Made by a program: the position numbers and the translations under genes
Shown here: positions 1 to 49,717 of the stretch, one piece after another
Layout: the number at the start of each line of letters is the position of its first letter
Numbering within the stretch: position 1 is the first letter of the stretch
Source: Candidatus Saccharimonadota bacterium
GTDB lineage: Bacteria > Patescibacteriota > Saccharimonadia > Saccharimonadales > 2-12-FULL-41-12
Direction of reading: 5' to 3'
Length of the DNA: 49,717 nucleotides
Assembly (NCBI GenBank): GCA_016219345.1
Contig: JACRNE010000021.1
Location: 1 to 49,717 of the forward strand
Notes under the pieces: generated by a model
What the model saw: the letters and a program-made list of their open reading frames with translations, nothing else
Told to the model about the DNA's origin: nothing
Databases searched by the model: none

Positions 1-208
1 CTCTGCATCAGATCGAAGCCTAGACATGACTGCCTTTTCAAGCTGTCTAACTCTCTCTCTGGTGATGCCTAGTAATTCCCCGATTTGCTCTAGTGTTTCT
101 TTTCGATCAAATAAACCATAACGACGTGAAACGATTTCTCTTTCTCGTTCCCTTTCGATGGTCCCGAGAGCCTTCTGTACTTTATCTTCTATGTCCTTAT
201 GGGTCATT
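1..208 (-). CDS. Sigma-70 region 4-like HTH protein (N-terminal part; truncated by window edge)
   Basis: Minus-strand reading from ATG at 208: MTHKDIEDKVQKALGTIERERER EIVSRRYGLFDRKETLEQIGELLGITRERVRQLEKAVMSRLRSDAE, typical sigma-70 region 4 with TLEQIGxxLGxTRERVRQxE. Confidence 0.75.
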
Positions 209-435
209 TATCACTTCCCTTCTACTTCACCAAACTACGGTTATTCCGTTATGAATTTATATGTATTATACAACCTTAGGTTTTAACAGTCAAGTGTTCA
301 GTATCAAAATATCACTTTGATATCAGAACACCGTATCTCCTTTTACGGGGTATATTGTAACACGAAATATAATTGAGCACCAGATTATGCACTAAAATAT
401 TGATTAATGGCAATAAAATGTTCTAAAAGACGTAA

Positions 436-2647
436 CTATCTTTTTGCTTTGCGTTTTGCTTTGCGTTTGGCCGGGGCTTTGTCTAGCAGCTCTTTTGCCG
501 CCTTTTCGCTTAATGATTTGGGGTCAGTATCTTTCGGGATACGAGCATTTCTCTTCCCGTCAGTAACGTAAGGGCCATAAGGTCCTTTGATTACGGATAT
601 ACCAGAAGCAAACTGATTGATATATTTATCTTTATCACCTTGTAACTTCTTTTCGTAAAATTCCCTAGCCTCGGACTCAGTTATGGTGAGTGGATCTAAG
701 GGTTTTATAGAGACGTAGGTTTTTTCAACCTGTATATATGGACCAAATCGTCCGAAATTAGCTAATATAGACTTACCATCTGATGTTTTGCCAACCTCGC
801 GGGGTAGCTTAAACATCTCTAAGGCCTGTTCTAGCGTAACGTCTTTGAGGCTAACTCCTTCTGGCATTGAGGCGAAGATTGGTTTTTCCTCACTTTCAAC
901 CTCGCCTTTCTGCAGCATCGGGCCAAATCTTCCATAGCGTGCATAAATTGGCTTTTTGCTAGCCGGGTCTTCGCCTAAGAGCCTGGCCTTGGAAGTTTCT
1001 TGTCGACTTATGTCTTCAGATTTTTCTACTAATGGCTGGAATGACTTATAAAATTTACCTATTAAATCTTGCCACTTTATATCGCCGTCGGCGACTTTAT
1101 CGAAACCTTCTTCAGCCTTCGCCGTGAAGTCGTAATCAACAATTTCGGAGAAATGTTTTACTAAGAAATCCGTGGTTATCTCTGCCACGTGGGTAGGTAA
1201 TAGTTTGCCTCTCTCTGTGCCTGTTATCTCGCTTGTTTCTTCATGAGATACGTTATCATCACGCAAGATTATATTCTTTAATTTTCGCTCTGTTCCCTCG
1301 GCGTCACTTTTCTCAACGTAACCTCACTAAGGATGCTTCTGAATATCTAGCTGGCGGTCTTTCAAAACTCTGGAGTGCTCTTATGTGGTCCAGCGCTAGT
1401 TTGTCGCCGACTTTTACGTCAGGCAAGATTTTGTCGTCCTTACCGCCCCCGTAAACTTTCAAGAATCCATCAAAGCTGAGTATCTCGCCTTTTGCCACGA
1501 ATTTTTTAGTAGATTTGCTAATACCGATGGTCACTTCGCTTCTATCAAATTTTGCACTCGCCATTTGGCTGGCTAGAGCTCTTCGCCAAATGAGCTTGTA
1601 TAGTTTTATCTGTTGGTCATCTGCTCCAGCCTCTAGCTTAGTAAAGCTGGTTGGCCTGATCGCTTCGTGGGCTTCTTGGGCAGAAGAATTTTTTGTTTTA
1701 TATACACGGAGTTCGTGATAATCACCACCGTAAGATTTCTGTATATATGCAGCTGCGGCACTTAGTGATTCCTGACTAAGACTTGTACTGTCAGTACGCA
1801 TGTAAGTGATGTGGCCACTTTCATATAGTTTCTGGGCACTGATCATAGTTTGCTTAACGCTAAAACCAAGTTTTGATGAAGCTTCCTGTTGGAGGCTGCT
1901 GGTGGTGAATGGTGGACTTGGGTTTCTGATTCCCGGCTTTTGCTCGATACCCTCTACTAGGTAGTCAGAGCTTTTTATTTCATCAAAAAACTTTTTAACC
2001 TCGTCTTCGGTTTTTAAGCCTTTAGGCAGCTCGGCCTTCATTTCCTGACCGTCTACGTTAAAGGTGGCAGTGACCTTAAATTCTGATTTGCTTTCAAAAT
2101 TTTCTATCTCACGTTCTCTCTCAACGATTAACCTGACCGCTACAGATTGCACACGCCCAGCGCTTAGGCCTCTTTGGACTTTCTTCCATAGAACAGGGCT
2201 GAGCTCGTAGCCTACCAATCGGTCCAGGACTCGCCTTGCCTGCTGTGCGTCAACTAAATTCTTGTCAACTGTCCTTGGATTTTTTACAGCTTTTTCAATG
2301 GCTGATTTAGTGATTTCATGAAAGACAATTCGCTTGGCATCTTTCGGATCTAAACCTAGAGCAAAACAGAGGTGCCAAGCTATGGCCTCCCCTTCTCGGT
2401 CTTCATCGCTCGCTAGCCAAATAGTGCTGCTGTTTTTTACAGCCTTTTTTAAATCGGCGACTACCTTTTTCTTATCAGCTGGAATTTCATAGTCGGGTTC
2501 AAAATTATTTTCTTTATCTATAGAAAGACCCTTTTTCGGCAAATCACGGATATGCCCAAAACTGCTCATTACGCTGAACTCATTACCCAAATACTTCTCA
2601 ATAGTCTTTGCTTTAGCCGGGCTCTCAACTATAACCAAATTCTTCAT
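436..2647 (-). pseudogene. topA: DNA topoisomerase I, interrupted: two ORFs (1313-2647 and 436-1266) in different frames
   Basis: First ORF has MKNLVIVESPAKAKTIEKYLG and SGHITYMRTDS and ends RYSEASLVRLR*; second frame resumes GYVEKSDAEGTERK...KLLPTHVAEITTDFLVKHFSEIVDYDFTAKAEE with C-terminal repeats. The conserved GIGRPSTYA block expected between them is absent. Confidence 0.85.
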
Positions 2648-2742
2648 TTCGATAACGCTTAGTATAACCTTTCTCTAGTAAATTGAAAGACTACTACACA
2701 GAGTTGTATAAATGCAAGAATAAAGTAGTATCCTATTAATTA

Positions 2743-3102
2743 ATGAGTAAATTAGACAAAATAGTTATTGAAGGTCTGGAAATATCCTGCATTATAGGTG
2801 TATTGCCAGATGAGCGCGAAGAAAAGCAAACTATAATAATTGATGTCGAATTAAGCGTTGATCTATCGCAGGCTTCCAAGACAGATGATATAAATGACAC
2901 CTTAGATTACTTTAAAATCTATAAAGATATTTTGGACTTGGTTGAAAACTCAAACTTTTATCTAATAGAGAGGCTGGCCCAGGAAATTGCTGAATTATGT
3001 CTGAAAAACGATCAAGTTAAAAAAGTGAAAGTAAGTGTCAAAAAGCCTAAGGCTCTAGGCCAGGCTAAGTCAGTTGGCGTACAGATAAAACGAACTACCT
3101 GA
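2743..3102 (+). CDS. folB: Dihydroneopterin aldolase family protein
   Basis: KIVIEGLEISCIIGVLPDEREEKQTIIIDVEL...VKKVKVSVKKPKAL fits the FolB family. Confidence 0.85.
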   Translation: MSKLDKIVIEGLEISCIIGVLPDEREEKQTIIIDVELSVDLSQASKTDDINDTLDYFKIYKDILDLVENSNFYLIERLAQEIAELCLKNDQVKKVKVSVKKPKALGQAKSVGVQIKRTT

Positions 3103-3961
3103 GTTTCCAGTTGTTATTGCCCAGGGGCGTCACGACTCCTTTAATTTCCAGGATAGTTAGGGTCTGCTGGAAGGTTTCAACCGCTAGACTACTTTGCTCT
3201 AGCAATTCGTGACCATTAGCTACACCGCCCGCTAAAAGTTTGATCAAAGTGGTTTCGTTTTCATTGTCACCAAAAACTTTTTCTTCGTTTTTATCTTTCT
3301 GCTTAATATCTAGGGCATTAAAAATATCTTGCTCAGAAGTAACGGCAATAGCTCCGCTCTTTATTAAGTTATTTGTGCCGGCGCTTGTCGGGCTATTTAT
3401 GTTGCCTGGAACAGCTAAAACTGGCTTGCCTATTTCTAGGGCAAATCTCGCCGTATATAAACTCCCACTTCTCTCAGCTGCTTCTGTAACTAGCAAAGCA
3501 TCTGACAATCCTGCGATTATGCGGTTACGCTGAATAAAAGATTCTCTTCTGGGCATAAAATCATCTGGGTACTCGCTTATTAAAGTGCCATTATTTTGTA
3601 AGATTCTCTTTGCTAAAGCTCTATGTGATGCCGGGTAAATATTACCCAAGCCGCTTGGTAGTACGGCTATTGTCTTTCCTGAGGCTGCTAATGAGGCGTT
3701 ATGGGCAATACTATCTATGCCCAGCGCTAGGCCGCTCACTATGCAAATACCCGCCCGGGCCGCAGAAGAGGTTAGGTCTTCGGTCACGCCTCTGCCATAG
3801 CTGCTTGCTTTTCTCGAACCTACTACAGCTAAGACAGGATTTTTTAACTGTCTGCTTAAACTAACCCCGAGGGTGCTTAATTGATCTGGGGGTTTAGCCA
3901 GATGTGTTAACTTGACCGGATAATTCTGGGTTCCTTTTGTGAGTTTTTGTATTTCGAACAT
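3095..3961 (-). CDS. dprA: DNA-processing protein DprA
   Basis: VVGSRKASSYGR, SGLALGIDSIAHNASLAASGKTIAVLPSGLGNIYPASHRALA, ISEYPD, QRNRIIAGLSDALLVTEAAERSGSLYTARFALEIGKPVLAVPGNI. Confidence 0.92.
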   Translation of the reverse strand: MFEIQKLTKGTQNYPVKLTHLAKPPDQLSTLGVSLSRQLKNPVLAVVGSRKASSYGRGVTEDLTSSAARAGICIVSGLALGIDSIAHNASLAASGKTIAVLPSGLGNIYPASHRALAKRILQNNGTLISEYPDDFMPRRESFIQRNRIIAGLSDALLVTEAAERSGSLYTARFALEIGKPVLAVPGNINSPTSAGTNNLIKSGAIAVTSEQDIFNALDIKQKDKNEEKVFGDNENETTLIKLLAGGVANGHELLEQSSLAVETFQQTLTILEIKGVVTPLGNNNWKLR

Positions 3962-3994
3962 TATTTGATTTTTTTACAATTTAATATCAAAGTA

Positions 3995-4023
3995 TTGACA
4001 TAACGAAACATTTTTGCTAATAT
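3995..4023 (+). promoter_or_regulatory. Consensus sigma-70 promoter TTGACA-N17-TAATAT
   Basis: TTGACA at 3995-4000, 17-nt spacer, TAATAT at 4018-4023; predicted +1 near 4030. Confidence 0.8.
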
Positions 4024-4029
4024 AGCAAC

Positions 4030-4414
4030 TTGTAAGTCCCGCTATTTGTGGGATTTAAGCACCTTTTACCCCTATCCACTCCGCTTTTAGGGCGGTTTGG
4101 AAGTTAGATTGTTCTTAGAGTGCGATTACAAGGTTGTTACCCTCCACCTAGTATATCTTATTTTGTTTCACTAGAGACAAACACTCTAGAACAAACTAAC
4201 CCCTTTAACCCAGTGCGTATTCGTACGTACTGGACAACCCCATTTCAAGCGAGCCTAAATGGTTATCAACTTTTGTTGAAAGACACAGACCTTTTACGAG
4301 TTAGTTTGGATCTGATGTTTCGCGGGGTGGGTTGAAGGGTGGATCTTGGGCTTGACGTGTTCAAGCCTTGAAATGAACCTCTAGCGGTGCCCACCCCCTC
4401 TAGAGGTTCTTTTT
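4030..4414 (+). ncRNA. Candidate structured non-coding RNA or long regulatory leader, family not recognised
   Basis: Strong promoter, many stems read by eye (10-bp stem with TTCG loop CCAGTGCGTA-TTCG-TACGTACTGG; AAACTAAC/GTTAGTTT; CCACTCCGC 4076-4084 with GCGGGGTGG 4322-4330; GGCTTGA/TCAAGCC), terminal hairpin plus U-run. No convincing ORF. Confidence 0.65.
4375..4414 (+). terminator. Rho-independent terminator of the candidate ncRNA
   Basis: GAACCTCTAG (4375-4384) pairs with CTAGAGGTTC (4400-4409), followed by TTTTT. Confidence 0.8.
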
Positions 4415-4429
4415 AGCTAAAACAATACT

Positions 4430-4756
4430 ATGCATTATTTTCATCTAACACCAGAGCAAGAAGACCGCACGGGTTACGAAAACCCTATATCGATTGATAG
4501 GTATGGTGAATTATGTCTTGAGTTTGATTTTGACGATCACGAATACCAGAGCCTAATAGACGATTACGGGGTAGATGATGAAGTAAAGGAGTCTTTACCT
4601 CAAAGGTTCGGCAAGGCTGTAGATGCTCGAGAAGCTTTATTAGGTAAGATTGGTCTTGAGAATTCAGACCTTGTTGCTTCGTATTTCGCCGAGGAAATAG
4701 CACAGAAGTTTGAAGTTTTTTTGAACGAGCCTGATGGTATCAGAGCCCAAGGCTAG
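4430..4756 (+). CDS. Hypothetical acidic small protein (108 aa)
   Basis: ORF beginning 16 nt after the terminator of the candidate ncRNA; no recognised family. Confidence 0.55.
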   Translation: MHYFHLTPEQEDRTGYENPISIDRYGELCLEFDFDDHEYQSLIDDYGVDDEVKESLPQRFGKAVDAREALLGKIGLENSDLVASYFAEEIAQKFEVFLNEPDGIRAQG

Positions 4757-5415
4757 TAAATAAATTTGCGGGTTTCTGGATCTATATTTCCGTTTGAAAA
4801 AATGTATTCGTTGATTATATTTACGGCTTCTTTAGCTAAGTTACTGAGGTGCTTTTGCTCTTCTGTTGTAAATTTTTTGAGTACAAAATCACTGCTATCT
4901 ATTTGTCCGGGCTGTTTTGGGCCAATGCCTATTCTGAGGCGTGCGAACTCATCGCCGATCTGATTTATAACGGATTTGATTCCGTTATGGCCTGCGTCTT
5001 TGCCCTTGCCGCGTATCCTAATAAAGCCAAAGTTTACATCTAGCTCATCATGAATCACTAAAGTTTTGGAGTTATCAATCTTGTAAAAATTCTGGGCTAG
5101 CTGAACTGCTTCGCCACTGAGGTTCATAAAGGTCGAAGGTTTTAGCAGTATGATTTTCTTACCATTTATAGACCTCATATTTATCTGACCTTTTAGATCT
5201 TTTTTATTCATCCAGCCTGGGAATTCCTCTTTCTCGGCAAAACCATCTAGCACCTCAAAGCCTATGTTGTGTCTGGTCCCATTATATTCTTTGCCCGGGT
5301 TGCCTAATCCGATAATCAGAATTTTTTCTTCTATACCTGTAGAGTCGCTATTAAAGTCTAGTACATAGGCAGGAGTTGACGATTCTAGTGATGGCTTTTT
5401 CTGAAATAACGACAT
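4753..5415 (-). CDS. pth: Peptidyl-tRNA hydrolase
   Basis: LIIGLGNPGKEYNGTRHNIGFEVLD, LLKPSTFMNLSGEAV, VIHDELDVNFGFIRIRGKGKDAGHNGIKSV. Confidence 0.93.
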   Translation of the reverse strand: MSLFQKKPSLESSTPAYVLDFNSDSTGIEEKILIIGLGNPGKEYNGTRHNIGFEVLDGFAEKEEFPGWMNKKDLKGQINMRSINGKKIILLKPSTFMNLSGEAVQLAQNFYKIDNSKTLVIHDELDVNFGFIRIRGKGKDAGHNGIKSVINQIGDEFARLRIGIGPKQPGQIDSSDFVLKKFTTEEQKHLSNLAKEAVNIINEYIFSNGNIDPETRKFIY

Positions 5416-5418
5416 GAC

Positions 5419-6765
5419 CTACACACCACGCCTTTCATTGCTATCTTTTCTGTCTCTGTCGAAGAACCAGAATTTTATGGGGGTACCAGAGAAGCCAAAT
5501 TCATTTCTGAGTTCGCGCTCCATAAATCTTTTGTAGCTCCAATGTAGAAACTTCGTGTCGCGACCATAAACCCTAAAAGTCGGGTTTTCATTATCTTCCT
5601 GGATCATGTATAGCAGGTTAGGATTTTTATTTTTCAGTCCTGCTGGTGGATGTTTTCTTGATACTGCTTGTAGCCATTTATTTAGCACGCTGGTTTTAAC
5701 AATATTTTTGCGGTTTTTCGTAATATCTAAAACCAAATCAAATATTTTTGTGACATTCTGACCAGATACACTACTAGTAAAAATCAGCGGCGCCCAAGGC
5801 ACGAAAACAAAGTCATGAGCTATCTGCGGAGCCAAAATGTCTCTGGTGTAGGCATCTTTATCTTTTGCGGAATCCCACTTGGAAACTACCAGGATTAGGC
5901 CCTTTCCGGCCTCTTTGATCATGCCTGCGATTTTCTGATCTAGCTGAACGCCAAGTTCGTTAACATCGATTAAAAGCAAGCAGACATCGGACTGCTCAAT
6001 GGCGGACAAGCTTCTTATGACGCTAAATTTTTCTACGCCTTGTTCTATCTTGCCGCTTCGCCTGATGCCTGCAGTGTCTAGGATCTCTATCTCTTGATTC
6101 ATGTATTTTATTGATACTCTATTGATGTCACGAGTAGTACCTGCCCTATCGGCGACTATGGCTTGTTGCTTCTTGCCTAGAGCATTAAATAATGCGGATT
6201 TCCCCACATTTGGTCGTCCAAGTAGGCTTACAACGATTTTATTATCATCTTCTTTTATGGTTGCTGGGGGGAGTAGCTTAGACAGCCCGCCCAGAAGTTC
6301 GTATACTCCGCCGTTGTGGGCTGCGCTTGTGGCGAAAATTGTTTTTATGCCGAGTTTTTTCCAATATTCTGTTGATGAGTCTTTTGCTTTATCGATCTTG
6401 TTTACAACTAAAATAACTTCTTTTTTTGATTTTAAGGCCATCTTAGCGACACGCCTATCCTCCTCTGTTATTTGTAGATGAGCTTCGACTACAACGGCAA
6501 TAACGTCAGCTGAGTCCGTAGCCTGCGCTATTTGTTCTTGTATAGTAAATTCAAATTCATCTTCGGCGGCTTTTAAACCAGCCGTATCCACAATCCAAAA
6601 GTCTTTTTCGCCAAAACTAGCTTTGGCCATGATACTGTCACGGGTTGTACCTGGTTCGTCGGCAACTATTGCCTCACGTCTGCTCAGAATAGAATTGAAT
6701 AGACTAGACTTGCCTACATTGGCACGTCCAACAATAGCAATTATAGGGACTTTTGTTTTGCTCAT
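5419..6765 (-). CDS. der: GTPase Der (EngA), tandem G domains
   Basis: IVGRANVGKSSLFN ... LLGRPNVGKSALFNAL, DTAGIRR, KH-like C-terminus. Confidence 0.95.
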   Translation of the reverse strand: MSKTKVPIIAIVGRANVGKSSLFNSILSRREAIVADEPGTTRDSIMAKASFGEKDFWIVDTAGLKAAEDEFEFTIQEQIAQATDSADVIAVVVEAHLQITEEDRRVAKMALKSKKEVILVVNKIDKAKDSSTEYWKKLGIKTIFATSAAHNGGVYELLGGLSKLLPPATIKEDDNKIVVSLLGRPNVGKSALFNALGKKQQAIVADRAGTTRDINRVSIKYMNQEIEILDTAGIRRSGKIEQGVEKFSVIRSLSAIEQSDVCLLLIDVNELGVQLDQKIAGMIKEAGKGLILVVSKWDSAKDKDAYTRDILAPQIAHDFVFVPWAPLIFTSSVSGQNVTKIFDLVLDITKNRKNIVKTSVLNKWLQAVSRKHPPAGLKNKNPNLLYMIQEDNENPTFRVYGRDTKFLHWSYKRFMERELRNEFGFSGTPIKFWFFDRDRKDSNERRGV

Positions 6766-6807
6766 TAACTATATTTTAACAGAGGTAGCAAATATTGACA
6801 ATAAAAT

Positions 6808-7455
6808 CTATATATTTTTAAACATACCTTCTTTTAAGTTGTTCAGTTCATAAGCTCCAAAGTTTTTACGATGAAGCTTGATTACTCTATGGCCTAGTCT
6901 CTCAAATGTTCGTCTGATTTGGCGGTTACGACCTTCATACATCTTTACTTCATATTTGCTGGGACCGATTTTGCTAATTTCTAACTTGCTTAAACCATCT
7001 TCTAGCCTGATGCCTGCGCCCACTTTAGAGTAATTTTTATCCGAAAGTTCTTTATCGAGCGTGACTTCATATATTTTTTGTTTTTGAAAACTAGGATGAG
7101 TTAGCTTCTGGGCTAAGTCACCGTCATTAGTTAAAAGTAAAAGCCCTGATGAATCCTTGTCTAGTCTACCGACGGGCTTTAGGTTGTACAGATTTGCTGG
7201 TAATAAATCATAAACTGTCTTACTCCCTTGCCCGTCTCTACTGCAGACATAGCCGACGGGCTTGTTGAGCATAATAGTAGTTTTGTTTTTTATAGATATT
7301 GATTGACCGTCAATCTTTACTTCATCCAAGTCCTCAACAATGTCGCCAATAGAGGCCGCTTTGTTATTTAAGGTGACTCTGCCATCAGAAATTGCTTTAT
7401 CGGCAGCACGTCTGGAGATCCCAGTTGATAGGGCTATAAATTTATTTAATCTCAC
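6808..7455 (-). CDS. RsuA/RluB-family pseudouridine synthase with S4 domain
   Basis: MRLNKFIALSTGISRRAADKAISDGRVTLN (S4), VGRLDKDSSGLLLLTNDGDLA, YEGRNRQIRRTFERLGHRV. Confidence 0.92.
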   Translation of the reverse strand: MRLNKFIALSTGISRRAADKAISDGRVTLNNKAASIGDIVEDLDEVKIDGQSISIKNKTTIMLNKPVGYVCSRDGQGSKTVYDLLPANLYNLKPVGRLDKDSSGLLLLTNDGDLAQKLTHPSFQKQKIYEVTLDKELSDKNYSKVGAGIRLEDGLSKLEISKIGPSKYEVKMYEGRNRQIRRTFERLGHRVIKLHRKNFGAYELNNLKEGMFKNI

Positions 7456-7463
7456 TTAGATGA

Positions 7464-8678
7464 TTATAAAGCAATCTTGCTGGCGTCATCTTCTGGGGGC
7501 TTTTCGGCTACCGGGATGCTCTTTGATTCGAGCTGTGAATCCTCTTTTACCGCTGGGGCAGGAGGGGTTATGACGGTGTTAGGAACTGGGCTTGCTGAAG
7601 CTTCCATGGCTTTTTCCTTTGCTGCTAGCTCCTGTATGTCCGAGGCCCCTTTTAAGAATTCCTCTGTTGGCTGTATGACTTTCTTCTTTGGAGTTGAATC
7701 ATCGTCATTTGAGGAAGTTGAATCGGTTGGCTCTTCCTCTTCTTTTTCTGGTTCTACGGAAACATTTATTTTTGTAGCACTAGAACTATCTGGTTGGGGT
7801 ACTGGATCTGATGTGCCCGCTTCTGGCGTTGATGTTTTTTCTTCATCCGCAAGTGCCTCAGCTAGGTTAGGGCCCACAAAATCCCCAGTAGAGGGGGTCT
7901 CGATTGCTGCAGCTGGAGCCTCTTCGGACTTAGCGGTGTCGCTAGGCGCGGGAGTTTCTACTTTAGGTGTGTCGTCAGGTAATACAACTTCTATGGGCGT
8001 GGCCGCTGGTTTGTGATCCTCGGCGGGCTTTTCCTCATCTGTTTTTACTGTAGTTGAATCACTTGCAGGAGGCGAAACAACGGAAGTAGCATCGTTGTTA
8101 GCTGGTGCTGGTGCTGGTGCTGGTGCTGGTGCTGGTGCTGGTGCTGGTGCTGGTGCTGGTGCTGGTGCTGGTGCTGGTGCTGGTGCTGGTGCTGGTGCTG
8201 GCGTGCTTGCAACCACTGGATCAGCTGGCTTTTCCGCTGGTGTTGCAGTGCTTTCAGGCGTAGGGCTAACTGGAGTTGTAGGTGTTTCGGCATCCGCTTC
8301 GCCGGCTCCAGATGGATTTAATATGTCTCGTACGGATTTGGCAACATCCTCAAGTGTTACCTGACTCTTCACTAAATACAGATCAGCACCAAGCTTATCG
8401 GCCCTGGCTTTGTCTTCAGCCTGAGATAAGGCAGTCATCATTATTACTTTTGTATCTTTAGTTTCAGGTGCATTACGAAGGATATCAAGCATGTCAAAAC
8501 CACTGATACGGGGCATCATCACATCAGAAATAATCAAATCGGGTTTTTCCTTTACAGCTATTGCCAAGGCTTCTTCACCGTCACCGGCCGAAACAATAGT
8601 ATGTCCTTCGGCGCTCAAGCGAGCACCATATATTTCGCGCAGATTATTGTCATCTTCGACTAAGAGTATTTTTGCCAT
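7464..8678 (-). CDS. Response-regulator receiver domain protein with long Pro/Ala-rich tail
   Basis: N-terminal REC (ILLVEDDNNLREIYGARL...PDLIISDVMMPRISGFDML...LVKSQVTLEDV) followed by roughly 280 aa low-complexity tail including an (AP)n tract; no recognised output domain. Confidence 0.85.
   Translation of the reverse strand: MAKILLVEDDNNLREIYGARLSAEGHTIVSAGDGEEALAIAVKEKPDLIISDVMMPRISGFDMLDILRNAPETKDTKVIMMTALSQAEDKARADKLGADLYLVKSQVTLEDVAKSVRDILNPSGAGEADAETPTTPVSPTPESTATPAEKPADPVVASTPAPAPAPAPAPAPAPAPAPAPAPAPAPAPAPAPANNDATSVVSPPASDSTTVKTDEEKPAEDHKPAATPIEVVLPDDTPKVETPAPSDTAKSEEAPAAAIETPSTGDFVGPNLAEALADEEKTSTPEAGTSDPVPQPDSSSATKINVSVEPEKEEEEPTDSTSSNDDDSTPKKKVIQPTEEFLKGASDIQELAAKEKAMEASASPVPNTVITPPAPAVKEDSQLESKSIPVAEKPPEDDASKIAL
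8101..8202. repeat. Hexanucleotide tandem repeat (GCTGGT)16 + GCTGGC
   Basis: Perfect 6-nt repeats encode (Ala-Pro)n on the minus strand. Confidence 0.97.
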
Positions 8679-8731
8679 TTATAAGCTCCGTTTTCGGGTT
8701 GACATGATTATATGAATAAAGTTTATCATGT

Positions 8732-10483
8732 TTATGCTTTATCGCTAACCAATTGATCTTTTTCAACGGTTAATTTCAGTTGGCTGGCTTTCGCTGTCGT
8801 AAGCCTAGGCAAGTTTATGTAAAAGGTGCTTCCCTTACCCACAGTACTTTCTGCCCAGATACTACCGTTGTATAACTCCACAATTTTCTTGCATATAAAT
8901 AGACCCAACCCAGTTCCTCCTATTGTTCTGGTCGCTGTGTTATCAACTCTATAAAACTTTTGGAAAAGATGGGGTATATCTTCTGGGGGTATTCCAGGTC
9001 CGGTATCAGAAACATGTATTTGAACAACTTCATCGTTACCAGTTAGACCTAGTGCAACTTTGCCCTCAGGGGTATATTTTACGGCGTTGTCGAAAATATT
9101 TGTCACAACTTCTCTTATGCGATCTGGGTCGACATTTGAATAATAAAGTGGCCTGACTTGCTTGAGTTCCTTGCTTGTATCGATGACTTCTCCATCTGGT
9201 GCACCGGAGTTAATTATGAACTCTACCGATAGCCCTTTCTTTTCTGCGCTAAACCTTAGATCTTCTGCAAGCTGTTCAATAAATTCTCCCATCTCAACTA
9301 CAACAGGATGACTTGTTAGGCGGCCATCTTCTGCTTTGGCGCTGGTTAGTAGGTCCTGGAAAAGTTTTCCTAGGTGTTGTGTGCTGGAGTGGGCCTTCTC
9401 TAGGTATTCTTTTGCTTTATTATCTATCTTGCTTACATTAGGGTTAAGTGCCAATGCTAGATAGCCTTCAATGGCCGCTACGGGCGTACGCATCTCATGG
9501 CTGGCTGTACTTATAAAATCAGCCCTTTGTTTCTCTATTTGTCTTTCTGCTCCGACGTCCCTGATAACGGCGACAGCTCCCAGAAGCTCTTCGCCCTGGG
9601 GTAGTTTTACGGGCGATATAACTAAAGAAACTATAGATTTTTTACCATCCCTGCCTAGCAAGCCTAGAGTCTTAGAAAAGTTTTTGCGCTGAGCAAAGAC
9701 CTGTGCGAAGATGTTTTCGTCCGACTCGAGTGGTTTTCCGTCTTCTTGAGTTAGTTTTAGCACAGTTCGCACGTCGATATTTGATGCTTCATCAATTGGC
9801 CACTGAGTCATAGCGGCAGCAGATGGGTTCATGAGGCTGATCTTACCCTTAGTATCAGTAACTATAACTCCGTCAGCTATTGAGCCAATCAATATCTCCG
9901 ATTGCTGTTGTTTGTTCTTAAGCATATTATTCAATAGGCTAATTTGCTGGCTTTCTTGATCAATGTATTTGTTCCTCCAGGTAAAATATGAAAGTAAACA
10001 CATCAAGTAGCTCAAGGCTATGATTCCTAAGGAAAACCAGTCGAAGCTATCATCTTTTGCCAGGGAAGGAATTACAACAATCAAGTACATGCTAGATAAA
10101 AGAGTAGCCCCAATAATAGTGAAAATTCCGTTAGTCCCCGTGAAGAAAAACATAATCATAATAATAGGTACGTATAACGAGTGAGCCCACCCTGTTACGC
10201 TCAAAAGATGTATTATGCACGCCAGCTGGATTAGTGAATATAAAAATGCGGCAAAATTCAGTCCAACTTGATTTTCGAAATACCTATAAGAAAAAAGCCG
10301 AAAAAATACTGCAAAGGTAGCAATAACTAGTGTAAGAATGTCCATTCCCCAATCTTCACTGAGAAATTTCATGCTTGGGAAAAATATAGCGCACAATGAA
10401 AGCGTAACGGCTATCAGGGCATTGATGTTAATCCACCAGCCGTAGCCTATGTACCATCTCTTATCGACCGCTTCCATTCTCAT
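8732..10483 (-). CDS. Membrane sensor histidine kinase (TM + PAS + HisKA + HATPase)
   Basis: Multiple N-terminal TM segments; PAS region; FISTASHEMRTPVAAIEGYL H-box; VTNIFDNAVKYTPEG N-box; DTGPGIPPEDIPHLFQKFYR, GGTGLGLFICKKIVE. Confidence 0.92.
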   Translation of the reverse strand: MRMEAVDKRWYIGYGWWININALIAVTLSLCAIFFPSMKFLSEDWGMDILTLVIATFAVFFRLFSYRYFENQVGLNFAAFLYSLIQLACIIHLLSVTGWAHSLYVPIIMIMFFFTGTNGIFTIIGATLLSSMYLIVVIPSLAKDDSFDWFSLGIIALSYLMCLLSYFTWRNKYIDQESQQISLLNNMLKNKQQQSEILIGSIADGVIVTDTKGKISLMNPSAAAMTQWPIDEASNIDVRTVLKLTQEDGKPLESDENIFAQVFAQRKNFSKTLGLLGRDGKKSIVSLVISPVKLPQGEELLGAVAVIRDVGAERQIEKQRADFISTASHEMRTPVAAIEGYLALALNPNVSKIDNKAKEYLEKAHSSTQHLGKLFQDLLTSAKAEDGRLTSHPVVVEMGEFIEQLAEDLRFSAEKKGLSVEFIINSGAPDGEVIDTSKELKQVRPLYYSNVDPDRIREVVTNIFDNAVKYTPEGKVALGLTGNDEVVQIHVSDTGPGIPPEDIPHLFQKFYRVDNTATRTIGGTGLGLFICKKIVELYNGSIWAESTVGKGSTFYINLPRLTTAKASQLKLTVEKDQLVSDKA

Positions 10484-10577
10484 TACAGAAAGTCCCCACC
10501 AAAAATAGATTTTCGCATTGAATCTATTATATCTATATAAAGCTTATGCTACCAGTGGTATGTTAATATTTTATGAC

Positions 10578-10652
10578 GGTCCCGTCGTCTAACGGTTAGG
10601 ACACCAGGTTCTCATCCTGGCAATAGGGGTTCGATTCCCCTCGGGATCACCA
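10578..10652 (+). tRNA. tRNA-Glu (anticodon CTC), CCA encoded
   Basis: GGTCCCG acceptor pairs with CGGGATC; anticodon loop TTCTCAT; T arm GGGGTTCGATTCCCC; ACCA end. Confidence 0.93.
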
Positions 10653-10669
10653 AAAAATAAGGATTATAA

Positions 10670-11893
10670 ATGGCACGAATAAATCAGAACTATAAAAGTC
10701 TACAGGCAGGATATCTATTCCCTGAGATCGCTCGGCGTACAAGAGAATTTACAGAGAGAAACCCAGGGGTTGAGCTAATCCGCCTAGGTATTGGTGACAC
10801 TACTCTTCCCTTGACGGATTCGGTGATCAAAGAACTGCACAATACGGTAGATAGAATGGCTGATGCTAATACCTATTCTGGCTATGGCATGGAGCAAGGC
10901 AACTTAGACTTGCGCCAGGCTCTGGTAAAACATTATAAAAAATACGGAGTCTACCTAGAGCCAGATGAGATTTTTATCAGTGATGGCGCTAAGCCTGATT
11001 CGGCCAACATTCAGTCTATCTTTGCCCCTGATTCTGTTATTGCCGTGCAGGATCCAGTCTATCCAGTTTACGTTGACAGTGCAGTTATCGGCGGAAAGAC
11101 CAAAGGTTTTGTAGATGGCCGTTATAAAGGCATTGTCTATATGGACTGCACAGAAGAAAACGGCTTCTTCCCCGATGTTCCAAAAGAAAAGGTTGACCTC
11201 ATCTATCTTTGTAGCCCGAATAATCCTACAGGAACCGTGGCTACTCACGATCAGCTAAAGAAATTTGTAGATTACGCCCATGATAACAACGCTGTAATTA
11301 TTTTTGACTCAGCCTATGCTTCGTTTATCTCGGATGAAACGCTGCCCCGCAGTATTTTTGAAATCGAAGGTGCCGAGGAACATGCGATTGAGATAAATAG
11401 TTTTTCTAAATTAGCTGGTTTTACAGGTGTTCGCTTAGGTTGGACGATTGTCCCACATAAACTTCAAGTTGAAGGTACTGCCCCGGGTGAAGTTCAGGCT
11501 TTATGGAACCGCCGCCAAACCACCATGTTTAACGGTGCGTCAAACATTGTTCAGCCAGCTGGTGTTGCCGTACTATCTGCTCAAGGACAAAAAGAATCAC
11601 AAAAGCTGATCGACTACTATATGGAAAACGCTGAGATTATCCGAAAAGGCCTAAATGATATCGGAATCAAAACTTTCGGCGGCGTGAATGCTCCTTATAT
11701 ATGGGCTAAGGCATTGAAAGGTTATGATTCTTGGGAATTCTTTGACAAATTAATGAGCGAAGCTCATGTGGTTTGTACGCCAGGTTCGGGTTTTGGCAAT
11801 GGCGGCGAGGGCTACTTCCGCCTCAGTGCTTTCGGGGAACGAGAGAATATTAAGAGTGCTGTTAAGAGCATCAAAGAGAATCTAAAAATATGA
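10670..11893 (+). CDS. dapL: LL-diaminopimelate aminotransferase
   Basis: MARINQNYKSLQAGYLFPEIARR..., RLGIGDTTLPL, YSGYGMEQGNLDLRQAL, SFSKLAGFTGVRLGWT PLP-binding region. Confidence 0.9.
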   Translation: MARINQNYKSLQAGYLFPEIARRTREFTERNPGVELIRLGIGDTTLPLTDSVIKELHNTVDRMADANTYSGYGMEQGNLDLRQALVKHYKKYGVYLEPDEIFISDGAKPDSANIQSIFAPDSVIAVQDPVYPVYVDSAVIGGKTKGFVDGRYKGIVYMDCTEENGFFPDVPKEKVDLIYLCSPNNPTGTVATHDQLKKFVDYAHDNNAVIIFDSAYASFISDETLPRSIFEIEGAEEHAIEINSFSKLAGFTGVRLGWTIVPHKLQVEGTAPGEVQALWNRRQTTMFNGASNIVQPAGVAVLSAQGQKESQKLIDYYMENAEIIRKGLNDIGIKTFGGVNAPYIWAKALKGYDSWEFFDKLMSEAHVVCTPGSGFGNGGEGYFRLSAFGERENIKSAVKSIKENLKI

Positions 11894-13152
11894 GCAAGTC
11901 CTTCCCGTTCGACGAGAAAAAAATTAAAGAAATAATCGCAACCTACCCTACCCCATTTCATATTTATGATGAAGCTGCTTTGCGCCAGACTGCTAGAAAT
12001 CTAAAGCAAGCATTTTCATGGAGTAAGGACTATATAAATTATTTTGCAGTAAAGGCTAACCCAAATCCCTATTTGATGGAAATTTTAAAAGAGGAAGGCA
12101 TGGGTGCTGATGCTAGTTCTTTAGCGGAGCTAATTCTTTCAGACAAGATTGGCCTGAAAGGCCAGCAGATTATGTTTACTTCTAACAACACGCCGCCTGA
12201 TGAGTATAAGAAAGCTTATGAGCTTGGTGCAGTGATTAACTTGGACGACATAAGTCAGATTGGCGTGCTAGAAAAAGCTTTAGGTGGTAAGTTCCCGGAG
12301 TTTATTAGCTTTCGTTATAATCCTGGACCCGACCTGCAAACTGGTGAAGGTAACACGATTGGAAGTCCTAAAGATGCTAAGTTTGGCGTCACGACTGCTC
12401 AGCTGCCTGAAGCCTACAAAATTGCTCGGGACAAAGGCGCTAAGCGCTTCGGCCTGCACACAATGGTTGTCTCTAACGAGCTAAATGAAGACGCCCACAT
12501 TCAGACCGCCACTATGATATTTGAAATGGCGCTTAAACTTTCTGACGAGGTTGGTGTGAATATTGAGCAAGTTAATTTCGGGGGCGGTCTAGGAGTAGCC
12601 TACAAGCCAACCGATAAAGAGATTGATCTAGAAAAAGTCAGCCAAGGCATCAAGGCCGAATATGAAAGGTTAATCAAAGGCACTACCCTTGATCCGCTAA
12701 GAATAGTTACAGAAAACGGACGCTACGTAACTGGACCAAATGGCTACCTAATAACTAGCGCTAGAAGTCTTAAAAATACTTACCACAATTTTGTGGGAGT
12801 TGATTCTTGCATGGCTGATCTTATGCGTCCTGGCATGTATGATGCCTACCACCATATTTCTGTAGTTGGTAAAGAAGGCCAACCAAAAAAACCGCAAAGA
12901 ATCGTTGGTGGTTTGTGTGAGAACAATGATATTTTTACATGCAAGACAGATCGTGACCTACCAGAAATTGAGGTCGGCGACGTTTTAGTCATCCATGACA
13001 CTGGCGCGCATGGACGCTCAATGGGTTTTAACTACAACGGAAAATTACGTCACGGTGAACTACTGCTGAAAGAAGATGGATCAGTTAAACAAATCCGCCG
13101 CAACGAAACCCTAGAAGATTACTTCGCTACGCTTGACTACCCTGGACTTTAA
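11890..13152 (+). CDS. lysA: Diaminopimelate decarboxylase
   Basis: TPFHIYDEAALRQTARNLKQAF..NYFAVKANPNPYLM; overlaps dapL by 4 nt (ATGA); alanine racemase-fold decarboxylase features. Confidence 0.85.
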   Translation: MSKSFPFDEKKIKEIIATYPTPFHIYDEAALRQTARNLKQAFSWSKDYINYFAVKANPNPYLMEILKEEGMGADASSLAELILSDKIGLKGQQIMFTSNNTPPDEYKKAYELGAVINLDDISQIGVLEKALGGKFPEFISFRYNPGPDLQTGEGNTIGSPKDAKFGVTTAQLPEAYKIARDKGAKRFGLHTMVVSNELNEDAHIQTATMIFEMALKLSDEVGVNIEQVNFGGGLGVAYKPTDKEIDLEKVSQGIKAEYERLIKGTTLDPLRIVTENGRYVTGPNGYLITSARSLKNTYHNFVGVDSCMADLMRPGMYDAYHHISVVGKEGQPKKPQRIVGGLCENNDIFTCKTDRDLPEIEVGDVLVIHDTGAHGRSMGFNYNGKLRHGELLLKEDGSVKQIRRNETLEDYFATLDYPGL

Positions 13153-13189
13153 TTTTTGATATACTAACTTTAATTACCTGGAGGGTTCA

Positions 13190-13846
13190 GTGAAATTTTT
13201 TGTTGATACAGCAAAACTTGATGAAATAGCCAAAGCTGAAAGCTATGGAGTTCTGGATGGTGTCACGACTAATCCAAGTCTCATGGCTAAAGTCGGCATA
13301 AAAGGTCGTCCAAATATCCTAAAGCACTACAAAGCCATTTGTGACATCGTTAGTGATAACGTTAGTGCTGAAGTAATAGCAACTGATTACGAAGGAATTA
13401 TCAAGGAAGCCCACGAACTAGCAAACATTGATACGAAAATCGTAGTTAAAGTACCGATGATCCCCGATGGTGTAAAAGCTATCAGGACTCTTAGCGATGA
13501 AGGCATACGAACTAACTGCACACTTATATTTAGTGCTGGTCAGGCTATCTTGGCCGCAAAGGCTGGTGCTAGCTACGTCAGCCCATTCATTGGCCGGCTT
13601 GATGACGTTTCAACAGATGGTATGGCTTTGATTGAAGATCTTGTGACTATCTTTGAAAATTATGATTTTGAGACAGAAATTCTAGCTGCTAGCATTCGCC
13701 ATCCAATGCATATAATTGATTGCGCAAAAGCTGGTGCGGATGTGGCCACTTGCCCACTCTCAGTAATTGAACAGTTATTTAATCATCCGCTAACAGACAA
13801 AGGACTAGCAGGCTTTCTTGCAGATTACGAGGCTTCACAGAAATAA
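13190..13846 (+). CDS. Transaldolase / fructose-6-phosphate aldolase family
   Basis: MKFFVDTAKLDEIAKAESYGVLDGVTTNPSLMAK, VKVPMIPDGVKAIRTLSDEGIRTNCTLIFSAGQAILAAKAGASYVSPFIGRLDD. Confidence 0.93.
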   Translation: MKFFVDTAKLDEIAKAESYGVLDGVTTNPSLMAKVGIKGRPNILKHYKAICDIVSDNVSAEVIATDYEGIIKEAHELANIDTKIVVKVPMIPDGVKAIRTLSDEGIRTNCTLIFSAGQAILAAKAGASYVSPFIGRLDDVSTDGMALIEDLVTIFENYDFETEILAASIRHPMHIIDCAKAGADVATCPLSVIEQLFNHPLTDKGLAGFLADYEASQK

Positions 13847-13848
13847 AA

Positions 13849-15866
13849 TGACCAAAAACAAAAATCCAGATCAACTCGCTGCCGATACCATTAGGGTTCT
13901 GTCAGCCGCTATGGTAGAGAAAGCTAACAGCGGCCACCCAGGCGGTCCAATGGGCGCGGCCGATTTCATCCATATTCTCTACAGCGAATTTATTAATGAA
14001 GATCCTGACAACCCAGACTGGGCACATCGGGATCGCTTCTTTTTAGACGCTGGGCACATGTCGCCAATGCTTTACTCTGTCCTGGCTCTAAATGGTCGCA
14101 TGCCGGTAAACGAGCTCGAGAGTTTCCGCCAATGGCAGAGCAAAACTCCAGGTCACCCAGAACTATCTATTGAGCATGGTATAGAAAACACTTCTGGTCC
14201 TCTTGGCCAAGGTCATGTTTTTGGCGTTGGTGCAGCGATTGCAGCTAAATTCCTGGAAGCTAAATTTGGCGATTGGACAGACCACACCATCTACTGCTTT
14301 ATAAGCGACGGCGGCATCCAGGAAGAAGTCAGCCAAGGTGCGGGTAGAATTGCTGGCCGTTTGGGACTAGATAATCTCATAATGTTTTATGACAGTAATC
14401 ATATTCAGCTATCGACCGAGACAAAAGATGCAACCCTAGAAGACACTGCTAAAAAGTACCAGGCTTGGAACTGGAATGTAATCAGTATAGATGGCAATGA
14501 CCATCACCAAATCCGTGATGCACTTAAGAAGGCTAAGTCTGAGAGCAAGCGCCCAACGCTTATTATTGGTGACACGGTTATGGGTAAAGGCGCCGTTACA
14601 GACGCTGGTAAAAGCTTTGAGCATCAAGTCAGCATGCACGGGCAGCCTATTACTGGTGCTGGTGGATCGTACGAGAAAACTATCAAAAATCTCGGAGCTG
14701 ATCCAAAGAATCCATTTGTGATACCTGACGAAGTAAAAGACTTATACGCTAAAGCAGCCGAGCGCAAAAAGCAATCAGTTGCAGCTAGTAAAAAACTAGA
14801 AAGTGGTTGGCGAGCTAAGAATTTGAAAGAAGCTGAGAAGCTAGATTTGTTCTTATCTGGCCAAGCACCAAAGCTTGACTGGGCAGAAATTGCTAAAGAA
14901 CAAAAACCAGGAATCGCCACTCGAGCCAGTAGCTCATTTTTGCTCAGTAAGTTTGCTGAGCAAGTCGAGAATATGATTGTCATGAGTGCAGATCTAGCTA
15001 ACAGCGATAAGACAGACGGTTTCTTGAAAAAATCTAAGCCGATTACAGCCGATGATTTTAGCGGTGGTTTCCTGCATGTGGGTGTGAGTGAATTTACTAT
15101 GGCTGATCTGGCTATTGGCATGGGGCTTCACGGCGGAGTTATACCAGTCTGCGGAACGTTCTTTGCCTTTTCCGACTACATGAAGCCAGCGCTTCGACTA
15201 GCTGCTTTGATGGAAGTACCAGTTAAATTCCTTTGGACTCATGATGCTTTTAGGGTTGGCGAGGACGGCCCTACTCACCAGCCAATTGAGCAAGAAGCTC
15301 AGCTAAGGCTGCTCGAGAAAGTTCATAATCATTCAGGCGCTCCTGGCATGTTGGTGCTACGCCCCGCTGATTCTGCCGAAACTACGGTGGCTTGGCAGTT
15401 GGCGATTGAAAACACCAAGACTCCTACAGGGCTTATACTTACCCGCCAGGACGTACCAGAAGTTTCTGACTACAAACTAGCCTCAGAAGCATCCAAAGGC
15501 GCTTACATAGTCCATGAGCCAAAGGGCGAGCCTGATCTCATAGTCGTAGCTAACGGTAGTGAAGTTGGCTCATCACTAGAAGCCATAAAACTAGTTAAAG
15601 ATAAAAATATTAGATTAGTTTCTGTTCCAAGCGAAGGTTTATTCAGACAGCAGCCAAAACCTTATCAAGATTCAATTTTGCTTAAAGACGTGCCTAAGTT
15701 TGGAGTTACCGCAGGACTAGCTGTAAACCTACTTGGCCTAGTCGGTGATATAGATAGAATCCATAGCTTAGAGCATTTTGGCTTCTCTGCCCCGTATAAA
15801 AAACTAGACGATGAATTCGGCTTCACACCAGAAAAACTCGCCCGAAAACTCCAGTCTGCTTGCTAG
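13849..15866 (+). CDS. tkt: Transketolase
   Basis: AADTIRVLSAAMVEKANSGHPGGPMGAADFIHILY, GPLGQGHVFGVGAAIA, THDAFRVGEDGPTHQPIEQEAQLR. Likely start ATG 13849 rather than 13818. Confidence 0.93.
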
Positions 15867-17326
15867 GCTCGTTCGAGTAGGAGTTCGAAGTATTTGCTGC
15901 CGCCGAAGGCTGGTATTTTTTGTCTGACTATCTTCTTCCCCTCCAGAGTATTTAGCGAGTGAACCATAAATATTCCATAGCGTTCGTTAATCTCGTCAAC
16001 TGCCTCGGTGAGCCATTCTTGCTTATTCTGATCTTCAAATAGACTAGCTTGAGCTCTATTGGTAGGGCTAAAGCCGTAGCAAGTTACACCAATGGTAGCT
16101 ACTGGTAGCTTGGGGCGTTGGTTAAACAAATAAAGCGCTCGTGTGTAGATATCTTTATCTGTATAGAAAGTAGATTTATGCATCTTGCGCATTTGCCAAT
16201 ATTCCCCACCCGAACTACGCACCGCCTGATCCTGCCAACCAGCAGAGCTGGTTGCACTGACAGGCTCTTGGCGCATTACTGTGTCAGCTGGCATCTGTCT
16301 CTCACTCGACGTATTGTATATACGACTCGTTCGCTCCTCTTTGCTTCCTTGCACTGCATCCAAGTGCGTAGTTTGGGAGCTAGTGTCCAAAATCATCCAG
16401 ACTAAAATTCCGCGGGCGTCTACTTGGTTAAATCTTAATTTTTTACCGACTGTTTCACACAAGTAATGAAACCTGGGCAATATCACTGAATCATCATTTG
16501 TTCTAATATCTAAAACAAACTGCCTGCCGATATGCCCAAGTTTGGTTGAGCCGTCATCTACCTCGTAGCCTCGTAGACGTTGATACCAGTCGTCACCAAT
16601 CACACTATGAAAAACTTGCTTACGTAGCGTGTTCGAACTGGCGTTTAAAAAATCCAGCGGCGTGAATATTCCCACGGTATTTAGTCGTGCTTCGTAGTGC
16701 TTGGCTATACCCGTTAGGTCAGTTAGCTTGAGCGATCTATAAACATCTTTTAGATTACTATGATCAATTTTATCCAGACCATCTGGCTTGTGCAGGTTTG
16801 ATGCGGTCTTAGCTAGAAATCTATTCGGGCCTATGCCGACATTGATCTTCATCCACTTGCCTACGTCGGATTTAACTCTTTGTTTTATCTCCATGCCAAT
16901 GTCTTCTAGCGGACGTTTGTTAATTGTTTTTCTGGTACCATGAAAATCTATGATTCCTTCATCAATGCTTTTCATCACCACATTAGGCGAGTAGCTTTTC
17001 ATGATCGCACAGAGCTTTTTATATACCCAGTGATATTTAGGCGGATCACTCTCTATCATGAATAGGTCTGGTGCAATGAGGCGGGCTTCCATAAGACCCA
17101 TGCCAACTTTTATGCCCAGAGACTTGGCTTCATGGCTGGCTGCAATCACGCAGCAATTTTTAGAAATCCTATTTGTTACACCAACTGGCCTACCCCGCAG
17201 TGACGGTCTGGCTTGCTGCTCAATCGTTGCAAAAGCCGAGTTAAGATCAATGTGCATTATCTGAGCTTCTTCTGGGTTAATCCCAAGCTGCCCCCACCGC
17301 GCATTAACCGAATTGTCCGTTTTCAT
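15863..17326 (-). CDS. Y-family DNA polymerase (DinB/UmuC-like) with inserted low-complexity loop
   Basis: MHIDLNSAFATIEQQARPSLRGRPVGV, SIDEGIIDF, KINVGIGPNRFLAKTASNLHKPDGLD. Likely start MKTDN within the 15863-17362 ORF. Confidence 0.88.
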   Translation of the reverse strand: MKTDNSVNARWGQLGINPEEAQIMHIDLNSAFATIEQQARPSLRGRPVGVTNRISKNCCVIAASHEAKSLGIKVGMGLMEARLIAPDLFMIESDPPKYHWVYKKLCAIMKSYSPNVVMKSIDEGIIDFHGTRKTINKRPLEDIGMEIKQRVKSDVGKWMKINVGIGPNRFLAKTASNLHKPDGLDKIDHSNLKDVYRSLKLTDLTGIAKHYEARLNTVGIFTPLDFLNASSNTLRKQVFHSVIGDDWYQRLRGYEVDDGSTKLGHIGRQFVLDIRTNDDSVILPRFHYLCETVGKKLRFNQVDARGILVWMILDTSSQTTHLDAVQGSKEERTSRIYNTSSERQMPADTVMRQEPVSATSSAGWQDQAVRSSGGEYWQMRKMHKSTFYTDKDIYTRALYLFNQRPKLPVATIGVTCYGFSPTNRAQASLFEDQNKQEWLTEAVDEINERYGIFMVHSLNTLEGKKIVRQKIPAFGGSKYFELLLERA

Positions 17327-17590
17327 TTTTTGTCTCCGCTGAGTATAGAGATTAAAGTCCAAGTTAGCATCTCGGCGTCGAACTCCAGGCGATAATCGTT
17401 TACTCCATCACTCATATCAAAAACATGGATCATTCGCTGTCCTTTATGCGTTGGATGACGCAGGCCTAGCTCCGTAAAAATTATTTCTTCTTTGCGCCAG
17501 CGCATCCTGGCTGGAAATATAAGCTCAGAAGGATCCCCCTCGGACTTAAATAAAGTTACTACTTCGATTCTTTGATTTACTTCTGTCATA
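17323..17590 (-). CDS. Small hypothetical protein upstream of and overlapping the Y-family polymerase
   Basis: MTEVNQRIEVVTLFKSEGDPSELIFPARMRWRKEEIIFTELGLRHPTHKGQRMIHVFDMSDGVNDYRLEFDAEMLTWTL; GAGGAG RBS upstream; overlaps the polymerase start. Confidence 0.7.
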
Positions 17591-17661
17591 TCTAAACAAC
17601 TCCTCAGCATGGCTGATGTAACGGATTATTGTCAGGTTGTTTCCCCGGATAGAGCTTTGTC

Positions 17662-17678
17662 GTTCCGTGTTACCGAAC
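17662..17678. promoter_or_regulatory. Imperfect palindrome, possible operator of the polymerase operon
   Basis: GTTCCGTGTTACCGAAC, half-sites GTTCCGT/ACCGAAC match 6 of 7. Confidence 0.35.
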
Positions 17679-17701
17679 TGCTCCCTAAGAGGAATGGTTG
17701 T

Positions 17702-17971
17702 TTAGATAAGGTTGGCAGGGACCGTAGTATGCCACCTATTTATACGCAGTTTCTTAAGAACATCTACTCCTAATATTTCAGGAATCATTATGTCCAGTAA
17801 GATGATGTCATAAGTATTTGTCTTGGCCTGCTCGAGTCCATCATTCCCATTTCTGGCTAATGTAACGTCGTAACCCGCATTAACTAAGGAACGTTTATAT
17901 AGCTCTCCTATAAACCTCTCATCTTCTATGCAAAGTACTTTGATCGGTTGCGTTGTTGGGTCTTCAGGCAT
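17702..17971 (-). pseudogene. C-terminally truncated receiver domain
   Basis: VLCIEDERFIGELYKRSLVNAGYDVTLARNGNDGLEQAKTNTYDIILLDIMIPEILGVDVLKKLR then RINRWHTTVPANLI*; the beta5 Lys region is missing. Confidence 0.6.
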
Positions 17972-17978
17972 TTCTCTA

Positions 17979-19505
17979 TTATCTCCTGGACAGCGAATGG
18001 TTCTTAATCCAGCCGTGTGCGTTCCTGGTTATCTCACTATTATTGCCAGTTTTCTCCTGATCAGCAAGTTTGGTGAAAGGCAAAATTGTAAATCCAATTA
18101 TAGTTCCTTCATTTTCCTTTGAACGAGCCCAGATATTTCCACCGTGGGCGTTAACCAGGCCTTTGCTAAGGTAGAGCCCCAATCCCGTGCCGCTTATCGC
18201 CGCTTGATTGCGATAATTTCTAGAAAACTTCTCAAAAAGATGAGGCATCACCTGAGTTGGTATACCAACTCCAAAATCCTGAACTGTGGTTTCAACCAAA
18301 CCATCTTTTGTTAGCTGGCTGGATACTTTGATCAGTGTTTTATCGTCGGGGCTATATTTTATAGCATTATCGATTAAGTTAGTTATTACCTCAGCTATAC
18401 TTACCTGATCTATGCCGACTTTCGGAAGGTTAGGTGCGATAGATAGTTCTATGGTCTTTCCATAAACCTCTGCTCTGAGCTTCATATTATCTACTATCCT
18501 TGTCAGTGAGGTTGGCCAATCTTCTTCGTTAAGGTGCAGGCTGAGTTGGTTCTGCTCAATCTTGGCTACGTTTAAAATATTTCCAACAAAAGCAGCCAGG
18601 TTCTCAGCTGATGCCTCCATCTTTTTCATAAATACTTTTTGGTCGGGTCTTAACGAACTAGACAGTTCATCATCAAACACCTCTATGTAACCACGCAGTA
18701 TCGTTAGCGGGGTTCTAAGCTCATGGACGGCCAATGATATGAAGCTTAATGATTTATCTTCTTCTGAGTAGATCTCTGTCTGTTCAAACAGGCTGATTAT
18801 TGCTTCGGTCTTGTCTTCTTCAGAGCCTTTAATGTAGCTTACCGCCATGTCGAAATATTGTGGTGGTTGGCCGTAAGGATTTATTCTGACGCCTCGCCAA
18901 ATCTTCTGCGCTGTAACCGCGTTTTCCCGGGAGCTTTTTATCCATGAGTCCAAGTTGTCATTTGTCTTAAACAGAACTTCAAATAATGTGTATAGGTTTT
19001 TGCCCAAGATTGTGTCGGTGGTTTTGCTAAAATGATTTGCCTTTGGATTTGCGAAAGTTATATTGCCTTCCGCATCAATCCCGATAACTGGTATAGATAG
19101 TTGTTGCAGCACTATATCTCCAGGACCTTTCGATGTCTGTGCTCCAGTACCTGATGCGGCGTATTCGTAAACTTGTCTTATTAAATTTGATACTAACTCC
19201 CTGGCTAGATAAATTTTTTCGACCTCCGGCGCGGCTATTGGTATGGGTGTGGGCGCAACATGTAAGATTGCTTCAGATAGAGCTTTCAATGGTTTAGAAG
19301 TTTGGTTGGCGACTACTGATCCTATGATCAACGATAGAATTATCCAGATAAAGACCAAAGACCCGACAATGATTAGTGGCTCCAGTTCGGAATATTCAGA
19401 TAAGCCCCACCAAATACCGATGAGCGCTAAACCGCTGAGGGTAAACCAAACGATTATATAGCGCTTTATGGCCTTAAGAGCGTTTTCCAAATGTCCAGGA
19501 CCCAT
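17979..19505 (-). CDS. Sensor histidine kinase (2 TM + PAS + HisKA + HATPase)
   Basis: FISLAVHELRTPLTILRGYIEVF; NLIDNAIKYSPDD; DFGVGIPTQVMPHLFEKFSR; GTGLGLYLSKGLV. Confidence 0.9.
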   Translation of the reverse strand: MGPGHLENALKAIKRYIIVWFTLSGLALIGIWWGLSEYSELEPLIIVGSLVFIWIILSLIIGSVVANQTSKPLKALSEAILHVAPTPIPIAAPEVEKIYLARELVSNLIRQVYEYAASGTGAQTSKGPGDIVLQQLSIPVIGIDAEGNITFANPKANHFSKTTDTILGKNLYTLFEVLFKTNDNLDSWIKSSRENAVTAQKIWRGVRINPYGQPPQYFDMAVSYIKGSEEDKTEAIISLFEQTEIYSEEDKSLSFISLAVHELRTPLTILRGYIEVFDDELSSSLRPDQKVFMKKMEASAENLAAFVGNILNVAKIEQNQLSLHLNEEDWPTSLTRIVDNMKLRAEVYGKTIELSIAPNLPKVGIDQVSIAEVITNLIDNAIKYSPDDKTLIKVSSQLTKDGLVETTVQDFGVGIPTQVMPHLFEKFSRNYRNQAAISGTGLGLYLSKGLVNAHGGNIWARSKENEGTIIGFTILPFTKLADQEKTGNNSEITRNAHGWIKNHSLSRR

Positions 19506-19562
19506 TATTTACCACCCACTTTAAACCTATAATACAACAGAGTTATTCCTTTTTAGGTAATC

Positions 19563-20682
19563 TTATTTTGCGGATACTGCGCCGGTGCTGGTTACTAGAG
19601 TCACCCAAGTTTGCCCTGGGTTGAAAGCTAGTTTTTTACCGTCCGCGCCAATAAATTGAAATGGTGATTTTGAATCACCTTTCTTCCAGGTGCCTTTTTG
19701 CATTATACCGTCCTGGAATACAAACATTTCACCTTTTCCGCTAGTTTGGTACACGGAGTAGATTCCGTTTTTTGAATATCCCATAACAAGTGCCACAACG
19801 ACCTTTGGAGATAATTGTTTTCCACTTCTATGATCCGTATGTGGCTTTCCTGCCATAACGCGGTTGTAGCTATTGGTAGGTGCATTGTAATCATAGTGGA
19901 CATCATACAAAGGTCCTGAGATAGAGAGATCTATAGATTTGGCTATTGGCTGAGCTGAAGGTGATTCTTTCTTGCGCTCCCAGCTTTCAAAGGTACTGGT
20001 CTTTGACGCCCAAAGCTCGTATCTTTGCTAGTCCTTCAGCACTGCCTCCAGCATGAACTATGCTCGCATCAAACGGCAGGAATAGATCGATATAGTAAGG
20101 TCTAATTGATCTGACCGGTCCGATGTAGTCAGGCTGTCCTTCCAAGAAAACTGCATTGAACCTTGTGATTCCACCTTCTGCTATAGCTTCAAAAACTACT
20201 CCAGCATCTCTTAATCCAGCCTGAGGGCGTGCGTCTGGGCTATTCTCTATTTGAATCGCTGTAACTGGACGTTTATTAGTCTCGACGGGTATCTCTAAGC
20301 CGGTTAATCTAGATGGTTCCGTCGTCTTTGGTGGTTCGTCTTTTTTAACTATGACTGACTGGTTAGTCGAGTCTGGCTTACTGAGATATTTCTTTAGTGC
20401 GTAGATTCCGCCAACTCCAAAAACAAGTATTACGGCAGCTATTACACTACCGGCTATTTTCTGTTTTTTGGTGCTTGGCCAGAGTTTTAGACCAAGTTCA
20501 GTAATTTTATGATGAAGTCGCTTCTTCTCGATTGGATTAGGGCCCGCAGGTATGCTACCTTCATTGTTATCGATCAATGAGTCGGTCATATTAATACCAG
20601 GAAACTCTTCTTGAAGTTCCCTTTCTTGCTCAAAATTTTTATTTTTCTCGCTCTCTGGACGAGACCGAATATCGTCAACCAT
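19563..20682 (-). pseudogene. DUF3048-type (YerB-like) membrane-anchored protein, interrupted
   Basis: 19987-20682 carries TM + NKRPVTAIQIENSPDARPQAGLRDAGVVFEAIAEGGITRFNAVF...GGSAEGLAKIRALGVKDQ; the C-terminal part YDVHYDYNAPTNSYNRVMAGKPHTDHRSGKQLSPKVVVALV is in another frame (19563-19910). Confidence 0.75.
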
Positions 20683-20744
20683 AAGGACTATTCTAACATA
20701 AATCTACATCTCCGCAATCTGTTGTGATGACAATCGGTAGTTAA

Positions 20745-21830
20745 TTATTCAGCCCAAAATGGTTGCGTCCCAATAATGCCCGTTGGTAGAGTGGGTGGTT
20801 CTGCCAGGTCACATAAAATACTGGGTAAATCATTAATGTCTAGACTCGTGACGTCTTCGAACGTAGGAGGTCTTTTGAGGTCGAATTTTAGCTCCCCGAC
20901 CACCAATCCATTATCCATTGCAAAGCGCAGATTTCGTTTTTCATGACTCCCTCTTGGTGGTAGGGTTGCCATCCATACTGAGACACCCCTTGACCTCATA
21001 TCGCATACGACGCCCACTAACTCGCTCGGGTAACCTACTAGCAGTCTAGTTTGACCGCCAAGATCACCATAGAAGGCTTCAATACGAGATTCTTTATTGT
21101 GATACATAGTTATAGAATCTTGAGTTCTGTGATGTGTTTGGGTGTGTAGTGCGAAGTCAGTATCCGTGCCCATGAAAGTTTCTCGGAGTTTTTCATGCCA
21201 GATATCCGGCATGCCGCTACCTGATGATTTAATTACCACTTGCCTACCACGTCCTTTAAAAGCATCAATATCCGGCGCAAAGCCATCTAGCATGTATGGT
21301 TTATGCAGGGTTGAATCGAACCCCTGATCTAATAGCTCTTTTTGAGCCTTCGTATTCCACACAGATATATTTATCCCTGGTATGCGTCTAGCAGCAATTA
21401 CAGCACTATCTTTCGGATGTACATCGGGCACCACGAGTCTTACATCATTTATGCCAAGTATTTCCAGAACGTTCAGGTTTGCTCCGAGTAATTGATGCTC
21501 CTGCACGGCATTCCACCGACTTACCTGGTTCATGCCAGATCTACCTTTTTTAGATACCCTTAGAGCAAACTCGGCAAAAGAGAGCTTTCCATAAATTTTT
21601 GCGGGGAGGCTCAGGCGTTTTGCCTCCGAGTCGTCCGCATAACTATCTGTAAACTCTGGATCCGAGGTCATCTTTCTATGAAAAATATTCGCGGGAACAG
21701 AGGTCGTTTTTAAGTAGGTAGATAACGGATTTTCGCCGAGCAATACTGCCTGCCTTTCAAGCGCCATGAGAGTCGATGTATTTCCATCGCCTACATTTGG
21801 CGTTGACAAAATCTCCCTAGAGTCGCTCAA
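20745..21830 (-). CDS. Hypothetical protein, possibly glycosyltransferase-like fold
   Basis: 361 aa; VVIKSSGSGMPDIWHEKLRETF and LLVGYPSELVGVVCDMRSRGVSVWMATLPPRGSHEKRNLRFAMDNGLV resemble a GT-B C-terminal domain; weak evidence. Overlaps the gltX 3' end. Confidence 0.5.
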   Translation of the reverse strand: MSDSREILSTPNVGDGNTSTLMALERQAVLLGENPLSTYLKTTSVPANIFHRKMTSDPEFTDSYADDSEAKRLSLPAKIYGKLSFAEFALRVSKKGRSGMNQVSRWNAVQEHQLLGANLNVLEILGINDVRLVVPDVHPKDSAVIAARRIPGINISVWNTKAQKELLDQGFDSTLHKPYMLDGFAPDIDAFKGRGRQVVIKSSGSGMPDIWHEKLRETFMGTDTDFALHTQTHHRTQDSITMYHNKESRIEAFYGDLGGQTRLLVGYPSELVGVVCDMRSRGVSVWMATLPPRGSHEKRNLRFAMDNGLVVGELKFDLKRPPTFEDVTSLDINDLPSILCDLAEPPTLPTGIIGTQPFWAE

Positions 21831-23223
21831 TTTGAGTACCTATCCTTATTAGTGAAGTTTCTTTGCCTAGCACGCTGAGCGAGCCAGCTAGTTCCGGGCT
21901 GGCTGGGGCTTGGGTTGTGGCAATTCGGATAAGGCTGAAAAGTACTGCCGGTTTCTCGCCTGTTTCCTGGAGTAATTTATTTAAGGCTTCCTGAATTTGT
22001 TCAGCGCTAAAGTCAGTGGTTTCTAGACTTGCCTTGGCTTTTTGCAACAAGTCTTTTAGCTGGCCAGACTCGTATTTCTTTAACTGTTTATGTGTAGATA
22101 TTAACTCTGGGTTAAGTGCTAAGTCTGTAAAGAAAAATCTGGTGAGTTCTGGAAGCTCGGCAAAATATTTAAGGCGTTCCTGGACTAATCCCAGAACTTG
22201 TTTTTTGTATGATTTGTCATGATCCTTTGCTTCCTCAGGCCAATATCCTTCGACTTTTTGGTATAGATCCTCAAGTTTAAGTCCACGAATATGCGAGCCA
22301 TTGATCCAGAGTAGTCTTCGCTCGTCAAAGCGTGCTCCGCTACGCCCTACTCTATCTAGGCTAAATTTTTCTTTTAGCTCACTTATGCTAAAGACTTCTT
22401 GCTCTGTACCGTCGTTCCAGCCAAGTGTTGCTAGGAAGTTCACCAATGCTTCAGGCAAATAACCTTCTTTTTTATAATCCAAGATATCTTTTGCGCCATC
22501 TCTTTTCGATAATTTTTTATTTCCCTGCTCATTCATAATATGCGGTATCGTAGCAAAGTAAGGTCTGTTAAGGTCAAAAGCTTCGTATAGATTCAAGTAA
22601 TTTGGCATGGAGGCTAAGAATTCTTGTCCTCGGATCACATGACTAATTTTCATCTCGTTATCATCTACGATATGAGCGAAGTTATAGGTTGGGAAACCGT
22701 CTGATTTTATTAAAATAAAGTCGTCTATCACCTCTGCTCCAGTTGATAAATCTCCCATGATCTCATCCTTCCAGCTGTAAGCTTTCGGATCGGACCTAAA
22801 TCTAAGTGGACTCTTTCCGTCCCAGGCTGCAGTTTTATCAGGCCGGTGATTTCGGTAAAGAAATGGTTTTTTCTCCTTTATGGCTTGCTCACGGAATTCC
22901 TGAACTTGCTGTGGAGTATAAGGGTCGGCATAGGCCCTGCCAGAATCAATTAGCTTCTGAGCATATTCCTTATATATATCCAGGCGTTGACTTTGATAGA
23001 ATGGCCCTTCATCCCAGTTAATACCAAGCCAGTCTAAGCAGTCCTGTATATGCTGGGCGCTACCTTCTACCTCTCTGGCCTGATCCGTATCTTCAATGCG
23101 TAATATAAACTCACCATTGTTTTGCTGTGCGACCAGCCAGGCAAACAGAGCGGTGCGGACGCCGCCAACATGCAAAAATCCAGTAGGAGATGGAGCGAAG
23201 CGGGTCTTAATTTTTTGATTCAT
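21817..23223 (-). CDS. gltX: Glutamyl-tRNA synthetase
   Basis: KTRFAPSPTGFLHVGGVRTALFAWL, ILRIEDTDQAR, NKKLSKRDGAKDI. Confidence 0.95.
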   Translation of the reverse strand: MNQKIKTRFAPSPTGFLHVGGVRTALFAWLVAQQNNGEFILRIEDTDQAREVEGSAQHIQDCLDWLGINWDEGPFYQSQRLDIYKEYAQKLIDSGRAYADPYTPQQVQEFREQAIKEKKPFLYRNHRPDKTAAWDGKSPLRFRSDPKAYSWKDEIMGDLSTGAEVIDDFILIKSDGFPTYNFAHIVDDNEMKISHVIRGQEFLASMPNYLNLYEAFDLNRPYFATIPHIMNEQGNKKLSKRDGAKDILDYKKEGYLPEALVNFLATLGWNDGTEQEVFSISELKEKFSLDRVGRSGARFDERRLLWINGSHIRGLKLEDLYQKVEGYWPEEAKDHDKSYKKQVLGLVQERLKYFAELPELTRFFFTDLALNPELISTHKQLKKYESGQLKDLLQKAKASLETTDFSAEQIQEALNKLLQETGEKPAVLFSLIRIATTQAPASPELAGSLSVLGKETSLIRIGTQIERL

Positions 23224-23248
23224 TTAATTAATTGTAACAGATGTGGGG

Positions 23249-24292
23249 CTAGAGGCCGTTGGCGATTCGGATTAGTTGATCACTGGTTAAGTTGGCATCG
23301 CCTTCTAGTACGTACCATATGCCGCCGTCTACCCATGTGGCGTTTGAGCCGTCGTATACATATATAGTAGTGCCGTTATTCTCGTAAGTTTGAAATGTCT
23401 TGCCTGCTGGCGTTAGAAAATTTGTCACGAGTGATTGGCTGTTCCAGCCGCTTGGGCTCTGGGTTATGCGGTAACCCTTGTTATCTGTTCGTGATTTATA
23501 GTTTAGATTTACTTCCCCTGAACTGGCTTTAACTGACCCATCTAGTCCAAAACCGGCCGGGCTATAGCTGGGTAGACTAGCCGAAAACCCTGCTTTAGTT
23601 CCAGCAACTTTAACTTTTGCCATCGGAACTGCCTGATATAGCAATACACCTGAAGCAAAAAGCACAGATAAAGTTATGGTAGCTAGTGCAAATCTCTTTT
23701 TAGAGTTCGCTCCTTTACTGTTAGCTACAAATTCTTCAAGATGAGAGGTGGCATTTTCTACTGCTCTTTCAAGCTGAGCAGATAGATCCTCTTTGGGCGC
23801 CGGCTCCCTGTGGGCTCTGCTTGCCACCGGTAGCGGAAGCATTTTTTTAACGATTGTTGATTTAGAATGAACTGGCTTAAATCGAACTATTCTGTCGCTC
23901 TTTTTAATTTGTTCTGCACGTTTTAGCCTAGCGTGTGGAACATTAGGATTAACCTTAGGTGCTTTTGTATTTTTTGCGGATCTCTCTGGCGCGGAATGTT
24001 TAGGTTTCTTTACGGTAGGTCGCATCAATGTAGTAGCTTTCTGAGGATTTCTAGAAATATTAGTTGTTTTACGTTGCGATTTAGGAGTATTTGCACTGCT
24101 CTTAGCGCTTTTTTCAATAATAGTTGGCTTATATATAGCCCCAGGCCTACGGACAAATCCGTCAATAACCCCAGGCTTACTCGCAGGTTTTTCAGCACCA
24201 GCTGTATTGGCCGGTTCGATCAGACGGCCAGTAATGGCATCATACTTGTTACCATTTATCTCTATAAAATTTTTTGGTTCATTACCGTTCAC
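23249..24292 (-). CDS. Hypothetical single-TM protein with basic disordered N-terminus
   Basis: Long K/R/P-rich N-terminus, one TM (RFALATITLSVLFASGVLLYQAV), extracellular C-terminal domain. Confidence 0.7.
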   Translation of the reverse strand: MNGNEPKNFIEINGNKYDAITGRLIEPANTAGAEKPASKPGVIDGFVRRPGAIYKPTIIEKSAKSSANTPKSQRKTTNISRNPQKATTLMRPTVKKPKHSAPERSAKNTKAPKVNPNVPHARLKRAEQIKKSDRIVRFKPVHSKSTIVKKMLPLPVASRAHREPAPKEDLSAQLERAVENATSHLEEFVANSKGANSKKRFALATITLSVLFASGVLLYQAVPMAKVKVAGTKAGFSASLPSYSPAGFGLDGSVKASSGEVNLNYKSRTDNKGYRITQSPSGWNSQSLVTNFLTPAGKTFQTYENNGTTIYVYDGSNATWVDGGIWYVLEGDANLTSDQLIRIANGL

Positions 24293-24425
24293 CGGTGATT
24301 CATCCCTATCTCTTGTTTTTGTTAACTACATTCTTATGCTTACAGTTTAGAACGCCGTGTTATACCTGTAAAGTGCTTTTTTGACAATTGAAAAAAGACT
24401 ATAATGGTTGCTTGGCACCCAAACT

Positions 24426-25916
24426 ATGGATTTTTTAGACCCAAAGAAAAAAAAGCAACAAAAGATTAAACTAGCCATTGGCCACACTCTAATGGTTCTT
24501 GTAGTGGCATTTGGCACTTTTATACTTGTGTTGTTGGCTTATGGCTTTGATTTGAATAGAAAATCTGGTGAGATAATTCAAAATGGTCTTGTATATATAG
24601 ACAGTGCTCCAGACAACGCAACTTTAAAAATAAACGGCCAAGAGCACTCCAGTAAAACCAATACTCGAGTTTCACTGCCAGAAGGAAAATATACCGTTGA
24701 AATATCTAAAGAATCATATAGAACATGGAAGCGAAGCTTTAGTTTAGATGGAGGAGTAGTTGAGCGTTTCACTTACCCTGCGCTGTACTTGAGCGATCTA
24801 AAACCTCAGGAGCTGCAAACTTTTGATAATTCAGTAACCTTTTCTACAGAGAGTCCAGATAGACGCTGGATTGTTTTAGGCCAAAAAAATTCAATCAGCC
24901 AGTTTACGGTTTATGATCTTAGAACTCGACAGAATGAACTGCCAACAAACGAAGTAATAAACCTGCCTACCAACTTACTGACGGCGGCCGATGGAGATCA
25001 CTTAATCAAGCTAGTTGAGTGGTCCACGGATAATCAAAATGTGCTAGTTTCTCACACATGGACCGGAGGTAGCGAGTTCGCAGTAATAAACATAGACAAC
25101 CCCGCAAAATCGTTTAACGTTAATCAAACTATCGGGCAAAATCCCAGCGAGACATATCTATTCGATAAAAAAGTTGATCAGCTATATATTTACGATGCAC
25201 CAAGCAAATTACTCCAAAGAATTAATATTAAAACAAAACAAACAACAGAAATAAGTAGAAATATTATTAGCTTCAAGCCACATGGCGAGGACAAACTTCT
25301 ACTAGCAGTAGGCTCGGCCGATCCTAAAAAAGTAGATATAATTCTCAAAGAGAAAGATAAAAATTACAAAATTCGTGAAATCGAAACAAGTGCAAAAATT
25401 CCTTTGGATATAGCAAAAGTCGGCGATGCTTGGTACTTAGTTATAGGCGCATCCTCTGAGAAGAAAACCTACATATATAAAAATCCAATTGATTTTATAG
25501 GCGGAAATAATGATCCAGAAAAGGTCGCATTACTAGCCCTTGGTTCAAAAGGTCCAATAGATCAAGTGGCCTTCTCGCAAAATGTTCGCTTTGTTATGTC
25601 TCAGAGCGGTCAGCATTTCAACGTTTACGATATAGAGACTAAGCGACGTTATAGTTATGACATGAAGCAGCCATTCGATGCTGGATCTAAGATCGTATGG
25701 ATGGACGGTCATCGCTTAACAACCCATAGTGAGGGCAAGGTCTTAGTGTTTGATTATGATGGCACAAATCCTCAGTCGTTGGTTAGCGGTGATGTCTCTC
25801 TACTAACAATGTACGATCGTGACTATACAGAGCTCTATAACATTAGTCCTTCCATAAATACGCCCGGTAAAATTGGCTTTTTCAGCACACAGCTCCGCCT
25901 AGAAGAAGACAAATAA
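24426..25916 (+). CDS. PEGA-domain membrane-anchored protein
   Basis: N-terminal TM, then VYIDSAPDNATLKINGQEHSSKTNTRVSLPEGKYTVEISKESYRTWKRSFSL (PEGA). Confidence 0.8.
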   Translation: MDFLDPKKKKQQKIKLAIGHTLMVLVVAFGTFILVLLAYGFDLNRKSGEIIQNGLVYIDSAPDNATLKINGQEHSSKTNTRVSLPEGKYTVEISKESYRTWKRSFSLDGGVVERFTYPALYLSDLKPQELQTFDNSVTFSTESPDRRWIVLGQKNSISQFTVYDLRTRQNELPTNEVINLPTNLLTAADGDHLIKLVEWSTDNQNVLVSHTWTGGSEFAVINIDNPAKSFNVNQTIGQNPSETYLFDKKVDQLYIYDAPSKLLQRINIKTKQTTEISRNIISFKPHGEDKLLLAVGSADPKKVDIILKEKDKNYKIREIETSAKIPLDIAKVGDAWYLVIGASSEKKTYIYKNPIDFIGGNNDPEKVALLALGSKGPIDQVAFSQNVRFVMSQSGQHFNVYDIETKRRYSYDMKQPFDAGSKIVWMDGHRLTTHSEGKVLVFDYDGTNPQSLVSGDVSLLTMYDRDYTELYNISPSINTPGKIGFFSTQLRLEEDK

Positions 25917-25939
25917 TATATTCCCCCAATTAACCCTAT

Positions 25940-26385
25940 TTCGCCACCCGCCTTTCTGGCGGGCTGATGCGAGTTCCTTTTTGCGTCGTCAAAAAGGAAC
26001 CGAAAAAGCCGACAGCAAGTTACTAAAACTCTATTGAAAATAAGCCTAGAAAAACTGCGCTGAAAAGACTCCTTCCAGTCGGTCCTGATCTTAATTACTA
26101 AAGAAGGATCAGGACTAGCTTTTCAGCTTGATTCACTTTTTCAAAACCTTACTTTCATCGGTTTTACCAAATGCTGAAATAAAAGAATAATGGGTTTGGG
26201 CATTGTGAGATTTCTTGATTGGCGAGTGTCTAAAACACAATATTTAGTGAGAAAGTGTTTGAGTCCGCCTTGGCGGATGAGTTTTCCGAAGCATTGTGTC
26301 TTTTGACAACGAGACAGTAAAGAAAGTGAACAGCCCAAGAGGTTTTGCCTTCTTTTGTCGGCACAAAAGAAGGAATTTGCTTCTT
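25940..26385. repeat. Hairpin-rich non-coding element of unknown nature
   Basis: Hairpins: CCCGCC-TTTCT-GGCGGG; GTTCCTTTTTG-CGTCGT-CAAAAAGGAAC; GTCCTGATC...GATCAGGAC; TCCGCC-TT-GGCGGA; CCTTCTTTTGT-CGGC-ACAAAAGAAGG. Between 25916 and 26423 there is only a 65-aa spurious-looking ORF. Confidence 0.45.
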
Positions 26386-26422
26386 CATTGGAAGAAGATT
26401 TAGTTCTTCAGGAAAAGAACTT

Positions 26423-27598
26423 TTAGAAGGCGTCCATGATACGTTGCCAGAGACTTGGTGAGTTGCTGCCTAGTTCTTCTGGCTTTGGCTCTGCGCTAGG
26501 GTCTACGCTGCTCTCTTTGTTTGTCTTTGGATCTGGGAATATTTGCTCACCTTGTATTATTAGTCGGTTAGCAGATGATCCAGGTGGATCACACGTGATA
26601 AGTGTCATAGTGGCTGGGCGATCAGTCGCATTTAAAACATCTAGGTTTTTAGGGCTGGTCGTAAACTTATTAAAAACTTTATAAACATAACGCTTGCCGT
26701 CCTTGTGAATAATGAAAGTATCGTCGTTCTCCAGGCTTTTAAGTAACAAAAAAGCAAACTTATATTTACCGCTATTTAGTATGTTGCTACTAGAGTGACC
26801 AACTATAACTGCATTGCCCTTTTCGCCCGGGTTGGGTGTTATGGCGTAGTGTACGACGCCGCGTTCTAAGGCTTTTTGGATAGCTTTTTCATCAACCGAT
26901 GGTTCATCATAAACAACTGGGGCTTCAATATTAATCTTAGGAATAATTATTTTTGGCTCTGGCCCTACCTCGCCACTTTGGCTAGGATCTACAATAATAG
27001 ACGTCGCGCTGACATTCTGACTTGGCCTTATAAATGGTGTTATGAATCGTTCATTGAAAAAGCTGAATAAAAGTATAAAGACCACTAGCGATCCCATGCC
27101 CAGGCCAAATAGTAGCGAATGAGCATGCGGGTTTCTCTGACTTTTCCGAGCCCGGCTTTCAACTTTTTTTAGGAGTTCTTCTTTGGGGTTTGGTCGTAGT
27201 TTAGTGGTTTGTTCCGTGGGAACTTGATCCGCCTCGCGAATCTTTTGGTCAATATCGGTATTTTTTATTACCTTTTTTTGAGCTCTTTTTTCTTCGTGTT
27301 TTTTATAAAATTCTCGCCATACCTGATGTTTTTCATCATCAGGTAAATTCTGATAATACTCATGCCAGGCAGTTTGAATCTCAGCTAAGCTTCTTCCTGA
27401 CTTGGTCAGGTCTTCCATGTATTTTTGGTGCTTGGACAGTTTCGAGTGTGAATCCTCAAGCTTCTGAATCTTTTGGATCTCTTCCTTGGCGCTAGGCTCC
27501 TCACCATACAGCTTCTCAAGTTTCTGACGCACAACATTAGCAGCAGAATCTTTCTGGCTGTTTATTTTGTCCAAATTTTTTTGTCTATCGTCGTCCAT
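26423..27598 (-). CDS. Sortase (class D/E-like) with long charged N-terminal region
   Basis: IIIPKINIEAPVVYDEPSVDEKAIQKALERGVVHYAITPNPGEKGNAVIVGHSS, catalytic TLITCDPPGSSANRLIIQGE. Confidence 0.88.
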   Translation of the reverse strand: MDDDRQKNLDKINSQKDSAANVVRQKLEKLYGEEPSAKEEIQKIQKLEDSHSKLSKHQKYMEDLTKSGRSLAEIQTAWHEYYQNLPDDEKHQVWREFYKKHEEKRAQKKVIKNTDIDQKIREADQVPTEQTTKLRPNPKEELLKKVESRARKSQRNPHAHSLLFGLGMGSLVVFILLFSFFNERFITPFIRPSQNVSATSIIVDPSQSGEVGPEPKIIIPKINIEAPVVYDEPSVDEKAIQKALERGVVHYAITPNPGEKGNAVIVGHSSSNILNSGKYKFAFLLLKSLENDDTFIIHKDGKRYVYKVFNKFTTSPKNLDVLNATDRPATMTLITCDPPGSSANRLIIQGEQIFPDPKTNKESSVDPSAEPKPEELGSNSPSLWQRIMDAF

Positions 27599-27665
27599 AA
27601 AATATATGCACCATAACTGGAATGGCCTCTTTAATTATAGTACAATTACTCAGTTAATAACATTT

Positions 27666-27752
27666 GGGCGAGTGGCGGAACTGGCAGACGCGCCGGACTC
27701 AAAATCCTGTGTCCTTTTGGACGTGAGGGTTCGACTCCCTCCTCGCCCACCA
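27666..27752 (+). tRNA. tRNA-Leu (anticodon CAA), CCA encoded
   Basis: GGGCGAG acceptor pairs with CTCGCCC; anticodon loop CTCAAAA; long variable arm; GAGGGTTCGACTCCCTC T arm; ACCA. Confidence 0.92.
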
Positions 27753-27789
27753 ATAATTAAGACCCACGTTTTGTGGGTTTTAATTATTG
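27753..27789 (+). terminator. Rho-independent terminator after tRNA-Leu
   Basis: AATTAAGACCCAC-GTTTT-GTGGGTTTTAATT hairpin. Confidence 0.65.
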
Positions 27790-27951
27790 ACGAGGAAGAA
27801 AGCCAACTGCTTGACTTTCGTGGGAGTCGAACAGGAGCTTATTATGAGCAAATCATAATGATCCTATCGAAGTATCCCTAGAAGGCAATGGCATTCTTGA
27901 CAAATATATACTAACGATGATTTAATTTCGCAAGGAGAAGGAGTTGGAAGT

Positions 27952-28563
27952 ATGAAAATACGTAATGTTTCTCAGTCGATAGAACGAATTGTTGCCCGAG
28001 AAGAAAGAAGTTGGCAATCAAAAGTGGAAAAAGATAGAGAAAGACGCACAAGTCTTTCAAGAAAATTAGGAGATCGTGCCATGAAGGGAGAGCCTATTGG
28101 CTTTACTGGATTTATGGCAATAGGATTTCCTGATTTAACACCAGAGTCAGAGGAATACAAAAGATTATTAAATGCTTATGTTCAAGCAGTAAGAATTCCC
28201 GCTGATAGCTATGTTCGAATAGGTGATCCTAGCTCTCAAATTACTGCAATAAAAGCGTTCTCAGGTGAAGAAGGTATTGCATTTAGCGTTGATCGTGAGG
28301 CGAGTGGCAGGCACATTGTAGAAGCTCAGATTTTGTGCAAAAAAGCGGTTTATAATCACACCTTGCCTCCGTCGGCTACAGTGTATGGTACGGAGGATCA
28401 CCCATATCCTGTTAGTTTCATGGATAGTTTCATACTGGGAACAACAGCATCTCCAGTCACAAGAATTGACCTGAGTAATTCCATGGCCCCAACACATCCT
28501 ACAGCTAATGAGATTCTTGAAAACGATAGTTATGCGCAATTGCTAGCTGGGACTAGTGCATAA
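27952..28563 (+). CDS. Hypothetical protein (203 aa)
   Basis: Good RBS (AAGGAGAAGGAG) upstream of ATG; no recognised family. Confidence 0.65.
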   Translation: MKIRNVSQSIERIVAREERSWQSKVEKDRERRTSLSRKLGDRAMKGEPIGFTGFMAIGFPDLTPESEEYKRLLNAYVQAVRIPADSYVRIGDPSSQITAIKAFSGEEGIAFSVDREASGRHIVEAQILCKKAVYNHTLPPSATVYGTEDHPYPVSFMDSFILGTTASPVTRIDLSNSMAPTHPTANEILENDSYAQLLAGTSA

Positions 28564-29332
28564 ATAGACTTGTGGTCGTAGTCAAGGCTTCTAGGGGTTT
28601 TGTGGGGTTTTGCATCAGCCAAACTGCACAAGTTGCGGAAAGATGAGTGTTATCAATTCGCTCCGATTGTGTGCTTGTTAAATTACCACCCACTGCTACC
28701 CATATATTTTGATCATCCTGGATTACTAAATTTGCTTGATTACCCATAGAAATTTGATGCAGAATATCAGCCAGCTGATTCATTGGTGTGGTTGATTTAA
28801 TAGGCGTAGTTAGTCCAAGAGCAATACCGATTTTTTGAAGTTTAGCCCTATCCATTACTAAATTCACGGGCATTTTCATTAGCTGTTCTAGACCGATCCC
28901 CGTGCTTGCGAGAGTATTAAGATTCAGGGTGATATGCTTACTACCCTTCAATAAAAATCCGTCAATAATTGTGGTTGTTTCACTATTTTTGCCGAAATCC
29001 CCTGCTAGAAGTACGTGATCAGCCCACTCTGTTAAATCAAACCATTCGCTAAGCGCGGTCCGAGCAAAGCTTCCGCTTTGATTAGCTGGAGCGAATTCGA
29101 CTTCCGGTAACGCCTGGGCGATTTTGCGTAAACTCTCAGGCAAGAGTACTCGGATCGAGCCAGCCCCGGCTTTAGAAGCAGCTTCGTAGGCACCTGCAAC
29201 GTGAGCAAACTCCCCTGCCTGGCCACCTATTATCAGTAACTTTCCAGCCGATTTTTTATTTTCCGGACGGCTCCAAAGCAAGTTACCAAAAAGTGGCTTA
29301 TCCTTTTCTTGTTTTTGCCAAAAATCACTCAC
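28553..29332 (-). CDS. NAD(P)H-hydrate dehydratase-like (YjeF C-terminal / carbohydrate kinase-like)
   Basis: KKSAGKLLIIGGQAGEFAHVAGAYEAASKAGAGSIRVLLPESLRK; overall NnrD-like pattern. Confidence 0.6.
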   Translation of the reverse strand: MSDFWQKQEKDKPLFGNLLWSRPENKKSAGKLLIIGGQAGEFAHVAGAYEAASKAGAGSIRVLLPESLRKIAQALPEVEFAPANQSGSFARTALSEWFDLTEWADHVLLAGDFGKNSETTTIIDGFLLKGSKHITLNLNTLASTGIGLEQLMKMPVNLVMDRAKLQKIGIALGLTTPIKSTTPMNQLADILHQISMGNQANLVIQDDQNIWVAVGGNLTSTQSERIDNTHLSATCAVWLMQNPTKPLEALTTTTSLFMH

Positions 29333-29958
29333 GAGTCACCCTTTGTTAAATTTATCTCACCACCATTAACTACCAAGGCTTCGGAATCTTTTAGCTCAAG
29401 TAAAGTTGGATTATCCTTATGCATTTTTCTTGTTTCTTCTATGCCTTCAGCGAAAGTAAGATTATCCGCATGAGGCAGTACGTATTTATCTATCAAGCCC
29501 ATGCCCTCCCAGATAATTGATTCGCTAAATTCTGGATGATCGGCCAGCTCAACTCCCTTCAGGCTATTACCCGCAGCCACGGCACCGGCGCTCTCGCCGC
29601 CGTAGACTACTCCGTTATCAAGAATTTTCCTAATAACTTGGCCAAAGCCACTGCGCTTTATTTCGTGCATTAAACAAAATGTATTACCACCCATAACCCA
29701 GATGAAATCATACTGAATAAGCTTGGACTTCAGCTTATCGGCATCATCAAAATTACGTAAATCTAAAGATTCAGGTTTAAATCCAAACTTTTCCAGGTCA
29801 CTGTGGGCTTCACGGATTTTGACATTTCTAGCTCTTTCGGCCAAATAATCTTTAGCATTCGCTATAGTTACAATTCTAACTTGGGCGAAATCTTTACCCA
29901 GCAAATCAGCTAAATCATTCGGCGTAGGTATTCTGTAAGAGGATAGATACAACTTCAC
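29329..29958 (-). CDS. Peptidase S51 (dipeptidase E-like) family
   Basis: FIWVMGGNTFCLMHEIKRSGF, VYGGESAGAVAAG nucleophile motif, GLIDKYVLPHAD. Confidence 0.85.
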   Translation of the reverse strand: MKLYLSSYRIPTPNDLADLLGKDFAQVRIVTIANAKDYLAERARNVKIREAHSDLEKFGFKPESLDLRNFDDADKLKSKLIQYDFIWVMGGNTFCLMHEIKRSGFGQVIRKILDNGVVYGGESAGAVAAGNSLKGVELADHPEFSESIIWEGMGLIDKYVLPHADNLTFAEGIEETRKMHKDNPTLLELKDSEALVVNGGEINLTKGDS

Positions 29959-29974
29959 TACTTAAAAGTATAAA

Positions 29975-31102
29975 CTATCTTTTGCTGGCAGCGGCTGCCA
30001 GATCGTCAAGTATTCTGGCTGTTGCATCAAGTCCCACACAAGCATCAGTAATACTTTGGCCATAAACTAATTCTTTGCCAGGCTTGAGCTTCTGAGCGCC
30101 TTCTACCAAGTTACTTTCTACCATTACTCCGCAGATATCTTTATTTCCTTTTGTAACTTGTTTTGCAACATCATTAGCCACTTCTGATTGTCGAGTGAAG
30201 TCTTTCCTGGAGTTGGCGTGAGAACAGTCGATCATGATCGCAGAGTTTTGGCCAGCTTTCTCAAGCAATTCGCTTGTTTCTTTTACGGAATTAGCCTCAT
30301 AGTTTGGTCCGTGCTTGCTGCCTCGTAGAATAATGTGAGTGTCGGTGTTGCCCTTTGTTTTAATCGTAGCTGTACGCCCTTCCATATCAATGCCAAGAAA
30401 ACTGTGTTTGGTTGCGGCAGACTGCATGGCGTCAATGGCAATTTGTATGCCACCGGCCGTGCCATTCTTGAATCCTACGGGGAATGAAACACCAGAAGCC
30501 AATTCGCGGTGCAATTGACTCTCAACAGTTCTAGCCCCAATAGCCCCCCAGGAAATAAGATCAGCTATGTATTGCGGGGTTCTAAGGTCAAGTAGCTCAG
30601 TCGATACCGGCACACCAAGCTCAGTTATATCAACTAGTAGCTTTCGAGCCTTTCTAAGCCCTAACTCCATATCGAATGAGTCATCTAGATGTGGGTCATT
30701 GATGATACCTTTCCAGCCCACAGTAGTTCGTGGTTTTTCTAGGTAAGTACGCATCACAATCTCTAAGTTATCGCCGTATTTTTTGCGCTGATCTTTTATC
30801 CACTGCGCATATTCCTGCGCTGCTTTAACATCGTGGATTGAGCACGGACCAACTACCACTAAAAGTCTATTATCCCTACCGTGAATAATATTTTTTACAG
30901 CTTCACGGCCTTTCACTACCGTTTCCGCTGAGAGTTCACTTTGTGGAATTTCTTCAATAATCTCATTGGGGCTGCTAATTGACGCAGTCTCCTCAACCCT
31001 ACTATCTGTAAGTAACTTCTCTTTCATGGTTTGATACCTTTGTAATGATTGTACAACACCTGTGCGTTTATTCGATTTAGTTTTTAGTAATGTAGCTTCC
31101 AT
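29975..31102 (-). CDS. 3-deoxy-7-phosphoheptulonate (DAHP) synthase, class I
   Basis: LLVVVGPCSIHDVKAAQEYAQWI, MRTYLEKPRTTVGWKGIINDPHLD, IDCSHANSRKD, GVMVESNLVEGAQKL. Confidence 0.95.
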   Translation of the reverse strand: MEATLLKTKSNKRTGVVQSLQRYQTMKEKLLTDSRVEETASISSPNEIIEEIPQSELSAETVVKGREAVKNIIHGRDNRLLVVVGPCSIHDVKAAQEYAQWIKDQRKKYGDNLEIVMRTYLEKPRTTVGWKGIINDPHLDDSFDMELGLRKARKLLVDITELGVPVSTELLDLRTPQYIADLISWGAIGARTVESQLHRELASGVSFPVGFKNGTAGGIQIAIDAMQSAATKHSFLGIDMEGRTATIKTKGNTDTHIILRGSKHGPNYEANSVKETSELLEKAGQNSAIMIDCSHANSRKDFTRQSEVANDVAKQVTKGNKDICGVMVESNLVEGAQKLKPGKELVYGQSITDACVGLDATARILDDLAAAASKR

Positions 31103-31127
31103 TATTTCCTCTGACTTGTCTTTAAAT

Positions 31128-31152
31128 TAAAAAAACCCCGTTGATTCGGGGT
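31128..31152 (-). terminator. Attenuator terminator upstream of DAHP synthase
   Basis: Minus strand: ACCCCG-AATCAA-CGGGGT followed by a long T-run, upstream of the DAHP synthase ATG. Confidence 0.8.
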
Positions 31153-31175
31153 GTGTAGCTTGCGACTTTCGGTTT

Positions 31176-31247
31176 CTATGATTTCAACGTAAAGTCAGCA
31201 GTACTTACCCCGGCGGGTATAAAGGGTGTAAACCAATACTGACTCAT
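31176..31247 (-). CDS. Aromatic leader peptide MSQYWFTPFIPAGVSTADFTLKS
   Basis: Minus ATG AGT CAG TAT TGG TTT ACA CCC TTT ... TCA TAG; Tyr-Trp-Phe run directly upstream of the attenuator of DAHP synthase. Confidence 0.78.
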   Translation of the reverse strand: MSQYWFTPFIPAGVSTADFTLKS

Positions 31248-31303
31248 ATGTTTCTTCACGGATATTACTCTAGCACTTTTGTTCTCTGTAAACAACGTAT
31301 ACC

Positions 31304-32389
31304 TCAGTCTATTATAGCATACTTTTCAATATATTGCAATATCATCTCTGTTAAATCTTCTACTCCTTTGCGGTCAACCCATTCGTTGTCAGAGTGCCTG
31401 CCCTCTCCGTTTGGTTGGAGCACAATACAAGGAATACCTTTGTCGCAAAAGTACCTTCCATCGGTGGATCCTGATGAATGACCTTCTTCTATTTCTCTTC
31501 CAAGAACTCTCTGGGCTATATCTACAAATTCGCAAACTGATTTGTCTCTTCTGTCTACATCCATGCAAGCACCCAGCATTTTTGTATCAGTATGAAGGCC
31601 ATGTTTTTCTGCCACTTCGCTGAGCTGAGCTTCGATTTTACTTAGAGTTTCCTTATTTCTATATCTAATATCTAATATGGCCTCGGCGTGGTCTGGAACT
31701 TGGTTCATAGCTTCACCAGAGGTGAACTTAGTCAAAGTTAGCGTTAGGTCTGAAGTGTCATATTTCTGTCGGAGTTCAAGCAGCTCATTTAAAGCAGAGT
31801 TTAGGATTTCGGCGGAGTTTATGCCTGTGTGCGGCTCAGAAGCGTGTGCATTCTTGCCCTTTTTTACCAATTCGACAAACCAAGCACCTTTGGCGGAAGT
31901 CTCAATGTGCCAATCTTTACCAGAGTCAGGTAGTATGCAAATCTTGCAGCTATAACCATCGTCCAGCAGGGCTTTAACGCCATTTGTGCCACCGATTTCT
32001 TCATCGAAGGACAACATAATTCCGAAGTCATATTTATTGGCAGGCTTGCTAAGCCGCTCTAAAACTCTAAAGTAGCTGGCGCACGCGAACTTCATGTCAA
32101 AAGCCCCACGCCCAGACAACTTATCGTTAGTTTTATCTAGTTTGAATAACTCGTCTTTGGCCGGAACTACATCCATGTGAGCCTGAAGTAAAATTTTGGG
32201 CTTCTTAGTATCTTGTGTAGTTGCGACGACGTTTGGGTAGCCACTGTACTCAACAATTTGTGTTCGTAGTCCGAGGCTTTTAAAGAAGTTAGCGCAGTAC
32301 TGAGCACATTTTTTCGATTCATTTCTATCGCCAGTAACTGTTTTAAAGGCGATTAATTCTTCTAGATAATCTACTTCGGTTTTACTCAT
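31304..32389 (-). CDS. M20-family metallopeptidase (ArgE/DapE-like)
   Basis: KILLQAHMDVVPA, LSGRGAFDMKFACASYF, SFDEEIGGTNGVKAL, HSSGSTDGRYF. Confidence 0.9.
   Translation of the reverse strand: MSKTEVDYLEELIAFKTVTGDRNESKKCAQYCANFFKSLGLRTQIVEYSGYPNVVATTQDTKKPKILLQAHMDVVPAKDELFKLDKTNDKLSGRGAFDMKFACASYFRVLERLSKPANKYDFGIMLSFDEEIGGTNGVKALLDDGYSCKICILPDSGKDWHIETSAKGAWFVELVKKGKNAHASEPHTGINSAEILNSALNELLELRQKYDTSDLTLTLTKFTSGEAMNQVPDHAEAILDIRYRNKETLSKIEAQLSEVAEKHGLHTDTKMLGACMDVDRRDKSVCEFVDIAQRVLGREIEEGHSSGSTDGRYFCDKGIPCIVLQPNGEGRHSDNEWVDRKGVEDLTEMILQYIEKYAIID
31311..31339 (-). promoter_or_regulatory. Promoter of the DAHP synthase leader: TTGCAA-N17-TATAAT
   Basis: Minus -35 TTGCAA at 31334-31339, -10 TATAAT at 31311-31316, 17-nt spacer. 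Confidence 0.65.
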
Positions 32390-32410
32390 TAAACTTAATT
32401 CTACAGGAAA

Positions 32411-32725
32411 CTATGCTCTCGCCGCTATCCGCACGGGTGGAGCTGGGGTTACATGATCAGTTATTGAGCTTATTTCAGCAACACTAGCAACAGCTACCTT
32501 GCCGTATCTCCCCGTATCCTCGAAGAATCTATTTACCGGTATAACATCACCCGTAAGATGGCTTTTAACCATAAGCTGCACTCCTTTTCTAGCTGCTTCG
32601 TCAGCTTTTGTATCTATTCCCCATTTTGCCTCAGCCTGACGATGAAATTTATCATATTCATGTAGGCTCGCAGGCTTAGGATTCCCCCTGTTTGGATTGG
32701 CTGCAGCTGGTCCGTAAATTGGCAT
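32411..32725 (-). CDS. Uncharacterised 104-aa protein under a branched-chain leader
   Basis: ATG preceded by AAAAGGAGAAAACA, downstream of attenuator; no recognised family. Confidence 0.7.
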   Translation of the reverse strand: MPIYGPAAANPNRGNPKPASLHEYDKFHRQAEAKWGIDTKADEAARKGVQLMVKSHLTGDVIPVNRFFEDTGRYGKVAVASVAEISSITDHVTPAPPVRIAARA

Positions 32726-32743
32726 TGTTTTCTCCTTTTAAAT

Positions 32744-32770
32744 TAAAAACTCCCGCTTGATTGCGGGAGT
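32744..32770 (-). terminator. Attenuator terminator upstream of the 104-aa gene
   Basis: Minus ACTCCCGC-AATCAA-GCGGGAGT then TTTTT. Confidence 0.8.
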
Positions 32771-32799
32771 TCGGTTTAGTAAAAGCAAATCTACCCGCG

Positions 32800-32841
32800 C
32801 TAGTCGGTTGGTACCACCACGAGTAGAATTTGTTTGCTCAT
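32800..32841 (-). CDS. Branched-chain leader peptide MSKQILLVVVPTD
   Basis: Minus ATG AGC AAA CAA ATT CTA CTC GTG GTG GTA CCA ACC GAC TAG: Ile-Leu-Leu-Val-Val-Val run. Confidence 0.78.
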   Translation of the reverse strand: MSKQILLVVVPTD

Positions 32842-32848
32842 AAAACTC

Positions 32849-32876
32849 ACTTTACTCCTATATTTCTAGTTGTCAA
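32849..32876 (-). promoter_or_regulatory. Promoter of the ILLVVV leader: TTGACA-N16-TAAAGT
   Basis: Minus -35 at 32871-32876, -10 at 32849-32854; predicted +1 within 1-2 nt of the leader ATG. Confidence 0.6.
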
Positions 32877-33321
32877 CACTATTTTCTAAGCGCTCTTGGA
32901 TCTCTGAAAACCACTTAAAAAACTCATCCATTCCCTCAGCTTCTTCCATAATCGCATAACCTCTCTGCAGATATCCATCAATAACATCCTCCGCTGTTTC
33001 GTTGACTCTAAGAGGTGGATAGTCTACTGCTAGTTTAGGGTTGAATAATCCAAAATTTGCCCTGTTGGGCTTAAGCCGAAAGCCCTCATCCCATATACCC
33101 ACAGCAAATGCTAAAGATGCATGAACTTCCTCTAAGTCATCGGCCTCAAACATTGCTTTTATCAAGCCATGAACTTCGTTTCTACGACCGCTATGAGGCC
33201 CATTATTAAAATGAAATAACGACACAGATTCCGCGAAAGCATCGGCTAGTCTCTCTTCAGGAATAAAGGCTACTTTGTCGTGGGCTAGAGTTTGGGGGGC
33301 TTCCATAAGCTCGGGACACAT
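32866..33321 (-). CDS. Uncharacterised 151-aa protein under an isoleucine leader
   Basis: ATG after TTTAAGGAGAAGAGA; complex globular-looking sequence; no recognised family. Confidence 0.72.
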   Translation of the reverse strand: MCPELMEAPQTLAHDKVAFIPEERLADAFAESVSLFHFNNGPHSGRRNEVHGLIKAMFEADDLEEVHASLAFAVGIWDEGFRLKPNRANFGLFNPKLAVDYPPLRVNETAEDVIDGYLQRGYAIMEEAEGMDEFFKWFSEIQERLENSVDN

Positions 33322-33337
33322 TCTCTTCTCCTTAAAT

Positions 33338-33361
33338 TAAAAACTCCCGCTGGTGCGGGAG
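33338..33361 (-). terminator. Attenuator terminator upstream of the 151-aa gene
   Basis: Minus CTCCCGC-ACCA-GCGGGAG then TTTTT. Confidence 0.82.
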
Positions 33362-33386
33362 CTTGGTTTTCTAACAATATAGCAAA

Positions 33387-33440
33387 CTACCCGCTGGTCG
33401 GGGATATGATGATGCTAATAATAATCATCTGTTTGCTCAT
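33387..33440 (-). CDS. Isoleucine-rich leader peptide MSKQMIIISIIISPTSG
   Basis: Minus ATG AGC AAA CAG ATG ATT ATT ATT AGC ATC ATC ATA TCC CCG ACC AGC GGG TAG: 6 Ile among 17 residues. Confidence 0.8.
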   Translation of the reverse strand: MSKQMIIISIIISPTSG

Positions 33441-33447
33441 GGCTAGT

Positions 33448-33476
33448 ATTCTCCCATTCTGGATATTTATTGTCAA
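33448..33476 (-). promoter_or_regulatory. Promoter of the Ile leader: TTGACA-N17-GAGAAT
   Basis: Minus -35 at 33471-33476, -10 at 33448-33453; +1 predicted next to ATG 33440. Confidence 0.55.
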
Positions 33477-33482
33477 ATTAGT

Positions 33483-35252
33483 CTAAACTGCCTTGAGAGT
33501 TTTTCTATCTTTTGTGCGCTGTATAAGATTAATTGCCTTCATATAGGCGTTTACCGTAGCGCTATCCACGCCCTCCCCTTCTGCATAAGCTGTAAAGCTA
33601 TATCCATTTTGAGTCACTCTGACTAATGCCCCGGCTCTAGAGTCAGAACCTGATTCTAATGGCAAGAACTTTATCCCTTCACCAATATCACCGTCAAAGT
33701 TGAGAGCTTGATTGACGGCTTTGACAAAAGCATCAATCTGGCCATTAGATCCTCCTATATATTCTCCAGGAAATGCCTGAGAATTTGAAACAACAGAGAC
33801 TCTAGCAGATGATGATCCATCAACAGTCGAGCATTCTTGATGAGCTAGCTCAAATTGATCTGATTGTTCACCTATTGCAAATTCTTCAAGTTCTATATCA
33901 GAAATGCTTCGTTCTAAACCCTTTGTCCTTGTGTTTGAATCAACTGTTATTGACTCGATATCACTAAGTCCTGGATTTATGCCTAGGTTTCTTAATCTTG
34001 ATATAACTTCATCGGATGTTATGACAGATTCTTTTTTGTAAATTTCTGTTTCACCGAGATTATTGCGCCCATTTTTTCCCTGGTATTCTCCATCTTCGAT
34101 CCTTGCCGCACTGGAATGACCGAACCACATTGGATTTACGGCTGCATAAGTAGCTGCTCCGCCCTTTAAGATAGCGTCCGCATGGACACCCGATCTATGA
34201 GCTATAGTGTCATCGCCCACTACAGCTGCATTTGGATCAAGTTCTATCCCTGCCTTCGCGCAAATGAACTCTACGGTTTGCTTTAATCTCCTGCTGTCTA
34301 CGCCTAAATCTATATCTGCTGCAAACTCGCTTCTATCAGTCAAAAAATTTCTTACCAGAGGGGCTAAGTTTGTATTGCCGTTTCTTTCGCCCAAGTTATG
34401 TCCGGATGTAACTTCTGCTTGAAATGTTGGTATACCCTGACTTAAACCTAGCCGAGATGACGCATTTATAACGGCATGGGCTGATGCGATCGTATTCTGA
34501 ACAGCTCTTTCTCCGTCGTTATGATTGTGGCTAGATATGATGACTTCATTTGCCCTGCCCTCTTGAATGACCCACTCTGTTACTTTCTCAAATATTTTAT
34601 ACATTCTGGTTGGGCTGGCTGCACCTAGAGTATCCGGTATGTTGATTACGTCGATCCTAGCTTCGTCATCACTTACAGCGGCACGGACGAATCTTTCCAG
34701 AACGCCAATATCACTAGTCGATGCCGCTTCGCACGAGAATTCAATTCTTGTGGCCGGTCCGCCTATCTTTCTCGCGTGTCGGATTGCTTCAATTGCCATG
34801 TCGAGTATTTGCTCTTGATCCATGCGGGGGTGTTTGGCGCGCATATGTTCTTCAGACGTGGCAACGAAGGTGTGTATACCTGGACGTTTAGCCCCTTGGA
34901 CTGCGGCAAAAGTCCTGTTAATTTCTGATATATCTGCCCTTGCTAGACCTGTTATAACGGGCGTCCATAGTTTTGGTTTTAACTCGACTAACTCTCCGTC
35001 AACTATTGAAGTTGGCGTTATTAGGTATTCCTGTTGCCCTACGGTCTCGGCTACTTCAGCTACACGTGCATCATCGTTCATACTAGCCGGGAAGCCTGCT
35101 TCGATTGTGTCTACGCCTTGCCTTGCAACCATATCAGCTATTTCTACCTTTGCACCTTTGGGAAATTGGTTGGCCTCGGGCAATGACTGAGCACCATCCC
35201 TGCAGGTAGTGTCAAAGATCTCTACTCGCATTGTCTCTAATGGATTATTCAT
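33483..35252 (-). CDS. leuA: 2-isopropylmalate synthase-like enzyme (LeuA/CimA family)
   Basis: VEIFDTTCRDGAQSL, IEAGFPAS, ISSHNHNDGERAVQNTIASAHAV, HRSGVHADAI; C-terminal regulatory-like domain; Leu-rich leader upstream. Confidence 0.8.
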   Translation of the reverse strand: MNNPLETMRVEIFDTTCRDGAQSLPEANQFPKGAKVEIADMVARQGVDTIEAGFPASMNDDARVAEVAETVGQQEYLITPTSIVDGELVELKPKLWTPVITGLARADISEINRTFAAVQGAKRPGIHTFVATSEEHMRAKHPRMDQEQILDMAIEAIRHARKIGGPATRIEFSCEAASTSDIGVLERFVRAAVSDDEARIDVINIPDTLGAASPTRMYKIFEKVTEWVIQEGRANEVIISSHNHNDGERAVQNTIASAHAVINASSRLGLSQGIPTFQAEVTSGHNLGERNGNTNLAPLVRNFLTDRSEFAADIDLGVDSRRLKQTVEFICAKAGIELDPNAAVVGDDTIAHRSGVHADAILKGGAATYAAVNPMWFGHSSAARIEDGEYQGKNGRNNLGETEIYKKESVITSDEVISRLRNLGINPGLSDIESITVDSNTRTKGLERSISDIELEEFAIGEQSDQFELAHQECSTVDGSSSARVSVVSNSQAFPGEYIGGSNGQIDAFVKAVNQALNFDGDIGEGIKFLPLESGSDSRAGALVRVTQNGYSFTAYAEGEGVDSATVNAYMKAINLIQRTKDRKTLKAV

Positions 35253-35267
35253 TTTTCTCCTCTAAAA

Positions 35268-35294
35268 TTAAAAATCAGGCTGCTTGGCCTGATT
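35268..35294 (-). terminator. Attenuator terminator upstream of leuA-like gene
   Basis: Minus AATCAGGC-CAAGCA-GCCTGATT then TTT AATTTTA. Confidence 0.78.
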
Positions 35295-35326
35295 ATCGTT
35301 GGCTGTACTAGCGGCGCGTATTGCGC

Positions 35327-35404
35327 TCAGGCTTCAGCAATGTTGAAGCACAGCCCGTTTAGGCTGAGAAGGAGTAGATCCAATTGCTTCTTAACTAAAA
35401 CCAT
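35327..35404 (-). CDS. Leucine-rich leader peptide MVLVKKQLDLLLLSLNGLCFNIAEA
   Basis: Minus ATG GTT TTA GTT AAG AAG CAA TTG GAT CTA CTC CTT CTC AGC CTA ... GCC TGA; Leu run of CTA CTC CTT CTC. Confidence 0.8.
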   Translation of the reverse strand: MVLVKKQLDLLLLSLNGLCFNIAEA

Positions 35405-35405
35405 A

Positions 35406-36137
35406 TCAAAGCAAATGATAGTTATTTTCACCATTTTTGTCAAATTTGCCGAGTTCATAAACGACGTTTTTGCGTTCAACTACTATTTTCCATCCGTGTT
35501 CTTTTGCTTTTGCAAGCAATTTTTCTGTTGGGTTGAATGCTATTGGGTTTTGGACTAGCTCTAGCATTGGGATGTCACCTTCACTATCACCTACTCCGTA
35601 GCTATCTTCTAGTGATAGGTCATGTTCTTCAATTAGCTTGTTTAAGACTACATCTTTTTCTGTGGCTGGCAATTGGTACTTTCCAGTAAATTTCCCGTCA
35701 ATAATCTCGTATTTCGTGCCTACCCAGTCGTCAAACCCATAGTGCTTAGCTACAAGCTCAACTGCTTCTCTATGAGATCCAGAAATTGCTATTAGGAAAT
35801 AGCCTTTTTCTTTTAGCTCTTTCACTAAATCTCTAGTGTAGACATAAACTTGCTGTTTGTGCTCCTGATAGACTTCGTTTATTGCCTGATCTAGCTGAGT
35901 TTGCGGCAGGCTCGGCAGGGATAGATTGTAGCAATTTACTAGCTCCCTCTCGTAGTCTTTAAAGGCATCTTGGGATTCGCGGATTTTCCATTTATGGCGG
36001 GCTAATCTAACTTTTTCATAAGACTCGCCATCAACTAAATTATTCTGAGCTAAATTATCGACGATGGCGTGGTATAGCTGCCAGCGAATCAATGTTCCAT
36101 CAAAATCAAAAACCGCAAATTTTCTATTCATACACAA
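35406..36137 (-). CDS. HAD-IB family hydrolase (SerB-like)
   Basis: FAVFDFDGTLIRWQLYHAIVD, LIAISGSHREAVELVAKHYGFD, YGVGDSEGDIPMLELV. Confidence 0.88.
   Translation of the reverse strand: MCMNRKFAVFDFDGTLIRWQLYHAIVDNLAQNNLVDGESYEKVRLARHKWKIRESQDAFKDYERELVNCYNLSLPSLPQTQLDQAINEVYQEHKQQVYVYTRDLVKELKEKGYFLIAISGSHREAVELVAKHYGFDDWVGTKYEIIDGKFTGKYQLPATEKDVVLNKLIEEHDLSLEDSYGVGDSEGDIPMLELVQNPIAFNPTEKLLAKAKEHGWKIVVERKNVVYELGKFDKNGENNYHLL
35415..35443 (-). promoter_or_regulatory. Promoter of the Leu leader: TTGACA-N17-TATCAT
   Basis: Minus -35 at 35438-35443, -10 at 35415-35420; lies inside the 3' end of the HAD gene. Confidence 0.65.
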
Positions 36138-36204
36138 AGTATACCAGCCGTAAGTTTTACAAGTATAGAAAGTTATTATATTATATGAACAATCAAGGAG
36201 TGCC

Positions 36205-37032
36205 GTGAATAGTAAAAGTAGCGAAGTGGGTGGTTTCGAGAGCTATGGATCGAGGCCGGTGTCATTGCCCGATGCAGCTGCAATTGTGAATGACTTTCAC
36301 CAGGAGACTTTTAGATTAATGACTCCTGACCAAATTGAACATTCCGCTATCAACGGAGCTAAATTGATGGCACAGGTATTTGGGCTCAACGAGACATCCG
36401 TATATGAAAATTTAAAAAAAGACTTTTGCGCTATAACTGCAGGCTACAATGGTGAACCCGATGTTCTTATTACGGCTATACCCGGCTTAGTATTGGGCGA
36501 AGAAGGAGGCGACTGGATCTCTCCAAGTCAGCTTATAGAGGCGCGCAACAATGCTTTATCATCGAACGGTTTACCTACAATGGGCGTTGTTAAGGAGGTG
36601 TATTTGGAGGGTAGGTCCGCTGATTGGTGGAACAAAACCACTCCAGATCATGCTGCATCCAAAATTGGCCAGGCAGGCCTCCAAGGATTAGTTGTATTCA
36701 ATGAGTTAAAAGGTACAGGCATGGGGTGGGAATGTCAGCAGTCAGAACTGGCCTATATATCTAAGGCTGCATCAAACGATGTTGTTGCGATTGGAGGTCT
36801 ATCTATTGCTAATTGGAACGTCTGGGATCAGCTTGCAGTTGCCAATGGATATGATAGGCAAGATAGTCTCACATGTAGATTTGTTCAGCATGAACGGGAT
36901 GTTATAGGCTTTGGGGGGCCTCACGGACCGGGCGCGGTTGTCAGGGACGGAAGGGCTATTTTAAGTAAATCGATACGCCGCCCCTTCCCAAGGGGTGGGT
37001 TCCGTATTGCCGCCGGCAAAGTAAAAGCTTAA
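36205..37032 (+). CDS. Hypothetical protein (275 aa), GTG start
   Basis: AGGAG RBS-like sequence upstream; no recognised family. Confidence 0.65.
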   Translation: MNSKSSEVGGFESYGSRPVSLPDAAAIVNDFHQETFRLMTPDQIEHSAINGAKLMAQVFGLNETSVYENLKKDFCAITAGYNGEPDVLITAIPGLVLGEEGGDWISPSQLIEARNNALSSNGLPTMGVVKEVYLEGRSADWWNKTTPDHAASKIGQAGLQGLVVFNELKGTGMGWECQQSELAYISKAASNDVVAIGGLSIANWNVWDQLAVANGYDRQDSLTCRFVQHERDVIGFGGPHGPGAVVRDGRAILSKSIRRPFPRGGFRIAAGKVKA

Positions 37033-37832
37033 ATTTCTAGCTCGATGCTGACTGGGCAGTGGTCTGAACCCATAACTTCTGGGTGGATTTCTGCCGATTT
37101 GATCTTATCTGCAATTTTAGGGCTGGCAAGCCAGTAATCTATGCGCCAACCTACGTTGTTGGCCCGGGCATTGGCCCAATGTGTCCACCAGGTATAGGCA
37201 TCAGCCCTGTCTGGATAAAATTTTCTAAAGGTGTCTACATATCCTGCACTTACAATATTTTCAAAGCCTTCCCTCTCTTCATTAGTAAAGCCATGTTTAC
37301 CGACGTTTTCTTTAGGGCGTGCTAGATCTATTTCCTTGTGGGCTACGTTGAGGTCACCGGAAAATATTACGGGTTTTGTTTTTTCTAACTCGCAGACATA
37401 TTCTAAAAATGCTGGGTCCCAGGCCTTGTGCCGAAGTTCTAGCCTGCCTAAATCGCCTTTGGAATTGGGCGTATAAACTGTAACGATCCAAAAATTATCG
37501 AATTCTGCAGCCAGTACTCTGCCCTCTTGGTTAGTTTTGCCAAAGCCGTCGTCAAGGTGGTATTTCTTAGCTATATCTTCCGGAAAATTATTGATTACTT
37601 TAAGTGGTTTTATCTTTGTGAAAATTGCTGTGCCGGAGTAGCCTTTACGCTCGGCTGAATTCCAATACTCTTCGTACTGTGGCAAATCGATTTCGGCTTG
37701 GCCTTGCTGAGCTTTTGTCTCCTGTAGGCACAAAATATCTGGATCGTGTTTTGCAATAAAGTCCTGGAATGCGCCTTTGTTTATAACTGCCCTAATGCCA
37801 TTTACGTTCCAGCTATATATTTTTAGTGACAT
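37029..37832 (-). CDS. xth: Exodeoxyribonuclease III (AP endonuclease)
   Basis: KIYSWNVNGIRAVINKGAFQDFIAKHDPDILCLQETKAQ, GDLNVAHKEIDLARP, GWRIDYWLAS, GSDHCPVSIEL. Confidence 0.95.
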   Translation of the reverse strand: MSLKIYSWNVNGIRAVINKGAFQDFIAKHDPDILCLQETKAQQGQAEIDLPQYEEYWNSAERKGYSGTAIFTKIKPLKVINNFPEDIAKKYHLDDGFGKTNQEGRVLAAEFDNFWIVTVYTPNSKGDLGRLELRHKAWDPAFLEYVCELEKTKPVIFSGDLNVAHKEIDLARPKENVGKHGFTNEEREGFENIVSAGYVDTFRKFYPDRADAYTWWTHWANARANNVGWRIDYWLASPKIADKIKSAEIHPEVMGSDHCPVSIELEI

Positions 37833-37878
37833 ATATCAAATATTGTATCACTGGGTTTTAATGTTAGAATATCTGCTA

Positions 37879-38592
37879 GTGGCAAATTCTTATAAAAGAG
37901 TATTACTTAAAATCTCTGGCGAGCAACTAGCTGGCAAATATGACAGCGGCTTTGATAATGAGCACGCGGTGTGGTTGGCCAAAGAAGTTAAGAAAGTTGC
38001 TGAAGAAGGTGTTCAGGTCGTCATCATGGTTGGTGGCGGTAATATGGTGCGTGGTGCCCAGATTGCCGGTAGCGGCATACAGCGTGTAACTGCTGACCAC
38101 ATGGGTATGCTGGCGACTCTTATTAATGCGCTGGCTCTAACTGATGTATTTGAAAGTGAAGGTATAAAAACTAGATGTCTTAGCAATATTTTTGCTGATC
38201 AGGTAGCGGAAAAGTTTGTTCATCGTTTAGCTAATAAACATCTACAGAAAGGCCGTGTATGCATCCTCGCTGGCGGGACCGGACGACCTTATGTGACTAC
38301 TGATACGGCAGCGGTTAACCTAGCACTAGAGCTTGGTTGCGACATAGTTCTTAAGGCAACTAAGGTTGATGGAGTATATGACAAAGATCCGACGAAAAAT
38401 CCCGATGCTAAAAAATACGAAACACTAAGTTATCAACAAGCCCTTGAAAATCCTGCAATAAAGATCATGGATAAAGCAGCCCTAGGTCTTGCTATGGAGC
38501 ATGACATATCAATTTTGATATTTGATGCACTAAAGCAAGGCAATATCCAATCAGCCATTGAAGGCGAAGCTGTCGGAACTAGAATCAGCTAG
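37879..38592 (+). CDS. pyrH: UMP kinase
   Basis: YKRVLLKISGEQLAGKYDSGFD, VVIMVGGGNMVRGAQIAGSGIQRVTADHMGMLATLINALAL, ILAGGTGRPYVTTDTAAVNLALELGCDIVLKATKVDGVYDKDP. GTG 37879 preferred over the upstream ORF start. Confidence 0.93.
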   Translation: MANSYKRVLLKISGEQLAGKYDSGFDNEHAVWLAKEVKKVAEEGVQVVIMVGGGNMVRGAQIAGSGIQRVTADHMGMLATLINALALTDVFESEGIKTRCLSNIFADQVAEKFVHRLANKHLQKGRVCILAGGTGRPYVTTDTAAVNLALELGCDIVLKATKVDGVYDKDPTKNPDAKKYETLSYQQALENPAIKIMDKAALGLAMEHDISILIFDALKQGNIQSAIEGEAVGTRIS

Positions 38593-39752
38593 ATAGTACG
38601 TAGTTTTAGAAGTTCGGGGATGGACTGAAGTTTTTTCTCAACCATTTCGGGGACGCCATTAGGCTCTATATCAATTATTGAGTAGGCTACATCTCCACGG
38701 CTTTTGTTTAAAAGCTCTACAATGTTTATTCCAGCATCGCTAAAGATGCTTGTAATACTAGCCACTACGCCAGGCTTGTTTTTGTGAGCCAGCGTTACTC
38801 GCTTACTCCCCTTTCTAGCTAGGACTGCGCTAGGGAAATTAACGGAATATTGAATATTTCCATTTTCTAAATAATCTTGAAGTTGCTCGGCCACCATAAT
38901 GGCGCAATTATCCTCTGCTTCGGCCGTACTAGCTCCCAGATGTGGCAGGCTGACAACGCCCGGCTGGTTAAGTGTTATTGGGTTTGGAAAGTCTGTTATA
39001 TAATTTCTTACTTTATTTTCCGCTAAGGTTTTAACTAGCTGCTTTTCATCAACAATCTCGTCCCTAGAAAAATTTATTAAACTAGCAGATTTTCTCATCT
39101 TTCCAATAAGCTCAGAGCTAATCAAATGTTTTGTTTGTTCAAGCAGTGGCACATGAATGGTTATAAAATCACTTTCTTTTACAAGTTGCTCAAGATCTTC
39201 TACGCGCTGTACGGCCGCGGATAGCTGCCAAGCATTTTGAATAGTCATGGCTGGGTCATAGCCTAAGACCTTCATGCCTAGGTCTACTCCACTGTTAGCT
39301 ACGCGGTAACCAATAGAACCAAGGCCTATTACGCCGAGTGTTTTACCGGAAAGCTCACTGCCGGCAAATTGTTTTTTACCTGCTTCAACCTGCTCCTTTA
39401 ACTTATCGCCTTTCAAATCCTCGGTATATTTAATAGCTCCGGCAATATTTCGGGCGCTGATTAATAACCCTGCTAGTACTAATTCTTTAACGGAGTTTGC
39501 ATTAGCGCCAGGAGCATTAAATACAATTACGCCGCGTTCAGTTAGATCAGTGATTGGAATGTTATTCACACCGGCTCCGGCACGTCCTACGGCTAGTACG
39601 CTATCACTGATTTTTTCATCATGGAGATTTTGAGATCGAAGCATTATAGCATCTGCATCATCGACCGAATCTGAAATTTGATATGCATCACTAAATTTGT
39701 CCAGGCCAACCTGAGCTATTTTGTTGTATGTGCGAATTTTAAATTTAGCCAT
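38589..39752 (-). CDS. serA: D-3-phosphoglycerate dehydrogenase with ACT domain
   Basis: VGRAGAGVNNIPI, LGVIGLGSIGYRVAN, SDFITIHVPLLEQTKHLI, LPHLGASTAEAEDN, C-terminal ACT-like VTLAHKNKPGVVASITSIFSDAGINI. Confidence 0.9.
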   Translation of the reverse strand: MAKFKIRTYNKIAQVGLDKFSDAYQISDSVDDADAIMLRSQNLHDEKISDSVLAVGRAGAGVNNIPITDLTERGVIVFNAPGANANSVKELVLAGLLISARNIAGAIKYTEDLKGDKLKEQVEAGKKQFAGSELSGKTLGVIGLGSIGYRVANSGVDLGMKVLGYDPAMTIQNAWQLSAAVQRVEDLEQLVKESDFITIHVPLLEQTKHLISSELIGKMRKSASLINFSRDEIVDEKQLVKTLAENKVRNYITDFPNPITLNQPGVVSLPHLGASTAEAEDNCAIMVAEQLQDYLENGNIQYSVNFPSAVLARKGSKRVTLAHKNKPGVVASITSIFSDAGINIVELLNKSRGDVAYSIIDIEPNGVPEMVEKKLQSIPELLKLRTI

Positions 39753-40821
39753 GTTTTTTCTCGAACTCCTTCATGAATTTTATAAGTGCTTCTACACCGG
39801 CTTCTGGCATCGCATTATATATGCTGGCTCTCATCCCGCCGACGCTTCTGTGTCCTTCCAGATTTTTAAGACCGTTCTTAGCGGCTTCCTCGACGAAAGT
39901 TTTATCCAGCTCAGGCTTAGCCAGGGTAAAAACAACATTCATTATTGATCTAAATTCAGGCTCAACAGGATTACTATAAAAGCTTGAGCTGTCTATCGCA
40001 TCATAAAGTTTCTTGGCTTTTTTAAGATTGATTTTATGTACGGCTTCTACCCCGCCTATTTCTTTAAGCCTTTTAAAAACAAGACCAGCCAAATACCAAC
40101 TATAGGTTGGTGGAGTGTTTAGCATTGAGCCAGATTCGGCCTTGTCCTGCCAGTGCCAAATAGTAGGTGTGTCTGCACGAGCATGCCCTAAAAGATCTTC
40201 TCTAACAATTACAATTGTGATTCCTGCCGGCCCGATATTTTTCTGTGCTCCAGCATATAAAACTCCATATTTACTTACGTCAATTGGTTGGCTTAAAATC
40301 ATAGAGCTGATATCTCCAGCAACAGGAACATTTCCTATCTCGGGCACTTCGTTAAATGCCACGCCGTGGATAGTCTCGTTTGGAGTTATGTGAATATAGG
40401 CTGAATCTTCAGATAAATCCCAATCTTCAATATTAGGTACGTGTGTATGGGCATCAGTTTTTATGGCGATGTTCGGATTTTCTAGATATTTGCTAGCTTC
40501 CTGGTGGGCTTTTTTGCTCCACATGCCAGTGATTGCATAGTCGGCTCTATCGGATTTTTTAGATATGTTTAGTGGTATAGCTGCGAATTGTCCCGTGGCA
40601 CCGCCCTGCAGGAACAATATTTTGTAATTAAGAGGAATTGACATTAGCTCGCGTAAATCCGCTTCAGCTTCGGCTGCAATACTAATGAACTCTGGGCTGC
40701 GATGGCTCATCTCCATCACACTCATTCCGTGTCCTTGCCAATCTAGCATCTCATCACTAGCTTGTTTTAGTACCTCTTCAGGCAAGGTTGCAGGACCAGC
40801 GCTAAAATTATAAATTCGCAT
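39745..40821 (-). CDS. serC: Phosphoserine aminotransferase
   Basis: IYNFSAGPATLPEEVLKQASDEMLDWQGHGMSVMEMSHRSPEF, LFLQGGATGQFAAIPLN, YGVLYAGAQKNIGPAGITIVIVRED. Confidence 0.96.
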   Translation of the reverse strand: MRIYNFSAGPATLPEEVLKQASDEMLDWQGHGMSVMEMSHRSPEFISIAAEAEADLRELMSIPLNYKILFLQGGATGQFAAIPLNISKKSDRADYAITGMWSKKAHQEASKYLENPNIAIKTDAHTHVPNIEDWDLSEDSAYIHITPNETIHGVAFNEVPEIGNVPVAGDISSMILSQPIDVSKYGVLYAGAQKNIGPAGITIVIVREDLLGHARADTPTIWHWQDKAESGSMLNTPPTYSWYLAGLVFKRLKEIGGVEAVHKINLKKAKKLYDAIDSSSFYSNPVEPEFRSIMNVVFTLAKPELDKTFVEEAAKNGLKNLEGHRSVGGMRASIYNAMPEAGVEALIKFMKEFEKKHG

Positions 40822-40877
40822 GTATTTTTGCTTTTTCTCCGAGTATTACAATTCATTATACAAACTTTGGGAGTATA

Positions 40878-41633
40878 ATGAAAAATGATAATCGAGGGGC
40901 GAAAATGGCTAAAGAATATGACTTTTCCAGACTAAGGGCGCTATTTATCAACTGTACTTTAAAGAAATCTCCCGATAAAAGTAATACACAACTACTGGCC
41001 GATATCTCGATAAATATTATGAAAAAGCATGGCGTTGAAGTGGACGTGATCAGGGCGATTGATCATGATATTGCCACGGGTGTTTATCCTGATATGACCA
41101 AGCAGGGTTGGAAAATTGATGAGTGGCCAGAGATTTATGAGAATAAAGTTAAGGCAGCAGATATTCTAGTTTTGTGTGGTCCAATTTGGCTGGGCGATAA
41201 CAGCTCAGTGATGAAACAGATTATAGAGCGACTTTATGCCAACTCGCATCTTCTTAATAAGGACGGTCAATATGCAGATTATGGTAAAGTTGGCGGCTGT
41301 TTAATCACTGGCAATGAAGATGGTATCAAGCATTGCGCAATGAATGTACTTTATAGCCTGCAGCACTTAGGTTATACGATTCCTCCGCAAGCTGACGCTG
41401 GCTGGATTGGTGAGGCTGGTCCTGGCCCAAGCTACGGAGATAAGCTAGATGATGGCACAATTGCAGGATTTGATAATGACTTCACAAACCGCAACACTAC
41501 TTTCATGACCTGGAATTTACTACACATAGCAAAAATCTTAAAAGACAATGGTGGCATTCCTGCCTACGGTAACCAACGCAGCAAATGGGACGCTGGCTCA
41601 CGCTTTGACTTCGAAAATCCAGAATACAGATAA
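40878..41633 (+). CDS. NAD(P)H-dependent FMN reductase / flavodoxin-fold protein
   Basis: RALFINCTLKKSPDKSNTQLLADISINIMKKHG, ADILVLCGPIWLGDNSSVMKQIIERL. Confidence 0.8.
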   Translation: MKNDNRGAKMAKEYDFSRLRALFINCTLKKSPDKSNTQLLADISINIMKKHGVEVDVIRAIDHDIATGVYPDMTKQGWKIDEWPEIYENKVKAADILVLCGPIWLGDNSSVMKQIIERLYANSHLLNKDGQYADYGKVGGCLITGNEDGIKHCAMNVLYSLQHLGYTIPPQADAGWIGEAGPGPSYGDKLDDGTIAGFDNDFTNRNTTFMTWNLLHIAKILKDNGGIPAYGNQRSKWDAGSRFDFENPEYR

Positions 41634-41677
41634 GTTACGGATTGAGCGGGATAAATGTGCTTGTGCTTTGATATAAT

Positions 41678-42427
41678 ATGCATATGCGGACGGTTTCTAG
41701 GGGTACATATTTACTATCGGATCAAGATTTAATACTGACTGATCAGGAAGTGCCTTCATATATTTTGAAGGTTCGTGACCTTCCTATTGAGGAAAAACCA
41801 AGGGAAAAGCTGCTTGCTAATGGACCTGAGAATCTTTCGGTAAGTGAGTTAATGGCGGTTCTCTTAGGGGTGGGTACCAAAAAAGAAGAAGTCATGACAA
41901 TGGCTCAAAGAATTTTAAAAGAATATGGCGAAAAAGCTATAGTCCACCAGACGGATCCGAGTATTTTGTCTGAGTCTTTAGATATTCCAATAGCAAAGGC
42001 CTGCCAGATTGTAGCCAGCTTTGAGCTAGGGCGTAGATTTTACGCTCAAGATGGTGGCAAGGCGGTGTTTGTACGCAATGCATCCCAAGCATTCGAATAC
42101 CTAAAAGATATGGCTGGTAATAAAAAAGAACATTTTAAAGGACTTTATCTCAACAGCAGATACAAAGTAGTCCATGAGGAGTTAATTTCAGTCGGTAGTC
42201 TGACGGCTAACATAGTTCATCCTAGAGAAGTCTTTCAGCCTGCTATTGAGCATGGGGCGGTTGCTGTCGTTGTTGCCCATAATCATCCTTCAGGAAATCT
42301 AGAGCCAACCGAAGCAGATCTAGAAGTCACTTCGCAATTATCTGCTGCGGGTAAAATACTGGGTATTGAGCTTCTAGACCATCTGGTTATCGCAGGCGAA
42401 AACTTTAAAAGTATAAAAGAGGTATAG
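41678..42427 (+). CDS. radC: RadC/JAB-domain DNA repair protein
   Basis: PREKLLANGPENLSVSELMAVLLGVGTK; JAB motif VAHNHPSGNLEPTEADLEVT; LLDHLVIAGENFKSI. Confidence 0.92.
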   Translation: MHMRTVSRGTYLLSDQDLILTDQEVPSYILKVRDLPIEEKPREKLLANGPENLSVSELMAVLLGVGTKKEEVMTMAQRILKEYGEKAIVHQTDPSILSESLDIPIAKACQIVASFELGRRFYAQDGGKAVFVRNASQAFEYLKDMAGNKKEHFKGLYLNSRYKVVHEELISVGSLTANIVHPREVFQPAIEHGAVAVVVAHNHPSGNLEPTEADLEVTSQLSAAGKILGIELLDHLVIAGENFKSIKEV

Positions 42428-42430
42428 TAA

Positions 42431-42706
42431 ATGAATAATTCATACACACTAGACGCCAATAATTTAATTTTCAGTCATGGATTGGGATTAAGTACCAGTG
42501 TTGTTAAGGATATTGAGGATATTTCTAGAGATAAACTGAGGGTTTGCCTGCGCTCTGGAGATTATTTCGCAATGTTGGCAACTATACTGGATGAAATAAG
42601 TGTGGCTGTAGAAAAATCTGATGTGGCTGAAGCCCGCAAGCTTCAAAAATTAGTAGAGGATTTACTCTACCTACAGCGTGAATATAAGATCGTCCAAAAA
42701 GACTAA
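42431..42706 (+). CDS. Hypothetical protein (91 aa) downstream of radC
   Basis: Tightly spaced after radC. Confidence 0.55.
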   Translation: MNNSYTLDANNLIFSHGLGLSTSVVKDIEDISRDKLRVCLRSGDYFAMLATILDEISVAVEKSDVAEARKLQKLVEDLLYLQREYKIVQKD

Positions 42707-43383
42707 CCAGTAGCCTGTCCACGTGTGGCCTGTGTGAAGTGGAGGTTTATATCGTTGATTACTCTCTCCGCGGCTCCTACGGGTCTTAGGTCTTGGGAGG
42801 GATCATCAAGGTTTGGGTTCAGCATATGTCCTTTGCAACGATTAGCTGTTATGAAAGACGTGAGTTCGTTTTCTTCATCCGATGTATCAAATCGCTCAGA
42901 GCTCGCTATTAGTCCGCCTCTCGCGCAAACGCCTGAGTCATCTTCTGCCGGCTCTATTCTTATTTCATTTGCACGTCTGTCGGAGTTATCTTTTTTTATG
43001 ACTATGCTTTCTACCTCACCATTTTCTATTTTCCGGGTGCTTGCTCCACTGATCAGAGATATATTCACTTCGTATCCGTTAGCTTTGGATATAGATAGAT
43101 TTTTTGATTTTCCCATTTTATATATAAAACCATCGTCTGGATTTGCTTCTATAAATTTTACTGCCCTTCTGCCAATACTTGCCATGGCTGGGCTAAAAGT
43201 CTTTTCTAACTCTTTTACATTTTTCTGAGTGTTGACTTCGATTTTCTTTGCTTTATCTAACTCTGAGGCACCGCATCCCGCACCGAATGGAGTAGCAAGG
43301 ATTAAGCCGCAAGCTACTAAACTCCTCATCTCCGGTGTTTTAAGCATAATTCTAAATTGTACGCTTGAGAGTAAAACAAGCAA
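42703..43383 (-). CDS. Putative secreted lipoprotein, hypothetical
   Basis: N-terminal hydrophobic segment with LATPFGAGCGAS lipobox-like Cys. Confidence 0.6.
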   Translation of the reverse strand: MLVLLSSVQFRIMLKTPEMRSLVACGLILATPFGAGCGASELDKAKKIEVNTQKNVKELEKTFSPAMASIGRRAVKFIEANPDDGFIYKMGKSKNLSISKANGYEVNISLISGASTRKIENGEVESIVIKKDNSDRRANEIRIEPAEDDSGVCARGGLIASSERFDTSDEENELTSFITANRCKGHMLNPNLDDPSQDLRPVGAAERVINDINLHFTQATRGQATG

Positions 43384-43396
43384 GCATAAGCAAAGA

Positions 43397-43487
43397 TGGC
43401 GGAGAGGACAGGATTCGAACCTGCGAGAGCCTTGCGACTCAACACACTTTCCAGGCGTGCGCCTTAAACCAACTCGGCCACCTCTCC
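43397..43487 (-). tRNA. tRNA-Ser (anticodon GGA), CCA encoded
   Basis: Minus GGAGAGGTGGCCGAGT...CTGGAAA anticodon loop...long variable arm...AGGTTCGAATCCT...CCTCTCCGCCA. Confidence 0.93.
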
Positions 43488-43573
43488 TAATTTTGTGATT
43501 GTAGGCATGACAATTTTACCACAAAAACACCTTGCAGCTGACTTCTGTAAAAAGGTAAACTATAAAATAATAT

Positions 43574-44440
43574 ATGTCAGTTATAAAGCTTCAAGATGTT
43601 AGTAAATTATATGGATTTGGCGATGCCACTACTGTCGCGCTTGAGGACGTTGAGCTGGAGATCGAGAAAGGTGAATTTGTGGCGATTATGGGTCCAAGTG
43701 GATCAGGTAAGTCTACTCTGCTAAATATCATTGGACTTTTAGATAGGCCAACAGCCGGGCTGTACCAGCTTGATGGTCGTTCGGTTGAGAAGCTCAGGCC
43801 AAATGCGCGAGCGAAAGCTCGGCGTGACAAAATTGGTTTTGTTTTTCAGTCGTTTAGCTTACTGCCAAAATTGAAAGTTATTGATAACGTTGCTCTTCCC
43901 TTGGCCTACAAAGGTAGATTGCTAGGCAGAAGGTTAAAAATGGCGCACAACATGCTAGAAAGAGTTGGCCTGGCTGACCGTGCATTTTATTTGCCCAGCC
44001 AGCTTAGTGGTGGTCAGGTGCAGCGGGTAGCTATAGCCAGAGCGCTTATAAATGATCCAAGTATAATTATTGCGGATGAGCCCACTGGTAATTTAGACAG
44101 TTCCTCTTCCCGCCTGGTCATGGAACTTCTAAAGGAAATTCATGAAATGGGAAATACAGTTTTAATGGTTACTCACAACCCAGAACTTACGCGTTATGCC
44201 AGCAGAGTTTTATATATGTATGACGGAAGCATCGAGCGTGATATTCAAAAGCGGATTGGCAACATCGCTCGCAAGCCTAAAGAGCCTGAATTTTTCGCTC
44301 CAGATGGATCCGAAGAAGACACCCTACAAAGCGTCGCCGCCACCATGACTTTGAGCGAAGAAAAGGAGGCTGCTAAAAAAACCAAGCCAAAGAAGCAGCG
44401 AAAAACAAAACGTACTCCCAAGAAAAGGGTTAAAAAGTAA
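43574..44440 (+). CDS. ABC transporter ATP-binding protein (MacB/LolD type), Lys-rich tail
   Basis: IMGPSGSGKSTLLNIIGLLDRPTAG, LSGGQVQRVAIARALINDPSIIIADEPTGNLDS. Confidence 0.95.
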   Translation: MSVIKLQDVSKLYGFGDATTVALEDVELEIEKGEFVAIMGPSGSGKSTLLNIIGLLDRPTAGLYQLDGRSVEKLRPNARAKARRDKIGFVFQSFSLLPKLKVIDNVALPLAYKGRLLGRRLKMAHNMLERVGLADRAFYLPSQLSGGQVQRVAIARALINDPSIIIADEPTGNLDSSSSRLVMELLKEIHEMGNTVLMVTHNPELTRYASRVLYMYDGSIERDIQKRIGNIARKPKEPEFFAPDGSEEDTLQSVAATMTLSEEKEAAKKTKPKKQRKTKRTPKKRVKK

Positions 44441-45672
44441 TGTTGTTTGATAATTTCAACATGGCCTTAAGTTCGATTAGGTCTAGCCGCCTCAGAAGTT
44501 TCCTGACATTGCTAGGAGTCATCATAGGTGTTGTTAGCGTTATAACTAGTGTTAGTCTAGGCGAGGGTGTAAAAAGACAGATTAGCGATGAGACAAATAA
44601 ATTTGGTAGCGATGTCCTAACGGTACGGCCAGGAAAAGCGCTGAATAAAGATCAAAAAGGCTTGGTCGTAGGTATAAATGTGTTTGGGCAAGCATCTACG
44701 ACGGCAGCTCTCACCGAGAGCGACCTGGGCGTTGCCGAGAAAACAAATAATGTAGAAGTTATAGCTCCTCTCAATCTGGTTACGGGCTTGCCAAAATATA
44801 ATGATCGCAGTTTTAACGATGCGGTGATCATCGGTACGTCAACCGGATTTCCCAAGATTTTATCTCAGGATATTGAGTTTGGAAGATTTTTCGATTCTAC
44901 AGAATCCGAAAAAAAGGTAGCAGTTATTGGTGCGGGTGTGGCAGAACAGCTCTTTGGCGAGAACGTCCCGCTTAGTAAATCTTTTAATTTGCGTGGTCAT
45001 GAGTTTATTGTTTATGGCGTGTTTGAGCGGTTCAAAAATGCTTCAATATCACAAGGAATTGACTTTAATAATGCTATATTCATCCCATACTCTACCGCTA
45101 AAAGTATAAGTGGAGGAACAGCCCAATTTTATGAGTTGTTAGTTAAGGCTGACAGTCCTAATAATATTGATAAAGTTTCAGCGGACCTGGAGAAACGTAT
45201 AGCCAATAATCGCGCCGGACAGGAAGATTTTACGATCTTACGAGCTAACGACACACAAACGTTAACAAGCACAGTTATTGACCTTATTACATTAATGGTT
45301 GGAGGAATTGCAATAATTTCTATGTTGGTTGGTGGTATCGGTATCATGAACATAATGCTAGTGTCCGTTACTGAAAGAACTCGTGAAATTGGCTTGCGTA
45401 AAGCAATAGGGGCTACGAATGGGCAGATAATGTCTCAATTTCTGATTGAAGCTACCGTGCTAAGTATATGGGGTGCGGGAATTGGTGTGATAATCTCTGG
45501 ACTTTTGAATCTTGGCATCAGAATATTTACAAACCTACAGCCAGTAATTCAGTGGGAGGTGGTGGTCTTTGCCTGCGGAGTTTCTATAATTATTGGCATA
45601 ATCTTTGGCCTCGCTCCTGCTGTTAAGGCAGCCAGAAAAGACCCAATAGACGCCTTGCGTTCAGGTCTTTAG
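44440..45672 (+). CDS. ABC transporter permease (MacB-like FtsX family)
   Basis: MALSSIRSSRLRSFLTLLGVIIGVVSVI; IMNIMLVSVTERTREIGLRKAIGATNGQIMSQFLIEA; PAVKAARKDPIDALR. Confidence 0.95.
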   Translation: MLFDNFNMALSSIRSSRLRSFLTLLGVIIGVVSVITSVSLGEGVKRQISDETNKFGSDVLTVRPGKALNKDQKGLVVGINVFGQASTTAALTESDLGVAEKTNNVEVIAPLNLVTGLPKYNDRSFNDAVIIGTSTGFPKILSQDIEFGRFFDSTESEKKVAVIGAGVAEQLFGENVPLSKSFNLRGHEFIVYGVFERFKNASISQGIDFNNAIFIPYSTAKSISGGTAQFYELLVKADSPNNIDKVSADLEKRIANNRAGQEDFTILRANDTQTLTSTVIDLITLMVGGIAIISMLVGGIGIMNIMLVSVTERTREIGLRKAIGATNGQIMSQFLIEATVLSIWGAGIGVIISGLLNLGIRIFTNLQPVIQWEVVVFACGVSIIIGIIFGLAPAVKAARKDPIDALRSGL

Positions 45673-46331
45673 GCAAAAGCAACTCTAGTTAGATCGGGAG
45701 CGACTCTTTCCCACCTAACTTCTGGATGTTCTTTAACTAAATCCTCAATTTCAATTGCTGGATGTTCGGCCGTTGTACTTTGTGCGAGATTGTATCCCGG
45801 TCCTGTAATCTCTATGGGGTCATTGGGTTCAGCGGTTGTGTAGTTATATAGAGCTCTTAGTGTCGCATCATCTCCGTATCTTTCGGCTATTAAGGCTGCT
45901 ATTCCAGCTGCATCATCTGGCGTAAGTACATTTCCGCGCTTACTTAGTCTTATACCGAAATATCCACGCATCTTACCCGGAATCTCGTCCAAATGCATTT
46001 TTTCCACCATTTTTCTTTCCTCTCTATCCCTCGGTAGAGGATCAATCAGTCTAGGACCTTCCACATAGGCTAGAGTTACGTTTACCCTTGTTTGGTCGGT
46101 ATCACAGTGAAAACCAAAGGTTCTTTCTATCTCATCAGCTAGGCCTCTTGCGTTCGGGCCTGTTAATTCCGGATGGGCCTTGGCATCGAATGCAATCACA
46201 AATGAATCAGTTCGCTCAACACTTTGGTCATAAACTGGGTCAGGTAATACCCTGATTTGAGCATCAAAAATAGCTTGCTCTGATAGAGCAGTAAGGAGCT
46301 CGGGCGTTTTTAGTTCTTCGAGGGATGACAT
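45669..46331 (-). CDS. Hypothetical protein (220 aa)
   Basis: Long ORF with AT-rich upstream region; no recognised family. Confidence 0.6.
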   Translation of the reverse strand: MSSLEELKTPELLTALSEQAIFDAQIRVLPDPVYDQSVERTDSFVIAFDAKAHPELTGPNARGLADEIERTFGFHCDTDQTRVNVTLAYVEGPRLIDPLPRDREERKMVEKMHLDEIPGKMRGYFGIRLSKRGNVLTPDDAAGIAALIAERYGDDATLRALYNYTTAEPNDPIEITGPGYNLAQSTTAEHPAIEIEDLVKEHPEVRWERVAPDLTRVAFA

Positions 46332-46493
46332 TTTTATAGTAGGTTTATTGTTAATTTTATTTGAGTACTAACACTAATACGATAACTCCGTAAAAAAAGT
46401 ACTTCAACAGTTTGTTTGAGTTTTTTGCAAATTCTAAGAATAATCTTAAATCACAGTGTTAAAAACGTTGTAATATACCACTTATGGTAATAA

Positions 46494-49403
46494 TTAAGCT
46501 GCCTTTGACCGATATTTTTTAATAAGTTTTGGGCTTTTAAGGATCCAGACTGCTAAAAATGGCGCTAGGAATGATGCTGGTCCCGCGAATTTACCGATAA
46601 GTATCATTAAGCCAATCGTCAGCACAATCCAGGCTATGCCAGCTTTGCGCGAAACTCTCATTCTCAGGTACTCGCTACCTAGATAGTAGTATGGGCCGAA
46701 GATTAGGACTACACCCAGGCCTTCCCAGAATGGACTAGTTATAGTTAGTGGTATTAATGAAAATACCGCTGTTAGGCTTGTTGCTATAAGTGGACGGAAT
46801 CGTTCTGCTAATGCAGCGTGAGCCGCATCTATCGGCCCCATACCGGACTTGCGTGATTGGTTGGCGTAGTCAGTCAAAAGTATGGTGTTCTTAATACTCA
46901 GGCCAATCAAGGCAAAGAAGCCCATCATAGTAAAGAAGCTAAACGCGTTATCTGTTATGTAGAGACCGAGCGATATTCCAAAGAAGCTGAAAGGAATGGC
47001 CATAAATATTAACAATGGCTGCAACAAGCTTCTGAATTGTACTGCCAGCAGGACAAAAATTATCGTTAGCACCATTGGAAATGCATATGCGAGAGTCTTA
47101 AAACTATCTTGGTTTTCATCTTCCTGTCCAAAGTTAAAGCTGAGTGCTTTTTTATCCAGGCCGTAAGTTGCAACCTTCTCTTCTGGGAAGGCTTTTTCAA
47201 CTGAATCTTTGGCAATTGTTACTAGTGTGGTTGTGTCGCTGTCGACAAATTTCGCAGAGATCTCTACATATTGGTTATTGCCATCGCGGTTATAGATGCT
47301 AGTGTTGGTAACTTCAACACTTTCTAATTTGGCTTGTGTTCCGTCTATGCGTTTTAGTTCAACTAGCCTTAGGTGTTTAGCTACATCATTGGCCAGGCGA
47401 ATAGCTGCAGGGCGATCTTTGCTTGAATCCACACGGGCAGTAAATGCCGAGGATGGAGGTCCTGCGTCCACTTGTGCTGCCTTTACGTTTGCGCCCTCAA
47501 AGTTTTGAAATTTTGAATTCAATTGATCTACAAGCTGGGGTGCAGCGATTGATCGCTGTTGGTACGAAGTTATATCAGTATAAAGCACCGCCGCCTGCAC
47601 ATTAGCCTGTCCGTAGTAAGATGCTTTTACGAACTCTCCACCCAGTTCATCGGCGATGATTTTGTTAGCTTTATCTGCAGTAGCTTCGGCTTGATCTATC
47701 TTTGTGCTTGGAGGGTAAGTCAGAGTTATTGAAAGCTGATTACTGTCCTTGCTCGGCGGGAATATGTTAAATGTAACTTTCTGGAAGATCGCGCCGCCGG
47801 CAAATATAAAGCCAAATCCCACGAGCACAGCGAAGACTCCGACGGTGATGAGTTTTTTGCTAGAGCCTTTAGCCCAAAGCATTGGTTTCGCAATAAGTTC
47901 AGCAATTTTAGCTTCGAATCCTGCGGCAATTTCCTTTACGTTCTCCTTGCCGACATGCTTCTTGCCGAGGAGAATAAACTTAGCGAAGAAAGGAATAAAT
48001 ATAAGCGACACGAGTAAGCTTATTAATAGAGCGGAGATAATCGTGGTCGGTATAGCACGGATAAACTTCCCTAAAATTCCACTTACAAAGATCAGTGGTG
48101 CAAAGCTAAGAGCGGCGGTAAAGGTCGCAGCTACCATGGCACGGCTAATCTTCTTGGTGGCGGTCGCTACAATCTTCTTCGGATCTTTACGTCTTTTTCT
48201 CTCGGCGTCAATCGCTTCAATCATTATTATCGTGTCATCGACTATCAGCGACAAACCAAGTATTAGAGCGAACAGAGTGATTGTGTTTAGAGTATTGCCA
48301 AGCAGATAGAGTAAGCCTATGGTTGCGGTTAGAACGGTGATCATTGAAATAACAGTGATCAATGAAGCCCTGATGGCTATAACAATTGACCCTACTAATA
48401 GCACTGCTAATAAACCTTCGAGCAGAACTTTTTGCAGTTCACTAACTTGCTCACGTATTTGGGGTGCATAGCTAGCGCTCTGGGCAACCTTATAACCTTG
48501 GAACTGTGGACTAGCATTTATCTCTGCCAATATCGTATTTAACTTAGCATCGAGCTCAAGGTTGTCCGTACCTTCTTTGGCATCAACACCAACAGAAACT
48601 GAGTTAAAGAAGCTGGAGGCTTCATTTTGCCTTACGCCAAATCTGTCAAATGACTTTTGAGTTATCTGTTCTTGGCCGGTCATTGGATTTACCGCACTCT
48701 CGAATGGTTCAATCGCAGATACGCTACCTATTAGCTCAATGTTTTTTGATTTTATAAACTCTGCTATTTCTTTAGCTTTTTCATTGATTTCTTTAGTACT
48801 AGCGCCATTTTCTGTATAAACGGACAGAACTACATCGTCGCCTCTTGGGGTAAAGCCGAATTTGAACGGCTCCAGGCTGGCTACAGCTTGAGGTGGAAGG
48901 AGTTTCTGGTCGGCAATTTGTTTATTCAACTCTTGGCTTTTTTGCTCGGCGTTCACATCATCGTTGTAGGCGACGGTTGTAACAAAAAAGTTATCAAAAC
49001 TCTGCGTTAAAACTTGTTTCACACCAGGCTGGCTTAGAAGAAATTCGTTTAATGGCTGCGCCACTTCTTTATCTACTCTGTCAGCATCATTGACCAAATA
49101 TGTTCCTTGAGATATTGAAAAAGGCGTATTAACAGACGGGAACCCTTCGCGCTTTAGAAAAGTAGTATAGCTAGCTATACCGAAAACCGTTATTACCAGC
49201 CAGATAGCAAAAGTTATTTTAGGTCTCTCAAAAAAGAAAAGACTCAGTCTTTGGAGGGGTCTTAATTTTTGAGAATTCGATTCCTTAGTATCGTTTTTAA
49301 GCCTAAGTAGTTTTTCTAATGCAGTTTTAATAGCTTTATCTCCCCTAACGTTTAACTTAATATTATCTTTATTTTTTATTACTTCAAAATTTTTTGTTTT
49401 CAT
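46494..49403 (-). CDS. RND-family efflux transporter (AcrB/HAE1-like)
   Basis: 969 aa with two TM blocks; LFALILGLSLIVDDTIIMIEAIDAERKRRKDPKKIV and FFTMMGFFALIGLSIKNTILLTDYANQSRK. Confidence 0.92.
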   Translation of the reverse strand: MKTKNFEVIKNKDNIKLNVRGDKAIKTALEKLLRLKNDTKESNSQKLRPLQRLSLFFFERPKITFAIWLVITVFGIASYTTFLKREGFPSVNTPFSISQGTYLVNDADRVDKEVAQPLNEFLLSQPGVKQVLTQSFDNFFVTTVAYNDDVNAEQKSQELNKQIADQKLLPPQAVASLEPFKFGFTPRGDDVVLSVYTENGASTKEINEKAKEIAEFIKSKNIELIGSVSAIEPFESAVNPMTGQEQITQKSFDRFGVRQNEASSFFNSVSVGVDAKEGTDNLELDAKLNTILAEINASPQFQGYKVAQSASYAPQIREQVSELQKVLLEGLLAVLLVGSIVIAIRASLITVISMITVLTATIGLLYLLGNTLNTITLFALILGLSLIVDDTIIMIEAIDAERKRRKDPKKIVATATKKISRAMVAATFTAALSFAPLIFVSGILGKFIRAIPTTIISALLISLLVSLIFIPFFAKFILLGKKHVGKENVKEIAAGFEAKIAELIAKPMLWAKGSSKKLITVGVFAVLVGFGFIFAGGAIFQKVTFNIFPPSKDSNQLSITLTYPPSTKIDQAEATADKANKIIADELGGEFVKASYYGQANVQAAVLYTDITSYQQRSIAAPQLVDQLNSKFQNFEGANVKAAQVDAGPPSSAFTARVDSSKDRPAAIRLANDVAKHLRLVELKRIDGTQAKLESVEVTNTSIYNRDGNNQYVEISAKFVDSDTTTLVTIAKDSVEKAFPEEKVATYGLDKKALSFNFGQEDENQDSFKTLAYAFPMVLTIIFVLLAVQFRSLLQPLLIFMAIPFSFFGISLGLYITDNAFSFFTMMGFFALIGLSIKNTILLTDYANQSRKSGMGPIDAAHAALAERFRPLIATSLTAVFSLIPLTITSPFWEGLGVVLIFGPYYYLGSEYLRMRVSRKAGIAWIVLTIGLMILIGKFAGPASFLAPFLAVWILKSPKLIKKYRSKAA

Positions 49404-49482
49404 GTGCTAGAAAGTTTTTTGGGCTCAAGATTACGAAAACCCTAGTGCAACATGGTTTTTCGAGGTATACTAGCCTCTTAAT

Positions 49483-49717
49483 ATGGGCAATATAAAAGAC
49501 TATAAAATTGCAACTCTAGGAAGCCACTCGTCCCTGCAGATACTAAAGGGCGCCCGTGACGAAGGATTTAAGAACTTGATTATTTGCGAGAAAGGCCGGG
49601 CCAAGCCTTACGAGTCATTTCGGATCGCAGACGAGATAGTCGAAGTCGACACATTCCGGGATATGACATAGTTAGGGCCGCGTTTAAGTGAAGAAAATGT
49701 GATACTCGTTCCACATG
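49483..49717 (+). pseudogene. purP: 5-formaminoimidazole-4-carboxamide ribonucleotide synthetase (PurP, archaeal type) N-terminus with in-frame TAG; runs off window
   Basis: KIATLGSHSSLQILKGARDEGFKNLIICEKGRAKPYESFRIADEIVEVDTFRDMT*LGPRLSEENVILVPH in a single frame across the TAG at 49669-49671. Confidence 0.65.

Follow-up and report, generated by a model that had tools for sequence, protein, structure and literature searches.

Tandem leaders for Leu, Ile, Ile/Leu/Val and Tyr-Trp-Phe in a Saccharibacteria genome are best explained as ribosome-mediated transcription attenuators

Transcription attenuation mediated by a ribosome on a short leader ORF is already known from the trp, leu and phe systems, and Rfam holds operon leaders of the same mechanism, namely Leu_leader (RF00512) and Thr_leader (RF00506). 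In C. glutamicum, the aroR leader, which carries Phe-Tyr-Phe, lies before aroF (PMC11802643; PMC4046766). The LEU element of actinobacterial leuA encodes a leader peptide with a Leu run and has a predicted pseudoknot; its base stem consists of Leu codons and the Shine-Dalgarno sequence, and no obvious terminator was described for it (PMC1262725). For Patescibacteria/CPR, we found no paper on leader-peptide attenuation among the open-access papers searched.

The window analyzed here is a stretch of 49,717 nucleotides, contig C18 of a 735-kb metagenome-assembled genome (36 contigs, 87% complete) that belongs by kinship to Saccharibacteria, in agreement with the CPR-type genome guessed in a preliminary description of the same DNA. 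On the minus strand, from 35.4 to 30.0 kb, leader D precedes a gene for LeuA, leader C a gene for a 151-aa protein, leader B genes for a 104-aa protein and an M20 peptidase, and leader A a gene for DAHP synthase (Table 1). The identity of LeuA and DAHP synthase was confirmed by profile, while the 104-aa and 151-aa proteins had no significant match in the profile search; a structure prediction for the latter, made with one homologue, reached a pLDDT of 40 and was not used. All four leaders share one layout, in which a G+C-rich hairpin, a T-run, AATTT, a ribosome binding site (RBS) and the gene come in this order after the leader ORF. The preliminary description had reported four leader ORFs with specific amino-acid runs, each followed by a hairpin with T-run and an RBS, and we confirm these on the minus strand, with all its coordinates correct. 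It had further noticed that a segment of each leader copies the 3' arm of the terminator, and these copies are exact: ACCCCG (31207-31212 and 31135-31140) in leader A, CCCGC (32794-32798 and 32752-32756) in leader B, CCCGCTGGT (33390-33398 and 33346-33354) in leader C, and TCAGGC (35327-35332 and 35275-35280) in leader D. Compared with dinucleotide shuffles, the arm copies gave a Fisher combined p of 3e-6 for 12 leaders, and weak values of 0.01-0.17 for the window leaders taken singly.

Table 1. Features of the four leaders and their genes in the window, in the direction of transcription.
Feature	Position	Strand	Support
-35 box TTGACA of leader D, 17 nt from -10 box	35438..35443	-	
Leader D -10 box TATCAT; leader ATG 10 nt downstream, Shine-Dalgarno absent	35415..35420	-	
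Leader D ORF MVLVKKQLDLLLLSLNGLCFNIAEA, Leu run	35327..35404 (35404-35327)	-	peptide conserved across order
Leader D segment 1, P1 5' strand GGCTGTGCT	35347..35355	-	P1 covariation, 78 sequences
Leader D segment 2 TGCTGAAGCCTG, predicted antiterminator strand, pairs with terminator 5' arm	35328..35339	-	
Leader D P1 3' strand AGTACAGCC	35301..35309	-	
Leader D terminator hairpin and T-run	35270..35293	-	
LeuA-like 2-isopropylmalate synthase, predicted to be controlled by leader D	33483..35252	-	profile
Leader C promoter TTGACA-17-GAGAAT, 7 nt before leader ATG	33448..33476	-	
Leader C ORF MSKQMIIISIIISPTSG, Ile runs	33387..33440 (33440-33387)	-	model R2
Leader C segments 1:2 CCCCGACCAGCGGG; antiterminator strand GCGGG	33390..33403	-	
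Leader C terminator hairpin and T-run	33339..33362	-	
151-aa protein, predicted to be controlled by leader C	32866..33321	-	159-aa homologue, same leader, G001
Leader B promoter TTGACA-16-TAAAGT, 7 nt before leader ATG	32849..32876	-	
Leader B ORF MSKQILLVVVPTD, Ile/Leu/Val codons	32800..32841 (32841-32800)	-	
Leader B antiterminator strand GCGCGGGTAG	32791..32800	-	
Leader B terminator hairpin and T-run	32745..32772	-	
104-aa orphan, first gene behind leader B	32411..32725	-	no relative in 99 other genomes of order
M20 family peptidase/deacylase, second gene behind leader B	31304..32389	-	same position in G001, G004
Leader A probable promoter TTTACA-17-AGTAAT	31264..31292	-	
Leader A ORF ...MSQYWFTPFIPAGVSTADFTLKS, Tyr-Trp-Phe; GTG start 31259, internal ATG 31247	31176..31259	-	
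Leader A antiterminator strand GCCGGGGTA	31206..31214	-	
Leader A terminator hairpin and T-run	31129..31152	-	
DAHP synthase (AroFGH type), predicted to be controlled by leader A	29975..31102	-	profile

The marks of an attenuator found here are a leader ORF with cognate codons, an intrinsic terminator between this ORF and the first gene, and an antiterminator that excludes the terminator, seen as covariation in the Leu family and as arm copies. Judged from their sequences, the four leaders are best explained as ribosome-mediated transcription attenuators, and we hold it very likely that each is such an attenuator, specific for its own amino acids. A whole-genome search for the same module, suggested in the preliminary description, covered 744 kb of this genome (overlaps included) for strong terminators right before an RBS combined with a short ORF with an amino-acid run and an arm copy; the only convincing cases were the four in the window and one further module, outside the window. 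This fifth leader, MLILSNTNSENRRSSRKHGSCA (Arg), lies before genes for a GNAT acetyltransferase and argS, and both G001 and G034, the latter from another family, have the same Arg leader (RRSSR; RRSNR) ahead of a GNAT-type gene close to argS. The regulon of two enzymes and two unknown proteins proposed at first is larger by the M20 peptidase and by the Arg leader for GNAT-argS. Behind the leader with ILLVVV, the M20 peptidase gene follows the 104-aa ORF at once, so the unit is larger.

In the mechanism that we propose, transcription would start at the leader AUG or a few bases upstream of it, and a ribosome would load on the leaderless mRNA and trail RNA polymerase. With plentiful cognate aminoacyl-tRNA, the ribosome would reach the leader stop codon and cover segment 2, the antiterminator strand, leaving segment 3 (the terminator 5' arm) to pair with segment 4 (the 3' arm), and transcription would stop before the gene. 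Under shortage of the amino acid, the ribosome would stall on the codon run and segment 2 would capture the emerging segment 3; with 2:3 formed, the terminator could not form and the gene would be transcribed. For leaders A, B, C and Arg, a standard nested hairpin would serve as antiterminator. In leader D, a helix P1, formed by segment 1 and the strand between segments 2 and 3, would enclose segment 2, pull segment 1 off it, and present it in a loop.

When full-length leaders were folded at equilibrium, the terminator won in most of them at any ribosome position, and the switching must therefore be kinetic. Given this result, we adopted a snapshot model with E. coli controls, in which the terminator 5' arm is out and the 3' arm not yet made (footprint edge assumed at 13 nt, no kinetics). 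The probability that the leader holds the 5' arm was high with the ribosome up to the regulatory codons and low with the ribosome at the stop codon, the mean difference over 17 leaders of the A, B, C and Arg types being 0.74, compared with 0.13 for shuffles (sd 0.06, maximum 0.29). By the same method, the probability fell from 0.84 to 0.00 for pheL and from 0.46 to 0.00 for leuL of E. coli. In G001_C and G004_A the switch was no better than in many shuffles. Folding with and without a stalled ribosome, as the preliminary description had proposed, thus yielded a computed switch for Ile, Ile/Leu/Val, aromatic and Arg leaders, and in these nested types the modelled stalled ribosome frees the antiterminator while one at the stop codon blocks it. 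Leader D of the window showed no clean dependence on ribosome position in nested folding.

The four leaders are syntenic and in the same order (Leu, Ile, Ile/Leu/Val, Tyr-Trp-Phe) in G001, of the same genus, and in G004, of another genus of the family; leader order and specificity are constant between these relatives, and some of the downstream genes are swapped. In G004, the Leu leader precedes LeuA, MSKQIIDTIIIIPEARG precedes a second LeuA/citramalate-synthase-like gene, MSKSLILAIAVVVAPETSG precedes a 137-aa protein and the M20 peptidase, and ...QYWFSTYF... precedes DAHP synthase. The corresponding leaders of G001 are the Leu leader before a 92-aa protein, ...RKQIIIIGIIDSPHSG before a 159-aa homologue of the 151-aa protein in the window (27% identity, E 3e-5), MSKQIIVNVIILPGNSG before RidA, IlvA and the M20 peptidase, and ...QFWFSNYTF... 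before DAHP synthase. The reading of Ile/Val codons is supported because the isoleucine enzymes IlvA and RidA sit behind an Ile/Val leader. The preliminary description had looked to orthologous loci for its possible refutation, and in them both the leader codon content and the terminator/antiterminator relation are conserved.

Of 71 leaders scored, the 14 that precede LeuA-like genes all carry 3-5 Leu, with no more than one Ile/Val, over the eight codons ahead of the core, whereas the leaders of IlvB, of RidA-IlvA and of orphans with these genes behind them are rich in Ile/Val (p = 1.4e-5). The sensed amino acid corresponds to the pathway of the gene for LeuA and DAHP synthase, and in relatives for IlvB, IlvA and RidA; many cargo genes have no known link to it. 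The DAHP synthase type of the window is present in 12 of 340 genomes of the order, and in ten of these an aromatic leader with terminator lies right before the gene, with YWF in six (window included), FWF in two, WFYF in one and NYVNYTYQ (Tyr only) in one. The terminators of these leaders differ (CCCCG/CGGGG, CGCTCGG/CCGGGCG, ACCGCC/GGCGGT and others), and nearly all have a matching 3'-arm copy in the leader, short in G004, so that terminator and leader copy change together. Since the window genome has the aromatic pathway genes (DAHP synthase, aroB, D, E, K, A and chorismate synthase, and also pheA-, tyrA- and trpE/D/C-like genes), it makes sense for the first step to be under a sensor that covers all three aromatics.

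Leader D belongs to a larger group of leaders, the Leu/Ile family R1, with a conserved core GGCTGTGCTTCA-NNN-TKNYTGAAGCC inside the leader ORF and the peptide pattern ...[LIV]n-[SG]L-x-GLCFxMVEA. The R1 covariance model, run in Infernal with strict filters that make the counts lower bounds, matched at least 88 of 340 genomes and 59 of 148 genera of the order, usually in one copy. When 287 genomes drawn from the phylum at large were searched, matches came only from members of this order, apart from one weak match, and the Leu-leader pattern was found in 33 stretches of a genome contig collection, where the named genomes are Saccharibacteria or 'bacterium' MAGs; LeuA alone as query against genome and viral contig collections found nothing. 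Neither RF00512 nor RF00506 matched at gathering score at any leader searched, and R1 appears to define an RNA family absent from Rfam.

Over 78 R1 sequences, P1 was paired in 96% (both-side changes at 7 of 9 pairs) and the terminator in 92% (8 of 8), values biased toward the model by an alignment fitted to these two helices; outside the fit, the antiterminator was paired in 86% (8 of 11) and the 1:2 hairpin in 99.5% (3 of 6). None of 500 shuffles matched the observed counts of changed cells. P1 and the antiterminator cross, and their joint formation is possible only as a pseudoknot; we infer that P1 and 2:3 may coexist in this form in leader D. The 2:3 duplex is stronger than the terminator in 74 of the 78 sequences (medians −17.4 and −10.7 kcal/mol), but leader D of the window is an exception, its duplex (−10.0 kcal/mol) being no stronger than its terminator (−10.4 kcal/mol). 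One R1-type copy, L021, has no T-run in the scanned stretch. A further conserved hairpin upstream of P1 (columns 14-18 with 25-29) was tested and not clearly supported.

Alternatively, the hairpins might act on translation initiation instead of termination, through sequestration of the Shine-Dalgarno sequence as proposed for the LEU element. The T-run lies 17-26 nt from the start codon at the window leaders, thus placing the hairpins near the RBS, and some family members have degenerate T-runs, as this alternative would allow. However, nearly all of the hairpins are a G+C-rich stem followed directly by 4-8 T with the RBS outside, no base stem of Leu codons and Shine-Dalgarno like that of the LEU element was seen, and the R1 model left the Microbacterium leuA leader unmatched, so we regard control of translation initiation as improbable. 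We give still less credence to a T-box, riboswitch or protein-binding element that senses the amino acid and makes the leader peptide incidental. The RNA of leader D is compact, strongly conserved and possibly pseudoknotted, which would suit such an element, but the regulatory codons vary by cargo while the rest of the RNA stays the same, the modelled switch responds to where the ribosome sits, Rfam gave nothing above gathering at the leaders, and no T-box covariance model matched up to E = 5 in window positions 30900-35700.

The model for Ile/Val leaders, R2, takes leaders B and C together with four relatives as its basis and matches 28 of 340 genomes, those of the listed matches with E above about 1e-3 being uncertain. 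These leaders, too, precede small orphans, and also RidA (L232) and a gene resembling IlvA (L244). At leader B, Rfam gave a 'freshwater-2' match, which was far below gathering and was dropped.

Predicted promoters lie close to the leader ORFs. In 34 of 73 R1 leaders, whose ATG was picked independently of promoters, 7-9 nt separate the end of the best TTGACA/TATAAT pair from the ATG (controls 5%), in 44 the distance is 5-12 nt (controls 13%), and in one a Shine-Dalgarno-like motif precedes the leader ORF; in the listed set, 24 of 27 leader starts are 4-12 nt behind the -10 box. Transcription usually starts 6-7 nt after the -10 box, and with this spacing the mRNAs are therefore predicted to begin at or near the AUG, so that the leader peptides look to be translated from leaderless mRNA. 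A precedent is the C. glutamicum ilvB leader peptide, made without a ribosome binding site according to Morbach (2000) as cited in PMC4046766. That the hairpins are ordinary terminators of the upstream genes, which are co-directional and do end a short way ahead of each leader, and that the short ORFs are chance or neutral, deserves hardly any weight, given a predicted promoter directly upstream of each leader ORF, codon runs that fit gene function, leader copies that change with the terminator, and covarying helices inside the leader ORF. Attenuation by the ribosome, the logic named in the preliminary description, is by comparison supported by the orthologous loci, covariation, the codon/gene match and, for the nested types, snapshot folding.

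In the 87%-complete window genome, E. coli leuB, C, D and ilvC, D, A proteins had no homologue at 1e-3. All control genomes have an aconitase-family protein, whereas within the order it was missing from each of the 14 genomes examined, which carry LeuA, IlvB or the leaders; these 14 therefore have no LeuC. A Leu-regulated LeuA without the next enzyme needs explanation, be it complementation by the host, a different reaction, or a lost pathway.

Behind about 50 leaders lie genes for short proteins, roughly 40-160 aa in length and mostly mutually unrelated, with small groups sharing motifs such as VVIPYAGTE...ANLP. These proteins contain less Ile (4.2 vs. 7.3%) and Leu (5.0 vs. 8.7%) than the long ORFs of the window, which would fit synthesis during shortage, although with proteins this small and a mixed background the argument is weak. 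An additional role of the attenuator in driving rplJ, which lies behind many of the orphans, became less plausible in view of an L10 leader on the same strand in L152 and L235, and in L105 with a score below gathering. Patescibacteria/CPR are for the most part regarded as relying on their hosts for amino acids. We tentatively suggest, as a possibility less probable than not by a wide margin, an amino-acid-starvation regulon across the Saccharibacteria lineage, with leaderless attenuators, one family of them pseudoknotted, whose main outputs in many genomes would be small fast-evolving orphans; a shortage of host-supplied branched-chain amino acids would then be answered by host-interaction or dormancy proteins and not by biosynthesis.

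With dedicated sensors of Leu, Ile, Val, aromatic amino acids and Arg, the supply of amino acids by the host would become a regulatory input that can be measured in an episymbiont. As functional labels, the leaders might also link orphan proteins that otherwise escape classification to shortage of a particular amino acid, and the Leu family, whose helices covary and cross each other, offers a clean test case for a pseudoknot antiterminator.

The leaders described here share with E. coli leuL and pheL (trp/his type) the leader peptide with cognate codons, the alternative antiterminator and the intrinsic terminator before the first gene, as well as, in the nested types, the snapshot switch by the same calculation. 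They differ from them in RNA sequence, in having no Shine-Dalgarno sequence before the leader ORF, in the extra covarying helix P1 of leader D, in the tandem arrangement of four attenuators, and in one leader that carries Tyr, Trp and Phe together. With C. glutamicum they have in common an aromatic leader before DAHP synthase, as in aroR (PMC11802643; PMC4046766), and a leader lacking a ribosome binding site, as the citation of Morbach (2000) in PMC4046766 gives it for ilvB; that organism belongs to another phylum, the codons here are Tyr-Trp-Phe, and the likeness rests on shared logic. A test for homology to the actinobacterial LEU element found none, R1 having no meaningful match upstream of Microbacterium leuA, the one example used. 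Leader D resembles this element in its leuA leader peptide, Leu run and predicted pseudoknot (PMC1262725), but unlike in the LEU element, the R1 terminator with its T-run is conserved and covarying. The mechanism itself is known; what looks new is its pseudoknot form, the lineage in which it occurs and the regulon of orphans.

A fifth attenuator is predicted on contig C3 of the window genome (G000), outside the window, where a leader rich in Arg codons (RRSSRKH) is followed by a terminator and then by genes for a GNAT acetyltransferase and ArgS. The Arg leader before GNAT/argS is kept in G001, a genome of the same genus, and in G034, from another family. The GNAT reading frame behind it is short in G001 (62 amino acids) and is possibly broken.

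Among the first genes behind the branched-chain (Leu/Ile) leaders of the R1 family (L105-L174) are many for small orphan proteins, one group of which shares the C-terminal motif YAGTE...ANMP/ANLP and another the motif SSxE..KW..DPELL. These first genes are directly followed by rplJ in 17 of 74 cases, in some with an L10 leader between orphan and rplJ. Elsewhere in the window genome, a 104-amino-acid orphan also precedes rplJ; a terminator hairpin lies directly 5' of its RBS, and farther upstream the sequence resembles the end of an FMN riboswitch.

LeuA, present in the window, occurs in the order without any aconitase-family protein, and hence without LeuC, across the 14 LeuA/IlvB/leader-carrying genomes that were checked. 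Neither leuB/C/D nor ilvC/D was found in the window genome (87% complete).

Two further window genes were noted. DNA topoisomerase I seemingly occupies two adjoining ORFs, reflecting either an assembly frameshift or a real split, and the Pro-Ala repeat of a response-regulator-like protein is also open in further frames (His-Gln, Gly-Ala).

Positions of the features discussed
Feature	Location	Coordinates
Topoisomerase I, both ORFs	window	436-2647
Topoisomerase I, separate ORFs	window	1313-2647; 436-1266
Response-regulator-like protein, long Pro-Ala repeat	window	7464-8678
LeuA	window	33483-35252
Arg leader, GNAT, argS	L048	1850-4149
Orphan before rplJ	L080	5465-5818

No attenuator was seen before the aromatic amino acid genes of the window genome at L051, L061, L059 and L093. 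These loci hold a nearly complete shikimate pathway together with pheA-, tyrA- and trpE/D/C-like genes, a repertoire that is unexpected for a Saccharibacterium.
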